This document shows positions 1-50,217 of a stretch of DNA of 50,217 bases, one piece after another; within the stretch, counting starts at the first letter, position 1; each line of letters begins with the position of its first letter. The position numbers and the translations under genes are program-made. Source of the stretch: Candidatus Methanorbis basalitermitum (GTDB taxonomy: Archaea; Halobacteriota; Methanomicrobia; Methanomicrobiales; Methanocorpusculaceae); assembly GCA_031287415.1 (NCBI GenBank), contig JAITSY010000028.1, positions 1 to 50,217 on the forward strand, read 5' to 3'. The notes under the pieces were generated by a model. It worked only from the letters and a program-made list of their open reading frames with translations. It was not told the DNA's origin and did not search any database.

Positions 1-119
1 CTCATTGTTCCCAACACTTCTGATGTTTTTACATTTACCTCGCCCCTTTTTTCAAGTAGGCCGAGAGAGAAAGTAGGTTAACCTAAGATATACATCTTAG
101 TTAGTTATGGTATCATTCC
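1..119 (-). repeat. Left copy of 119-bp inverted repeat
   Basis: This is the reverse complement of 50031-50149, with only two mismatches near the outer end (positions 13 and 15). The copy lies 5 bp past the carB stop, just as the right copy lies 8 bp past the cofE stop. Within it are a 7-bp hairpin with a 4-base loop (CTAAGAT/ATCTTAG) and a perfect 10-bp palindrome AGGTTAACCT. I see no ORF in it. Function is unknown; it could be a 3'-end RNA element, a small mobile element or a recombination site. The window begins exactly at the repeat edge. Confidence 0.9.
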
Positions 120-124
120 ATTTT

Positions 125-3100
125 TTATATGGAGTGGTAGTGATCCAGCGGCTCGATGGTAATTCTGCTTGTCTTCATCGACTCGATAGCCTGCACCGCT
201 GCTTCTGCTTCGAAGATAGTCGTGATATAGGGGATGCTGTGGTCGATTGTCACCCGCATAATCTGGAAATGGTCGGCCCTAGCGTTCTTATCACCTGGGG
301 TGTTGATGACCAGATCAATGTCTGCGGCCCGGATCATATCGATGATGTTTGGCGATCCCTCCTGAACCTTTCTCACGAGATTCATCTGAATATTGTGCTG
401 TTCCATAAACTTGATCGTGCCTCCCGTTCCGTAGAGCGAAAATCCAAGTTTGGCAAGTTTTTTGGCAATCGGAAGGATGGAACTCTTCTGTTCATCGGTA
501 ACGGAGATGAACACATTTCCCTCGAGGGGAAGCTGGTTCTCCGCAGCCTGGCGTGCCTTATAAAAGGCACGGCCAAAGTCATAATCGATACCGATAACCT
601 CACCGGTCGATTTCATCTCGGGACCGAGGATCGGATCAACACCCGGCAGACGAGAGAACGGCAGCAGAACTTCCTTGACCGCAACATACTTGATCTCCTT
701 TTCGTGATAGGCAAGGTCGGCAAGCTTTTTACCAAGCATCACCTTCGCGGCAATCTTTGCCAGAGGCAGGCCGGTAGCTTTCGAAACGAACGGAACGGTC
801 CTACTTGCACGCGGGTTTGCCTCAAGCACATAGACTGTCCCATCACAGATCGCATACTGAATATTGATTAGACCGACAACACCAAGGGAGAGGGCGATTT
901 TTCTTGTGTAGTCCCTGACAACTGCAATCTGTTCGGTGGTCAGCGTCTGGGTCGGAATCACGCAAGCAGAGTCGCCGGAGTGGACACCGGCCTCTTCAAT
1001 ATGCTCCATGATACCGCCGATCAGAACATCCGTTCCGTCACACACTGCATCAACATCCAGTTCAGTTGCGTTGTCAAGATATCTGTCGATTAACACCGGG
1101 TGAGTGTTTGACACTCTGACTGCTTCCTTGATGTAGAGCTGCAGTTCAAGCTCATCGTGGACCAGTTCCATAGCACGGCCGCCGAGAACGTAGCTCGGTC
1201 GGACAAGAACAGGATAACCGATTTTCTTGGCGATCTCGCAGGCTTCCTTCTCGGAGTACGCGGAACCGTTTGTCGGGGACGAGATGTTGTCTTTTTCCAG
1301 GAGAACACTGAACCGGTTTCTGTCCTCGGCAACATCCATATTGTCAGGACTGGTTCCGAGGACCTTCGTCTTCAGACCGAAGAGCTTGATCTCCTCCTGG
1401 ATGGGGATTGCAAGGTTCACGGAATTCTGGCCGCCGAACTGAACCATCACTCCATCGTAATCTCCTTTTCGCAGAATATTTATAACATCCTCAAGCTGCA
1501 TCGGATCAAAGTACAACCGGTCGGAGGTGTCGAAGTCGGTGGAAACTGTCTCCGGATTGTTATTTAAGATGTGGACCTCAATGCCTTCCTCACGCAGGGA
1601 CTTGACAGCATGGACCGTGCAATAATCGAACTCGATACCCTGACCAATACGGATTGCCCCAGAGCCCAGAATCAAGACTTTTTTTCTGTCGCTGTCCTTC
1701 AACTCGCATTCCTGCTCCCAAGTGGAGTAGTAGTACGGAGTCTTCGCCAGGAACTCTGCGGCACACGTATCAACCATTTTGTAGGTTGGGAGCCCTACCA
1801 GCTGCTCGATCTTGTAGATGTTCCAGCCGGTCAGTTCACGGATCTCAGCATTCGAAAATCCAAATTTTTTGGCGGTTTTTATAAGCTCCTCGGTCGGGTG
1901 ATCGCGAAGCTCCAGCTCAATGTCAACGACGTGCTGAATCTTTTCGAGGAAGAACGGCTCTATCTGCGTGAGCTGGTAGACATCGCCAACAGTCATTCCC
2001 AAACGGAATGCATCAAACAGCGTCGGAAACCGCTCGTCGGTTGGACGGGAGAGGATCATCCTGATCTCGTTTAAGTCTGTATGACGGTAGATATCGGTAT
2101 CAAGGGAACGAAGCGCCTTTTTGAATCCCTCCTCAACCGTTCTGCCGATTGCCATAACCTCACCAGTACTTTTCATTGAAGTGGTGATGGTCCTATCAGC
2201 AGTCTTGAACTTATCGAACGGCCAACGGGACATTTTGACCACGACGTAGTCAACGGCCGGTTCAAAGCAGGCCGAAGTTGTACCGGTGACGGTGTTCAGG
2301 ATCTCATCAAGCCGCAGACCAATGGCAACCTTTGCTGCAACACGGGCAATTGGGTAGCCGGTTGCCTTTGAGGCAAGTGCAGAGGATCGGGAGACACGCG
2401 GGTTGACTTCGATGACACGATAATCGCCGTTTTGGAAGGCGAACTGAATGTTGCAGCCTCCCTGGACATTGAGTGCCCGGATGATTTTAATGGCGGCCCG
2501 GCGCAGGATACCAAACTCATCGGCGGTTAGGGTGAGGATAGGGGCGACCACAACTGACTCACCGGTGTGGATTCCCATCGGGTCGACGTTTTCCATACCG
2601 CAGATGATAATACAGGTGTCTGCTGCATCACGCATGACCTCGAATTCGATCTCGTTCCAGCCGAGGACGGACTCTTCGATTAAGACTTGGTGGACACGAG
2701 ACTTTGAGAGACCGTGCTCGACAATTTTTCTGAGTTCATCTTTGGTGGTTGCGAAACCTCCCCCGCTACCACCGAGAGTATATGCGGGGCGGATGATTGC
2801 CGGAAGGCCAACGACTTCACAAGCTTCCCCAAGCTGTTCCATCTTGGTGAGGATGAAACTTTTGGGAACTGGTTCGCCGATCCCCAGCATGAGATTTTTG
2901 AACATCTCACGGTCTTCACCATGGTAGATTGCTTCAAGCGGGGTTCCAAGGATCTGGACACCCTCAAGTGCCCCCATTTCATAGAGTTCTGCGGTGAGGT
3001 TGAGGCCAGTCTGACCACCCATTCCAGAGAGGATGCCATCCGGTTTTTCCTTCTTGATGATTTTGGCGATGATGTCGGCCTTCAGGGGCTCGACGTAGAC

Positions 3101-3289
3101 CCTGTCTGCAGTCTCGGGATCGGTCTGGATCGTTGCAGGATTTGAGTTGACGAGAACTACTTCGATGCCCTCCTCACGGACGGCTTTACATGCCTGGCTT
3201 CCGGCATAGTCGAACTCTGCAGCCTGTCCTATCTGGATCGGTCCGGAACCAATTAAGAGGACCTTTCTAAGTGTTGGGTTTTTAGGCAT
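125..3289 (-). CDS. carB: Carbamoyl-phosphate synthase, large subunit
   Basis: Makes carbamoyl phosphate from bicarbonate, ammonia and two ATP for pyrimidine and arginine synthesis; cytoplasmic. The 1054-residue protein shows the duplicated synthetase architecture. The first half opens with GSGPIQIGQ near residue 14. The second opens with GSGAIRIGQ near residue 545. A methylglyoxal-synthase-like regulatory domain starts near residue 926 (NVFISVTD). The frame stays open 44 codons further upstream, but that stretch lies inside carA. The ATG at 3289 gives the standard N-terminus (MPKNPTLRKVLLIGSG) and overlaps the carA stop by 8 bp, so the two are translationally coupled. The gene is full length and looks intact. 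Confidence 0.97.
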   Translation of the reverse strand: MPKNPTLRKVLLIGSGPIQIGQAAEFDYAGSQACKAVREEGIEVVLVNSNPATIQTDPETADRVYVEPLKADIIAKIIKKEKPDGILSGMGGQTGLNLTAELYEMGALEGVQILGTPLEAIYHGEDREMFKNLMLGIGEPVPKSFILTKMEQLGEACEVVGLPAIIRPAYTLGGSGGGFATTKDELRKIVEHGLSKSRVHQVLIEESVLGWNEIEFEVMRDAADTCIIICGMENVDPMGIHTGESVVVAPILTLTADEFGILRRAAIKIIRALNVQGGCNIQFAFQNGDYRVIEVNPRVSRSSALASKATGYPIARVAAKVAIGLRLDEILNTVTGTTSACFEPAVDYVVVKMSRWPFDKFKTADRTITTSMKSTGEVMAIGRTVEEGFKKALRSLDTDIYRHTDLNEIRMILSRPTDERFPTLFDAFRLGMTVGDVYQLTQIEPFFLEKIQHVVDIELELRDHPTEELIKTAKKFGFSNAEIRELTGWNIYKIEQLVGLPTYKMVDTCAAEFLAKTPYYYSTWEQECELKDSDRKKVLILGSGAIRIGQGIEFDYCTVHAVKSLREEGIEVHILNNNPETVSTDFDTSDRLYFDPMQLEDVINILRKGDYDGVMVQFGGQNSVNLAIPIQEEIKLFGLKTKVLGTSPDNMDVAEDRNRFSVLLEKDNISSPTNGSAYSEKEACEIAKKIGYPVLVRPSYVLGGRAMELVHDELELQLYIKEAVRVSNTHPVLIDRYLDNATELDVDAVCDGTDVLIGGIMEHIEEAGVHSGDSACVIPTQTLTTEQIAVVRDYTRKIALSLGVVGLINIQYAICDGTVYVLEANPRASRTVPFVSKATGLPLAKIAAKVMLGKKLADLAYHEKEIKYVAVKEVLLPFSRLPGVDPILGPEMKSTGEVIGIDYDFGRAFYKARQAAENQLPLEGNVFISVTDEQKSSILPIAKKLAKLGFSLYGTGGTIKFMEQHNIQMNLVRKVQEGSPNIIDMIRAADIDLVINTPGDKNARADHFQIMRVTIDHSIPYITTIFEAEAAVQAIESMKTSRITIEPLDHYHSI

Positions 3290-4343
3290 CGGGAATCCCC
3301 CTGTACATGATATCATAGATGGGTTTTTCTGCTCCATCGTGAACAGCGTCGTGTTCGGGATGGAACTGCACGCAGTACACGCCAAGGTCGTTGTTGATGA
3401 AGCCCTCAATGGTGTTGTCATTTAAGTTGACGCAGCTGATCTCACAGCCTTCCGGAAGGCTACCGCCGATCACCGCGTAACCATGACCTTGGAAAGTGAC
3501 TGCGACAGAACTATCGGAAAATTTGACCGGCTGGCTTGCGCCGCGGTGGCCAAGCTTGAGTTTCTCGATTTCACCGCCAAGCGCTGCGGCGAGGATCTCA
3601 GTACCCATACAGACTCCCAGGACCGGAATGGTCCCGAGGAGGTTTTTGACGACCGCGATCGCTTTTGGTGCAGCAAACGGATAACCCGGACCATTGGTGA
3701 GAAAGAGTGCCTGTGGTTTGTCTGCGAGGATGACGTCTACCGGCGTTCCATAGGGATAGACGTAGAGATCTGCACCGCGGTTGTGCAGGCTCTGCAGGAT
3801 GGATTTGCGGCAGCCGAGGTCAAGCACCGCAAGTTTTTTGCCGGAACCGGTGATATGATACGCTTCTTTACAGGTGACTTTCGGAATAAGTTCACGGGCT
3901 TCCTGAACGGGAGCGTGCTGGGAGAGGCGGACCGCCTCACGGCCGTCGTCGGACCCAGTGAGAAGTGCTGCGCGCATGACACCGTGCTCTCTGAGTTTGA
4001 TGGTGAGCATGCGGGTGTCGACTCCTTCGATACCTATGAGTCCGTTTTCCTCGAAGTACTGCCCAAGTGATGGCTCGTGCTTCGGGGACGCACAAAGTTC
4101 ACGGACAATTGCACCTGCTGCATGCGTTTTGCCGCTCTGGAGCTGGCTGGGGTTTGCACCATAGTTTCCCACAAGTGGGTAGCCGAACATCAGAAGTTGT
4201 CCTGCCACACTTGGGTCACTGAGGGCTTCCATGTATCCGCTGGATACTAGGGTAACTATCAGTTCGCCGGTTGCGGTGCCTTCTGCACCGAACCCGCTGC
4301 CGGTGATGATAGTTCCGTCTTCAAGTCCTAAGACTGCTTTCAT
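3282..4343 (-). CDS. carA: Carbamoyl-phosphate synthase, small (glutaminase) subunit
   Basis: Hydrolyses glutamine and channels ammonia to CarB. The 353-residue protein has the N-terminal CPSase small-subunit domain (MKAVLGLEDGTIITGSGFG) followed by a class I glutamine amidotransferase domain. The nucleophile cysteine is in GVCMGTE near residue 245, and the His/Glu pair is in QFHPEHD near residue 330. I chose the ATG at 4343 because the 57 codons upstream are AT-rich and unlike the family. First gene of the carAB operon, overlapping carB by 8 bp. An AT-rich stretch about 95 bp upstream could hold the promoter. Confidence 0.96.
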   Translation of the reverse strand: MKAVLGLEDGTIITGSGFGAEGTATGELIVTLVSSGYMEALSDPSVAGQLLMFGYPLVGNYGANPSQLQSGKTHAAGAIVRELCASPKHEPSLGQYFEENGLIGIEGVDTRMLTIKLREHGVMRAALLTGSDDGREAVRLSQHAPVQEARELIPKVTCKEAYHITGSGKKLAVLDLGCRKSILQSLHNRGADLYVYPYGTPVDVILADKPQALFLTNGPGYPFAAPKAIAVVKNLLGTIPVLGVCMGTEILAAALGGEIEKLKLGHRGASQPVKFSDSSVAVTFQGHGYAVIGGSLPEGCEISCVNLNDNTIEGFINNDLGVYCVQFHPEHDAVHDGAEKPIYDIMYRGIPDA

Positions 4344-4695
4344 GATTTTGTACCATTTACCTGTTAGCTGCAGAGGGTAATAAGGGCAATCTCCGATAAG
4401 TATTGATTTTATTTGATTATGTATATTGGAATTTGACAAAATATTTATATTATGAAAAAACATATAGTTTTGTAGTATTATATATGGAATAATGGAATAG
4501 ATGAAAATTGGCATGCTGGTATCCTGGGAAAAAAACGTGTTGTTTTCCGTCGATTGTCGCCCCGAATGACAAATCCCCCGGGATAAAACATTTTCACCGG
4601 ATCATCGAAACCTGGTTTTCGATAGATGTTTCTCGTTCCGCAGTCAAGAGTACGTACATTATGCCCAATTCACTGAACTGGCAGGACGGTGGAGT
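4344..4695. other. Divergent intergenic region carA/dph2
   Basis: AT-rich in its carA half (4380-4500) and close to genome average near dph2. On the minus strand a TATA-like stretch (ATATAAATATTTT, about 4440-4452) could drive carAB with a leader of roughly 70-80 nt. A short plus-strand ORF here (4508-4699) has no coding character. No repeat of the H1, H2 or M families was seen. Confidence 0.5.
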
Positions 4696-5643
4696 ATGAT
4701 TCCACTTTTGGATCTGATCGAAGAACTTCATGCACGGAAAGCGAAGCGGGTAGCGGTGCAGCTACCGGAGGGCCTCAAACCGAGAACGGCGATGCTTGCT
4801 TGTTCTCTGCGTGCCGAAGGATTCGACGTCCTCATCTGCGGTGACGCGTGCTGGGGTGCGTGCGACCTTGCCCTCAATGCCCTTGCCGATGCCGATGTAC
4901 TGGTGCATATCGGCCACACGCCGGTGACACCACACGAGAGGGTGATCTATGTTCCATTCCAACAAGACATCGATCCAGATGTGCTGTCTTTAGCGGTTCC
5001 GGCTCTTGCAGGCTGCCCGAAGGTCGGGGTTGTAACAACGATTCAGCACGCCCATCAGACAATGGAAATGGTCGGCTGGCTAAATGAGCACGATGTTACT
5101 GCGGTGGCCGGAGCGGGATCAGCCCGCACACCACAGGCCGGGCAGGTGCTCGGATGCACGTATGCGGCGGCGAAATTGGCGGATGCGGATGTATATCTGT
5201 TCGTCGGAACGGGGATATTTCATGCAATCGGCGTGTCGGTTGCCACTGGCAAACCGACGTTTGCACTTGATCCCTATGGTGAAGGCGGCGTGCAGCAGGT
5301 CTCGGCGGATCGGCTGCTGCGCAAACGGTTTGTGCAGATCGAAAAGGCGAAGTCCGCGAAAAACTTCGGCATTCTGCTTTCCAGTAAATCGGGGCAGTGC
5401 CGAAGGGATTTAGCAAAACGGATGGAACGTCTTTCGCCCAATGCCGCTATCATTCTTATCAGCGAGGTCTCAGAGATGCAGCTGAGAAACCTTGGGTTTG
5501 ATGCCTATGTGAACACTGCCTGCCCGCGGCTTGCCCTTGATGATCAGAACCGGTTTCCGGTGCCAGTGCTTTCTCCTGTAGAGTTTGAAATTGTCCAGGG
5601 TCTTCGTTTGTGGGACGATTATACCATTGATGAAATAGAGTGA
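4696..5643 (+). CDS. dph2: Diphthamide biosynthesis protein Dph2 (3-amino-3-carboxypropyl transferase)
   Basis: Archaeal Dph2 is a noncanonical radical-SAM enzyme. It transfers the 3-amino-3-carboxypropyl group from SAM to the target histidine of elongation factor 2, the first step of diphthamide synthesis. The 315-residue protein matches the usual length. It carries the three spaced cysteine sites expected to bind the 4Fe-4S cluster: GDACWGACD (C52/C56), GCTYAA (near 153) and NTACPR (near 275). The start is the ATG at 4696, preceded by GGTGGAG. It overlaps or abuts the next gene, so the two are probably co-transcribed; both act on the translation machinery. Confidence 0.93.
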   Translation: MIPLLDLIEELHARKAKRVAVQLPEGLKPRTAMLACSLRAEGFDVLICGDACWGACDLALNALADADVLVHIGHTPVTPHERVIYVPFQQDIDPDVLSLAVPALAGCPKVGVVTTIQHAHQTMEMVGWLNEHDVTAVAGAGSARTPQAGQVLGCTYAAAKLADADVYLFVGTGIFHAIGVSVATGKPTFALDPYGEGGVQQVSADRLLRKRFVQIEKAKSAKNFGILLSSKSGQCRRDLAKRMERLSPNAAIILISEVSEMQLRNLGFDAYVNTACPRLALDDQNRFPVPVLSPVEFEIVQGLRLWDDYTIDEIE

Positions 5644-5648
5644 GCAGC

Positions 5649-6257
5649 ATGAAACTCCGCCAACTTGAGATACAGCTCCAAAAGGTCAGGGGCTTTTCCC
5701 ATCCGCGTGCAGAGGCGGAGCAGTACATGACACCTGCACCTCTTGCTGCCAGGATGCTGTTCCACGCGGCGATGAACGGCGATATTGTGGGTGTCCGGGT
5801 CTGTGATCTCGGCTGCGGCACCGGTATGCTTGCCATCGGTGCTGCACTGCTTGGTGCGGAGGTTGCAGCAGTGGATTTTGACCCGGCAGTACTGGTGACT
5901 GCCCAGGAGAATGCGGAGATGTTTGATGTTGATATCTCGCTGGTTGTGGCACGCATTGGGGATGAGACACTCGGGATTACTGCCGATACGGCGGTGATGA
6001 ATCCCCCATTTGGTGCCCAGAAGGCAGCAGCACATGCAGATCGACCGTTTCTTGATGCTGCCCTTACCACAGCCCCTGTCTGTTACGGGATTTTTAATGC
6101 AGACAGTATTCCGTTTATTACTGCATACACGAAGGGTCATGCAGAGATTCGGGAAAAAATTGCTACTCAGTTGACAATGCCAAAGCAGTTTGCCTTCCAT
6201 ACTAAAAAATCGCTGAATATCCCAGTGGAAATTGTGCATCTGGAGCGGGTGAAATGA
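5649..6257 (+). CDS. METTL5-like N6-adenine methyltransferase (probable small-subunit rRNA)
   Basis: A 202-residue SAM-dependent methyltransferase. It has motif I (DLGCGTGMLAIGA, about residues 53-65) and a catalytic NPPFG motif near residue 118, typical of enzymes methylating adenine N6. The N-terminal context (QLEIQLQ, then SHPRAEAEQYMTP) matches the archaeal COG2263/METTL5 family, whose eukaryotic member modifies 18S rRNA; rRNA is therefore the likely substrate here (inference). The ATG at 5649 lies 5 bp after the dph2 stop. A GTG at 5640, overlapping that stop, is the alternative. No sign of damage. Confidence 0.88.
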   Translation: MKLRQLEIQLQKVRGFSHPRAEAEQYMTPAPLAARMLFHAAMNGDIVGVRVCDLGCGTGMLAIGAALLGAEVAAVDFDPAVLVTAQENAEMFDVDISLVVARIGDETLGITADTAVMNPPFGAQKAAAHADRPFLDAALTTAPVCYGIFNADSIPFITAYTKGHAEIREKIATQLTMPKQFAFHTKKSLNIPVEIVHLERVK

Positions 6258-6273
6258 ACGATCATGGAAAAAA

Positions 6274-6460
6274 CTGCACGCCTCTGATAGGGGTTCCGCC
6301 GACACATCTGCGCAAACAGCAAGTAAGGCTTGGTCTTGCGTCGTTGGTGACATGCACGTGCATTGCGGGCAGCGAGTTCCCTACATCGGGCTGCCTCACG
6401 CAAGACAAGCATCTCGCCAGAGCTGCAAGCATTCTGCAGTCATTCCGTTGCCATGCAACT
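6274..6460 (+). repeat. H1 palindromic element, long copy
   Basis: Starts 16 bp after the methyltransferase stop with CTGCACGCCTCTGATAG and ends with CATTCCGTTGCCATGCAACT. The inner part (CCGCCGACACATCTGCGCAA and following) matches the reverse complement of the copy at 17802-17930. The outer part (GACAAGCATCTCGCC, GCAGTCATTCCGTTGCC) matches copies at 40971-41073 and 37664-37775. It is the longest copy here, about 187 bp. Open frames through it are incidental. Confidence 0.7.
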
Positions 6461-6841
6461 CGGGAAAAAAGCTCAGGGTTAAAGTTCGGGGTTTTTGTAC
6501 CGGAAGAACTGCTGCCGAGGACGCAAATGGAGTGCGGCGAGGATAGCTTCGTTAGCTCCACCTGTACTGGAACAACGGATTATTCGCGCCTCGCCTGAAA
6601 TACCCACGCCCTCTTTTTAACCGGCAGCGTACCGGAACGGACGCCATCAAACCCACCAGATTTGCCGCTATGACATACATGATGCCTGGATAGAGGATCC
6701 TGGCAATGAGAATCGTATCCTTGCTGAGGTAAGAGAAAGGCGCGCCGAACAGCGGACCCGCGGGTGTTAGACACTGCAAAGAAAAATGATGAGAAATGGA
6801 AGAAAAATGGAGGCAGTACTCAGCAGGGCAGATAGAGCCGA
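6461..6841. other. Gene-poor stretch after H1 element
   Basis: Contains no ORF with convincing family features. A minus-strand frame at 6552-6779 encodes a hydrophobic stretch that could be another scrap of membrane-protein sequence, but I cannot join it to the pseudogene that begins at 6842. Confidence 0.4.
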
Positions 6842-7582
6842 CTACAGGTACTTGTACCAGCGGCCCTTCTCATCATACTCGCCTTCCGGCCAGACTGCCG
6901 CCTGCATCATCGCAAGAACTTCCTCCTCGGCCATCGCCCACAAACGGCAGAAGCTGATGCATCCCAAGCGCTGCCCAGATAAACGAATCAGCAAACAAAA
7001 CAACTATCAAACTCTCCACGTTCACCAGATAAAAACCGCAATCGAAAACAGCCCGTTCGGCACTCGGAGAAAACGGTCCTTAATCGACTGAAAAATCCGC
7101 ATCTCGTATGTCACCGCAACCACATTCACAAAGTAGCAGAAAAACACCACTGGAATAAACACAAGCATCGCCGCTTGCGCAGACAGCATGGTACCAAGAC
7201 CAAGCACCATTGAGTACGTCTGCAGCAAACTACGAAATCATCCATGCAATCAGAAACACGAGGACATTCAGCAGAAGACACCGGGAGTATCCGTACACCG
7301 CATATCGCCGAAACACCCGAAATGGCAACTCGAATTCCGTGACAATCCCGTATGCTCCAGCAATCAGCGCCGGCAAAACAAACGCCAGCACCGTTAAACC
7401 GATGTTGTCATCATAATTCCGACAGTTGTGCACAGATACCCACATAACAAAAGAACCAGGACCGTCCAGATGCCGCTCAGCCATACATATGGACTCTTTC
7501 CCATCCAGCCGATTGGCCTGCCTCCCCAATGATTGAAGCGCCATCTTGTCTCACCGATTTTTGGGCATGGCCACCACTTCAC
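6842..7582 (-). pseudogene. Decayed multi-pass membrane protein
   Basis: Reading the minus strand from 7582, coding-like sequence passes through at least three frames. The N-terminal part (MKWWPCPKIGETRW, then a membrane segment WTVLVLLLCGYL) breaks near 7395. A hydrophobic segment (GLTVLAFVLPALIAGAYG) follows in a second frame. Another (MLVFIPVVFFCYFVNVVA) follows in a third, ending at a stop at 7022. A charged C-terminus (MAEEEVLAMMQAAVWPEG, ending GRWYKYL) then lies in yet another frame and stops at 6842-6844. The composition is that of a real multi-TM protein of about 240 residues. I do not recognise the family. It is clearly non-functional as it stands. Confidence 0.5.
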
Positions 7583-7843
7583 GAACCTGCAGATCGAAAA
7601 ATGTTGCCGTATGAACAGGACGGATCACCAGTACTATGTCCGCTCCACCGACCGCAACAACCTCATCTGCAACACCGATTGCACCCTGATCTGTTGCTAT
7701 CCTTCAGACCAACCGCAAGCATCCGACGGAACACCTCGGTAAATGTCCGCGCAGTTGCATCCCCTGGACAGTCGAAGTAAGTAATCGTCTTGGTTATCTT
7801 CATAGATACTGTTCGGTAATTGTAGAGTTGCCAGAAAGCACGC

Positions 7844-8116
7844 TCATACCCGCCGTATGGTAAAATCGGAAAACTCAGTCAGTACATAGTCGACCGTAGA
7901 AATCTCCCGAACAAGCGCACGCGGGCAAGTATAAACCATCGAGAGAAATTTCTCGATAACCATATCCTCGCCAGTCACAAGAGCCCGCACCCGCCCGTCT
8001 GGCAAATTTTCCACCTCCCCGCAAAGACCGAGATGCTGGCCCACATTCCTCACGCAGGCACGAAAGCCAACCTTCTGCACCTTCCCGGAGAAAAAAATTT
8101 CCATCGTTTTTCTCAT
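7844..8116 (-). CDS. acyP: Acylphosphatase-like protein
   Basis: Acylphosphatases hydrolyse the carboxyl-phosphate bond of acyl phosphates; they are small cytoplasmic enzymes. The 90-residue product has the family size and both landmarks. GKVQKVGFR carries the phosphate-binding arginine (R19). ENLPDGRV carries the catalytic asparagine (N37). The start at 8116 (MRKTMEIFFSG) has AGGA upstream; a second ATG four codons in is possible. The gene stands alone between a decayed region and the iscSU operon. Both key residues are present, so it is probably active. Confidence 0.88.
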   Translation of the reverse strand: MRKTMEIFFSGKVQKVGFRACVRNVGQHLGLCGEVENLPDGRVRALVTGEDMVIEKFLSMVYTCPRALVREISTVDYVLTEFSDFTIRRV

Positions 8117-8241
8117 TGGTATTCCTGACGCCCAAATAGTATGTATTTATTTGATCTGGAAAATGATAAACTTCCGCTAATCCTATCCTAAACCGCACAC
8201 ACCACCGATCTAAAACTAGCAAGGCAACAGAACCACGCTAA

Positions 8242-8266
8242 GCTGCAAAGCCTTTGGCTTTGCAGC
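8242..8266 (+). repeat. H2 palindrome copy 1
   Basis: GCTGCAAAGCCTTTGGCTTT continuing to GCAGC: a 25-bp near-perfect palindrome with 11-bp arms. Five more copies occur in this window. Confidence 0.85.
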
Positions 8267-8369
8267 AATACCATGTGGCGATCCCTTCCCATAAAATGAG
8301 GGATCCGATCCAAAAATATTTCCGAAATCTTAATGGTAGAAGCCCGTGCATCGTACGATGCAAGAGATC

Positions 8370-8498
8370 TTCCGAAAAATATGGAATTATCAGTTTGAAT
8401 GGGAACAGTTCTTCAAATCTGAAATATAACTGTCTATATCAAAAAACGACGAAACATTTATCCATTACCACTTAAACCAACGAATCCGAAAAAATATG
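8370..8498 (+). repeat. M element (MITE-like) copy 1
   Basis: Contains the family core CAGTTTGAATGGGAACAGTT, then CTTCAAATCT, ATATAACTGTCTATATCA, CGACGAAACATTTA and AATCCGAAAAAATATG. A 13-14 bp direct repeat (TCCGAAAAATATG) bounds this copy. It ends 7 bp short of the iscU stop. Related copies lie at 17021, 21669, 29902 and 44294. No transposase is encoded. Confidence 0.8.
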
Positions 8499-8505
8499 CG
8501 CGGAT

Positions 8506-8940
8506 CTACTTGCCGCAGCAGTCGCAGTCATGATCACAGGAGGAACAGGGTGCAGGCTCTCCCCACGACTCTCGACCGGTTTTTACCAGATAATCGTTGA
8601 TTGCTTTGTGAATCGTCTTCTCCGAAAGAACAGAGCAGTGCATCTTCATGGGGGGCAGGCCGTCAAGGGCTTCTGCGACGGCTTTGTTGGAAAGCTGCCA
8701 CGCGTCTTCGAGCGTTTTGCCCTTAATCATTTCGGTTGCCATGCTGCTTGATGCAATCGCCGCACCACAGCCAAAAGTCTGAAACTTCGCATCGACGATC
8801 ACGTCATTTTCTATCTTGAGGTACATCTTCATGATGTCGCCGCAGGAAGGGTTTCCCTCCTCGCCAACACCGTTTGCATCCTCGAGAACACCCACATTTC
8901 GCGGGTTCATGAAGTGGTCCATTACCTTGTCACTGTACAT
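8506..8940 (-). CDS. iscU: Iron-sulfur cluster scaffold protein IscU/NifU-like
   Basis: Scaffold on which Fe-S clusters are built from sulfur delivered by the cysteine desulfurase. The 144-residue protein contains the three conserved scaffold cysteines: PSCGD (C33, with D35), FGCGAA (C58) and MHCSVL (C102). The C-terminus is unusual: CSSCDHDCDCCGK adds five more cysteines (132, 135, 139, 141, 142) and could bind metal (inference). It starts 3 bp after the iscS stop, so the two form an operon. No iscA or hscBA genes are adjacent. Confidence 0.94.
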   Translation of the reverse strand: MYSDKVMDHFMNPRNVGVLEDANGVGEEGNPSCGDIMKMYLKIENDVIVDAKFQTFGCGAAIASSSMATEMIKGKTLEDAWQLSNKAVAEALDGLPPMKMHCSVLSEKTIHKAINDYLVKTGRESWGEPAPCSSCDHDCDCCGK

Positions 8941-8943
8941 GGT

Positions 8944-10116
8944 TTATTTCAGCTCCTGAGGGGTAAGGGGGGACATTGACCGGAGCCTGCGAACAATGGC
9001 CGGAAGTTTTTCAAGCACATACGCCACATCCGCATCGGTTGTCCGTTCGCCGATGGTAAGCCGTACTGAGCCGTGGGAGATCTCATGCGAAACGCCCATG
9101 GCAGTGAGAACATGGGATGGCTCAAGGGATACAGAGTTACATGCGCTGCCGGTGGATGCGCAGATGCCAAACGTGTTGAGAAGCAGGAGAATTCCTTCTC
9201 CCTCGATGTACTCAAAGGTGATGTTCACGTTGTTCGGCAGTCGTTTGACTGGGTGGCCATTCAGATGGCTCGCCGGAATTCTGAGAAGCTCGGCTATGAG
9301 GCTATCCCGCATGGCGATCAGGCGCACTGATTCCTGCGGAATGGCGCGAACGGTGCGTTCGATAGCAACACCAAGACCGACAATTCCGGGAACATTCTCG
9401 GTTCCCGCCCGATGCTTGCTTTCCTGGGCGCCGCCATGAATGAGATTCTGGATGCGGACGCCCTGCCTGATGTAAAGGGCGCCTACTCCTTTCGGCCCGT
9501 AGAATTTGTGGCCGGACAAGGAGAGCATATCGATGCACGCAGCCTTTACATCGATCGGGACGTGACCCACAGCCTGCACCGCATCGGTGTGAAAGGAGAT
9601 GCCATGCGCCCGGACAACTGCGCCGATCTCGGCAATCGGCTGGATTGTTCCGACCTCGTTGTTGGCATACATGACGGAGACGAGGATCGTGTCTGGTCGA
9701 ATGGCCTTCTCGACATCTGCAGGCGAGACCATGCCATACTTATCGACCGGCAGGTACGTCACCTCAAATCCCTGCGACTGCAACCATTCGGCAGCATGCA
9801 GGACTGCATGGTGCTCAACGGCCGTGGTAATGATGTGCTTTCCTTTGCGGGTATTTGCAAAAGCCGCTCCTTTGAAAACCCAGTTGTCGGACTCAGAACC
9901 TCCTGCAGTGAAGTAAATCTCATTTGGATCGGCGTTGATGGCAGCTGCGACTTTTGCCCGTGCCTCATCGATTGCCGCTTTGTTCTCCTGTCCGATGCTG
10001 TACACCGAGGATGGATTGCCGAATTTTTCGGAAAAATAGGGAAGCATCGCTTCCACAACCTCTGGGGCTGCATACGTTGTTGCAGCATGGTCCATATACA
10101 CGATTTTTTTGTCCAT
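8944..10116 (-). CDS. iscS: Cysteine desulfurase (NifS/IscS family)
   Basis: PLP-dependent enzyme that removes sulfur from L-cysteine as a persulfide for Fe-S cluster assembly and tRNA thiolation. The 390-residue protein has the class V aminotransferase fold. It shows EHHAV (His ~102-103), the PLP-binding lysine in SLSGHKFYGPKG (K204) and the persulfide cysteine in STGSACNS (C326). It carries the group I active-site loop. It is upstream of iscU by 3 bp and transcribed with it. The start MDKKIVYMDHAATT fits the family. Intact. Confidence 0.96.
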   Translation of the reverse strand: MDKKIVYMDHAATTYAAPEVVEAMLPYFSEKFGNPSSVYSIGQENKAAIDEARAKVAAAINADPNEIYFTAGGSESDNWVFKGAAFANTRKGKHIITTAVEHHAVLHAAEWLQSQGFEVTYLPVDKYGMVSPADVEKAIRPDTILVSVMYANNEVGTIQPIAEIGAVVRAHGISFHTDAVQAVGHVPIDVKAACIDMLSLSGHKFYGPKGVGALYIRQGVRIQNLIHGGAQESKHRAGTENVPGIVGLGVAIERTVRAIPQESVRLIAMRDSLIAELLRIPASHLNGHPVKRLPNNVNITFEYIEGEGILLLLNTFGICASTGSACNSVSLEPSHVLTAMGVSHEISHGSVRLTIGERTTDADVAYVLEKLPAIVRRLRSMSPLTPQELK

Positions 10117-10391
10117 TCCAATTCACCACCGACAGGTGCAGTTCACGTTGTGAACTGATCTGTTGTCTTTCAATGGTAGGTTTTTCTTGTATTTGAAAAG
10201 ATGTGGATGTGTGGATAACGGCAACATTCCCCTGCACCCCCAACATCAGGCCAGGACATCAGCACCCAAGGCTATCCCACTTTTCTGTACATCACCAATT
10301 CCGGAATTATTCGTCGCCGCAGCCGCAAACATGCGAATCCACTCATCAAAAACAACCCGGGATCAGACACCGAAAAATTCTCCGCAGCAGC
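10117..10391. other. Upstream region of iscSU
   Basis: Holds the presumed iscSU promoter (minus strand). Short minus-strand frames have coding-like patches at 10260-10390, but I cannot connect them into a gene. Confidence 0.4.
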
Positions 10392-10716
10392 TCACAGCAT
10401 CTCGATCAGTTCAATAGCTCGAGGAATATCGGCCTGCCGGATATCAACCGCAATAATCTGCGAGAGAGCGCGCGGAAACCGTTAAATCCTTGTGTGCAAC
10501 AGTAGTCCGATCAAACAGCACATGCGATGACGCACAATCGAGGCGATGCTCACCGAGACCGAGGACATGGAAGGCGACGAATAACAAGATCTTCTCGATG
10601 CGTCGAGAAAATTCACCAGCCGCGTTTCTGTAGTTTTTTATTACGGAATTATCGGTTTGAATATGAGATAGTATATCTTCCCATGTAGCAAGACAATTCC
10701 AATCTTTTTTCGGCAC
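10392..10716 (-). pseudogene. Unrecognised gene fragment, frameshifted
   Basis: A minus-strand frame from 10716 (MPKKDWNCLATWEDIL) stays open to 10444. After a frameshift near 10460 a plausible C-terminus (AVDIRQADIPRAIELIEML) ends at a stop at 10392-10394. Composition is protein-like and codon use resembles neighbours, but I do not recognise the family. It could equally be two unrelated scraps. Part of a ~1-kb stretch of wreckage between iscS and tRNA-Thr. Confidence 0.3.
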
Positions 10717-10739
10717 GAACAGGTTACTCTCCCTGGATG

Positions 10740-11454
10740 GTGTACCCTCTCTGTCAGTACAAGTACCTGCCCAAGTGCAGTCGTCTCCTCTCTTGTGGAC
10801 GGAATCGAAGGAGATGTCGATTTTGGGCTCCGTATCGATCTCTATCGGGTGGCAACTGTGGCGACGTCCCCAATCCTACCACATCACAGTACACTTGGTG
10901 CCCTTCATGTTCCTCCTCATCTGATGTTTCTGCAGCACATCTTTGAGGAGGCAGGCCTGGTTTATGACGTGCAGGGTGTCGTACTTCGGGTCAAAGATGA
11001 TATCCTGATTTTTTCACGACTTTGCTCCGTGATGGGAACGAGAAGTATGGCCCTGTACGTCATCACCCCAGGATTCTTGGTGTAATGAAATGTGGCAGCA
11101 GCATCCAGTTTTCGATGGTATGCACATATCCTTCACTCACCGATGCCGACATCACTGCCGTAGCCGTCGCCATTAGAAAGAGGATGAACCACAGAGCAGA
11201 AAGCCTCGCCAGGAACCACCTGCCCATAAGAAGAGGGCTGGGGTCCACCTGGTCTTCATCATTTCGCCCCAACTATTTTTGAGCGACTTCCAAAGGTGGA
11301 CCGCAGAGATACTGCCGCACGCAAACACGACGGGGGTAATGCAAAGGCTCACAAGTAAACCACCTATTCCTATAAGTTGGAGACAGAGGATCTGGAGCCA
11401 AAGTAAGACGAAGAACGAGACTAATTCACCACCACGATGATACCAACGATCCAT
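10740..11454 (-). pseudogene. Decayed membrane protein
   Basis: The minus strand from 11454 begins MDRWYHRGGELVSFFVLLW. Hydrophobic segments follow (LQLIGIGGLLVSLCITPVVF). The frame then shifts near 11230 into LLMGRWFLARLSALWFILF. Downstream in further frames is a soluble tail (FDPKYDTLHVINQACLLKD and KNPGVMTYRAILLVPI). At least three frame changes are needed, so the gene is dead. The layout, membrane segments followed by a polar C-terminus, resembles the pseudogene at 6842-7582. Common ancestry is only a guess. Confidence 0.4.
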
Positions 11455-11810
11455 AAATACAAAACTATCTTCTTGTAGGCAGCGGAAGGCGCCTACTTAG
11501 GCAATAGCCAACTCATGAAGTTGGCACCTTCAGCGTGAGTTCGTTCTTGTACTTTTCGATGGCACGACAGGCTGCCTCTACTTTGCCATCATTATTCAAC
11601 GCTTCGCACAGATCGGGGATGGCACAGGCGAACGGAGAGACGGTACCAATTATGCCAAGGAGAGGCAACGAGATACGACATGCCATCAGTGACAAAACCC
11701 GCGATGCTTGGACAAACAGAATACCACAAGCGAGGGTTGGGATCCCCTCTTTAGCTGGGAACTTTGTTTTTCCCATTGATGAACATAACGTGATCCATAA
11801 CACCAAAAAA
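11455..11810. other. Gap between membrane pseudogene and tRNA-Thr
   Basis: Apart from the small fragment at 11513-11686, nothing recognisable. A plus-strand open frame runs through the tRNA gene and is spurious. Confidence 0.4.
11513..11686 (-). CDS. Hypothetical protein fragment
   Basis: The minus-strand frame encodes GIIGTVSPFACAIPDLCEAL, then KVEAACRAIEKYKNELTLKV, and stops at 11513. The helical, charged C-terminus is protein-like. The N-terminal boundary is unclear: the frame extends to 11806 with poor coding character, ending 5 bp from tRNA-Thr. Unrecognised; probably the tail of a lost gene. Confidence 0.25.
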   Translation of the reverse strand: MACRISLPLLGIIGTVSPFACAIPDLCEALNNDGKVEAACRAIEKYKNELTLKVPTS

Positions 11811-11882
11811 AGCCGTTGGAGGGACTTGAACCCTCGACCTGCTGATTACGAATCAGCCGCTATACCGCTAAGCCACAACGGC
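11811..11882 (-). tRNA. tRNA-Thr (CGT)
   Basis: Folds as a 72-nt cloverleaf on the minus strand: acceptor GCCGTTG/CAACGGC, D-arm GCTTAGCGGTATAGC, anticodon loop TTCGTAA (anticodon CGT, reading ACG), T-arm GAGGG-TTCAAGT-CCCTC, discriminator U. CCA is not encoded. An H2 palindrome sits 5 bp upstream of its 5' end. Confidence 0.95.
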
Positions 11883-11887
11883 ACATT

Positions 11888-11911
11888 CTGCAAAGCCTTT
11901 GGTTTTGCAGC
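11888..11911 (+). repeat. H2 palindrome copy 2
   Basis: CTGCAAAGCCTTTGGTTTTG then CAGC, immediately 5' of tRNA-Thr. It lies beside an H1 copy, as H2 copies at 41090 and 42574 also lie near H1 copies. Confidence 0.8.
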
Positions 11912-11913
11912 CC

Positions 11914-11976
11914 TGCGAAACCGCGGTCCCGCTGCCCTACAATACACGGCACGCCTCTATCAGAGGCGTGCAGCAT
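11914..11976 (-). repeat. H1 palindromic element copy with perfect hairpin
   Basis: GCACGCCTCT-ATC-AGAGGCGTGC at 11949-11971 is a perfect 10-bp stem with a 3-base loop. The flank (on the minus strand GTATTGTAGGGCAGCGGGAC) matches the long copies. Intergenic. Confidence 0.85.
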
Positions 11977-12132
11977 ATGCTTTAATTAATTGTACATAAC
12001 ACAATAAATAAGTTATCTGCCGCTCATCCATGAAAAATGGGCCTCCATTCCGGTTACGAGTAGCCGCGCGCCGTAAACCCGGTCTATCCCGTCTCGACCT
12101 GCACCCGGGATGCAACGGATCCGGACTTTGCC

Positions 12133-12348
12133 TCACAGTCGTTTGCACTCTTCTGCAGCGCTGCAAGCAATTTTTGCGTGTGCCGGGATGATGGACACAA
12201 CTGCCTTTGCTTTTGCCAGGTTCACCGCGGGAACCCGGGGCAGAAACATCAGGGTGTACTCGTCATCCTTAAATGCAATTTGAATCAGGTTTCTGCAAAC
12301 CTGATCTAGACCTTGGAGAATCAGGACATTAATCTCATTTTCTGCCAT
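12133..12348 (-). CDS. Small hypothetical protein
   Basis: A 71-residue product (MAENEINVLILQGLDQVCRN at the start, ending AAEECKRL) with neighbour-like codon use. It is divergent from the Cas4-like gene, sharing a 44-bp upstream region. A TATA-like TTTATACTT lies immediately 5' of the ATG, too close for a normal promoter. No motif is recognised. It could be a truncated remnant, since the sequence downstream (11977-12132) is featureless. Confidence 0.4.
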   Translation of the reverse strand: MAENEINVLILQGLDQVCRNLIQIAFKDDEYTLMFLPRVPAVNLAKAKAVVSIIPAHAKIACSAAEECKRL

Positions 12349-12392
12349 AAGTATAAAACTATTGGTGCTGATGTTATCTTATAGACTTGGTT

Positions 12393-13181
12393 ATGATTTT
12401 TCGTTCCATCTCATTACGCGATCTTGCCCGCTGCGATATCGATCCCATGCAGGTTTCCCTCTCCCTCTCAAAACAGAGGGATTTTACTGAACCGTGCAAT
12501 TACAGCACCGCAAAACAGATATCAGCACATCTCGGGGATACTCTTGACCTCGAAGGGATCCGGGGTGAACTTCGGACTGTACGTCCCGATGCCAGTGCTG
12601 CGGAACACGTAATGTTTGCAAAAATGACGGAAGCTTGCAACAGGCCCATTTGGCGGCCTGCAGTACGAAACGATGTTTCTGTTTCCTTACAAATGTACAG
12701 CATCATCGGTCGTGTTGATAGGTTGTTTGAGGATGGGGTTGCTGTTGTCCGCTGCAGTGCCGCTCCGCCAAGTGGCATCCACGCAACCGATAGACTCCAC
12801 ATGACCGCCTACTTCCTCTGCCTCGAGGAGGGGTACAGCCGTCCATTTTCCAGGTCCGTCAAGTATTTCGGATCCGGAACGATACGGCATCTTGCAGTAC
12901 CCCTGCACGCGGACAGACATGCCTTGCGGACCGTGTTCCGCGGTGCGGAAGCTGCTTTCCAGGGTGAGATTCCACGGCCCATCCACGGCCGTCATTGTCT
13001 TTCCTGCAGAATGATCGGTGCAACGAGACCGAGCGGCCGAAATCACTGTTTGAACGGTTGTATCCGTCCAACCAACCTCACTTTGCAACAGCCTTGCTGG
13101 TTCTTCAACCTTCATATCCGTACAAAACAGACAATAGATCTGCATTTGCGAGATTTAGCCTATGACATCGATACTCGCTGA
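12393..13181 (+). CDS. Cas4/RecB-like nuclease-fold protein, probably catalytically dead
   Basis: Similar in layout to Cas4/Dna2-type PD-(D/E)XK proteins. It has an N-terminal cysteine (LARCD), then GRVDRLFEDGVAVV, then DRLHMTAYFLCLEEGY, which in Cas4 reads DxLQxxxYxxLLEE. A C-terminal cysteine group follows (HCLSCRMI and HCLNGC). In the family the strand after the aspartate carries E-x-K; here it reads VVRCSAAP, so the catalytic Glu and Lys are missing. The ATG at 12393 is preferred to the in-frame TTG at 12387. It overlaps the DtxR-FeoA gene by 20 bp. No CRISPR array or other cas gene is in the window. Assignment rests on pattern similarity only. Confidence 0.55.
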   Translation: MIFRSISLRDLARCDIDPMQVSLSLSKQRDFTEPCNYSTAKQISAHLGDTLDLEGIRGELRTVRPDASAAEHVMFAKMTEACNRPIWRPAVRNDVSVSLQMYSIIGRVDRLFEDGVAVVRCSAAPPSGIHATDRLHMTAYFLCLEEGYSRPFSRSVKYFGSGTIRHLAVPLHADRHALRTVFRGAEAAFQGEIPRPIHGRHCLSCRMIGATRPSGRNHCLNGCIRPTNLTLQQPCWFFNLHIRTKQTIDLHLRDLAYDIDTR

Positions 13182-13815
13182 AGACATCCTCGAAGAAATA
13201 CTCAATACTGGAAAAGAAGAGGTTCAGCTTCATGCCCTCAGTCTCTCACACCATGCCGAAGCAGAGATAGAAAAAACCTTGGGTAGCCTTGTTGAGCACG
13301 GTTTTGTGCATCTCAACAACGAGGCTATCCGACTCACCAAAAAAGGAACCGAAAAGGCCACACAGGTCGCACGAAAACACGCCGTCCTTGCGAACTTTCT
13401 GACCGAGGTTCTTGGAAGACAGCCTGAGGCTGCATCGGAGGAAGCCTGTATTCTCGAACACAACATCTCAACCGAGACTATTGATCGGCTTGACAACTTT
13501 CTTGATCGGAAAAACCTCGATGCGACAACCCAGGAAACACCTCCAGAATACGCAAACCACAATAATCTCACCTGTAAAAATCCGATAGTTCCACTCTCTG
13601 AGTGTCCGGAAGGCTCCCTCCTGCACGTTTCCATGATCTGCCGCTTTGCCAAGCACAGCAGACTCGTCGACCTTGGCGTTGTCCCGGGCGAACTGATTAC
13701 TCTGCGACGCAAACTTGCCAACAACGCTGTTGTCATCACCGTCAAGAGCTGTGACATCGCATTAAGCCCTGAGGTGTCGGAAAACATCATGGTGGAGCGG
13801 TGTGAAACTCTATGA
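13162..13815 (+). CDS. DtxR-family metalloregulator fused to FeoA domain
   Basis: A 217-residue fusion. The N-terminal part is a winged helix (HAEAEIEKTLGSLVEHGFV) plus the DtxR dimerisation region with its metal-binding signature EACILEH (about residues 95-101; DtxR itself has EACRWEH). The C-terminal part from about residue 145 is a FeoA SH3-like domain (LSECPEGSLLHV, LVDLGVVPGELITL). It overlaps feoB by 4 bp (ATGA), so the iron sensor is co-translated with the transporter it likely controls (inference). It probably represses transcription when Fe(II) is plentiful and may also assist FeoB. Confidence 0.9.
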   Translation: MTSILAEDILEEILNTGKEEVQLHALSLSHHAEAEIEKTLGSLVEHGFVHLNNEAIRLTKKGTEKATQVARKHAVLANFLTEVLGRQPEAASEEACILEHNISTETIDRLDNFLDRKNLDATTQETPPEYANHNNLTCKNPIVPLSECPEGSLLHVSMICRFAKHSRLVDLGVVPGELITLRRKLANNAVVITVKSCDIALSPEVSENIMVERCETL

Positions 13816-15695
13816 TTTTCCGGGCAGCACTGATCGGAAACCCGAGCGTCGGTAAATCGCTCATTTTCAACAAACTCACCGGCCTCGGTGCTGAGGTAAG
13901 TAACTATCCTGGCACCACGGTCGGTGTCATGCAGGGTGTCGTCCGCTGTGGAGATGCAGAGTTCTCCCTTGCGGATCTTCCCGGCATATATTCGCTTTCC
14001 GGCGATTCTGTTGAGGAAAAGATGGTCCGCGAGTATCTGCTTGCAGAAAATTTTGATCTTCTCATAGCTGTTCTCGATGCAAAACACCTGGAACGCAACC
14101 TCTACCTTCTCTTGCAGGTTACCGAGATACAAAAGCCGCTACTTGCTGTCCTCAATATGATGGATGAAGCAGAAGCTGCGGGAAAAATAATCGATATCGC
14201 GGCCCTTGCAAAACAGCTTGGTGTTTCGGTTATTCCTTCGGTTGCCACCGACGGCAAAAATCTTGTCGACATCGCCCGTGCAATCTTTGACGGCAAGGTC
14301 TCTATCCCAACGATTACCATTCCCTACGACCCCCACGTCGAGGCCGCCGTTCGCTGCCTCCGGAAATTCCACGGTCTTTCTGATCCTGAGGCCCTCTGGG
14401 CATTGGAACGTGTCACTGTCAGCACCATCACGCAGGAGATTCATGAAAATACTCTTGCTGTCGTCTCGGAGATCGAACGCCGCCACATGATGTCGCCGAA
14501 GCAGATCGTCGCCGCAAATCGCCACGACCTTGCAAAACAGATAGCCTCCTCTGTCACTAAAATGACACCGCCCAAACGTCATCAAGACTTCGATGCGCTG
14601 CTGACCCGCGAATTCCCCGGCCTTCCGATTCTTGCAATCATCATGGTATCCATCCTTCTCATCGTTTTCACCCTGGGAGGGATGCTGGAGGCGGAAATCG
14701 TCTCTCTCATGACCACTTACGTTGCTGACCCATTCCATGCTCTCACCCTCGAACCGCTCACGAACGCAGTTGGCGGTGCGATCATCCTCGCTCTCATGGC
14801 CGGTCTCGGCATCGCGTTTCCGTACGTCTTCCTTTTCTACTTCTTCATCTCCATCCTTGAGGATACCGGTTACCTCACCCGTGCTGCATTCCTTGCCGAC
14901 CGCGGCATGCAAAAACTTGGTCTTCACGGTCAGGGCCTCATTCCGATGGTGCTCTCTTTTGGCTGCAGTGTGCCTGCCATTATGAGCATACGGCTTCTCC
15001 CGATCGGCCGCGAGCGAGTCATTGCCTCTGTTCTGGTAACAATGCTTCCCTGTTCTGCCAGGACCGTTGTCATCTCGGGAATCGTTGCGTCCTTCGTCGG
15101 TCTCGGCACAGCATTCTCCATTTACGTCATTGTGTTTGTCCTCGTTTTCATCGTCGGATGCCTTCTCTCCCGCGTCATACCCGGAGAGCAGTGCGGCATG
15201 ATTCTTGAGATGGCAGAACTTCGTCTCCCGATAGCATCCCGCATCATCCACAAGTCATGTATGCGGGTCCGCGAGTTCATCTCCATCGCAATGCCGCTGC
15301 TTCTGGTGAGCAGCGCCGCCCTAGGCCTCTTTGAGCACTACGGTTTTGCTGCTGTGTTCGAGGGGTTCATCGACCCGATATCAACCACGGTTCTCGGTCT
15401 CCCGGGCTTTGCATTTACCGCGCTGGTGTTTGGTATTCTTCGAAAAGAAATGGCATTTGAAACCCTTGTGGTTATGGCTGGCACTGCCGATCTCACTGCC
15501 GTTCTCTCAGGTGGCCAGCTTTACATCTTTGCTCTGGTCTGTGCCCTATTTATCCCCTGCATATCTACGATTGCCGTTCTCGTGCGGGAGATAGGCATCA
15601 AAAATGCCGCCATGATCACCGTGTTTACGTTGTGTTTGGGCATCAGTTTTGGAGCACTGGCACATCTTCTGATTCCTCTGTTCTTAACGCATTGA
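13812..15695 (+). CDS. feoB: Ferrous iron transport protein B
   Basis: GTPase-coupled Fe(II) permease of the cytoplasmic membrane. The 627-residue protein begins with the G domain: GNPSVGKS (residues 9-16), switch region NYPGTTVG, DLPGIYS (about 55-61) and NMMDEA as the G4 motif. The membrane part follows from about residue 270, with Gate-type segments containing SFGCSVPAIMS and MLPCSARTVV, whose cysteines are conserved in FeoB. Starts inside the stop of the DtxR-FeoA gene. The length is a little short of many FeoBs, but no domain is missing. Confidence 0.96.
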   Translation: MIFRAALIGNPSVGKSLIFNKLTGLGAEVSNYPGTTVGVMQGVVRCGDAEFSLADLPGIYSLSGDSVEEKMVREYLLAENFDLLIAVLDAKHLERNLYLLLQVTEIQKPLLAVLNMMDEAEAAGKIIDIAALAKQLGVSVIPSVATDGKNLVDIARAIFDGKVSIPTITIPYDPHVEAAVRCLRKFHGLSDPEALWALERVTVSTITQEIHENTLAVVSEIERRHMMSPKQIVAANRHDLAKQIASSVTKMTPPKRHQDFDALLTREFPGLPILAIIMVSILLIVFTLGGMLEAEIVSLMTTYVADPFHALTLEPLTNAVGGAIILALMAGLGIAFPYVFLFYFFISILEDTGYLTRAAFLADRGMQKLGLHGQGLIPMVLSFGCSVPAIMSIRLLPIGRERVIASVLVTMLPCSARTVVISGIVASFVGLGTAFSIYVIVFVLVFIVGCLLSRVIPGEQCGMILEMAELRLPIASRIIHKSCMRVREFISIAMPLLLVSSAALGLFEHYGFAAVFEGFIDPISTTVLGLPGFAFTALVFGILRKEMAFETLVVMAGTADLTAVLSGGQLYIFALVCALFIPCISTIAVLVREIGIKNAAMITVFTLCLGISFGALAHLLIPLFLTH

Positions 15696-15988
15696 AATAT
15701 CTCATTGCATCAGCAAATGGCTTCGATTACGAAGTACCAGCAAGTGACGTGCTACTCAAAAGCCTCGCCTGCTTGCTGCAGGCAGCATGCGCATATGATA
15801 ATAGCATCACCCGTTTTTCCTTGAGCCTGCCACCGTTACCGTGACGGCTATCTCCAGACTGATTTCATCAGGTTTTTCCAGCAGCAGAAGGGCAGGAAGC
15901 AGGTTCCATTACCCAGATATAGTTATGGCTTGTTTGGTTTTTTTCGCAGTTTTGCACTAAACGCTACCCGCATGAATGCCGCGTATCT
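15696..15988. other. Gap between feoB and metX pseudogene
   Basis: Nothing recognised. feoB (plus) and the metX remnant (minus) converge here; a T-run at about 15812-15816 could end feoB transcription. Confidence 0.35.
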
Positions 15989-17010
15989 TCATTGTTGTCT
16001 CCTTTCCGCCATGTCTGAGAACAGTTCACTGGTAAGCATCCCGACCACCCTGCCCAAAACAACAACTGGCAGCGCTGAGATGTGGTAGGTCTCAATCACC
16101 CGTACCGCATCCCGCAGCGTATCCTTTGGCACAATGCAGACCACACTCTGGGTCATGATATCCGCACGGCTTGCGTGTTCTCCGGCAACGACCCTTACAA
16201 TGTTCCCCAGGATGTTACAATACCGCAGATGGTGCCGTTGACACGCAGGACCGACGGGAGGGGTTTGACCTCATGGTCAATCATCGCTGCAGCTGCCGCA
16301 CGGATACTCGTGGAAGCGAAGGGGGTCGGCGGATGGCAGATCATAGTGTCGGCAACCATCAGTGGTGTAAGAAATCTGCCGATCAGGTAATTCATCTGAT
16401 CATGCTCCAGCAGGGATCCGTCGTAACCAAACCCCGACATCACCTCGGTGTACAGAACATCCTTGCCACTGCTGTGTAAGGCCGTCACAATCTCTTCGGA
16501 GAGATGCGGCGGATACAACCAGTCGGTGGAGACAGAAATCATCAGAAATTTTGCGTCCGTTCCTTCGAATCCTTTCGCAAGAGAGCCGTCCGTGATGAGA
16601 TCATAGTAATTGATGGCTTTGGTAATGTAGAGGTAGGAGCTTGAATCAAACCTCTGCACAAGGGAGCTTCCCTGATGGTTGAGGTAGTTTTCGACGCCGA
16701 ATTTAGTTTCAAATCCGTAGCGGTACTCGCTTTTTTCTGCAATCTTCTCCCGGAATTTATGTGCATCGACTGCTCAGAAAGGTAGGTGATGGGGACCATC
16801 ATCATGGCAAATGCAAGACCGCTGTCAGGCTTTTCCTCTGCTAAATAGCTGCCGTTCTTCCACACCGGATCGACCCCGATGACGGCCCTGCCAATAGCGT
16901 CGAAGGCAATGTGCATCGAGGTTGAGTAGCCTGTAGCAACGATGGCAACAATGCGGTTGGCAAACCCGAAATAGGCCACGCTCCCCCAGCCGATGGCTTG
17001 CATGCCCGGG
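15989..17010 (-). pseudogene. metX: Homoserine O-acetyltransferase (MetX) with C-terminal CBS pair, truncated and frameshifted
   Basis: MetX acetylates homoserine in methionine synthesis. The remnant starts mid-protein at GMQAIGWGSVAYFGFANR, corresponding to the nucleophile-elbow region, so about 150 N-terminal residues are gone; an M element abuts the break. Frameshift 1 near 16757 lies between LSEQSMH and KFREKIAEKSEYRYGFE. The frame then runs through DWLYPPHLSEEIV and LLEHDQMNYLIGRFL to a first CBS motif. Frameshift 2 near 16195 (SWG to NIVRVVAGEHAS) restores a second CBS motif (ISALPVVVLGRVVGML), ending at 15989. MetX-CBS fusions are known in methanogens. Without the N-terminus it cannot be functional. 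Confidence 0.9.
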
Positions 17011-17020
17011 ATCCGCCGAC

Positions 17021-17100
17021 ATCAGTTTGAATGGGAACAGTTCTTCAAACCAAAAACATAACTGTCTATATCAATAAAGAACGAAGAAACATGTATTAAG
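17021..17100 (+). repeat. M element copy 2
   Basis: ATCAGTTTGAATGGGAACAG, then TTCTTCAAAC, ATAACTGTCTATATCAATAA and GAACGAAGAAACAT, matching the copy at 8370. Its left edge is about 10 bp from the point where metX coding similarity stops. Confidence 0.85.
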
Positions 17101-17171
17101 TGTCATTCTGAGGAGAAATAGAGATGATGGGTAAATATAAGAGTACAAGGGCTAAAGTTGAATAAATAACT

Positions 17172-17590
17172 ATGGATAATGTCCGGATACGACCAGCCGA
17201 TAAGAACGACGAGGAGCTGCTCTCTCAATTTACCGCTGCTTGCGATCCCGACCTATAAACATCTTGAGCCTCATGCTAACACCAAAAATTGGATCATAGA
17301 ACTATTGCTTCAGAGATCTGCTTTTATCCAATTGAAGGATGATATGCCAATAGGATGTGTTACGGTGGTTGACAACGGAAAAATTTGCGTGATTTGGCAG
17401 ATGGGAGTAATAAAAAATACCAGAGATTGGGATATGCCACTCTTCTGGCCGAATTCTTACGTGATTTTGTGCGGTCTCATGGGCTGAAAAACGGCTTTTT
17501 CGCAGTTGGATGTAAACAACTCCTCGTCGCTTGCCACTATCGAGAAAGCATGTTCTCAGAATAACCTCCTCTTCCGCAATCTTGAACCAA
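17172..17590 (+). pseudogene. GNAT-family N-acetyltransferase, frameshifted
   Basis: Starts MDNVRIRPADKNDEELLSQF, a typical GNAT N-terminus, then meets a TAA about 28 codons in. A second frame supplies the middle (IIELLLQRSAF, MPIGCVTVVDNGKICVIWQM). A third supplies the acetyl-CoA-binding part (GYATLLAEFLRDFVRSHGLK, NGFFAVG). A last patch (EKACSQNNLLFRNLEPI) is in yet another frame. At least three frame changes in 420 bp. The gene lies just beyond the M element next to the metX remnant. Substrate unknown. Confidence 0.7.
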
Positions 17591-17965
17591 TAGAAACCCA
17601 AGGAGGGATAACAGGCCAAGAGGAACAGTGGGAAGCAGAGGATCCCTGTGGGAAGCGGGGGCTACTCATCCAGACTGATACTATTTGGCCCACGACGCTT
17701 CCCGGGCCCGTTCACGAATGGGGAGTCTCGCAGGCGCCGTAATCCCGACATCGTTGAGAAACGCCGTCATCGTAACCCTACTGGAGTGCGTGAGATTCAT
17801 AGTTGCATGGCAGCGAAACCCGTCTACCCTGCAATACACGTACACACCGCCGACGACGCAAGGCCAAGCCTCGCTTGTGCTGCTTGCGTAGATGTGTCGG
17901 CGTAACCCCTATCACAGGATTGTAGCCCCTACTGCTGCTTTTGCAGCAAGTTTTGCTGTTTTAGC
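17591..17965. other. Gap after GNAT pseudogene
   Basis: Holds an H1 element on the minus strand (17802-17930); the rest has no supportable gene. Confidence 0.4.
17802..17930 (-). repeat. H1 palindromic element, long copy
   Basis: Read on the minus strand: CCTGTGATAGGGGTTACGCC, GACACATCTACGCAAGCAGC, then CTTGGCCTTGCGTCGTCGGC, TATTGCAGGGTAGACGGG and TTTCGCTGCCATGCAACT. The inner half matches 6274-6460. GGTTACGCC and TTTCGCTGCCATGCAAC match the copy inside the decarboxylase gene. Confidence 0.75.
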
Positions 17966-18772
17966 TTAGATCCTGACTGCATTTTTCCCGCAGATCGCCA
18001 ACAGATACACGCCTGCTGCAAGCAACGTGATCGTCGCACCAGACGGAAGATTCCAGAAGGCCGAAAGCAAAATTCCACCAAAAGATACAATCATTGCGGT
18101 CGCGACGGATCCAGCCATCATCACCGATAGCCGGGAGGTCAGCATCCGACAGCTTGCTGCCGGCAGCGTCAGCAGGGCAATCACGAGAATGCTTCCCACC
18201 ACCTGAATCAGCATCACCACCGTAAATGCTATCAGCACCAGCAGCAGCAGATTCAGTGCCCGGACCGGCAGGTTCATGACTGTCGCGTACTCCTCGTCAA
18301 ACGTGACTGCCATCAGCGGATGATACAACAGCAGAACAACCACCACGATCACCGCGGCAAGAATGCTTGCCGCAATGAGATCGGTTTTTGTTACGAGCAG
18401 AATATTTCCGAAGAGATACGACTCAATATCCGGTATATAGCCTGGCGTCAGTGCTACAAACAAAATACCAAGAGCCATGCCGATCGCCCAGATAGTACCT
18501 ATCAGCGTATCGATCTTTTGATTGGCGTAGTCCTTCAACACGCCGATCACCAGGGCAGACGCGACAGCAAAACCTGCCGCACCCGCTAGCGGTGAAAAAC
18601 CGAACAGATAACCGAGGCCTACACCACCGAAGGTTGCATGGGAGATGCCACCAGACATCGCCGTCATCTGCCGCACAACAATGTAGCTGCCGATGATACC
18701 GCAGACAATACTCGTAAGAACCGCTGCAAGAAGGGCGCGTTGCATAAACACATGCGACAACAGATCGGTCAC
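17966..18772 (-). CDS. znuB: Metal (Zn/Mn-type) ABC transporter, permease
   Basis: Membrane channel of an ABC-3 family importer for zinc or manganese. The 268-residue protein has about eight membrane segments and family motifs: QMTAMSGGISHATFGGVGLG near residue 34 and TLPAASCRML near 205. The GTG at 18772 overlaps the znuC stop by 4 bp (GTGA) and gives the usual N-terminus (TDLLSHVFMQRALLA). The frame runs 24 codons further upstream, but those codons overlap znuC. Last gene of the znuA-znuC-znuB operon. Metal specificity cannot be read from sequence alone. Confidence 0.93.
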   Translation of the reverse strand: MTDLLSHVFMQRALLAAVLTSIVCGIIGSYIVVRQMTAMSGGISHATFGGVGLGYLFGFSPLAGAAGFAVASALVIGVLKDYANQKIDTLIGTIWAIGMALGILFVALTPGYIPDIESYLFGNILLVTKTDLIAASILAAVIVVVVLLLYHPLMAVTFDEEYATVMNLPVRALNLLLLVLIAFTVVMLIQVVGSILVIALLTLPAASCRMLTSRLSVMMAGSVATAMIVSFGGILLSAFWNLPSGATITLLAAGVYLLAICGKNAVRI

Positions 18773-19539
18773 GGCTTTTCCTCTTCGTGCCCGGCAAGAA
18801 CGCGATGCGGCACATGACCGTGCGTGATAAGCTCCACCGGACAACCGTATGCCGCAGCAACCATGTCACTCGTGATCCGGCCGGTGTCATGGATAAACAG
18901 TTTCCGGTTGAGGCAGGCAACACGGTTTACGTGTCCCGACATTGCACTGATATCGTGCGTCACCATCAGCACCGTCATTTTGCTGCGCAGATCTTCCAGA
19001 AGCGTCATCAGCCGTTCACCGGTCGGTCCGTCCACATACACCGTCGGTTCATCCAAAATGAGCAGCTCCGGCTCGCCTGCAAGCGCCCGGGAAATTGCTG
19101 CCCGCTGCTGTTCACCGCCGGACAACTCTGCAATCGGCCGGTTCCTATAACCGGTCAGACCCATTAGTGCAAGAGCTTTGGCCGCGGCTGTATAATCTTT
19201 TGGCCGGTAGCGTTTGACAAGGCCAGGAATGTGCCCAAGCCGTCCGGTCAGCACCATCTGCTGCACGGTCATCGGATACGAGAAGTCAAAGCTGCGCATC
19301 TGTGGCACATAGCCAATTCGCGAACGGGCGGCAGCAGGACTTTTACCGAATATTTTGATGGAGCCTGACTTTGGATGGATCAATCCGAGAATTGTCCGGA
19401 GAAATGATGTTTTACCTCCACCGTTTGGTCCGATGATCGCTGCCACATCGCCTTTGTACAGCACAAAACTCACGCCGTCCAGCACAACATGGCCGGATCG
19501 CTCCACCACCAGATAATCAGCTTCCAGTATCTCGTTCAT
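18769..19539 (-). CDS. znuC: Metal ABC transporter, ATP-binding protein
   Basis: ATPase of the same importer. The 256-residue protein shows Walker A GPNGGGKTSF (about residue 37), the signature LSGGEQQRAAISRAL (about 138), Walker B LLILDEPT and H-loop VTHD. It overlaps znuA by 4 bp (ATGA) and znuB by 4 bp (GTGA), so the three are translationally coupled. In the metal-ABC family the ATPase precedes the permease, as here. Intact. Confidence 0.94.
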   Translation of the reverse strand: MNEILEADYLVVERSGHVVLDGVSFVLYKGDVAAIIGPNGGGKTSFLRTILGLIHPKSGSIKIFGKSPAAARSRIGYVPQMRSFDFSYPMTVQQMVLTGRLGHIPGLVKRYRPKDYTAAAKALALMGLTGYRNRPIAELSGGEQQRAAISRALAGEPELLILDEPTVYVDGPTGERLMTLLEDLRSKMTVLMVTHDISAMSGHVNRVACLNRKLFIHDTGRITSDMVAAAYGCPVELITHGHVPHRVLAGHEEEKP

Positions 19540-20393
19540 TGTTTCAGCACCTCCGCAATCCGATGCAGGGTCTCCGTGTAGTTTGGCGAGAGAGGATTTA
19601 CCTTCACAGGGGAGACACCAAGCTCTTCGGCAAGCACCACCGCTATTTGCTCTCCAGAGAGCGGCTCAGTGATGATAAGGTGAACTCCTGCCGCCTTTGC
19701 TGCATCAGTGATCTCTGCAAGTTTTTGGGCGGCAGGTTCTCTTCCTTCCCCGGCGATAACCAACTGGGAGATGTTGTAGTCTGCGGCCAGATAGCCGAAC
19801 GAGCCATGCGTCGTCAAAAAGATCTTCGGCTGCATGGACTCTGCTGCTGCGGAGAGTAGCCGATCGATATCCTGCAGCCGGGCAATATATGTTTTGGCGT
19901 TTTTAGAGAAAACTTCTTCTTGATCCGGATACAGTTTTGAGAGGCCTTGGCAGATGGTGTCTGTCATGCAGATGCCGTTCTGTGCCGAAAGCCAGATGTG
20001 CGGGTCTATCTCTTCGTCCGTTTCAGCAATCGCACGGATCTCTAAACCGGTGGCGACTGCAGAAATATCCGGCAGGGCATCGGCGATCTGGTCCTCAAGC
20101 AGCAGAAATCCTCGACCAAGGGAAAACCAGACCTCAGCCGAGGAAAATGCAGTAATGTCTGCGGGAGAGGGTTCATAGGTGTGAGGTGAGACACCTTCAG
20201 GCACAATAGAGAGAACGGTGAAGTTTTTTCCGGCAACAGATGCAGCCATTTCGGTCATCGGGGGAAGGGTGACGAGAATTATCGGCCTTTCATCGTTTGT
20301 TTCCGGCGTTGAAATGCAACCGGTCGCGATTGCGGTGATGAGAAGGAGGGCCGTGAGCAGAAGATAATTTTTCGTAAAGGCAAAACACCCCAG
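19536..20393 (-). CDS. znuA: Metal ABC transporter, substrate-binding lipoprotein (start uncertain)
   Basis: Extracytoplasmic metal-binding protein of the importer, cluster A-I type. Ligand-type residues are visible: VSPHTYEP, EIDPHIWLS, TTHGSFGYLA and ITEPLS. Upstream of the first ATG (20258) the same frame encodes a clear lipoprotein signal, KNYLLLTALLLITAIATGC, so the protein must start earlier. Yet no ATG, GTG or TTG is in frame before the stop at 20409; only CTG (20393) is available. A TTG with GGGGTG upstream lies at 20383 but is one base out of frame, next to a run of five A. Either a rare start, a frameshift or a sequencing error applies. Confidence 0.85.
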   Translation of the reverse strand: MGCFAFTKNYLLLTALLLITAIATGCISTPETNDERPIILVTLPPMTEMAASVAGKNFTVLSIVPEGVSPHTYEPSPADITAFSSAEVWFSLGRGFLLLEDQIADALPDISAVATGLEIRAIAETDEEIDPHIWLSAQNGICMTDTICQGLSKLYPDQEEVFSKNAKTYIARLQDIDRLLSAAAESMQPKIFLTTHGSFGYLAADYNISQLVIAGEGREPAAQKLAEITDAAKAAGVHLIITEPLSGEQIAVVLAEELGVSPVKVNPLSPNYTETLHRIAEVLKQ

Positions 20394-20628
20394 TTGAGTA
20401 AGGAATATTCACAGTTGTTCATACTAAAGATTTTCCTCCTATTTCCTTCTTTTCACAGCCTCCATCCAAAAAAATCGGGCGACGAATGGAAGATGGGGAG
20501 GAGTTGCCGCCTCTCGAAGTCGACTGTGATATGGTATTCGCTGGAGAAATCGCTTGCCGTTTCCCCCTTGAAGATTGCAGCACCCACAGGCAGTAGTTGC
20601 ATGGCACACCTCTATCAGGGACGTGCAG
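20394..20628. other. Gap between znuA and MFS pseudogene
   Basis: Promoter region for znuACB on the minus strand, plus an H1 copy at 20603-20628. No ORF is supported. Confidence 0.4.
20603..20628 (-). repeat. H1 palindromic element, short copy
   Basis: On the minus strand GCTGCACGTCCCTGATAGAG then GTGTGCC. It begins 1 bp after the TAG that ends the MFS pseudogene and is followed by CATGCAAC, the usual element end. Confidence 0.8.
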
Positions 20629-21665
20629 CTATTCCCGTACTGATTTTTCTTCCCGGAGGAAGATGCACAGAACGAAGAGAACAATCGCCAGGCTGGCGGA
20701 TATGGTGAGGGCCATGTCAAATCAGGAGCTGAGGATCTCGACTGCGATTACTGCCTGGGAGGTTTCGGTGATACCTAAGCTGCTTGCCGCGGTCATGACA
20801 CCTCAAATGAAGATGAGGTTGTAGATAGTAGTGCCGAGGGTCCTGAACGCAAAACGCCCAAGTCCAGTGAGGCTTGAGCCCATGTCCTGTTTTAATGCAG
20901 GAGCTGCATTCATGCTGAGAGTAATGAGGAGTGTTGTGGCGAGGGCGATGAGGGGGCAAGGGCTAGGATGATCAGACCAAGGCCTGGTACCGGAGTGAGG
21001 GGTAAGGAGGAAGAAGACAACAGCGATCATGACGATTCTTGCCATTAATCATGTAATGGATTTTTCCGGCAAGTTTTGTGTAGGGGAGGCCTGCAGTGAT
21101 TCCAGCGATCATCATTCCGACGGAGGCTGCGATGATGATGAACACGGATTTGGAGATCGTGTAGCTGTGGACATGTTCGAGATAGAACGGGAAGAGACAG
21201 GTTGCTCCGGCAAAGGTGAAGAAGAGCATCCCGAAGACGATATTTGCAATGACAAAGGATCTGCTTTTTAAGAGACTGAGATCAAGTAGCGGGTCTGCTC
21301 AGTGCAGTTCGCACCAGACAAAGCTGTTGAGGCAAATTGCGGCAAACAAAATGGCTGCGAGAATCGAAAGAGATGTCCAGCTAAGCGTGATACCTTTGGA
21401 GAAGGCAAAGAGGAATGCGGCAAACCAGACGAAGACAAGGACTGCCCCCGATGCAGTCAAAGCCTTTAAGTGATGCTTTGGCGACTGCAGCGTTTGGAAT
21501 GGCAAAGTTGCCGAGAATGACAGCAGCAATTCCGACATGATGTTGATGAAGAAAATCCTGTTCCAGGAGAGAGAAGCGGCAAGGTATCCGCCGGGTGTCA
21601 GACCAAGAGCCATGCCAACGGCAGCAAAGAGGACGATGAGCGGCATGCCTTTTGCTTTTCGGAAG
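20629..21665 (-). pseudogene. EmrB/QacA-type MFS drug transporter, N-truncated with stops
   Basis: Begins mid-protein at FRKAKGMPLIVLFAAVGMAL. The family motif GLTPGGYLAASLSWNRIFFI identifies the 14-TM DHA2 group. An in-frame TGA at 21299-21301 interrupts SFVWCELH*ADPLLDLSLL. After it come VFGMLFFTFAGATCLFPFYL, a frameshift near 21040, further in-frame stops at about 20823 and 20730, and an end at 20629 (FLREEKSVRE). About 190 N-terminal residues are absent, and the break coincides with an M element (21669). Dead gene. Confidence 0.88.
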
Positions 21666-21668
21666 TAT

Positions 21669-21779
21669 CCGTTTGAATGGGAACAGTTCTTCAAATCTAA
21701 AATATAACTGTCCTGATCAACAGAAAACAACGAAATATTTATAGATTATCACTAAAACCGGCAAGTCCGATCGGAAATA
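21669..21779 (+). repeat. M element copy 3
   Basis: CCGTTTGAATGGGAACAGTT, CTTCAAATCTAAAATATAAC, TGTCCTGATCAACAG, AACGAAATATTTATAGATTA, then CCGGCAAGTCCGATCGGAAA. It directly abuts the broken end of the MFS pseudogene. Confidence 0.85.
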
Positions 21780-21815
21780 CTATAGCGAAACTTCGACAGC
21801 CATTTGACAAAATAT

Positions 21816-22850
21816 CTATTCATAAGAATCCTCAGAGTAATTTGAAATAAGCAGTTCACGAATCTCTCCCCGCGACTCACCGTTGCAGTTGATCATTCTG
21901 TTTGCAGCTACTCGTCTGATATGCATACCAGTATACAGATTATCAAAGAAATTATCCAGTGGGTCATTATTTTTTGGATCCGAATTACTCATCAAGATCT
22001 TGGCATGCTTCTTGTCAAGACGATACGCATACTCTGCAAGCTGGATATGTGCCCCGTCATCAAACTCTGCTGCAGTATAGGAAGTAAAGTTTGATGTTAT
22101 CGTAATTGGGCGATAGGGAGGATCAAAATAAACGAATGTATTCTCATCTACAAAATTTTCAGACAACATATAATCACAACAAGCAATTGTTACTGAGTGC
22201 AGGACAGCAGATGTGTTTTTCAGATTTCTCTCATCACAGATTGTTGGTTTTTTATAGGAACCAGAGGGAACATTAAACAGACCCATTTTATTGACGCGAT
22301 ATAACCCATTAAAGCAAGTTTTATTCAGAAAAATGAACAATGCTGCCATCTCGACCGACTTGGAACTCGCATATCCATTGGTTCCACGTAATCCATGTGA
22401 TTTGAGATAGTTATACCGATCCCGTTTTTCATAAAATAGCTCTTTTCTGCTTTCCGGTGATTGCGGGAGATAGGCATCTTCCATTTCTGAAAGGAGATCC
22501 AGCAATGAATCACAGGTATCCCGAATGACGGTATAGGTGTTGATGAGTTCCGCGTTTATATCACTGATATAAACCTCTTCCAATTCGAAACGACTGAGAA
22601 CATCAAAGAAAACCGCCCCTCCACCCACAAATGGCTCAGCATATTTGGTAACAGTTACACCAAGATCTTTCGGGTACGCACCCCGAATGTGGGGAAGGAG
22701 TTGCCCTTTCCCACCGACCCATTTGACGAATGGTTTTACCGATATTTTTGTCCCGTTCTTACGTTGGGTTCCAAACTCCGTTTGAGTATATAGCCGATTT
22801 ATTTCGGAAACGGTCAGTGACATAGCATTGCTTATGCTCTTTTTGGACAT
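21816..22850 (-). CDS. dam: DNA adenine methyltransferase, Dam/DpnM type
   Basis: Class D12 N6-adenine DNA methyltransferase; the DpnII/MboI group recognises GATC. The 344-residue protein has FVKWVGGKGQLL (about 41-52), the SAM-binding EPFVGGGAVFFD (72-83) and catalytic DPPY near 243, all intact. The gene is AT-richer than its neighbours, suggesting acquisition. No restriction endonuclease gene is next to it: an M element and the dead MFS gene lie on one side and a small ORF on the other. It is therefore an orphan here. A start at the internal ATG 10 codons in is possible. Confidence 0.93.
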   Translation of the reverse strand: MSKKSISNAMSLTVSEINRLYTQTEFGTQRKNGTKISVKPFVKWVGGKGQLLPHIRGAYPKDLGVTVTKYAEPFVGGGAVFFDVLSRFELEEVYISDINAELINTYTVIRDTCDSLLDLLSEMEDAYLPQSPESRKELFYEKRDRYNYLKSHGLRGTNGYASSKSVEMAALFIFLNKTCFNGLYRVNKMGLFNVPSGSYKKPTICDERNLKNTSAVLHSVTIACCDYMLSENFVDENTFVYFDPPYRPITITSNFTSYTAAEFDDGAHIQLAEYAYRLDKKHAKILMSNSDPKNNDPLDNFFDNLYTGMHIRRVAANRMINCNGESRGEIRELLISNYSEDSYE

Positions 22851-22995
22851 GAGGACAACCTTTCGTTACAACATTGTTACTTTTTGATGTCTATAAAATG
22901 GCCTGCTTGTCCATCTGGCAGGCTGGCGCAAACGGGCAAGATCCCGTAAGACTGCAGATATGTCTCATTGTCCCAACACACGAACATCCTGCTCT

Positions 22996-23256
22996 CTAGT
23001 AGCAGATAGTCGGGTCAAACCGCACAGTATCGACGTTTCTGATGCATACCAGATCCGGCTCTCCTACCTCACGATCCCCGCAGTCCATCCTCGAATATGC
23101 CGTATCCAAACACATCATCACATACTCCCGAAATGCCGCAACCGCTGCCGAATTTGTCTCACTCAGATCTGCATCCGGATCGGGATACCAGACCCCGAAT
23201 GCCCGTTCAATCTGGCGAAGAACACCTAAATGTATCTTGTGAAGATCTATCTTCAT
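22996..23256 (-). CDS. Small hypothetical protein
   Basis: An 86-residue product (MKIDLHKIHLGVLRQIERAF at the start; GVWYPDPDADLSE; EYVMMCLDTAYSRMDCGD) with normal codon use and no membrane segment. Divergent from the DUF4013 gene, with 75 bp between starts. Family not recognised. Protein-like composition and a clean start favour a real gene. Confidence 0.55.
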   Translation of the reverse strand: MKIDLHKIHLGVLRQIERAFGVWYPDPDADLSETNSAAVAAFREYVMMCLDTAYSRMDCGDREVGEPDLVCIRNVDTVRFDPTICY

Positions 23257-23331
23257 AAAAAAGGGTTACGTCAACGTGCCAATCATCTTATAAAAAACCG
23301 CACAATATTATTTTAAGAGATACCAGTAACA

Positions 23332-24222
23332 ATGAAACATGCAGAGATCATCAACAACGCCTATAACTTCACGAAAAATGCTTTTTTCAGCATTACGCAG
23401 TTCCCGCGATGGGTAGTACTGTTCCTTTACATCGTTGGAGCCATCGCCGCAACCATCACTCTGCAGCTTCTCCTCCTGCCGAGCCTCGTAAACCTTCTTG
23501 TCGGCCCAAGCTTTTGCCTTACCTGTGAGGCCCTGTCCGGTCTTCTGCAGTACCTTTCATTCCTGATAGGCCTAGCAGGTGTCTTCTTTGTTCCGCTGCT
23601 GCAGGGGTACTGCTACCACCTGTTCAAAAACAGCAACTCCATGCCGGAAACCGGGAACACCTGGGACCTCTTCTTCAAAGGCTGGCGAATCAATATCACT
23701 ATTCTCATTTATGCAATCCCCTTGATCATCATCTCTGTCGTCTACATGCTGATCTTCATATACCTCTTCCCCGATACTGACATGTCCTCCTCTGCCCGCA
23801 TCCATGATCTTGAGGGCACGGTCTACGCGGCAGCCGTCTTCTCCTATACCGCAGTCCAGTTCACAACCACGCAGATAGGGCTTCTGTTCGCTTTCGTCGG
23901 CATTACGCATCTCTGCAAAACCGGCTCCATCAGCGAAGCCGTAAGTCTGAAAACAATCTCAGGCATCATCAGCAGAATCGGCTGGTACGACTACATCCTC
24001 TCGCTTGTCATCATGAACATCCTCTACCTGATGGTGACCGTTGTAATGGTTTCGTTTTTCCAGCTATTTGCTCCTAACCTCATCATTATGACCGCGCTGT
24101 ACGTCCTCTACATCTTCGCCCTTATGCCGATGACGGTGTTCTTCATCAAATACCTCTCCGGGATCTATGACACGGCTTTCCTCCCTGAAAAAAACGATGA
24201 TGAAGAGTATGACTTCTTTTAA
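23332..24222 (+). CDS. DUF4013-type multi-pass membrane protein
   Basis: A 296-residue integral membrane protein with about six hydrophobic segments (RWVVLFLYIVGAIAATITL near residue 26; YLSFLIGLAGVFFVPLLQGY near 70; a third at about 120). The stretch GYCYHLFKNSNSMPETGNTW resembles the DUF4013 signature: a Tyr-rich helix end, then a polar loop with Pro and Trp. The acidic tail ends DDEEYDFF. The start at 23332 follows a TATA-like AATATTATTTTAAG at about 23307-23320. Function unknown. Intact, unlike the membrane genes at 6.8 and 10.7 kb. Confidence 0.75.
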   Translation: MKHAEIINNAYNFTKNAFFSITQFPRWVVLFLYIVGAIAATITLQLLLLPSLVNLLVGPSFCLTCEALSGLLQYLSFLIGLAGVFFVPLLQGYCYHLFKNSNSMPETGNTWDLFFKGWRINITILIYAIPLIIISVVYMLIFIYLFPDTDMSSSARIHDLEGTVYAAAVFSYTAVQFTTTQIGLLFAFVGITHLCKTGSISEAVSLKTISGIISRIGWYDYILSLVIMNILYLMVTVVMVSFFQLFAPNLIIMTALYVLYIFALMPMTVFFIKYLSGIYDTAFLPEKNDDEEYDFF

Positions 24223-25490
24223 CCGCCTCGTTTTTTCTTATGGGGGGGTTGCACTGCCTGCGGCGGCGAGTCCCCACAGAAAAAACCAGCGTGAACGGAA
24301 CACGGGATTCACCTGTGCCAGATTCGGTTGATTGGACTGGGTTTGCTGGGGAAAAATGTTTGGGAAGTACTCCTGATCTGCATCAGCAGCGCTGTGGCGC
24401 GGATACATACATGACCCCCGAACCAGCCGATTATGACCAGCTCCACGAATGGGTGGATGCGGGCAGCAGTCCCATCCACCGAATTGCAAAACGGTTCACG
24501 GGGATTTCACCGGACAGCTTCTCAAAAGATGCAGAGGAAGAGTACTCAATCTTTTTTCCGGATCAGCATTCTTGCCTCCCTTATCTGCGCCGTTGTGCCG
24601 GTGATTTTGTCACCATTCGTCGTGAATCTGCCGCTCTCTACGTAAACAAGCGACTGTGTACTGCCGGAGATCTTGCCACCATCCAGCATGAGACTGAACC
24701 CACAGGTAGCTTGCATCGCACCAAAAACAACTCTCGGGTGTACGTAATTAATGAAGCTTGCAAAACGTGGAACACGGTCGTACCTGCGAAGCGTGGGACA
24801 CGTTCTCACGACCGGAACGGCTATTGGAAGCAGAGAACCAGACCGAAATCGATGCCTCACCACCACGAGTTACAAGATCACGACATACACCGACCCGGCC
24901 GTATCCTACATGAGGCGATCTCGAATGGCACTATCCTAAACTCTATATGAGGCTATCAGCAGCATGAGCTGGCCACCAGGCTCGGGAGAGACTGGTCCAT
25001 AGCCAAGGGAAGTGATTACCGCCGCCATCATCATCATTATCACTGTCCTTAACCCATGACCGGGGAACAAGGGGGTATCTTCCAGTCTCGCCACCGAGAC
25101 GCTCGCCACGGGTGGGTCAACTCCTGGGGGATAAGGAAGCAGCAATCGGTAATGTCGTCACCTTCCAGAGCGATAATCTCCCCAACTCCGTCACCCAGCT
25201 CGTGGGTGCGCCGGAAAGTGTAAATGTTATGGGTACAAGTACGGATGGTATTTCAGTTTATTCCCTCCATATAATCCTGAAGTGCCTGCACTGTACCGAT
25301 GGACAGGGGTTTGTCCTTTCGGACCGGATTTTACCTCACGACAGGCAGCTGATTTGCCAGATGTTTTTCTGTCAGGGCGCAGGATTCCCCGGGACCATTC
25401 CCTGATAACTTGATCAGAGCCTGTATTCTCCGGTGAAAGTAGGTTACCCTAACCAGCAAGACAACGGAACCACGCAATGGATTGGGGCCT
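24223..25490. other. 1.27-kb gene-poor, probably decayed region
   Basis: No intact gene. Plus-strand frames have coding-like patches: a membrane-like SIFFRISILASLICAVVPVI at about 24530-24610 (across two frames), then VITAAIIIIITVLNP near 25008 followed by a Ser/Thr/Val-rich stretch (NVVTFQSDNLPNSVTQLV near 25155). The last two resemble an archaeal type IV pilin remnant, but the class III signal motif is not intact. A 236-codon plus frame at 24240-24950 lacks domain features. At 25435-25452 lies an 18-bp sequence matching the core of the 119-bp terminal repeat with one mismatch. Confidence 0.45.
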
Positions 25491-27158
25491 TTAAAAAAGA
25501 CCGGAAATGTTGCCATCGACGTCGATGTCGATCTGACATGCAGCGGGTCTTGCTGGGAGGCCCGGCATGATCATGATTTCACCGGTTTCAACGACGATGA
25601 ATCCTGCGCCGTTCAACAGCCGGACGGCTGTGACATTGACGGCAAAGCCGGTGGGGCGACCGAGTTTATTCGGATCATCTGAGAGGGAGTACTGGGTTTT
25701 CGCGATACAGATGGGGAGCCCCCCGGACCTCATTGCCTCAATTTCTCTGATGGCTGCATCCGCGTTTGCAGAATAAACGACACTGGCTGCGCCATAGATT
25801 TTTGAGGTGATGATTTCGATTTTTTCCTTGACAGGTTTATCAAGGTCGTAGAGGTAGTGGAAACAGTTCGGCTTTTCGCAAGCAGCAACAACCTTGGTTG
25901 CGAGATCCCGGCCTCCTTCTCCACCATAAGCAAAGACGTCGGAGATGGCAAAATCCGCCCCCTTTGCCCTGCAGAACGCTTCGAGTGCTTGTGTCTCTTC
26001 GTTACTGTCGGTGGCGAAACGATTGATGGCAACGACAACGGGGACACCGAATTTCTGAAGATTTTCGAGGTGGGCTTCCAGATTGATAATCCCGGCTTTC
26101 ATGGCCGAAACGTTTGGTTCGCTGCATTCGTCTTTGAGAATGCCGCCATTGTATTTGAGGGCACGGATGGTTGCGACGAGGACGAGGGCATTCGGGGTGA
26201 GACCCGCGCAGCGGCATTTGATATCCATAAACTTTTCTGCGCCGAGGTCGGATCCGAAACCCGCCTCCGTGATGACATAATCAGCGAGTTTGAGGGCAAG
26301 TTGCGTGGCCTTAACGGAGTTGCAACCGTGAGCGATATTGGCGAAAGGTCCACCATGGATGAGGCAGGGGGTGTTCTCGAGCGTCTGGACAAGGTTCGGC
26401 TTCAGGGCGTCCTTTAACAGGGCGGTCATTGCTCCCTGGGCCGCAAGATCGCTTGCATAGAGGATTTTTCCGCCGCGGCTGTAACCGATGATGATTTTGC
26501 CAAGCCGACTCTTGAGATCGGTGATGTCGGCCGCAAGACAGAGAATTGCCATGACCTCGGACGCCACAGTGATCATGAAGTGATCTTCGCGGGGGACACC
26601 GTTGATGGGTCCGCCCATGCCAATGACCAAGTTACGAAGCGCCCGGTCATTCATGTCAAGGCAGCGTTTGAAGATGATTCTGCGCGTGTCGATGTCAAGA
26701 GCGTTGCCCTGCTGGATGTGGTTGTCGATCAGGGCACAGAGCAAGTTGTTTGCGGTGGTGACTGCGTGAATGTCGCCGGTGAAGTGGAGGTTGATATCTT
26801 CCATTGGGATGACCTGCGCGTAGCCGCCACCGGCAGCGCCGCCCTTGACACCGAAAACCGGACCAAGCGAGGGTTCACGAAGGGCGATGACCGCATTCTT
26901 GCCGATCTTTGCCATAGCCTGACCAAGGCCAACGGTGGTGGTGGTTTTCCCTTCACCAGCGGGCGTCGGATTAATGGCTGTTACGAGGACGAGTTTGCCA
27001 TTCAATTTTCCAGCGAGGCGCTTCTCGAGCGCATCAGAGAGTTTGGCCTTGTACGGGCCATAGGGTTCGAATTCGCCGGGCTGTATGCCTAGCTTTGCGG
27101 CGATTACGGTAATTTTCTGCATATCGGCCTTTTGTGCGATTTCGATGTCAGACAGCAT
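25491..27158 (-). CDS. fhs: Formate-tetrahydrofolate ligase
   Basis: Makes 10-formyl-tetrahydrofolate from formate, THF and ATP. The 555-residue protein matches the family length and is complete: P-loop [16 protein letters not shown] (about 65-80), [40 protein letters not shown] and the C-terminal [17 protein letters not shown] lies about 11 bp before the ATG. In methanogens, whose main C1 carrier is methanopterin, the enzyme would need folate or act on tetrahydromethanopterin-like cofactors (inference). Its spread among archaea is patchy, so lateral gain is likely. The final codons include a T-run that could serve as terminator. Confidence 0.95.
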
Positions 27159-27358
27159 GGTTTAAGTTTCACTCCTCGGTGCGTTGATGGTGGTAATTTG
27201 GCAGGATCGTTGTTATAGTATAGAGGGTTGAGTGTGTGATAAAGGCGTCTAGAATGGTGCGGCTTAGTAGGCTTAGTATAAACATCCAGCCTGCAAACTC
27301 CCCTCAGATCTGCGACAGGTTGATGTTCTCCTCCTTCCAATAGATTATCTATCTTTTC

Positions 27359-27440
27359 GCGAGGGTATCCAAGTGGCCAACGGAGGCTGACTCAAGATCT
27401 GTTCTCAAGGAGTTCGCGGGTTCGAATCCCTCCCCTCGCA
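27359..27440 (+). tRNA. tRNA-Leu (CAA)
   Basis: 82-nt class II tRNA: acceptor GCGAGGG/CCCTCGC with discriminator A, D-arm TCCAAGTGGCCAACGGA, anticodon loop CTCAAGA (CAA), a long variable arm (about TCTCAAGGAGTTC) and T-loop TTCGAAT. CCA is not encoded. The anticodon stem has one T-T mismatch (GCTGA/TCTGT) and the T-stem one C-T mismatch. Only the decayed hsdM follows it. Confidence 0.9.
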
Positions 27441-27568
27441 CTGAACTAGGATGATGTCAATATAATCAGATTCACGCATACAGCAAATGGATGACGTTAC
27501 GGCTTGTTAAATGAGGTGTACTGAATGATTGGAGACATGAAATCGGAAAGAAATCAAACTGTAGAGAT

Positions 27569-28581
27569 ATGATCGAATACGAAAGCAATCATAGAGTCTT
27601 TGGGCATGAGTCGAGAGATCGTGCAGCTACCACAAGCATCGGCTTCGAACAGCAAACCTGGACAGCAGCGGGTATTTTGCGCGACAATATGGATGTGACC
27701 GAGTATGAGCACGTCGTTTTGGAGATTGTCTTTCAGAAAATATATTTCGGACCAATTCGAGGAGAGATACCGCGAACTGGAAGCTGACGACGACATGGAG
27801 GATAAGGACACATACTCAGAGGTGAACGTTCTCTTCGTGCCGCCTTCGGCGCGATGAAACGTCATCTCCGAAGCCGCACACAAGGAAAAATCGGGGGCAC
27901 CGTCATTGACGATGCTATGCGTGCCATTGGGGGGAGAAACAAGCGCTGAAAGACAGCCTGCCGAAGAACTACGCCCGTGACGAACTGGACACACGCCGCC
28001 TCAGAAACGTGATTGACCTCTTTACCAACATTCGGATGCTCGAACATTTGCCGGCAGGCAGATAGCAAAGACATCCGTTGTCACTCCTATGAATATTCCC
28101 TCTCTTTGTTTACCGAACAAGAAGGCATACGCGCTGGAGAGTTCTACACGCCGTCCTGCATCATGCAGAAACGCTTGTTTATATTTTGCAACCATTCAAA
28201 AATATAATATACTATCTGCGCTGAGGTCCTGGCGGGATGGTTGTGCAGTCCACCTAGTTTCTGAAAAATCCTGCGGGAAGCATCAACAACCGATCTATAT
28301 TCGATGGCAGAATTCCAACCCGACCACCCCACGAGATGATGCTGATGAATCTTGCCCCTCGCACTATCAAGGCTAATCTCTACAAGTTCAATGCAGACAC
28401 GTTCTACAACGACCTGCACCCAACCTTAAAAACCGACTTCATCCCTGCCAATTCGCCGTTCAATCTCTTGGACTGGAACGACGGTTCTCTGAATGATGAC
28501 CCTCACTGGAAGTACGGGCTGCCGCCTTGGGGTAATGCCAACTCTGCATGGCTGCAGCAAACCGCAAATAGTACGCTCTAG
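27569..28581 (+). pseudogene. hsdM: Type I restriction-modification methylase HsdM, decayed
   Basis: HsdM is the N6-adenine methylase subunit of type I systems. Recognisable pieces occur in order. IGFEQQTWTAAGILRDNMD and EYEHVVLEIVFQKIYF come first. After a frameshift near 27750 come DQFEERYRELEAD and VNVLFVPPSAR, then a TGA. KIGGTVIDDAMRAI follows, then the frame shifts again to PKNYARDELDTRRLRNVIDL. YEYSLSLFTEQEGIRAGEFY precedes a deletion of the SAM-binding part. The last piece is NADTFYNDLHPTLKTDF with the catalytic NPPF changed to NSPF. No hsdS or hsdR is seen. It lies between tRNA-Leu and ilvC. Confidence 0.88.
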
Positions 28582-28603
28582 GAGGATATTGAGGGGATCT
28601 ATA

Positions 28604-29590
28604 TTATTTTCTGCCGGAGACGATCCGGCGGACCTCTCCGCCGACTCTCTCCAGCTCACATTCTTTTTCGAGCCGCACCAATGATGCATACTGCGGACGG
28701 TTCACCTGATTCTCCAAAAGCCACTCGCGGGCGAATATTCCGGATCGGATCTCGGCAAAAATCTCCCTCATCGCTGCCCGAGATTCCTGGCCGATAACTC
28801 GTGGACCGCGGGTCAGACCACCATAACCTGCGGTTTTTGAGACTGAATCATGCATCTTTGTAAACCCGCCTTCATACAACAGATCCACAACAAGTTTCAG
28901 TTCATGCATGCACTCGTAGTATGCCATTTCAGGCTCACAGCCGGCTTCGACCAGCGTGCCGTAGGCCTCTTTCATAAGATTTACAACGCCGCCGCAGAGA
29001 ACCGTCTGCTCACCGAAGAGATCCGTCTCCGTCTCCTCTGCGAACGTTGACTCCAGGATTACGGATCTGGCAGATCCTATCCCTTTTGCAAATGCAAGCG
29101 CCGTCTGTTTCGCCTGTCCCGTTGCGTCCTGATGCACGGCGATAAGAGAAGCAACGCCAGAACCTGCGAGGAAAAGTCTGCGGACCTGCGGCCCAACCCC
29201 TTTGGGTGCAACCAGCACCACGTCCAGATTTGGCGGCGGGGTGATCTGGCCGTAGTGAACATTGAAGCCGTGGGCAAACACGATTGTCTGTCCATCATGC
29301 GTCCATGGCAGAACATCGCGGTGGAAGATCTCCGCAGCAGATTCATCAGGAACAAGCATCGCAAAAACATCAGCCTGACGGACGGCATCGCATACCGGCA
29401 TTGCGGAAAATCCATCGAGGCTTGCAGCCTCAAAACTCTTTCCCGGGCGAACACCCACGATCACCGCAAGACCGCTGCCCCGCAGATTTTGGGCCTGGGC
29501 ACGCCCCTGCGAGCCGTAGCCAATGACTGCCACCGTTTTTCCGGCAAGACATGACCAGTTAACGTCAGCGTCATAGTATTTTTTCAGCAT
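28604..29590 (-). CDS. ilvC: Ketol-acid reductoisomerase
   Basis: Second common step of valine, leucine and isoleucine synthesis: NADPH-dependent isomeroreduction of acetolactate and acetohydroxybutyrate. The 328-residue class I enzyme has the dinucleotide fold GYGSQGRAQAQNLR (residues 24-37) and a C-terminal knotted domain with the metal ligands (AEETETDLFGEQTVLCGG; YECMHELKLVVDLLYEGG). It is complete. It stands alone; ilvBN, ilvD and leu genes are not beside it. Its stop is 22 bp from the end of the hsdM wreck. Confidence 0.96.
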   Translation of the reverse strand: MLKKYYDADVNWSCLAGKTVAVIGYGSQGRAQAQNLRGSGLAVIVGVRPGKSFEAASLDGFSAMPVCDAVRQADVFAMLVPDESAAEIFHRDVLPWTHDGQTIVFAHGFNVHYGQITPPPNLDVVLVAPKGVGPQVRRLFLAGSGVASLIAVHQDATGQAKQTALAFAKGIGSARSVILESTFAEETETDLFGEQTVLCGGVVNLMKEAYGTLVEAGCEPEMAYYECMHELKLVVDLLYEGGFTKMHDSVSKTAGYGGLTRGPRVIGQESRAAMREIFAEIRSGIFAREWLLENQVNRPQYASLVRLEKECELERVGGEVRRIVSGRK

Positions 29591-29901
29591 ACGTGTCAGT
29601 GATAAATAGGGCTGAATACATATAAAGGATAACGCCTGGATGACGTTCCAGCATCATGCTGTTGCTGCACGCCAATGCAACGACGAGAATTCCCACGGAG
29701 ACCGAAGAACCACCGGCGGAGCCGATAGAAAAACTTGTGGCGTCTTTTTCTTTGTCAGCAGAATAGCCCCTACCGAGCGGGAGTACCTGTCAGAGAGAAA
29801 GGTTTTTCTGTATGAAAAGTAGGTAATATGGAATTAGAATGCAGTCTTGGATAGTATATAATATCGCACGTCAAATATTAATGTAAGAAGTTATACAAAA
29901 A
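29591..29901. other. Gap upstream of ilvC
   Basis: Carries the presumed ilvC promoter on the minus strand (an AT-rich patch 29600-29630) and nothing else recognised. The segment at 29868-29890 (AATATTAATGT then AAGAA) resembles sequence beside the M copy at 44294. Confidence 0.4.
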
Positions 29902-29943
29902 TTTGAAGAACAGCCCCCATTCAAACTGATAATTCTGAAAAAT
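29902..29943 (-). repeat. M element copy 4, partial
   Basis: On the minus strand TCAGAATTATCAGTTTGAAT then a G-rich interruption and CTGTTCTTCAAAT; only the 5' part of the element is present. It directly abuts the end of the ribB pseudogene. Confidence 0.75.
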
Positions 29944-30593
29944 TCAGGCAGCAGCTTTGCGCCGTTCCCACCCGCCCAGCACTTCCCGGCCTTCAACGAA
30001 AGCGAGTCCGTGTTCCTATGCATATCTCTTTGCCCCTTCCGCGTCAAAGGCAAAACCATCATCTGCCATCATCTCACAGATCGTAACCTCGAGTGGAACT
30101 CCTGCTATCTTTGCAAGAGCAACCGACATCTCCATCTAACCACAACGCAGGTCCAGCAGGCCGTCTACCGCGCGCAGAAGCGCCATGTGATCTTGGGTAC
30201 GGAACTTGTCTGAGAATATCTCCATCTCATCGGCCTCAAAATCTTTTACGTACCCTGCTATTGAGGCGACGGTCAGTACCCGATCGCGGTCGGTGACGCC
30301 AGTATAGGTACCGCGGTGGTTCACCCGCAAAAAACGAGGAATGATTATGCCAATCATAGGGTACATCGGCCTGCTGTTTCTACAATGTCCCCTGCAAACT
30401 GCAGTGCATCCAAAGCGAATGGCAGTCAAAAAGCCTTTGTGGCTTGCCCTGAGATTGCCTTACAGATCAGACCGCCGGCGTCTTTGTGAGACAGCCAAAC
30501 CATTTCTGACGTGAGTGCAGAGGAGAGAATGACAATATCTGTCTCTTTTTCACGGTTGTCAAAGTAGTACAACAAAATTACTTTGCCCTGCAT
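29944..30593 (-). pseudogene. ribB: 3,4-dihydroxy-2-butanone-4-phosphate synthase (RibB), decayed
   Basis: RibB makes the four-carbon unit of riboflavin. The remnant starts 20 bp after ribK: MQGKVILLYYFDNREKETDI keeps the acidic catalytic motif, then DAGGLICKAISGQATKAF ends in a TGA. After a frameshift comes LPFALDALQFAGD. Another shift leads to LRVNHRGTYTGVTDRDRVLT and KFRTQDHMALLRAVDGLLDL, followed by an in-frame TAG at about 30136. MEMSVALAKIAGVPLEVTIC follows, then a second in-frame TAG before EHGLAFVEGREVL. It ends at 29944. Two frameshifts and two ambers make it non-functional unless another copy exists elsewhere. Confidence 0.9.
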
Positions 30594-30613
30594 CAGGGAT
30601 TATCAGTACCTCA

Positions 30614-31297
30614 TCAATCAGATCCAATCTTCACCACAACACTGTCATTATCCGCAAGTCCGAGTGTTCCGCGAAGGGGAACGCCCGAGATAACCTCAAT
30701 AATATCCTCTGGATAATGGGTGCGCCCAGGCACAATGATCGCACAGGGAATGTTCTCAATTCTGCAGGGGAGGCCGCGGGCCTCACCGAAGGTCCGGTGT
30801 TCGTCGGAAAAACCTGGGATACTCGTCCACTCCAGCGTGTCGATCCGCTTTCTGACCTGAACACTCTGCGGATTGAGCTTGATGTTCAGTGTCCCCAAAT
30901 AAGGGACAAATCCGCAAAGGTTGGTGAATTTTTTCTGATAGTGGGGAATTGACATATAATATCTACCCTCGCCAACACCGGATATCACGTTTCCAGTCAG
31001 CATGTAATGTCCACCGATCCTATCAAAAATTTTACAGTACTCAGAGAATTCGCGGCGGAGCAGATCCTCACCTGCCTTTGTCACCAGGATAGATGGTCCC
31101 GATGACTCGGTAGTCCGGGAGATGAGATGTGCTGTCTCCAGCGATCGGAGACGGCGCGAGGCGGTTTGCTGGCTGATTCCCATCTGAGCGCCAAGACTTT
31201 TGGTTGAAAGGCAGACCTGGCCTTTGCATCCCCCCATTGCTGCAATGCGCTTCAGACAGAGTGTTTCCTCTGCATCGACGGTAACCATAATACTCAT
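30614..31297 (-). CDS. ribK: CTP-dependent riboflavin kinase with N-terminal HTH (RbkR type)
   Basis: Archaeal riboflavin kinase uses CTP to make FMN. Here it carries an N-terminal winged helix, the arrangement of the bifunctional regulator-kinase RbkR. The 227-residue protein has the HTH at about 20-85 (STKSLGAQMGISQQTASRRL) and the kinase barrel from about 100 (LTGNVISGVGEGRYYMS, FVPYLGTLNIKL, IVPGRTHYPEDIIEVI). The ATG at 31297 has a TATA box (31311-31320) about 20 bp upstream, suggesting a nearly leaderless mRNA. The neighbouring ribB is dead, so its likely regulatory target at this locus is lost. Confidence 0.93.
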   Translation of the reverse strand: MSIMVTVDAEETLCLKRIAAMGGCKGQVCLSTKSLGAQMGISQQTASRRLRSLETAHLISRTTESSGPSILVTKAGEDLLRREFSEYCKIFDRIGGHYMLTGNVISGVGEGRYYMSIPHYQKKFTNLCGFVPYLGTLNIKLNPQSVQVRKRIDTLEWTSIPGFSDEHRTFGEARGLPCRIENIPCAIIVPGRTHYPEDIIEVISGVPLRGTLGLADNDSVVVKIGSD

Positions 31298-31398
31298 TGT
31301 TGGGTTTGTTAATATATATGGGTTGCTGTACGGAATTTCGTGTATTGACGAATTCGATAACCAACTTTTTACGTAAGAAACGAAATACACTATATTGT
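31298..31398. promoter_or_regulatory. Divergent promoter ribK / mevalonate-cluster regulator, with operator-like dyad
   Basis: 101 bp between two divergent genes. TATA-like ATATATATT at 31311-31320 serves ribK. Toward the regulator, ATACACTATATTGT precedes the ATG. An imperfect dyad GAATTTCGT...ACGAATTC spans 31333-31355, and AAACGAAATACAC at 31378-31390 repeats part of it in inverted form. RbkR or the XRE regulator could bind here; that is inference. Confidence 0.5.
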
Positions 31399-32109
31399 AT
31401 GAAACTAGGTCTACGTCAGCAGCTTGCCGAAAAAATGGCCGGTGAAATAACGCTTTCTGACGCGCCAGGAAAAGCTCTGAAAAAGTGGAGATCCGGTTTT
31501 CAGATTGCCCCAGGAATATTGGCTAACCACCTTGGCATATCGCCGTCCGTCATCAGTGACTACGAGGGCAGCCGGAGGAAAAGCCCGGGAACGGGAGTCG
31601 TCAGAAAGATCGTAGATACGCTTTTGGATATTGATGAGGAAAGCGGTGGCAAGTACCTTCAAAAGTACGGCAAACTGCTATTCTCTGATTATGACGGCGA
31701 AGTGATCTATGATATCCACGATTTCGCCTCACCAGTTCCAATTCGAAAGTTGTCAGAACTGATCGAATGCACCCTGCTCTGCGGTTCCGAAGATCATCAG
31801 ATCTTCGGCTACACCGTGATAAACAGCCAAAATGCAATTTTAAACCTGTCTCCAAGTGAGTTCAACCGCATCTACGGCTGGAGCACTGAACGTGCCCTAA
31901 TCTTTACAGACGTTTCTACCGGTAAGTCCCCGATGATTGCAATTCGGGTGACACTGTTCAAACCTCCGTACGTCATTCTCCAAGGGATTGACATGGATCA
32001 CGTGCATACGCTCGTGAAACTGCTTGCAGCAAAAGATCGCATCACAGTATTATGCACGTCGCTTGGTGTGCAAGAAATAATTATTCGCCTGAGGAATGCA
32101 AAATGGTAG
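31399..32109 (+). CDS. XRE-type transcriptional regulator of the HMG-CoA synthase cluster
   Basis: A 236-residue protein. The N-terminal helix-turn-helix of the XRE type ([20 protein letters not shown], about residues 42-61) is followed by an effector-like domain of unknown ligand ([36 protein letters not shown]). It belongs to the COG1709-like archaeal regulators often placed before HMG-CoA synthase. It overlaps that gene by 7 bp, so it probably regulates isoprenoid precursor supply (inference). The ATG at 31399 was chosen over upstream codons that lie in the promoter. Confidence 0.85.
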
Positions 32110-33146
32110 GAATCATTACCTACGGGGCGTATATCCCCCGTTATAGAATTAAGGTCGAGGAGATCGCACGCGTCTGGGGAGGAAATGCCGCAGAAATTAC
32201 GGGCGGTCTCGGTGTTATCGAAAAAGCCGTTCCCGACTATGATGAAGACACCGCAACATTTGCGGTGGAGGCAACACGCAGCGCTCTTTGCCGCAGAATC
32301 GTTGACCCCAAAGAGATCAAAGCGATCTACGTGGGTTCAGAGTCGCACCCGTATGCTGTCAAGCCGACCTCAGTAACCGTTGGGGAAGCCATCGGTGCAA
32401 CCCCGGTGATGACTGCAGCTGATTACGAATTTGCCTGCAAAGCTGGAACTGCGGGTATTCAGACCGCTATGGGTCTTGTTGGGGCTGGTATGATGAACTA
32501 CGCCATTGCCATCGGTGCTGACACCGCACAAGGTGCGCCGGGCGATGCACTGGAGTACACCGCAGCGGCAGGAGGAGCCGCGTATGTTATCGGAAACGAT
32601 GATCCGATTGCAGTGATCAGCCACACCTGTTCGTTTTCGACCGATACACCGGACTTCTGGCGCCGTGAGGGTGCAGACTATCCCCGCCATGGCGGACGGT
32701 TCTCTGGGGAGCCAGGATACTTCAAGCATGTGATTGGCGCAGCCAAGATGATGCTTGCAGACATGGGAACAAAACCCTCGGACTACGATTACGCAGTTTT
32801 CCACCAACCAAACGCGAAGTTCCCGCAGAAAGCAGCAGCAAGGCTCGGCTTCTCCCAGGATCAGATCAAGACTGGTCTTCTGGTTTCGCGTCTCGGCAAC
32901 ACCTACAGCGGCGCAGTTCCGCTCGGTCTTGCGGCAGTGCTTGATGTCGCAAAACCCGGTGACAAAATATTCATTACGAGCTACGGAAGCGGCTCCGGGT
33001 CAGATGCATTCGACATTACGGTGACGGATGCAATCCATGACAAAATTGATCGTTCTCGTGGCCCAACAGTTGATGCGATGCTTGCGGATGCAAAGTACCT
33101 TGATTATGCGGTGTATGCCCGCCACAAAGGAAAAATCAAGACATGA
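32103..33146 (+). CDS. Hydroxymethylglutaryl-CoA synthase, archaeal type
   Basis: Condenses acetoacetyl-CoA and acetyl-CoA to HMG-CoA, the committed entry to the mevalonate route for archaeal lipids. The 347-residue protein has the acyl-accepting cysteine in [11 protein letters not shown] (C112), glutamate in [12 protein letters not shown] (E80) and histidine in [10 protein letters not shown] (near 234). The ATG at 32103 overlaps the regulator's end; the upstream frame (from 32052) lies in that gene. It is followed after 9 bp by thiolase and DUF35. Archaeal thiolase, HMG-CoA synthase and DUF35 form one channelled complex. Confidence 0.96.
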
Positions 33147-33155
33147 GGTGCTGAA

Positions 33156-34319
33156 ATGAGAGATGTAGCAGTTATTGGCGCTGGAATTACGGCATTCGGA
33201 GAGCTTTGGAACACCTCGTTCCGTGAAATGTGTACAGAAGCAGGGGTGAAAGCACTTGAGGATGCGAATGTTGCAGGTGAACAGATCGATGCTATGTTTG
33301 TCGGTTCGATGTCGGCAGGCAGATTCATCGGTCAGGAACACGTCGGTGCACTTGTTGCAGATTACGTCGGTCTTGGCGGGGATTTGCACATTCCTGCGAC
33401 CCGTGTGGAAGCAGCATGCGCCTCCGGTGGCCTTGCGTTTCGCCAGGCCGTCGCAGCCGTAGCATCGGGAATGTCCGATATTGTGGTTGCAGCCGGTGTT
33501 GAGAAGATGACTGATGTATCGGACGCAACTGATGTTTTAGCCGGTGCAGCAGATAGGGAGTGGGAAAGTTTTGCGGGGGCAACTTTTCCGGGTCTCTATG
33601 CGATGATCGCCTGTGACTACATGAACAAGTATGGTCTGACTCGTGAGCAGCTGGCACAGGTTGCAGTGAAAAACCACTACCACGGCGCAAAAAACCCGTT
33701 TGCTCAGTTTAGATCCGAAATTACGCAGTCCACGGTGCTGAAATCGACACTGGTCGCTTCTCCATTGCGGTTGTTCGACTGTTCCCCGGTGTCCGATGGT
33801 GCGGCGGTAGTTATTGTCTGCCCATTTAAACGTGCAAAGGAGTTTACCGATACGCCAATTCGGGTGCTGACCTCCACACAGTCAGGAGATACCATTGCCC
33901 TCCACGACCGTCCAGATTTTTCCACGATGGGTGCTACGGTTGCTGCCGGAAACTCTGCATTCAAACAGGCGAAGCTAGAGAGAAAAGACATTGACTTTGT
34001 TGAGGTCCACGATTGTTTCACGATTGCAGAACTTTGTGCTATCGAGGATCTCGGCTTTGTTCCAAAGGGAACTGCAGGCAAGTTCACCGAGGAAGGACAG
34101 ACGCAGATTGGTGGCAAGCTCCCAGTCAACACTTCCGGTGGTTTGAAGTCCTGTGGTCACCCGGTTGGTGCTACCGGTATCAAGCAGGTCTGGGAAGTAG
34201 TCCAGCAGCTTCGCGGCGAGGCTGGTAAGCGTCAGATTGACGGCGCCGAGATCGGTATGACCCAGAACGTGGGCGGTACCGGGGCTACGGTTGTGTCGCA
34301 TATTTTCGGAAGGGCGTAA
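33156..34319 (+). CDS. Acetyl-CoA C-acetyltransferase (thiolase) of the HMG-CoA synthase complex
   Basis: Joins two acetyl-CoA to acetoacetyl-CoA. The 387-residue protein has the nucleophile cysteine in [11 protein letters not shown] (C88), the histidine region [10 protein letters not shown] and the C-terminal CGHPVGATG with the second cysteine near residue 332. It is placed between HMG-CoA synthase and DUF35, with 9 and 3 bp spacing, as in other euryarchaea. GGTG precedes the start. Confidence 0.95.
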
Positions 34320-34322
34320 ACG

Positions 34323-34718
34323 ATGACAGTTGCACGATTTTGGAGAGCGATTCCCCAGAGATACAATATGGTTGGCACGAAGTGCAAGACCTGCGGTAAG
34401 GTGTTTTTCCCGCCGCGTTCCGTCTGCCCGCACTGCCGCCGCAACGGCAAGATTGTGGAGTACAAGTGTTCCGGCAAAGGAGAGGTCCTGACTTTTTCTG
34501 TCATTCACTCGGCGAGTGATCAGTATGCGGCGATGAAGCCGTACGTGCTCGCTATTGTTGAACTGGAGGAAGGAACCCGCATGACGACGCAGATCATCTG
34601 CGAACCCGAAGAGGTCTACATCGGCATGCCAGTAAAGTCGGTGTTCCGCGTGCTTGACCGTGAGGGAACGGAGGGCATCATTCACTATGGTACGAAGTTC
34701 GTGCCAAATTTGGCATAA
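34323..34718 (+). CDS. DUF35 OB-fold / zinc-ribbon protein of the thiolase-HMGCS complex
   Basis: A 131-residue protein with a rubredoxin-like zinc ribbon (CKTCG, C21/C24; CPHC, C35/C38), then an OB-fold (GKGEVLTFSVIHSASDQYAA). In the archaeal complex this subunit bridges thiolase and HMG-CoA synthase and holds the CoA substrate in a shared site. It follows thiolase by 3 bp. Intact; last gene of the operon. Confidence 0.93.
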   Translation: MTVARFWRAIPQRYNMVGTKCKTCGKVFFPPRSVCPHCRRNGKIVEYKCSGKGEVLTFSVIHSASDQYAAMKPYVLAIVELEEGTRMTTQIICEPEEVYIGMPVKSVFRVLDREGTEGIIHYGTKFVPNLA

Positions 34719-34744
34719 TTTTCTTTTTTTGTTTGGTATATCTG

Positions 34745-35107
34745 TCACATTTGTGTTTCTGATAAAAAATCTATCCGAAAAAGCGTTAGATATCGTGTTT
34801 TTCGAGCAATGGCAGCCGAAACTTGCAGTATTGTTCCCCAGGTGAGAACATGGCTGTCATAGAGCGTGCGAAGCGCCTTCGGGCACTCTCGCACCGTCTC
34901 GGGATCCATCGGATTCGCTACCTCCGGCATAGATGCAGAAGCATTGGCAATTCCCTCACTTTCAAAGAATTCATGCGCCGTTACCTGTTCTGTCTCCGGT
35001 TTGCATTCCTCTTTTGAAAAAATCGGGGCGATGTAACGCTCAGACATGGGCGGAAAATCCAACTTTACTGTCTTGATCAGATAGTCCCTGGCTTTTTGAG
35101 TATCCAC
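34745..35107 (-). CDS. Hypothetical protein fragment, possibly from a broken gene
   Basis: A 120-codon frame. The first ~80 residues look like protein (TVKLDFPPMSERYIAPIFSK; ETEQVTAHEFFESEGIANAS; MDPETVRECPKALRTLYD); the tail is doubtful. Coding-like sequence continues upstream in other frames to about 35444, so this is probably the C-terminal part of a frameshifted gene. Family not recognised. Confidence 0.35.
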   Translation of the reverse strand: MDTQKARDYLIKTVKLDFPPMSERYIAPIFSKEECKPETEQVTAHEFFESEGIANASASMPEVANPMDPETVRECPKALRTLYDSHVLTWGTILQVSAAIARKTRYLTLFRIDFLSETQM

Positions 35108-35538
35108 CCCTCACGGGAAAACATAGGCTTCTTGCAATCCAAAGACACCTGCGCCGTTCCAAGATTGTTCATTGCCGACTGCAGTGTCAGGAGAGCCAGC
35201 TTCGCTCGTCATTCGATATCCAGCCGATTTTGAGCGTTTCCCCCCATCAATATCGGCTAACCCTCACATCAGCCGTCTTCTTGCCTTCGTGCAACACCGC
35301 CGAATCAATTCGGACAAATGCAAATAGCGTATCATCGTGCAGACCGGTGGCATTTTCCTCAAAATTGCAGCACACAGAGTGGACATTCGCCGGAGCACAG
35401 CGCAGCCAAAATATCCTGCGATATCGAGATGCCGGGCACATCATCGACCATAACAGTTCTTATTTTTGTCTTTACAGTTCTTTATGTGTTTTTACCATGG
35501 GACGTGCTCTCTCCGCCGGACATGCAGAGAAATGATTA

Positions 35539-35564
35539 GCTGCACACCCCTGATAGAGGTGTGC
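35539..35564 (+). repeat. H1 palindromic element, short copy
   Basis: GCTGCACACCCCTGATAGAG then GTGTGC, followed by CGTGCAAC. Intergenic. Confidence 0.85.
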
Positions 35565-35754
35565 CGTGCAACTAGTCCAGTATCCGCAGAACCCACCCGA
35601 ACATAGACCTCGGTATCCGCGGGCAGTAAAATATAGTATCATTATGGATGGCAGCAGCTGCCTTCCGACACTTGACAGCTGTGGGCAACGGGGGGGACGG
35701 ATTTTGTCCGCCCCAAACGCGACGAGTGCAAGGGGCATCACCCTCGATGACAAC

Positions 35755-37059
35755 CTACCAGGCCTGATTTGCCAGCCCATTTTGTTTTATCGGAGCACGG
35801 CCTATAGGATGAACCGTTTCCGCAATCGCCTTTGTCAGCGTTTCAAGACCCTGCAACAGCAACTCATCCTCGATGGTCAGTGGCGGCATAATCTTCACCA
35901 CCGTATCCTCCCTGCCGGACAACTCAAGAATCAGACCGTTTTCAAAGCAAAGCTGGCGGATCCTCTGCGCGGTTCCTGCTGGATAGAAACCAAAGTCAAT
36001 GCCCCACATCAGACCGAGTCCGCGGAACATCAGCGTCGGATCAATCAACCGCAGATGAGACACGAGAAACTCCGCAACGATGTGACCCTTGCGGACCGTC
36101 TCTGCCTCAAGATCGTGCTCAAGCATGTACTCAATCGCAGCCTTTCCTGCAACAAATGCCAGCTGAAAACCACGGAATGTACCGTTGTGCTCTCCAGGCA
36201 ACAAAACATCATACTCCGGTTTCACCAGAGCAATTGAGCACGGCATGCCAATACCACCGATGGACTTTGCCATCACCACAATATCCGGGACAATGCCTGC
36301 CCGTTCGAAGGAGAAGAACGAGCCTGTTCTGCTGCAACCGGACTGAATTTCATCGCAGATCAGCAGCAGATCATGCTTGTCACAGAGGGCACGGATGTCC
36401 CGCAGCCATTCATTCGACACAATATTAATACCGCCCTCGCCCTGTATCGCCTCAACAATAATCGCCGCAGGCTTGTCCACGCCACAATGGTCATCAGTGA
36501 GCAACATATCGATGTACGCAATCGTATCCAGTCCAGGCATCGTCGATGGATGCGGGACATGCGTAACATTACCCAGAGCAACCCCGCAGGCATCCCGGGC
36601 TGACCGTTCAGTTGTCAGCGACAACGAGCCGAGTGACATTCCATGGAATGCGCCCATCAGGGCAAAAATATTCGATCTCCCCTTGACTTTTCTCGCGATC
36701 TTGAGTGCCACCTCCACTGCATTCGTACCGGTCGGGCCAGGAAACAAAACCTTATAATCAAATCCCCGTGGAATGAGGATCGACTTCTCCAGACACTCGA
36801 TAAACTCCCCCTTGGCTATCGAGTACATGTCAAGGCCGTGAAGAAGACCATCAGCCATTAAATACTCGACTACCTTTCCTTTGATATAGTCATTATTGTG
36901 ACCATAGTTGCAGCTTCCTGCCCCACAGAGGAAATCTATGTATTCCTTCCCACTCTGATCGATCAATACTGACCCTTTCGCTTTCGAGAAAATAACTGGA
37001 TATTTTCTGCAGTACGATCTTACATTGCTTTCGAACGTTTCGAATGCCGTGGATTCCAT
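35755..37059 (-). CDS. Class III aminotransferase, diaminobutyrate (EctB)-like
   Basis: PLP enzyme close to L-2,4-diaminobutyrate:2-oxoglutarate aminotransferases, which aminate aspartate semialdehyde. The 434-residue protein starts ESTAFETFESNVRSYCRKYP, like EctB. It has FLCGAGSCNYGHNN, the cofactor aspartate in LLICDEIQSGCSRTG and the PLP lysine in DIVVMAKSIGGIG (about 264). No ectA or ectC is nearby, so ectoine is unlikely. The decarboxylase upstream on the same strand suggests a diaminobutyrate-to-diaminopropane or related polyamine route (inference). The ATG at 37059 is preferred; the frame opens 13 codons earlier. Other omega-aminotransferase substrates remain possible. Confidence 0.85.
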   Translation of the reverse strand: MESTAFETFESNVRSYCRKYPVIFSKAKGSVLIDQSGKEYIDFLCGAGSCNYGHNNDYIKGKVVEYLMADGLLHGLDMYSIAKGEFIECLEKSILIPRGFDYKVLFPGPTGTNAVEVALKIARKVKGRSNIFALMGAFHGMSLGSLSLTTERSARDACGVALGNVTHVPHPSTMPGLDTIAYIDMLLTDDHCGVDKPAAIIVEAIQGEGGINIVSNEWLRDIRALCDKHDLLLICDEIQSGCSRTGSFFSFERAGIVPDIVVMAKSIGGIGMPCSIALVKPEYDVLLPGEHNGTFRGFQLAFVAGKAAIEYMLEHDLEAETVRKGHIVAEFLVSHLRLIDPTLMFRGLGLMWGIDFGFYPAGTAQRIRQLCFENGLILELSGREDTVVKIMPPLTIEDELLLQGLETLTKAIAETVHPIGRAPIKQNGLANQAW

Positions 37060-37430
37060 TATGGCTTCATTTGTGTTTCTCCGACCCATAGACCACACCC
37101 CAGTTGACTAGGATAGTATGAATTTACAGGCAATCTTCCTCTGCAGATTTTCCTGCGCCGAGATTACACAACCATGTTGCCCCCAATGGTTCTTAAATGT
37201 TTTCCCTCCAAAAAATGGCAAATGGGCCGCAGGATGGACTTTCTGACGTTTTTTTGGATTTTTGAACACTCCCAGGCATCCACCTATACCCCATCTCTTA
37301 CTTGAGGAGGATACAATGATTTTTGGGAGAATTATTCTTTCAGCCAAAGAAGAGAACATCAAAACATGACGCACACCCAACAGGAAAAACAGAGAAGTAT
37401 CGCCTGACAACTGATACAGGAAAAAAGGAC
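37060..37430. other. Gap between decarboxylase and aminotransferase
   Basis: About 370 bp with T-rich tracts (a terminator at 37416-37424; TTTTTTTGGATTTTTG at about 37250). It holds no supportable ORF. The two genes are therefore probably separate transcription units. Confidence 0.5.
37416..37424 (-). terminator. T-run terminator after decarboxylase
   Basis: On the minus strand CCTTTTTTCC lies within 15 bp after the decarboxylase stop; archaeal terminators are typically short U-tracts like this. Confidence 0.5.
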
Positions 37431-38984
37431 TCATCGTCTCCCAACAGTTATTTCGCCGTAGTCATTAACCCCAATTACCTTTTCACCAGCTTCTCGCAGC
37501 TTTTGGATGTAGCTGATGACCTCACCGGTCAGCATTTCCCCAGGGCAGACGAATGGGATGCCCGGCGGATAGGGGATAATAGAAGAGGCACAGATGCGGC
37601 CCGCCCCGGCAACAAGAGGAATACGTTCCTTGTCTTTAGGGACCAAAAAGAGATCAAGCTTTTGCTGCACGCCTCTGATAGCGGTTACGCCAGCACGGTC
37701 AACGGTGTGCAGCGTTGCAGGGCAGAGGGACAAGCATTTCGCTATATGCGCAGTCATTTCGCTGCCATGCAACCCTTCAGACACCGCGCTGACAGATTTC
37801 ATCCCAGCCTTGGAGCTGCATGCATGCTCGTTGCTGATATCTTCAAGAGCTGCAAGCAGCCGCTCCATATCCCGCTTCGTACTGCCGATCCCCGTCATAC
37901 ACATGAGAATGTTCCCAGTCGTAAGCTCAGCAAAGATGCCGCGTTTCATCAGCAGTTTTTCCAACTCTGCTCCATCAATCCCGAGAGCACTCATATCAAG
38001 ATTGATCTTCGTGATGTCAAGGCTGACACCTGCTGCTGCATTATAAGGATTGCCGATGGCAACCAAGCCCTGGATCTTTCTTGCCTCGGCATAGAAGTAC
38101 AGGAGAGCGTCATGCCACTCGGTCATCACAAGTTTTTTGTGCCGATCGCAAATGTCAGCATTGATGTCAAGCGAAGCCATGAGAAGATATGAGGGGCTCG
38201 TTGATTGGATCATCTGGAGCTTGTCTTCAAGGACATAATGATCGACACGGTCGGAGTTCAGGTTCAGCACGGCGCTCTGGGTAAAAGAAGCAAGGGTTTT
38301 GTGAATCGAGTTGACGATGATGTCTGCGCCCGCAACCTCGGCGGATTTTGGCAGGTCGGAAAACCCGGCGTCGCCAAAGAACTTGAGATGAGCACCGTGA
38401 GCCTGATCGACAATCAAAATTTTTCCATTGGCATGCGAAACATCCGCAATGGCCTGGATGTTTGAGCAGATGCCGTAATAGTTTGGCGATGGAAGAATAA
38501 TCGCCTCAGCCTCAGGATTTTTCCGGATGCAGCGTTCAATCTCGGCGACGGGGATCCCACCTGAGACGCCATATTCATGAATCATCTCGGGGTACGCATA
38601 TACCGGCTGAATGTCGGCAAGAACTAGTGCGTTGAAGGCGGCCTTGTGGGAGTTGCGGGCCATTATCAGTTTTTTTCCTTTCGAAACCGATGCCATGATA
38701 GCAGCAATCACGCCCCCGCTCGTTCCGTTGATAAGAAGATACGATCGCTTCACGCCGTAAAGTTTTGCATACTCTTCCTGTACGGTTTTGAGAATACCCT
38801 CGGTCTGGAACAGATTGTCCGCACCTGGAATTTCGGTGATGTCGCAGTCCATAATCTGGTCAAGAAAGGGTGCATAACCAAACCGTCGATAGACGGCGGA
38901 ACCTTTGTGTCCCGGCATATGGAAGGATACGGTCTTCTTTGCCGCATGCATGGTCAGAAAATTCAAAATGGGACGTTCGGTCAT
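37431..38984 (-). CDS. Orn/Lys/Arg decarboxylase (short SpeA/CadA-like form) with in-frame repeat insertion
   Basis: PLP fold-I decarboxylase of basic amino acids. The 517-residue protein opens FHMPGHKGS, has NGTSGGVIAAI (86-96), VDQAHGAH (192-199), the PLP lysine in SIHKTLASFTQSA (K229) and the C-terminal PYPPGIPFVCPGE (471-483). Short-form members run about 480-490 residues. The excess maps to residues ~404-441 (GLHGSEMTAHIAKC...DRAGVTAIRGVQQ), in the linker between large and C-terminal domains. The DNA there (37664-37775) is a copy of the dispersed H1 element. The frame is uninterrupted. Substrate (Arg, Lys, Orn or diaminobutyrate) is undetermined. Confidence 0.93.
   Translation of the reverse strand: MTERPILNFLTMHAAKKTVSFHMPGHKGSAVYRRFGYAPFLDQIMDCDITEIPGADNLFQTEGILKTVQEEYAKLYGVKRSYLLINGTSGGVIAAIMASVSKGKKLIMARNSHKAAFNALVLADIQPVYAYPEMIHEYGVSGGIPVAEIERCIRKNPEAEAIILPSPNYYGICSNIQAIADVSHANGKILIVDQAHGAHLKFFGDAGFSDLPKSAEVAGADIIVNSIHKTLASFTQSAVLNLNSDRVDHYVLEDKLQMIQSTSPSYLLMASLDINADICDRHKKLVMTEWHDALLYFYAEARKIQGLVAIGNPYNAAAGVSLDITKINLDMSALGIDGAELEKLLMKRGIFAELTTGNILMCMTGIGSTKRDMERLLAALEDISNEHACSSKAGMKSVSAVSEGLHGSEMTAHIAKCLSLCPATLHTVDRAGVTAIRGVQQKLDLFLVPKDKERIPLVAGAGRICASSIIPYPPGIPFVCPGEMLTGEVISYIQKLREAGEKVIGVNDYGEITVGRR
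37664..37775 (+). repeat. H1 palindromic element inside the decarboxylase gene
   Basis: Shares with intergenic copies GCTGCACGCCTCTGATAG (37664-37681), GGTTACGCC (as in 17802-17930), TTGCAGGGCAG, GACAAGCATTTCGC (13 of 14 with 6274-6460) and GCAGTCATTTCGCTGCCATG continuing CAAC (22 of 24). In the gene's frame, read from the other strand, no stop arises. About 112 bp, coding for ~37 residues. Confidence 0.85.
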
Positions 38985-39440
38985 TAACCGCTCCTATGGT
39001 GGTACAACTATTGACCCAGGCGAGAGATTAACATTGTGGAGAGGGATATTGGGGGATTTCACGGCAGATGCCAGACCCCAATCTATAGCTGCAAAGCCAA
39101 AGGCTTTGCGGGGAGCGGCCGATGCAACGGAGCCGTACACCCATTCCTGCCGTGCTTCCGCATACCGCGAGTCGCACGTCACGTCTTCCCACCTGTACTT
39201 CGACTTGTACCTTCTCGCGGTTACGGCCATACGGATCTGCGATGCAGCAGGTATCTTAGACACTGCCTTCAGATAACCGTTTGAAAAAACCGCGATTCCC
39301 AAAAAATAGCTCGGTTTTCCCAAATGAGCAGGTGCTTTCGGAAGTCTCATATTATCTCAGCAGAATACATATAAATCATTCTGCGGAGGAAAAATATCTT
39401 TTTTCTGCCGTCTGAACAAAAACATTCTGACGTGAAAATC
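38985..39440. other. Divergent gap decarboxylase/pdxS
   Basis: Holds an H2 palindrome (39087-39110) and the two divergent promoters. A 118-codon minus frame (38994-39350) passes through the palindrome and has no family resemblance. Confidence 0.45.
39087..39110 (-). repeat. H2 palindrome copy 3
   Basis: GCTGCAAAGCCAAAGGCTTT then GCGG: the same palindrome with the loop in opposite orientation. Confidence 0.8.
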
Positions 39441-40316
39441 ATGACTGAAATCCGCCAAAAACTGAACAAAGAGCTTGCACAAATGTTTAAAAGAGGGGTC
39501 ATTATGGATGTGACAACTCCCGAACAGGCAAAAATTGCCGAAGATGCAGGTGCATGTGCGGTTATGGCACTGGAACGTATTCCTGCAGACATCCGTGCAG
39601 CAGGCGGGGTGTCCCGGATGAGTGATCCGAAGCTAATCAAAGGAATTCAGGCGGCTGTCTCCATTCCGGTAATGGCAAAAGTCCGTATCGGTCATTTTGT
39701 TGAGGCACAGATTCTGGAAGCTCTTGAGATAGACTACATCGATGAAAGTGAAGTCCTTACCCCGGCAGATGACGTCTACCACATAGACAAGACCCAGTTC
39801 AAGGTACCGTTTGTCTGCGGCGCCAGAAACCTCGGCGAGGCACTCCGCCGAATTGCCGAAGGTGCGACGATGATCCGTACCAAGGGCGAGGCAGGAACTG
39901 GCGACATTATGCAGGCCGTCCGCCACATGCGTACAATGAACAGTGAGATCCGCCAGATCGCCTATATGCGCGGCGATGAACTCTACGAGGCGGCCAAACA
40001 GCTTCAGGTCCCCTACGATCTGATCCGTTGCGTACATGAAAGCAGCAGACTGCCTGTGGTAAACTTTGCGGCCGGCGGTGTTGCAACTCCGGCAGACGCT
40101 GCACTGATGATGCAGCTCGGTGCCGAAGGCATTTTCGTTGGATCCGGCATCTTCAAGTCCAGTAACCCGGCAAAACGTGCTGAAGCAGTGGTTCAAGCGG
40201 TCACCAGTTATCAGGATGCCAAAATGCTTGCCGAGCTTTCCGAGGATATCGGTGAGGCCATGGTCGGCATCAACACCGAGGAGATATCAACCCTAATGGC
40301 TGAACGAGGAAAATAA
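39441..40316 (+). CDS. pdxS: Pyridoxal 5'-phosphate synthase subunit PdxS
   Basis: Makes PLP from ribose 5-phosphate, glyceraldehyde 3-phosphate and ammonia supplied by PdxT. The 291-residue TIM-barrel protein is complete: [20 protein letters not shown], the first catalytic lysine in [14 protein letters not shown] (K80), the second in [12 protein letters not shown] (near 148), and [12 protein letters not shown]. The ATG at 39441 is preferred to an in-frame GTG three codons earlier. It is followed after 2 bp by pdxT; together they form the 24-subunit synthase. Confidence 0.97.
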
Positions 40317-40318
40317 GC

Positions 40319-40885
40319 GTGAAAATAGGTGTTCTTGCACTGCAAGGGGCCTTTGCCGAACACGTCAGCATGCTTGAGTCTCTCGGAGCTGAGACCTTTG
40401 AGATCCAGAAGCTATCCTATTTGGAACAGCCGTTCGAGGGTCTGATCATTCCCGGAGGAGAGAGCACCACCATCTCAAAACTTCTGCGGGGTTTGGATCT
40501 CTTCGCAGAGTTACAAAGCCGGATTGCCGGAGGTCTGCCAGTCATGGGTACCTGTGCCGGTCTTATCATTCTTGCAAAACGCGTTGAGGGAGGAAAACCC
40601 TGTCTTGCAACAATGGACATCACGGCGGTCCGCAATGCTTATGGCAGGCAGCTTGGAAGCTTTGAGACGACGACGACCTTTGCAAAAGTTGGGAATGTGC
40701 CGATGACTTTCATCCGCGCTCCCTGCGTCCGCGATCCTGGAGCAGGCGTTGAGGTCTTGTCAGTTGTGGATGGACGGATTGTTGCCGTCCGGGAAAAGAA
40801 TCAGCTCGCTCTCGCGTACCATCCGGAGCTGACGGGTGATGTGCGGATTCATCAGTACTTCCTGGATATGGTAGCAGAGTCATAA
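40319..40885 (+). CDS. pdxT: Pyridoxal 5'-phosphate synthase glutaminase subunit PdxT
   Basis: Class I glutaminase delivering ammonia to PdxS. The 188-residue protein has LALQGAFAEHV, GGEST (46-50), the nucleophile in GTCAGLI (C79) and the His/Glu of AYHPELT (near 171). It starts at a GTG 2 bp after the pdxS stop. Intact. Confidence 0.96.
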   Translation: MKIGVLALQGAFAEHVSMLESLGAETFEIQKLSYLEQPFEGLIIPGGESTTISKLLRGLDLFAELQSRIAGGLPVMGTCAGLIILAKRVEGGKPCLATMDITAVRNAYGRQLGSFETTTTFAKVGNVPMTFIRAPCVRDPGAGVEVLSVVDGRIVAVREKNQLALAYHPELTGDVRIHQYFLDMVAES

Positions 40886-40970
40886 GCCCGAAGAGGGGGG
40901 TTCGATTTTGCACTGGTGAAAGCGAAACCATCTCTGAGATTCCCTATCAGTTGCAGATGTCTGAGTGAAT

Positions 40971-41073
40971 GCTGTAAGCCTCTGATAGAGGTGTGCATGG
41001 CAGGACCACGGGTTCCCTGCATCAGGCGACAGCGGGACAAGCATCTCGCCAAAGCCTGCAAACCTCTCTGAAA
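40971..41073 (+). repeat. H1 palindromic element copy
   Basis: GCTGTAAGCCTCTGATAGAG GTGTGC, then GGTTCCCTGCATCAGGCGAC and GACAAGCATCTCGCC, the last shared with 6274-6460 and with the copy in the decarboxylase gene. Confidence 0.8.
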
Positions 41074-41089
41074 TAAAGGAGTGTCCGAT

Positions 41090-41114
41090 GCTGCAAAGCC
41101 TTTGGCTTTGCAGC
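41090..41114 (+). repeat. H2 palindrome copy 4
   Basis: GCTGCAAAGCCTTTGGCTTT then GCAGC; identical to the copy at 8242. Confidence 0.85.
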
Positions 41115-41477
41115 CCAGCCTGCCTATAGCAGGCAGGCAATGCAGTGGAGACTTCGCTTTGTGGCAGCGGCTCGTGGGACCCAGCACGGCGAAGTTATGC
41201 TCAGCACGTCGGCTCGTTGCGTGCGGCAGCTGCACGTGCAACTCCATTTACCTTGTTGATTCTGATCGAGGAGGTGTTGCTCAACCGATATGCAGTGGGA
41301 TTCAAGGGGGAAGGTATAACTGTGATAGATATCAGAGTAGTACTGGCATACCTTGCTGATGCGACGATCGCTATCTGGCGGGTTCCATCGCACCGCAGTC
41401 CTCGTTCTCAACGGACCGCTGCAGAGCCGAATCCATGGATGCCTCCCTGAACAATGTGTAGCGTTAGACCTGCAGAA

Positions 41478-41502
41478 GCTACAAAGCCTTTAGCTTTGCA
41501 GC
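41478..41502 (+). repeat. H2 palindrome copy 5
   Basis: GCTACAAAGCCTTTAGCTTT then GCAGC; two changes from the consensus. Confidence 0.8.
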
Positions 41503-41771
41503 CTCGCGAGATTCCATTGCCTTGCTGGTTATAGCACCGCATCGAAATGTGGGGATACGACCCCAGAATCAAGATGGAAAGGATCGACGCTGACACGCTT
41601 GGCAGGATGAACTTGGATGGAGAGATTGGATGAAATCAACAAAAAAGACAATAAATAAACCATGGAATTGAGAGAGAATGATGTATTTTAATTATCTGAT
41701 TGTAATTGAGTTTTTCGCGGCAGTCTCGCGGCTGTTATTCCCATCTGCCTATTTGGAGGGGAGCGCATAGC

Positions 41772-42353
41772 ATGGACTTCATTCCATGTTTGATTATGCT
41801 CTTCAGCGTTGAAGCTGCACTCTGGAATCTGCCGGTGTTTGAATTGCTCACCCGTGGTCTTACGGAGAAACAGTATTCTCGGGAAGCACTGATTGCAGCT
41901 GGTATTGCCTTCGTACTGATGACACTCACCGCAGTTGTCGGACAGCAGATACTCGAGTTTCTTGGCCTCACCATGGAAGGGATATGTATCGGTGGCGGTC
42001 TGATTATCCTGTACATGGGTTTCTTGATGGTCCTTGGTCGCGGATTTGATGATACGGCCGAGATGACATTAGGTAATGCTGGTTGCAGGTTCGCTGTGCC
42101 TTTCCTTTTCGGTGCCGGTGTGTGCGGAATTATCCTTGCTTATACTGCGGAGGTCGGCATGCCGCAGATGGTCGCTGCGATTGTGATTGTCAGCATTCTG
42201 TCATTCGGGATTCTCAGGTTTGGTACGACAATCCTTCGGAAGATCGGTAGCGCAATAAACCTGTTGATGATCCTTGCCGGTCTGTACATTACTATTATTG
42301 GTGCCCAAAGCATTATGCGAGGCGTTATGGGCTTCCTGAACGCTGGGATGTAG
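41772..42353 (+). CDS. MarC-family integral membrane protein
   Basis: A 193-residue protein with about six membrane segments. The opening MDFIPCLIMLFSVEAALWNL, the segment REALIAAGIAFVLMTL and ILEFLGLTMEGICIGGGLII fit the MarC family, whose role is unknown despite the old link to antibiotic resistance. Usual family length is about 200-215, so it is slightly short. The ATG at 41772 was chosen; the frame runs 22 codons upstream without membrane character. It stands alone among repeats. Confidence 0.75.
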   Translation: MDFIPCLIMLFSVEAALWNLPVFELLTRGLTEKQYSREALIAAGIAFVLMTLTAVVGQQILEFLGLTMEGICIGGGLIILYMGFLMVLGRGFDDTAEMTLGNAGCRFAVPFLFGAGVCGIILAYTAEVGMPQMVAAIVIVSILSFGILRFGTTILRKIGSAINLLMILAGLYITIIGAQSIMRGVMGFLNAGM

Positions 42354-42446
42354 CTGTATAGACAACCAGCAACCGGGACCGCAGGCGAATGTCATCGGGC
42401 AGGTTGGATGTATGATCTGCCCGACAGTGGTAAATTATCCGGCACG

Positions 42447-42507
42447 CTGGACGCCCCTGATAGAGAGGTGTGCATTGCATGGCAACGGGTTCCGCTGCCA
42501 TGCAACT
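42447..42507 (+). repeat. H1 palindromic element copy
   Basis: CTGGACGCCCCTGATAGAGA GGTGTGC, followed by GCATGGCAACGGGTTCCGCT and GCCATGCAAC. Confidence 0.8.
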
Positions 42508-42573
42508 TCATCAGATTCTCCTCCAAACAGTATTTGTATGGTGCTGGATGGATAGGGAGACATCCAGAGAGCA

Positions 42574-42598
42574 GCTGCAAAGCCCTTGGTTTTGCAGC
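42574..42598 (+). repeat. H2 palindrome copy 6
   Basis: GCTGCAAAGCCCTTGGTTTT then GCAGC. Confidence 0.8.
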
Positions 42599-42734
42599 TA
42601 ATGCTGTTTTTTCAAACCCAGTTATATTGTTGCGCCATCTGGTTATAAGTAGCATTCGGGACCACAGAATGATAGAAATATCGCAGGTGGTGTACAAGTT
42701 AGTGCCAGTAAAGAAAACCAGAAATAACGCTGTG

Positions 42735-44078
42735 ATGCCATGGCAAGCAGCATTCTGCTCGTTTTCCCCCATAGCCCATGCTCCAGTACCCAACCGTCCC
42801 ATCAGCAGTATCTCGGAATTCAACAAATATCTCTCTAATTTCATCTATCGCACTGAGGAAATTGTTCCAAAAGAGGGACGAAGGACACAAATAGATACAG
42901 TCATCATCGACAATCAGAAAGTAAAAAAATATACGAATGAGTTTTGGACCGCAAAACAACGAAATGCATGTTCCCTCCATGAAATTTCATACAGAGCATG
43001 TTTCAAACCACAGTTACCTCGGTTCTTCATAGATCGACTAACTGCTGAAGGGGACGTGGTATATGATCCATTTGGCGGGCGGGGAACAACCATCATTGAA
43101 GCAGTGTTATCCGGAAGAAAAGGCATTTCAAATGACATCAATCCATTAAGTGAGATCTTTGCATACCCACGACTGCATCTTCCGAACTATTCCGGTGTAG
43201 AACAAAGACTCAAAGAAATACCATTTGACAAAGAGGCGCAATCCGATATCGATCTCTCCATGTTTTATCATAAAGACACCTTCGGAGAGCTTGTCTCCCT
43301 TAAGGAATATTTGCAAACGCGAAAGTCTAATCGGCAAGAGGATGATCTCGATAAATGGATACGCATGGTTGCCACAAACAGATTAACAGGTCATTCCCCT
43401 GGGTTTCTCTCAGTATATACACTACCTCCAAACCAGGCTGTCAGTCCAGAAAGTCAGATGAAAATCAATCAAAAACGAAATCAGATCCCAGAGTATAGAG
43501 ATATAAAAAAGCTCATTCTCAAAAAAACATGGCAGCTACTCAAAAAAATATCCGCATTCGAGCAAAAATATATTAAAAAGTACGGCAATCAATGTATATT
43601 TATTAATGCAGATGCCAGGCTTACTGACTGCATACCAGATAACACGGTCCAATTATCTATCACCTCGCCTCCATTTCTGAATGTTGTTCAGTACTCCGCA
43701 GATAACTGGCTGCGCTGCTGGTTTAACGGATTTGGCACAGATGAGATTTCAAAATGTATTACTATGTCCAAAACGATAGAACAGTGGACAGAGGTAATGG
43801 GAGATGTTTTCAAAGAGCTCTATAGGATCACCAAACCCGGGGGCTGGATTGCGTTCGAGGTTGGAGAGGTAAGAAAAGGATCTATCTTACTGGATGAAGT
43901 CATTGTCCCGCTGGGAATTCAGGCAGGGTTTAGCTTATTTGGTATTCTCATAAATGATCAGGAGTTCACCAAAACCGCAAACATTTGGGGTATCTCCAAC
44001 AATACGAGAGGAACAAATACCAATAGAATTGTTATTTTTGTGAAAAAATATCCAAATTTTAGAATGAGTTCGGTATAA
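42735..44078 (+). CDS. DNA methyltransferase, N4-cytosine type (TSPPF), start uncertain
   Basis: A 447-residue SAM-dependent DNA methylase. The order is SAM site first, catalytic motif later. FG-type motif YDPFGGRGTTIIEAVLSG lies at about residues 112-129. The catalytic TSPPFLNVVQYSADNW lies at about 308-323, the TSPP form typical of N4-cytosine enzymes. KPGGWIAFEVGEV follows. Conserved sequence begins near residue 30 (ISEFNKYLSNFIYRTEEIVP). ATG 42735 is the closest upstream start; 42669 and 42408 are alternatives. AT-richer than the core genes, which suggests acquisition. No restriction endonuclease is adjacent. Confidence 0.85.
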   Translation: MPWQAAFCSFSPIAHAPVPNRPISSISEFNKYLSNFIYRTEEIVPKEGRRTQIDTVIIDNQKVKKYTNEFWTAKQRNACSLHEISYRACFKPQLPRFFIDRLTAEGDVVYDPFGGRGTTIIEAVLSGRKGISNDINPLSEIFAYPRLHLPNYSGVEQRLKEIPFDKEAQSDIDLSMFYHKDTFGELVSLKEYLQTRKSNRQEDDLDKWIRMVATNRLTGHSPGFLSVYTLPPNQAVSPESQMKINQKRNQIPEYRDIKKLILKKTWQLLKKISAFEQKYIKKYGNQCIFINADARLTDCIPDNTVQLSITSPPFLNVVQYSADNWLRCWFNGFGTDEISKCITMSKTIEQWTEVMGDVFKELYRITKPGGWIAFEVGEVRKGSILLDEVIVPLGIQAGFSLFGILINDQEFTKTANIWGISNNTRGTNTNRIVIFVKKYPNFRMSSV

Positions 44079-44293
44079 TGATCAATATTACACTCGTGGT
44101 TCTGAACAGCCAAAGTTGAAAGAGAGTGTTAAATTTCGCTGTAATCGTTAGGTACTTCCTTTTGATAAAACGAATTCCGACGATTTCGTTCTCTTTAGGG
44201 ATCCCAAAAATGCAGAAAACCTTGCAGCAAAAAATGGAATTATGCTTAAAATGAGTAATATATAATATCTTCAGAAACCAATATTAATGTCAA

Positions 44294-44413
44294 GAATTAT
44301 TAGTTTAAATGGGAATAGCTCTTCAAATCAGAAATATAGCAATCTATATCAATAGAGAACGACGAAACAGGTATACACTACAAGTAAAACCGATAAGTCC
44401 GATAACATTTCCA
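44294..44413 (+). repeat. M element copy 5
   Basis: AGAATTATTAGTTTAAATGG, AATAGCTCTTCAAATC, ATCTATATCAATAGAGAACG, ACGAAACAGG and AAAACCGATAAGTCCGATAA, parallel to the copies at 8370 and 21669. Confidence 0.8.
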
Positions 44414-44480
44414 AAGAACTGTTGTTTTCATGGAAAACCCTGGGCCCCTTGGGCCTCTGTAGAAATGTTCGCTTTCCAAA

Positions 44481-44541
44481 GCTGCACGCCTCTGATAGAG
44501 GTGTGCAGCGTCGCAGGCAGCAGGTTCCGTTGCCACGCAAC
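44481..44541 (+). repeat. H1 palindromic element copy
   Basis: GCTGCACGCCTCTGATAGAG GTGTGCAGC, then CAGGTTCCGTTGCCACGCAA C. A 12-13 bp stem. Confidence 0.85.
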
Positions 44542-44628
44542 TTTACCAATGTTCAACCCAACCATCAGAAAAACGACGCTGACAACTCTCCTTATCTCGT
44601 CTGCCGGTGCATAGTATAAAGGCAATAT

Positions 44629-45240
44629 ATGAAATATCTTCTGATTCTTGGGGATGGTATGGCGGATGAACCGGTTCCGGAGCTTGGGGACCGGACTCCG
44701 TTTGAGATTGCAAACAAACCGAATATGGACCGCATTGTCCGTGAGGGAAGATGTGGCATGCTGCGAATGATCCCCGACTCACATGAGCCTGGTTCGGATG
44801 TTGCCAACCTATCAATCATGGGTTACGATCCGAGCAAGTACTACACCGGCCGCGGCGCTCTTGAGGCGGTCAGCATGGGCATTCCATTCGGCCTGGTGGA
44901 TCTTGCCTATCGCTGTAACTTTGTGACCGTCGAAAATGGAAAGATGAAGGACTTCGCCGCAGGCCATATCAGCAGTGAAGAGGGAAAAAAGCTGTTTGTA
45001 TCGCTGCAAGAGCGATTCAACGAATTCGGTGTAAGGCTCTATCCTGGCATTTCTTACCGCAATGTGCTGATGCTTCCAAACGGCAAAGGCTCCCTCACCA
45101 AGGCCCCAGTGCCGTTTGCGGTTCTCGGCAGGGGCAAGGATGAGGTGTCGGTGTACACGGAAAAAGAGATCGCATCAAAGGGTGAGTACGGCTTGGTGGA
45201 AGCCGTTGACCTCATCAAGATTATTTTTGCAGAAATATAA
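44629..45240 (+). CDS. apgM: 2,3-bisphosphoglycerate-independent phosphoglycerate mutase (ApgM), internally deleted
   Basis: ApgM interconverts 3- and 2-phosphoglycerate and normally has about 400 residues. This frame has 203. The N-terminal part is normal: LLILGDGMADEPVPELGDRT, the catalytic serine region GSDVANLSIMGYDPSKYYTG, and RLYPGISYRNVLMLPNGKG near 142-160. It then jumps to what reads as the extreme C-terminus (LTKAPVPFAVLGRGKDEV ... GLVEAVDLIKII). About 200 residues with most second-site metal ligands are missing, with the frame kept. Probably inactive; a complete copy may exist elsewhere. Typed as CDS because the frame is open. Confidence 0.8.
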   Translation: MKYLLILGDGMADEPVPELGDRTPFEIANKPNMDRIVREGRCGMLRMIPDSHEPGSDVANLSIMGYDPSKYYTGRGALEAVSMGIPFGLVDLAYRCNFVTVENGKMKDFAAGHISSEEGKKLFVSLQERFNEFGVRLYPGISYRNVLMLPNGKGSLTKAPVPFAVLGRGKDEVSVYTEKEIASKGEYGLVEAVDLIKIIFAEI

Positions 45241-45655
45241 CGAATTACCAATGAAATTGTTTCAAATAGACGTAATATATGTGTTCGATGACACTGTATT
45301 TAGTCTTAAGATGATCGACAATAAGGAGGAGAACAACCTGATGTGAGGCATTCATTGTTTCTTATATTAGATTTCCAACAGGAGGTGTAACCCGCGAGGC
45401 AATGGAACCTCGCCTGCCCGCAGAATAAATGGCAGAGACAATCGAACGAAACCTGCAGATGCCGAATCATAACCGATACGTCCGACGCACCACATAGAAG
45501 GAATATCCCCTCAAACGCAAGATCTATCTTTCTGAATTACTCCATTTGCGCAGAATTCGGTTTACCTTTCAGTGGTGCAGCAACCATGCGGCATTCCATC
45601 TATAGAGGGGACAACCCCGCTGATTCATTGATGGCTAAATGAAAGACAAAGGAAA
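45241..45655. other. Gap between apgM and tRNA-Asn
   Basis: About 415 bp, mostly AT-rich at its start. No ORF, repeat or RNA recognised. Confidence 0.45.
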
Positions 45656-45728
45656 CGCCGCCAACAGGACTCGAACCTGTGACATGCTGGTTAACAGCCA
45701 GCCACTCTACCAACTGAGTTATGGCGGC
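45656..45728 (-). tRNA. tRNA-Asn (GTT)
   Basis: 73-nt cloverleaf on the minus strand: acceptor GCCGCCA/TGGCGGC, discriminator G, D-arm with TCAGTTGGTAGA, anticodon loop CTGTTAA (GTT), T-arm ACAGG-TTCGAGT-CCTGT. CCA is not encoded. Confidence 0.95.
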
Positions 45729-45796
45729 AATCAAACGTAGTGAAGATTTCCCGCACGTTTCTTGTCTAAGTAGTGCGCTATAGATTCTATTAAAGA

Positions 45797-46075
45797 TTAT
45801 GATTTGGAGATGGGTTTATCCTGACGAAGGGTAGCAAGACGCCCAATCAGATCACCCAAATTTACATCGAAGTTTTCAAACATATCGTAAGCCTTCGAAG
45901 TGGCAATCGCCCCGGCTGGAGTTGTTCTGACGTATTGCAGTTGTTCCAGAACACGCAGAGAATAGCGAATGCGATAATGCGGTTGGCCAAGTTCTTCAGT
46001 GAGTCTCATAATGCCGATAGGTCCATTGCGTAGGACGAGACGCATGACCGACAGATGGCATTCAAGCTGTTCCAC
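45797..46075 (-). CDS. Small winged-helix DNA-binding protein
   Basis: A 92-residue protein with GTG start and GGGAG just upstream. The central region (GIMRLTEELGQPHYRIRYSL, then RVLEQLQYVRTTPAG) has the recognition-helix plus wing layout of archaeal wHTH regulators, ending in IATSKAYDMFENF. It follows the membrane gene by 26 bp on the same strand, so both are probably one operon. Target unknown; autoregulation would be usual for this type. Confidence 0.75.
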   Translation of the reverse strand: MEQLECHLSVMRLVLRNGPIGIMRLTEELGQPHYRIRYSLRVLEQLQYVRTTPAGAIATSKAYDMFENFDVNLGDLIGRLATLRQDKPISKS

Positions 46076-46101
46076 CTCTCCCTTGATTTTACTCAGCAGG
46101 A

Positions 46102-46458
46102 TTACAGATCCCCTTTAGTATTTTGTACCTCTTCTTTGCGCATCTCTGCTTCAAGCTCTGCGCGAATTTTGGTAGATATTTCCGCTTTTTCCTTCATTGC
46201 TTGTGCAATGCGCTCTTTTTTGGTGGTTCCATGAGCCTGCAACCATGTCTTGGTTGCTTTGTACCTTGGAACAAAAATCAAGATAGCGACTACACAGATG
46301 ATCAAGGCAGCAAAAACAACCGGCAGTTTAAACCAATAGCTGTCATCGATGATCGCCCACGTACAGATGGCTACTGCTGCGGAAAAGATGGCGATGTTCA
46401 GGAGGACAACACAAACGGTAAATTTGCCCCTGAAGGTCATCTGCTCTTTTTCATCCAT
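46102..46458 (-). CDS. Small membrane protein with coiled-coil tail
   Basis: A 118-residue protein. Two membrane segments (VCVVLLNIAIFSAAVAICTW and FAALIICVVAILIFV) are followed by a charged helical tail (KKERIAQAMKEKAEI; IRAELEAEMRKEE). The ATG at 46458 (MDEKEQMTFRGK) is preferred; the frame extends 17 codons further into the divergent promoter. Function unknown. Divergent from the Xaa-Pro peptidase. Confidence 0.7.
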   Translation of the reverse strand: MDEKEQMTFRGKFTVCVVLLNIAIFSAAVAICTWAIIDDSYWFKLPVVFAALIICVVAILIFVPRYKATKTWLQAHGTTKKERIAQAMKEKAEISTKIRAELEAEMRKEEVQNTKGDL

Positions 46459-46525
46459 GAATAGGTACATCGGTGTCAGAACAATAAAAACTATATCTGT
46501 CTGGAACACTCATGTATGAGTGCGT

Positions 46526-47659
46526 ATGAGAGATCTTGCGAATGTGCTGGCAGATCGCAGCGTTGATACTTATGTCGCCTATGACTCGTCGTCAAATGCG
46601 GATATGCGATATTTAGCAGGATTTCTCGCATCCGACCCATATATTTACATTTATCCGCGAGAGGGAAGAGCGACCCTCGTGGTTTCTTCGATGGAAGAAC
46701 AGCGTGCGCGTAAAGAGTCATCATGCGACGTGATAACAAGAAGTGCGGCCGGACTTCCAAACCTGTTAAAAGAGTACCAGGATCCAGAGCTTGCAACAGC
46801 ACAGATGATCTGCAGCCTCGCAGGACGAAAGATCCTGGTACCTGCATCGATGCCGGTTGGTTTTGCGCAGACACTAATGGGTGTGGCAGAGGTTATAGTT
46901 GATCGCGGAACAGTTGCTGCAATGCGACGCGTGAAAACTCCAGAAGAAATTTCACTAATGCGTGAGGTTCAGCAAAGAACCGAGGAGGCTGCCCGTGCAG
47001 CAGTGAATCTTATCCGGAGATCAGAAATTGATGAGCACGGCTGCCTTGTTTACGAGGATACACCGGTGACATCAGAGAGTGTGCGGAATGTGATAGCAGC
47101 AGTACTGCAACCATGGAACTGCGAAGAGCGTGACACCATAGTTTCCTGCGGTGCCGATACAACAATGCCGCACTGCCTCGGGGCCGGAACACTGTATGCA
47201 CACCAGCCGATTGTGATGGACATGTTTCCGAGGAATCTGGCGACCGGTTACTTTGCGGACATGACGCGGACAGTGTCAAAGGGTGCGCCTTCAGAAGAAA
47301 TTGTACGGATATACGATACGGTGCATGCGGCAAAGGAGATGGCGGTGGAGATGCTTGGACCAGGAGTTTTGGGAGCGGATGTGCACAACGCAGTTGCCGC
47401 ATTTTTCACAGAACAGGGATACAAGACAGCAGGCGCGTCAGGGTTTATTCACAACCTGGGACATGGTATTGGTCTTGAGATCCATGAGGGACCCTCACTT
47501 TCACCTACCGGCGGAGCGCTTGAACCTGGTAATGTGGTGACGATTGAGCCGGGTCTGTATTACCCGGGGGTGGGTGGAATACGGCTGGAGGATATGGGCG
47601 TCATCACCGAGAATGGATTTGACAGGTTTACTAACTTCGAAGAACAACTGGTAGTGTAA
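46526..47659 (+). CDS. Xaa-Pro aminopeptidase family (M24B) metallopeptidase
   Basis: Removes residues N-terminal to proline from peptides. The 377-residue protein has a creatinase-like N-terminal domain and a pita-bread M24 domain from about 150. Metal ligands are in IVMDMFPRN and ADMTRT (two Asp), HNLGHGIGLEIHEG (His), VTIEPGLYYPG (Glu) and GGIRLEDMG (Glu). ATG 46526 is preferred over GTG 46520. The next M24 gene follows after 3 bp. Confidence 0.9.
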   Translation: MRDLANVLADRSVDTYVAYDSSSNADMRYLAGFLASDPYIYIYPREGRATLVVSSMEEQRARKESSCDVITRSAAGLPNLLKEYQDPELATAQMICSLAGRKILVPASMPVGFAQTLMGVAEVIVDRGTVAAMRRVKTPEEISLMREVQQRTEEAARAAVNLIRRSEIDEHGCLVYEDTPVTSESVRNVIAAVLQPWNCEERDTIVSCGADTTMPHCLGAGTLYAHQPIVMDMFPRNLATGYFADMTRTVSKGAPSEEIVRIYDTVHAAKEMAVEMLGPGVLGADVHNAVAAFFTEQGYKTAGASGFIHNLGHGIGLEIHEGPSLSPTGGALEPGNVVTIEPGLYYPGVGGIRLEDMGVITENGFDRFTNFEEQLVV

Positions 47660-47662
47660 GAG

Positions 47663-48538
47663 ATGAACGATGCTGAGCTGGGCAATTACTTAGAGGCGGG
47701 AAAGGTTGCGAAGAAGGTATTGCACAGCTGTGCCGCAGAGATTAGAATCGGCGTGCTGATGGGAGATATTTTCGACAGGGTGGTTGACCAGATTGAGTCA
47801 CAAGGCGCGATGCTGTCGTTTCCCCCAAACATCTCCTTCAATGAGGTTGCTGCGCATGATTCCCCGTCACCTGGGGATGAGCGGACATTTGCTGCAGGTG
47901 ATCTGATCAAGCTGGATATCGGAACGCACGTTGACGGCTACATTGCGGATACTGCTGTTACGGTGAATCTTGGCGATCATGAGATGCTATGCAAGGCAGC
48001 GCAGGCAGCGCTGGATGCAGCAATTGCAGTGGTGAGGCCAGAAATTGTGGTAAACGAGATTGGGGCTGCGGTTGAAGCGATGATTACATCGTACGGCTTT
48101 AAGCCGATTGTGAATCTGACGGGCCATGCACTTGCCCAGTATAGTCTGCATCATGGATTGTCTATTCCGAACACAGGAATCTTTGGTTCTGGCATTCTGC
48201 GGGAAGACAACGTGATTGCAATTGAACCGTTCGCAACGACAGGTTCGGGGATGGTGCATGAGGCGGCGCGTGTAGAGATTTATCAGGTTGTCGGAGATAT
48301 GCCGGTGCGGTCACCCACCGCCAGAAAGATTCTGAATAAAGCAAAGGAGATGCACGGTCTGCCATTTTCCCGCCGATGGCTGAACACCCCAAAAGCGGAC
48401 CTTGTACTACCTGCACTTCTGCGTCAGGGAAATCTGTCCGTGTATCACTGTCTATCTGATGTTCCTGGGAGCTTGGTGGCCCAATTTGAGCATACGATGA
48501 TCGTGACGGACGACGGACCTATCGTTACCACCCGGTAA
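47663..48538 (+). CDS. map: Methionine aminopeptidase, type II
   Basis: Removes the initiator methionine from nascent proteins. The 291-residue archaeal MetAP2 shows ISFNEVAAHDSPSPGDE (His about 66), IKLDIGTHVDGYIADTAVTV (two Asp), LTGHALAQYSLHHGLS (metal His), IAIEPFAT (Glu) and QFEHTMIV (Glu). The type II helical insert is present (SRRWLNTPKADLVLPALL). It forms a two-gene operon with the Xaa-Pro peptidase. Confidence 0.96.
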   Translation: MNDAELGNYLEAGKVAKKVLHSCAAEIRIGVLMGDIFDRVVDQIESQGAMLSFPPNISFNEVAAHDSPSPGDERTFAAGDLIKLDIGTHVDGYIADTAVTVNLGDHEMLCKAAQAALDAAIAVVRPEIVVNEIGAAVEAMITSYGFKPIVNLTGHALAQYSLHHGLSIPNTGIFGSGILREDNVIAIEPFATTGSGMVHEAARVEIYQVVGDMPVRSPTARKILNKAKEMHGLPFSRRWLNTPKADLVLPALLRQGNLSVYHCLSDVPGSLVAQFEHTMIVTDDGPIVTTR

Positions 48539-48569
48539 CCAAATGGAGAGGGGGCTCTTCCATTCTGCT

Positions 48570-48610
48570 GCTGCACACCTCTGATAGAGGGTTGCAGGGC
48601 AATGGAACCC
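48570..48610 (+). repeat. H1 palindromic element copy
   Basis: GCTGCACACCTCTGATAGAG GGTTGC, then AGGGCAATGGAACCC. It lies 31 bp after the map stop and marks the lower edge of the leuC fragment. Confidence 0.8.
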
Positions 48611-48925
48611 TGAGCCAGGTTTCGCCAGGAACCATACCTACGGCAATGTCAGTCGGATCCATGCCGATTGAGAAGGCCCCGATTCCACCATAGATGCAGA
48701 TGTGGCTGTCGGCGTCGATGACAAGATCCCATGGCCCAACGAGGCCTTTCACAGGCAGGAAAACATGTTCAATGCTGCAGGTGCCTCCCCCGTAATAATG
48801 GGTGAGGCCTGCTTTTTTGGCAGATTGGTGGGTCACATGGATCTGTTCGGCCGAAGCGATGTCTTTGTTCGGCGTGAAGTTGTCGCAGACAAAGACCACT
48901 TTATCTTTGTCAAAAACCCACAAAC
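48605..48925 (-). pseudogene. leuC: 3-isopropylmalate dehydratase large subunit (LeuC), internal fragment
   Basis: LeuC catalyses the isomerisation of isopropylmalate in leucine synthesis. Only about 105 residues remain: FDKDKVVFVCDNFTPNKDIA, SAEQIHVTHQSAKKAGLTHY, IEHVFLPVKGLV, then VIDADSHICIYGGIGAFSIG, where the family has GADSHTCTYGALGAF, and MDPTDIAVGMVPGETWLRVP. Both ends are missing: an H1 element begins right after the last conserved residue, and upstream sequence is unrelated. Substitutions at conserved positions show long decay. Confidence 0.85.
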
Positions 48926-48950
48926 ACAGTATCTGCAACGGATATAACAT

Positions 48951-49230
48951 ATGACAAAGTGCTAATATCTGAGTTATTCCATTGCAAAAAAGCGGTCAAA
49001 GTTATGCAGCCACAACCACGCGGGTGATGTCTGGACCGCATAGCAGCACAGCCACTGCGTTGGCACAGAAGTCCTGCTTGATGACTATGGCTTGCTCGCC
49101 GCAAAGCTGGTACTGTCCGGTTAAGTAAATACTGCTAAAAAGTCTTGGTGCTGCGACAAAACAGAGAGGCCTTTGGATCGTTGCATCTCGGTCGAAGCTG
49201 GTAAGTAGGTTGCAGAACAAAATAATCCGC
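48951..49230. other. Gap upstream of cofE
   Basis: Contains the cofE promoter. A minus-strand patch (YLTGQYQLCGEQAIVIKQDF then CANAVAVLLCG, 49010-49130) looks protein-like, but I cannot name it. Confidence 0.4.
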
Positions 49231-50022
49231 ATGAGTTTGAGATTTTTCGTGTACGGCATTACCACCGGTCTGCTTGAACCCGGGGATGACATTGTCGGGC
49301 GGGTTATCACAGCGCTTGTACAAACCGAAGCAAAAGAGATCCAGGATCACGATATTCTGCTTTTTGCCGAATCGCCGCTCTCCACAACCGAAGGAAGAAA
49401 CATCCGGCTCGCAGACGTTGTGCCAAGCAGCCAAGCGGCAACCCTTGCAGAAAAATATCAGCTTGATCCCCGCATTGCAGAGGTTGTCATTGCGGAAAGC
49501 GATAAAATCCTTGGGGGAATCCCCGGGTTCCTGCTTACTGCTCGGGGGAACCTCGTGCTTCCGAACGCCGGTGTTGACGGGTCCAATGCACCGGAGGGCT
49601 GGGTCACCCGCCTGCCAGAGGACGCAGACGCAAGTGCCGCCCATATCAGAAAAAATATCCGCCTGCGAACCGAAAAGGAAGTGGCGGTAATCATCATCGA
49701 TTCCCGCACGCATGCCATGCGGCTTGGTGTCTCCGGCATTGCAATCGGTTGCTCCGGAATTCTCCCAATTCTCGATGAACGGGGAAAGCCTGACCTCTTC
49801 GGCCATGAGCTGCAGGTAACCCGCCGGGCCATTGCCGACTCTCTTGCCTCAACTGCAGAACTCCTCATGGGGGAGGCAAACGAGGGGGTCCCGGTTGTAC
49901 TCATTCGGGATTACCAGTACATCTTTGCCGAGGATGCAAAGATCGAATCCATCGCACCGACCGAAGACCTCTTTTTTGGCAACCTCATGAAAAAAGACCA
50001 GAACGGTACCCGATATGGGTAA
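49231..50022 (+). CDS. cofE: Coenzyme F420-0:L-glutamate ligase
   Basis: GTP-dependent ligase that adds the first L-glutamates to F420-0; F420 is the hydride carrier of methanogenesis. The 263-residue protein has the FbiB/CofE fold with LLEPGDDIVGRVI near residue 14, PNAGVDGSNAPEGW near 112, and the C-terminal IGCSGILPILDERGKPDLFG near 178. The ATG at 49231 was chosen; the frame extends 7 codons upstream. It ends 8 bp before the right inverted repeat. Complete. Confidence 0.95.
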   Translation: MSLRFFVYGITTGLLEPGDDIVGRVITALVQTEAKEIQDHDILLFAESPLSTTEGRNIRLADVVPSSQAATLAEKYQLDPRIAEVVIAESDKILGGIPGFLLTARGNLVLPNAGVDGSNAPEGWVTRLPEDADASAAHIRKNIRLRTEKEVAVIIIDSRTHAMRLGVSGIAIGCSGILPILDERGKPDLFGHELQVTRRAIADSLASTAELLMGEANEGVPVVLIRDYQYIFAEDAKIESIAPTEDLFFGNLMKKDQNGTRYG

Positions 50023-50030
50023 TATCTAAC

Positions 50031-50149
50031 GGAATGATACCATAACTAACTAAGATGTATATCTTAGGTTAACCTACTTTCTCTCTCGGCCTACTTGAAA
50101 AAAGGGGCGAGGTAAATGTAAAAACATCAGAAGTATCGGGAACAATGAG
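50031..50149 (+). repeat. Right copy of 119-bp inverted repeat
   Basis: Begins GGAATGATACCATAACTAAC, contains CTAAGATGTATATCTTAG and AGGTTAACCT, and ends GGGAACAATGAG. 117 of 119 positions equal the reverse complement of 1-119. It sits just downstream of cofE in the same orientation relative to the gene as the left copy has to carB. Confidence 0.92.
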
Positions 50150-50184
50150 GTGGTATATTATTGACAGTAACGTAAAGTACCTGC

Positions 50185-50217
50185 ATGGATGTAGCTGCGT
50201 TTATTCGCGACCATAGG
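50185..50217 (+). CDS. Start of next gene, cut by window end
   Basis: ATG at 50185 opens a frame MDVAAFIRDHR to the window edge. GTATATTATTG about 30 bp upstream could be its TATA box. Too short to identify. Confidence 0.3.
   Translation, partial: MDVAAFIRDHR

Follow-up and report, generated by a model that had tools for sequence, protein, structure and literature searches.

A double-hairpin repeat inserted in frame in a decarboxylase gene of a Methanomicrobiales archaeon

We report that a 111-bp segment within an intact Orn/Lys/Arg decarboxylase gene is, as confirmed by sequence comparisons, an inserted copy of a mobile repeat. The gene lies on a 50,217-nt stretch of DNA (the window) from a Methanocorpusculum MAG of 1.16 Mb, representing an uncultured methane producer, comprising 33 contigs and 74% complete. 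We consider it highly probable that this repeat is mobile, that it prefers WGSAWWW as target and that its in-frame insertion in the decarboxylase is tolerated, a reading drawn from the sequence of this one MAG.

Specifically, the gene (37431-38984, minus strand), recognised by its open reading frame and Pfam domains (OKR_DC_1, 4.9e-63; OKR_DC_1_C, 8.6e-12), encodes 517 aa, and the best fold match of the predicted structure is 2x3l. The complete double-hairpin copy (37664-37774, plus strand), identified by blastn, orthologue alignment and covariance model, occupies the linker that leads to the C-terminal domain. Its 111 bp are read in reverse orientation as 37 codons, which results in a net gain of 37 residues, touches residues 404-441 and would yield peptides that include CLSLCPATLHTVDR and AGVTAIR; despite the element, the reading frame is open across all 517 aa. 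The preliminary description of this DNA had noted the open frame and the added linker residues (~404-441), and both agree with the uninterrupted ORF; the start that it gave, 37664, stands and the end has been corrected from 37775 (112 bp) to 37774. It had also noted stop codons on the opposite strand of the palindrome, and these are seen as TGATAG in forward frame 0 of the element, while the frame used in the decarboxylase has no stop.

The 37 residues are precisely absent from 20 of 20 congener decarboxylase orthologues covering the site, with both flanks conserved (the named relatives in this search were Methanocorpusculum species). At the DNA level the relatives have GAAG directly followed by AAAAGCTT, or close variants, where the window has GAAG, then GGTTGCATGG...GTGCAGC and then AAAAGCTT, and this empty-site comparison revealed no target-site duplication. 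Moreover, a covariance model search detected the repeat in 0 of 24 congeners, and of 150 genomes drawn from the order only the MAG itself had it, under filters stricter than those of the congener search. An insertion confined to this genome, the outcome that the preliminary description had named as support for its reading, is what the orthologue alignment reveals, the repeat-free congeners also being without the 37 residues.

Repeat family, target site and movement

In its own genome, blastn places the decarboxylase segment at ~40 positions (< 1e-5), including a near full-length match of 79% identity (E=1e-21). A covariance model trained on 11 copies, the decarboxylase one not among them, found ~125 copies in the 1.16-Mb assembly (E up to 0.01), and the decarboxylase copy ranked fourth among these (109.8 bits, E=4e-24). 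The matches to other copies, first noted by inspection of the letters, are therefore genuine and well in excess of what chance would produce, and they hold in the alignments as well as in the covariance model, where they might have failed.

Alignment of 22 copies, trimmed by the ends GCTGCA...GCAAC(T), showed that the copies are modular and range between 35 and 188 bp, with a hairpin A, GCTGCACGCCTCTGATAGAGGTGTGCAGC at its shortest, a hairpin B (GTTGCA.....TGCAAC) and inner modules that may or may not be present; the ends GCTGCA and TGCAAC constitute a 6-nt imperfect inverted repeat. In the decarboxylase copy two adjoining hairpins fill 37664-37713 (hairpin A, plus strand, stem GCTGCACGCC / GGTGTGCAGC) and 37714-37773 (hairpin B, plus strand, stem beginning GTTGCA / TGCAAC), with a DNA fold z of -3.1; z for four other copies varied from -2.4 to -6.9. 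Across 77 copies 91.5% of the pairs were formed, pairing was kept through base changes and covariation exceeded that of all 500 shuffles, a test weakened by the kinship of the copies.

Other copies in the window are found outside recognised genes at 6273-6460 (plus strand, 188 bp with extra internal modules, 54.3 bits), 11903-11974 (minus, 35.3 bits) and 17801-17926 (minus, 45.1 bits). Short copies are present at 20595-20629 (minus, 25.1 bits) and, past the 3' end of an aminotransferase gene, at 35539-35578 (plus, 26.4 bits). On the plus strand, copies also occur at 40971-41097 (33.2 bits), 42446-42507 (48.6 bits) and 44481-44542 (62 bp with a perfect hairpin A, identified by score, 45.1 bits, and fold), together with a weak copy at 48570-48664 (20.0 bits). 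Many copies contain further palindromic modules, as if repeat had entered repeat (e.g. the copy at G000:C8:64826-64963 and that at 6273-6460 of the window). No Rfam family matched the element, and neither did viral contigs (searched with exact patterns) or plasmids. The family is divergent and its activity may have ceased.

The host bases at -7 to -1 before clean left ends follow WGSAWWW (111 copies), in that -6 is G in 70 of 111 (p ~1e-20), -5 is C or G in 93 and -4 is A in 67; the triplet KSA is present at the motif in 52 copies vs 7 expected. Directly 5' of the decarboxylase copy the host sequence is AGCTTTT (37657-37663, plus strand), which fits the motif at six of seven positions, and a similar flank is present at the orthologues' empty site. 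The right flank shows a weak bias. Since the flanks beyond the motif are unrelated, the copies represent mostly separate insertions. Target-site duplication, the mark of a MITE, was found neither in the 62 copies with two clean ends nor in the decarboxylase empty-site comparison. No parent transposon sharing the element ends was seen in the incomplete assembly (74%), and profiles for the Y1 transposase (PF01797) and TnpB (PF07282) had no match in the 1.16 Mb (~74% of the genome), while controls gave signal.

These data point strongly to a short non-autonomous double-hairpin repeat that multiplied in this Methanocorpusculum lineage after its split from the sequenced relatives, its copies inserting beside host WGSAWWW without duplicating the target. 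The hairpins may have been mobilised in single-stranded form by an enzyme acting in trans, be it IS200/IS605-like or another. Within this scheme the most specific guess, which we put forward tentatively and regard as possible though not likely, is that the repeat is an IS200/IS605-derived palindrome element (PATE) that a Y1 transposase mobilises via single-stranded DNA. The terminal hairpins, the lack of target duplication and the one-sided 5' target motif speak for such a route, and PATEs are common in a haloarchaeon (PMC3119063). However, Y1_Tnp and TnpB gave no match in the 74% of the genome covered, 3 nt separate the motif from the element end and the hairpins extend to the very ends.

Copies in other genes and reading frames

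A search for further in-gene copies, as the preliminary description had recommended, was rewarded with two more in-frame internal cases. A gene for a PAPS-reductase-type protein carries a 114-bp copy in frame (G000:C13 30410-30523), such that five congeners have ..RKE(I/V)KPGYYVAADSD.. where the protein here has ..QQKE[MLHASDR...SAAMQL]KPGYYVAADSD.. in a single frame, i.e. an insert of 38 aa (PRKE-IKPGYY in orthologues vs QQKE[38 aa]KPGYY). From a common GTG onward, the N-terminal stretch ahead of this copy is open in all six genomes and can be aligned; we infer this GTG to be the start codon. In the gene for a Hel308-type helicase (contig C26), a 143-bp copy and another repeat end lie in frame between the body of the protein and the C-terminal QKTLLDFRE, the counterpart of which, QKTLFDFGE, is C-terminal in four congeners; we take this peptide to resemble a PCNA-binding peptide.

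Other copies end proteins. The repeat supplies the stop codon of TrpF (C11) and of peptide deformylase (C18), the latter through a copy at the junction with the formyltransferase gene (G000:C18:7344-7402) that probably also gives the formyltransferase a new N-terminus, MKLHASDRG..., with an internal TTG as a possible start. A copy at G000:C30:36144-36258 ends a helicase early; where its relatives continue with a TPR-like region, the repeat is followed here by no more than decayed traces of one. A scan of 14 more copies flanked by open sequence at either end yielded a single bridged gene, the truncated TPR helicase; the remaining candidates had a match at just one flank or in shadow frames and were rejected. 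In-frame internal copies are a small minority (3 shown of ~125), and with a heuristic scan (codon scores and ORF spans) the number of in-gene copies is a lower bound.

The outcome depends on phase. Forward frame 0 of the repeat meets TGATAG (..CTGATAG..) at once, and insertions in phase 0 produced the stops in TrpF, deformylase and the TPR helicase. Forward frame +1 reads LHASDRG and is used in every forward read-through case; the decarboxylase uses a reverse frame. Among the longer copies (62), frame +1 is open in 48, frame +2 in 51 and each reverse frame in 32-36, against a shuffled expectation of ~17, values that describe a family of related copies and are not independent proof of selection. 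We suggest that insertions of 3n length in an open phase would be tolerated in flexible protein linkers because the repeat is open in most of the six frames. A forward repeat stops or truncates the protein in phase 0 and is read through as LHASDRG... in phase +1. The decarboxylase copy entered reversed and in an open phase, and the loop of 37 residues that it adds, predicted to be disordered, is most probably tolerated and not maintained by selection. A bolder proposal is that the repeat represents an undescribed class of site-preferring, transposase-free double-hairpin elements in Methanomicrobiales, with a sequence shaped to stay translatable (five of six frames are open well above the shuffled expectation) and spread in coding sequence as part of its strategy; we think this unlikely.

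The decarboxylase insert and alternative explanations

An AlphaFold2 model based on 37 aligned sequences has a mean pLDDT of 85, and residues 392-439 are the sole stretch below 50, the remainder being well folded; the model thus predicts disorder for the insert, which lies in the linker leading to the C-terminal domain. Between the insert and the family consensus there are 13 differences, which affect all codon positions and change 9 codons nonsynonymously and 1 synonymously, the consensus not being the true parent copy and the sample being one insert. Differences between the rest of the gene and the congeners fall mainly in third positions (0.14/0.14/0.50). The gene is thus strongly constrained, and the insert, which has no synonymous excess, has the look of filler that the protein tolerates; the decarboxylase with its insert is presumably made and active.

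These data bear on the question whether the insert has been co-opted, either as a selected protein loop, with a part in regulation or in the binding of a partner, or at the RNA level as a hairpin that controls the transcript. The frame that is still open and the strong hairpins would fit such a role, which the predicted disorder and the lack of synonymous excess, a comparison of little power with a single copy, nevertheless render improbable. An assembly artefact, in which the metagenome assembler misjoined a repeat into the gene, deserves attention since multi-copy repeats break and mislead assemblies and this genome is incomplete and in 33 contigs; given that both flanks derive from one gene, that the empty site is precise with the frame kept, that two other genes are alike with different copies and that the decarboxylase copy has private substitutions, we regard it as very improbable. 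That the 37 residues are instead an old part of the decarboxylase, lost in the relatives and copied out of the gene to give the genomic repeats, is scarcely credible, as nothing was found in its favour (the longer linkers of some Firmicutes homologues consist of unrelated residues) and it is countered by the 20 of 20 congener orthologues precisely without the residues, the absence of decarboxylase sequence from other copies and the independent in-frame copies in other genes. Invasion of the gene by the element, as originally proposed, is supported by the empty sites in all 20 orthologues and with the in-frame copies in two further genes.

Related elements and other repeats in the window

Rickettsia palindromic elements (RPE) and Wolbachia palindromic elements (Ogata et al. 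2000, 2002, 2005, as summarised in PMC2229807 and PMC10969869) are, like the repeat described here, palindromes of ~110-150 bp that are present in many copies and in frame in unrelated conserved genes, the proteins tolerating them. The likeness to RPE that had been suggested holds in behaviour, as a multi-copy palindromic repeat is found in frame within three conserved genes. RPE differ in having bacterial hosts, and in-frame internal copies are far more frequent in Rickettsia, the group from which the reading of repeat DNA as added protein linkers is chiefly known. The accompanying statement that no archaeal case is known was mistaken: coding palindromic repeats were reported in Methanocaldococcus jannaschii (Suyama, Lathe and Bork 2005, as cited in PMC2229807). 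By the description given there, these are likewise palindromes with open frames fused into protein genes of an archaeal methanogen, but of a different order.

The SMR-A elements of Haloquadratum walsbyi (PMC3119063) are also ~110 bp long and bounded by inverted terminal repeats, do not duplicate their target and have neither a related transposon nor a known mobiliser, and the repeat shares the features by which haloarchaeal SMRs are recognised, the transposon search here being that with the Y1 and TnpB profiles. In contrast, SMR-A mostly enter palindromes of other mobile elements (PMC3119063), whereas the repeat lies mostly outside genes after WGSAWWW and has extra inner palindromic modules. 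Despite these modules, no PATE or IS605 target was identified at the copies. With PATE and IS200/IS605 elements it has in common palindromes at or near both ends, a 5' target motif and no target duplication, and it differs from them in that no transposase was found in 74% of the genome and in that its hairpins extend to the termini.

Fungal mitochondrial double-hairpin elements consist of two adjacent hairpins and are mobile and non-autonomous. By description they share the two-hairpin layout with the repeat, theirs being a mitochondrial setting.

The repeat is hence a new family of an already known kind, in another archaeal order; what is new is that its copies follow a WGSAWWW target motif without target-site duplication, and its empty sites are well documented. 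It represents a second archaeal instance, from a different order, of mobile palindromes becoming protein parts, with exact empty sites, a measurable motif and a clear rule for which insertions lengthen a protein and which terminate it. Two long-standing questions can now be tested in a group with cultured relatives: by what means palindromic repeats without a transposase are moved, and whether inserts that are translated are neutral padding or supply material from which new parts of proteins can arise.

The window also contains other repeats. A separate 85-nt repeat, TTTGAATGGGAACAGTTCTTCAAA..., has five copies that are ~72-79% alike (8389-8473, 17021-17105, 21667-21751 and 44299-44383 on the plus strand, ~29901-29941 on the minus strand) and may represent either a promoter/leader common to these sites or a further family of repeats; its inclusion in the palindrome family was rejected, there being no sequence in common. 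A second palindrome family, GCTGCAAAGCCTTTGGCTTTGCAGC, has six copies (8241, 11886, 39087, 41089, 41477 and 42573), often near copies of the main repeat. Finally, the contig ends (1-122 and 50028-50149) form a 122-nt inverted repeat that is 98% identical, suggesting that the assembly of the contig broke off at a multi-copy sequence.
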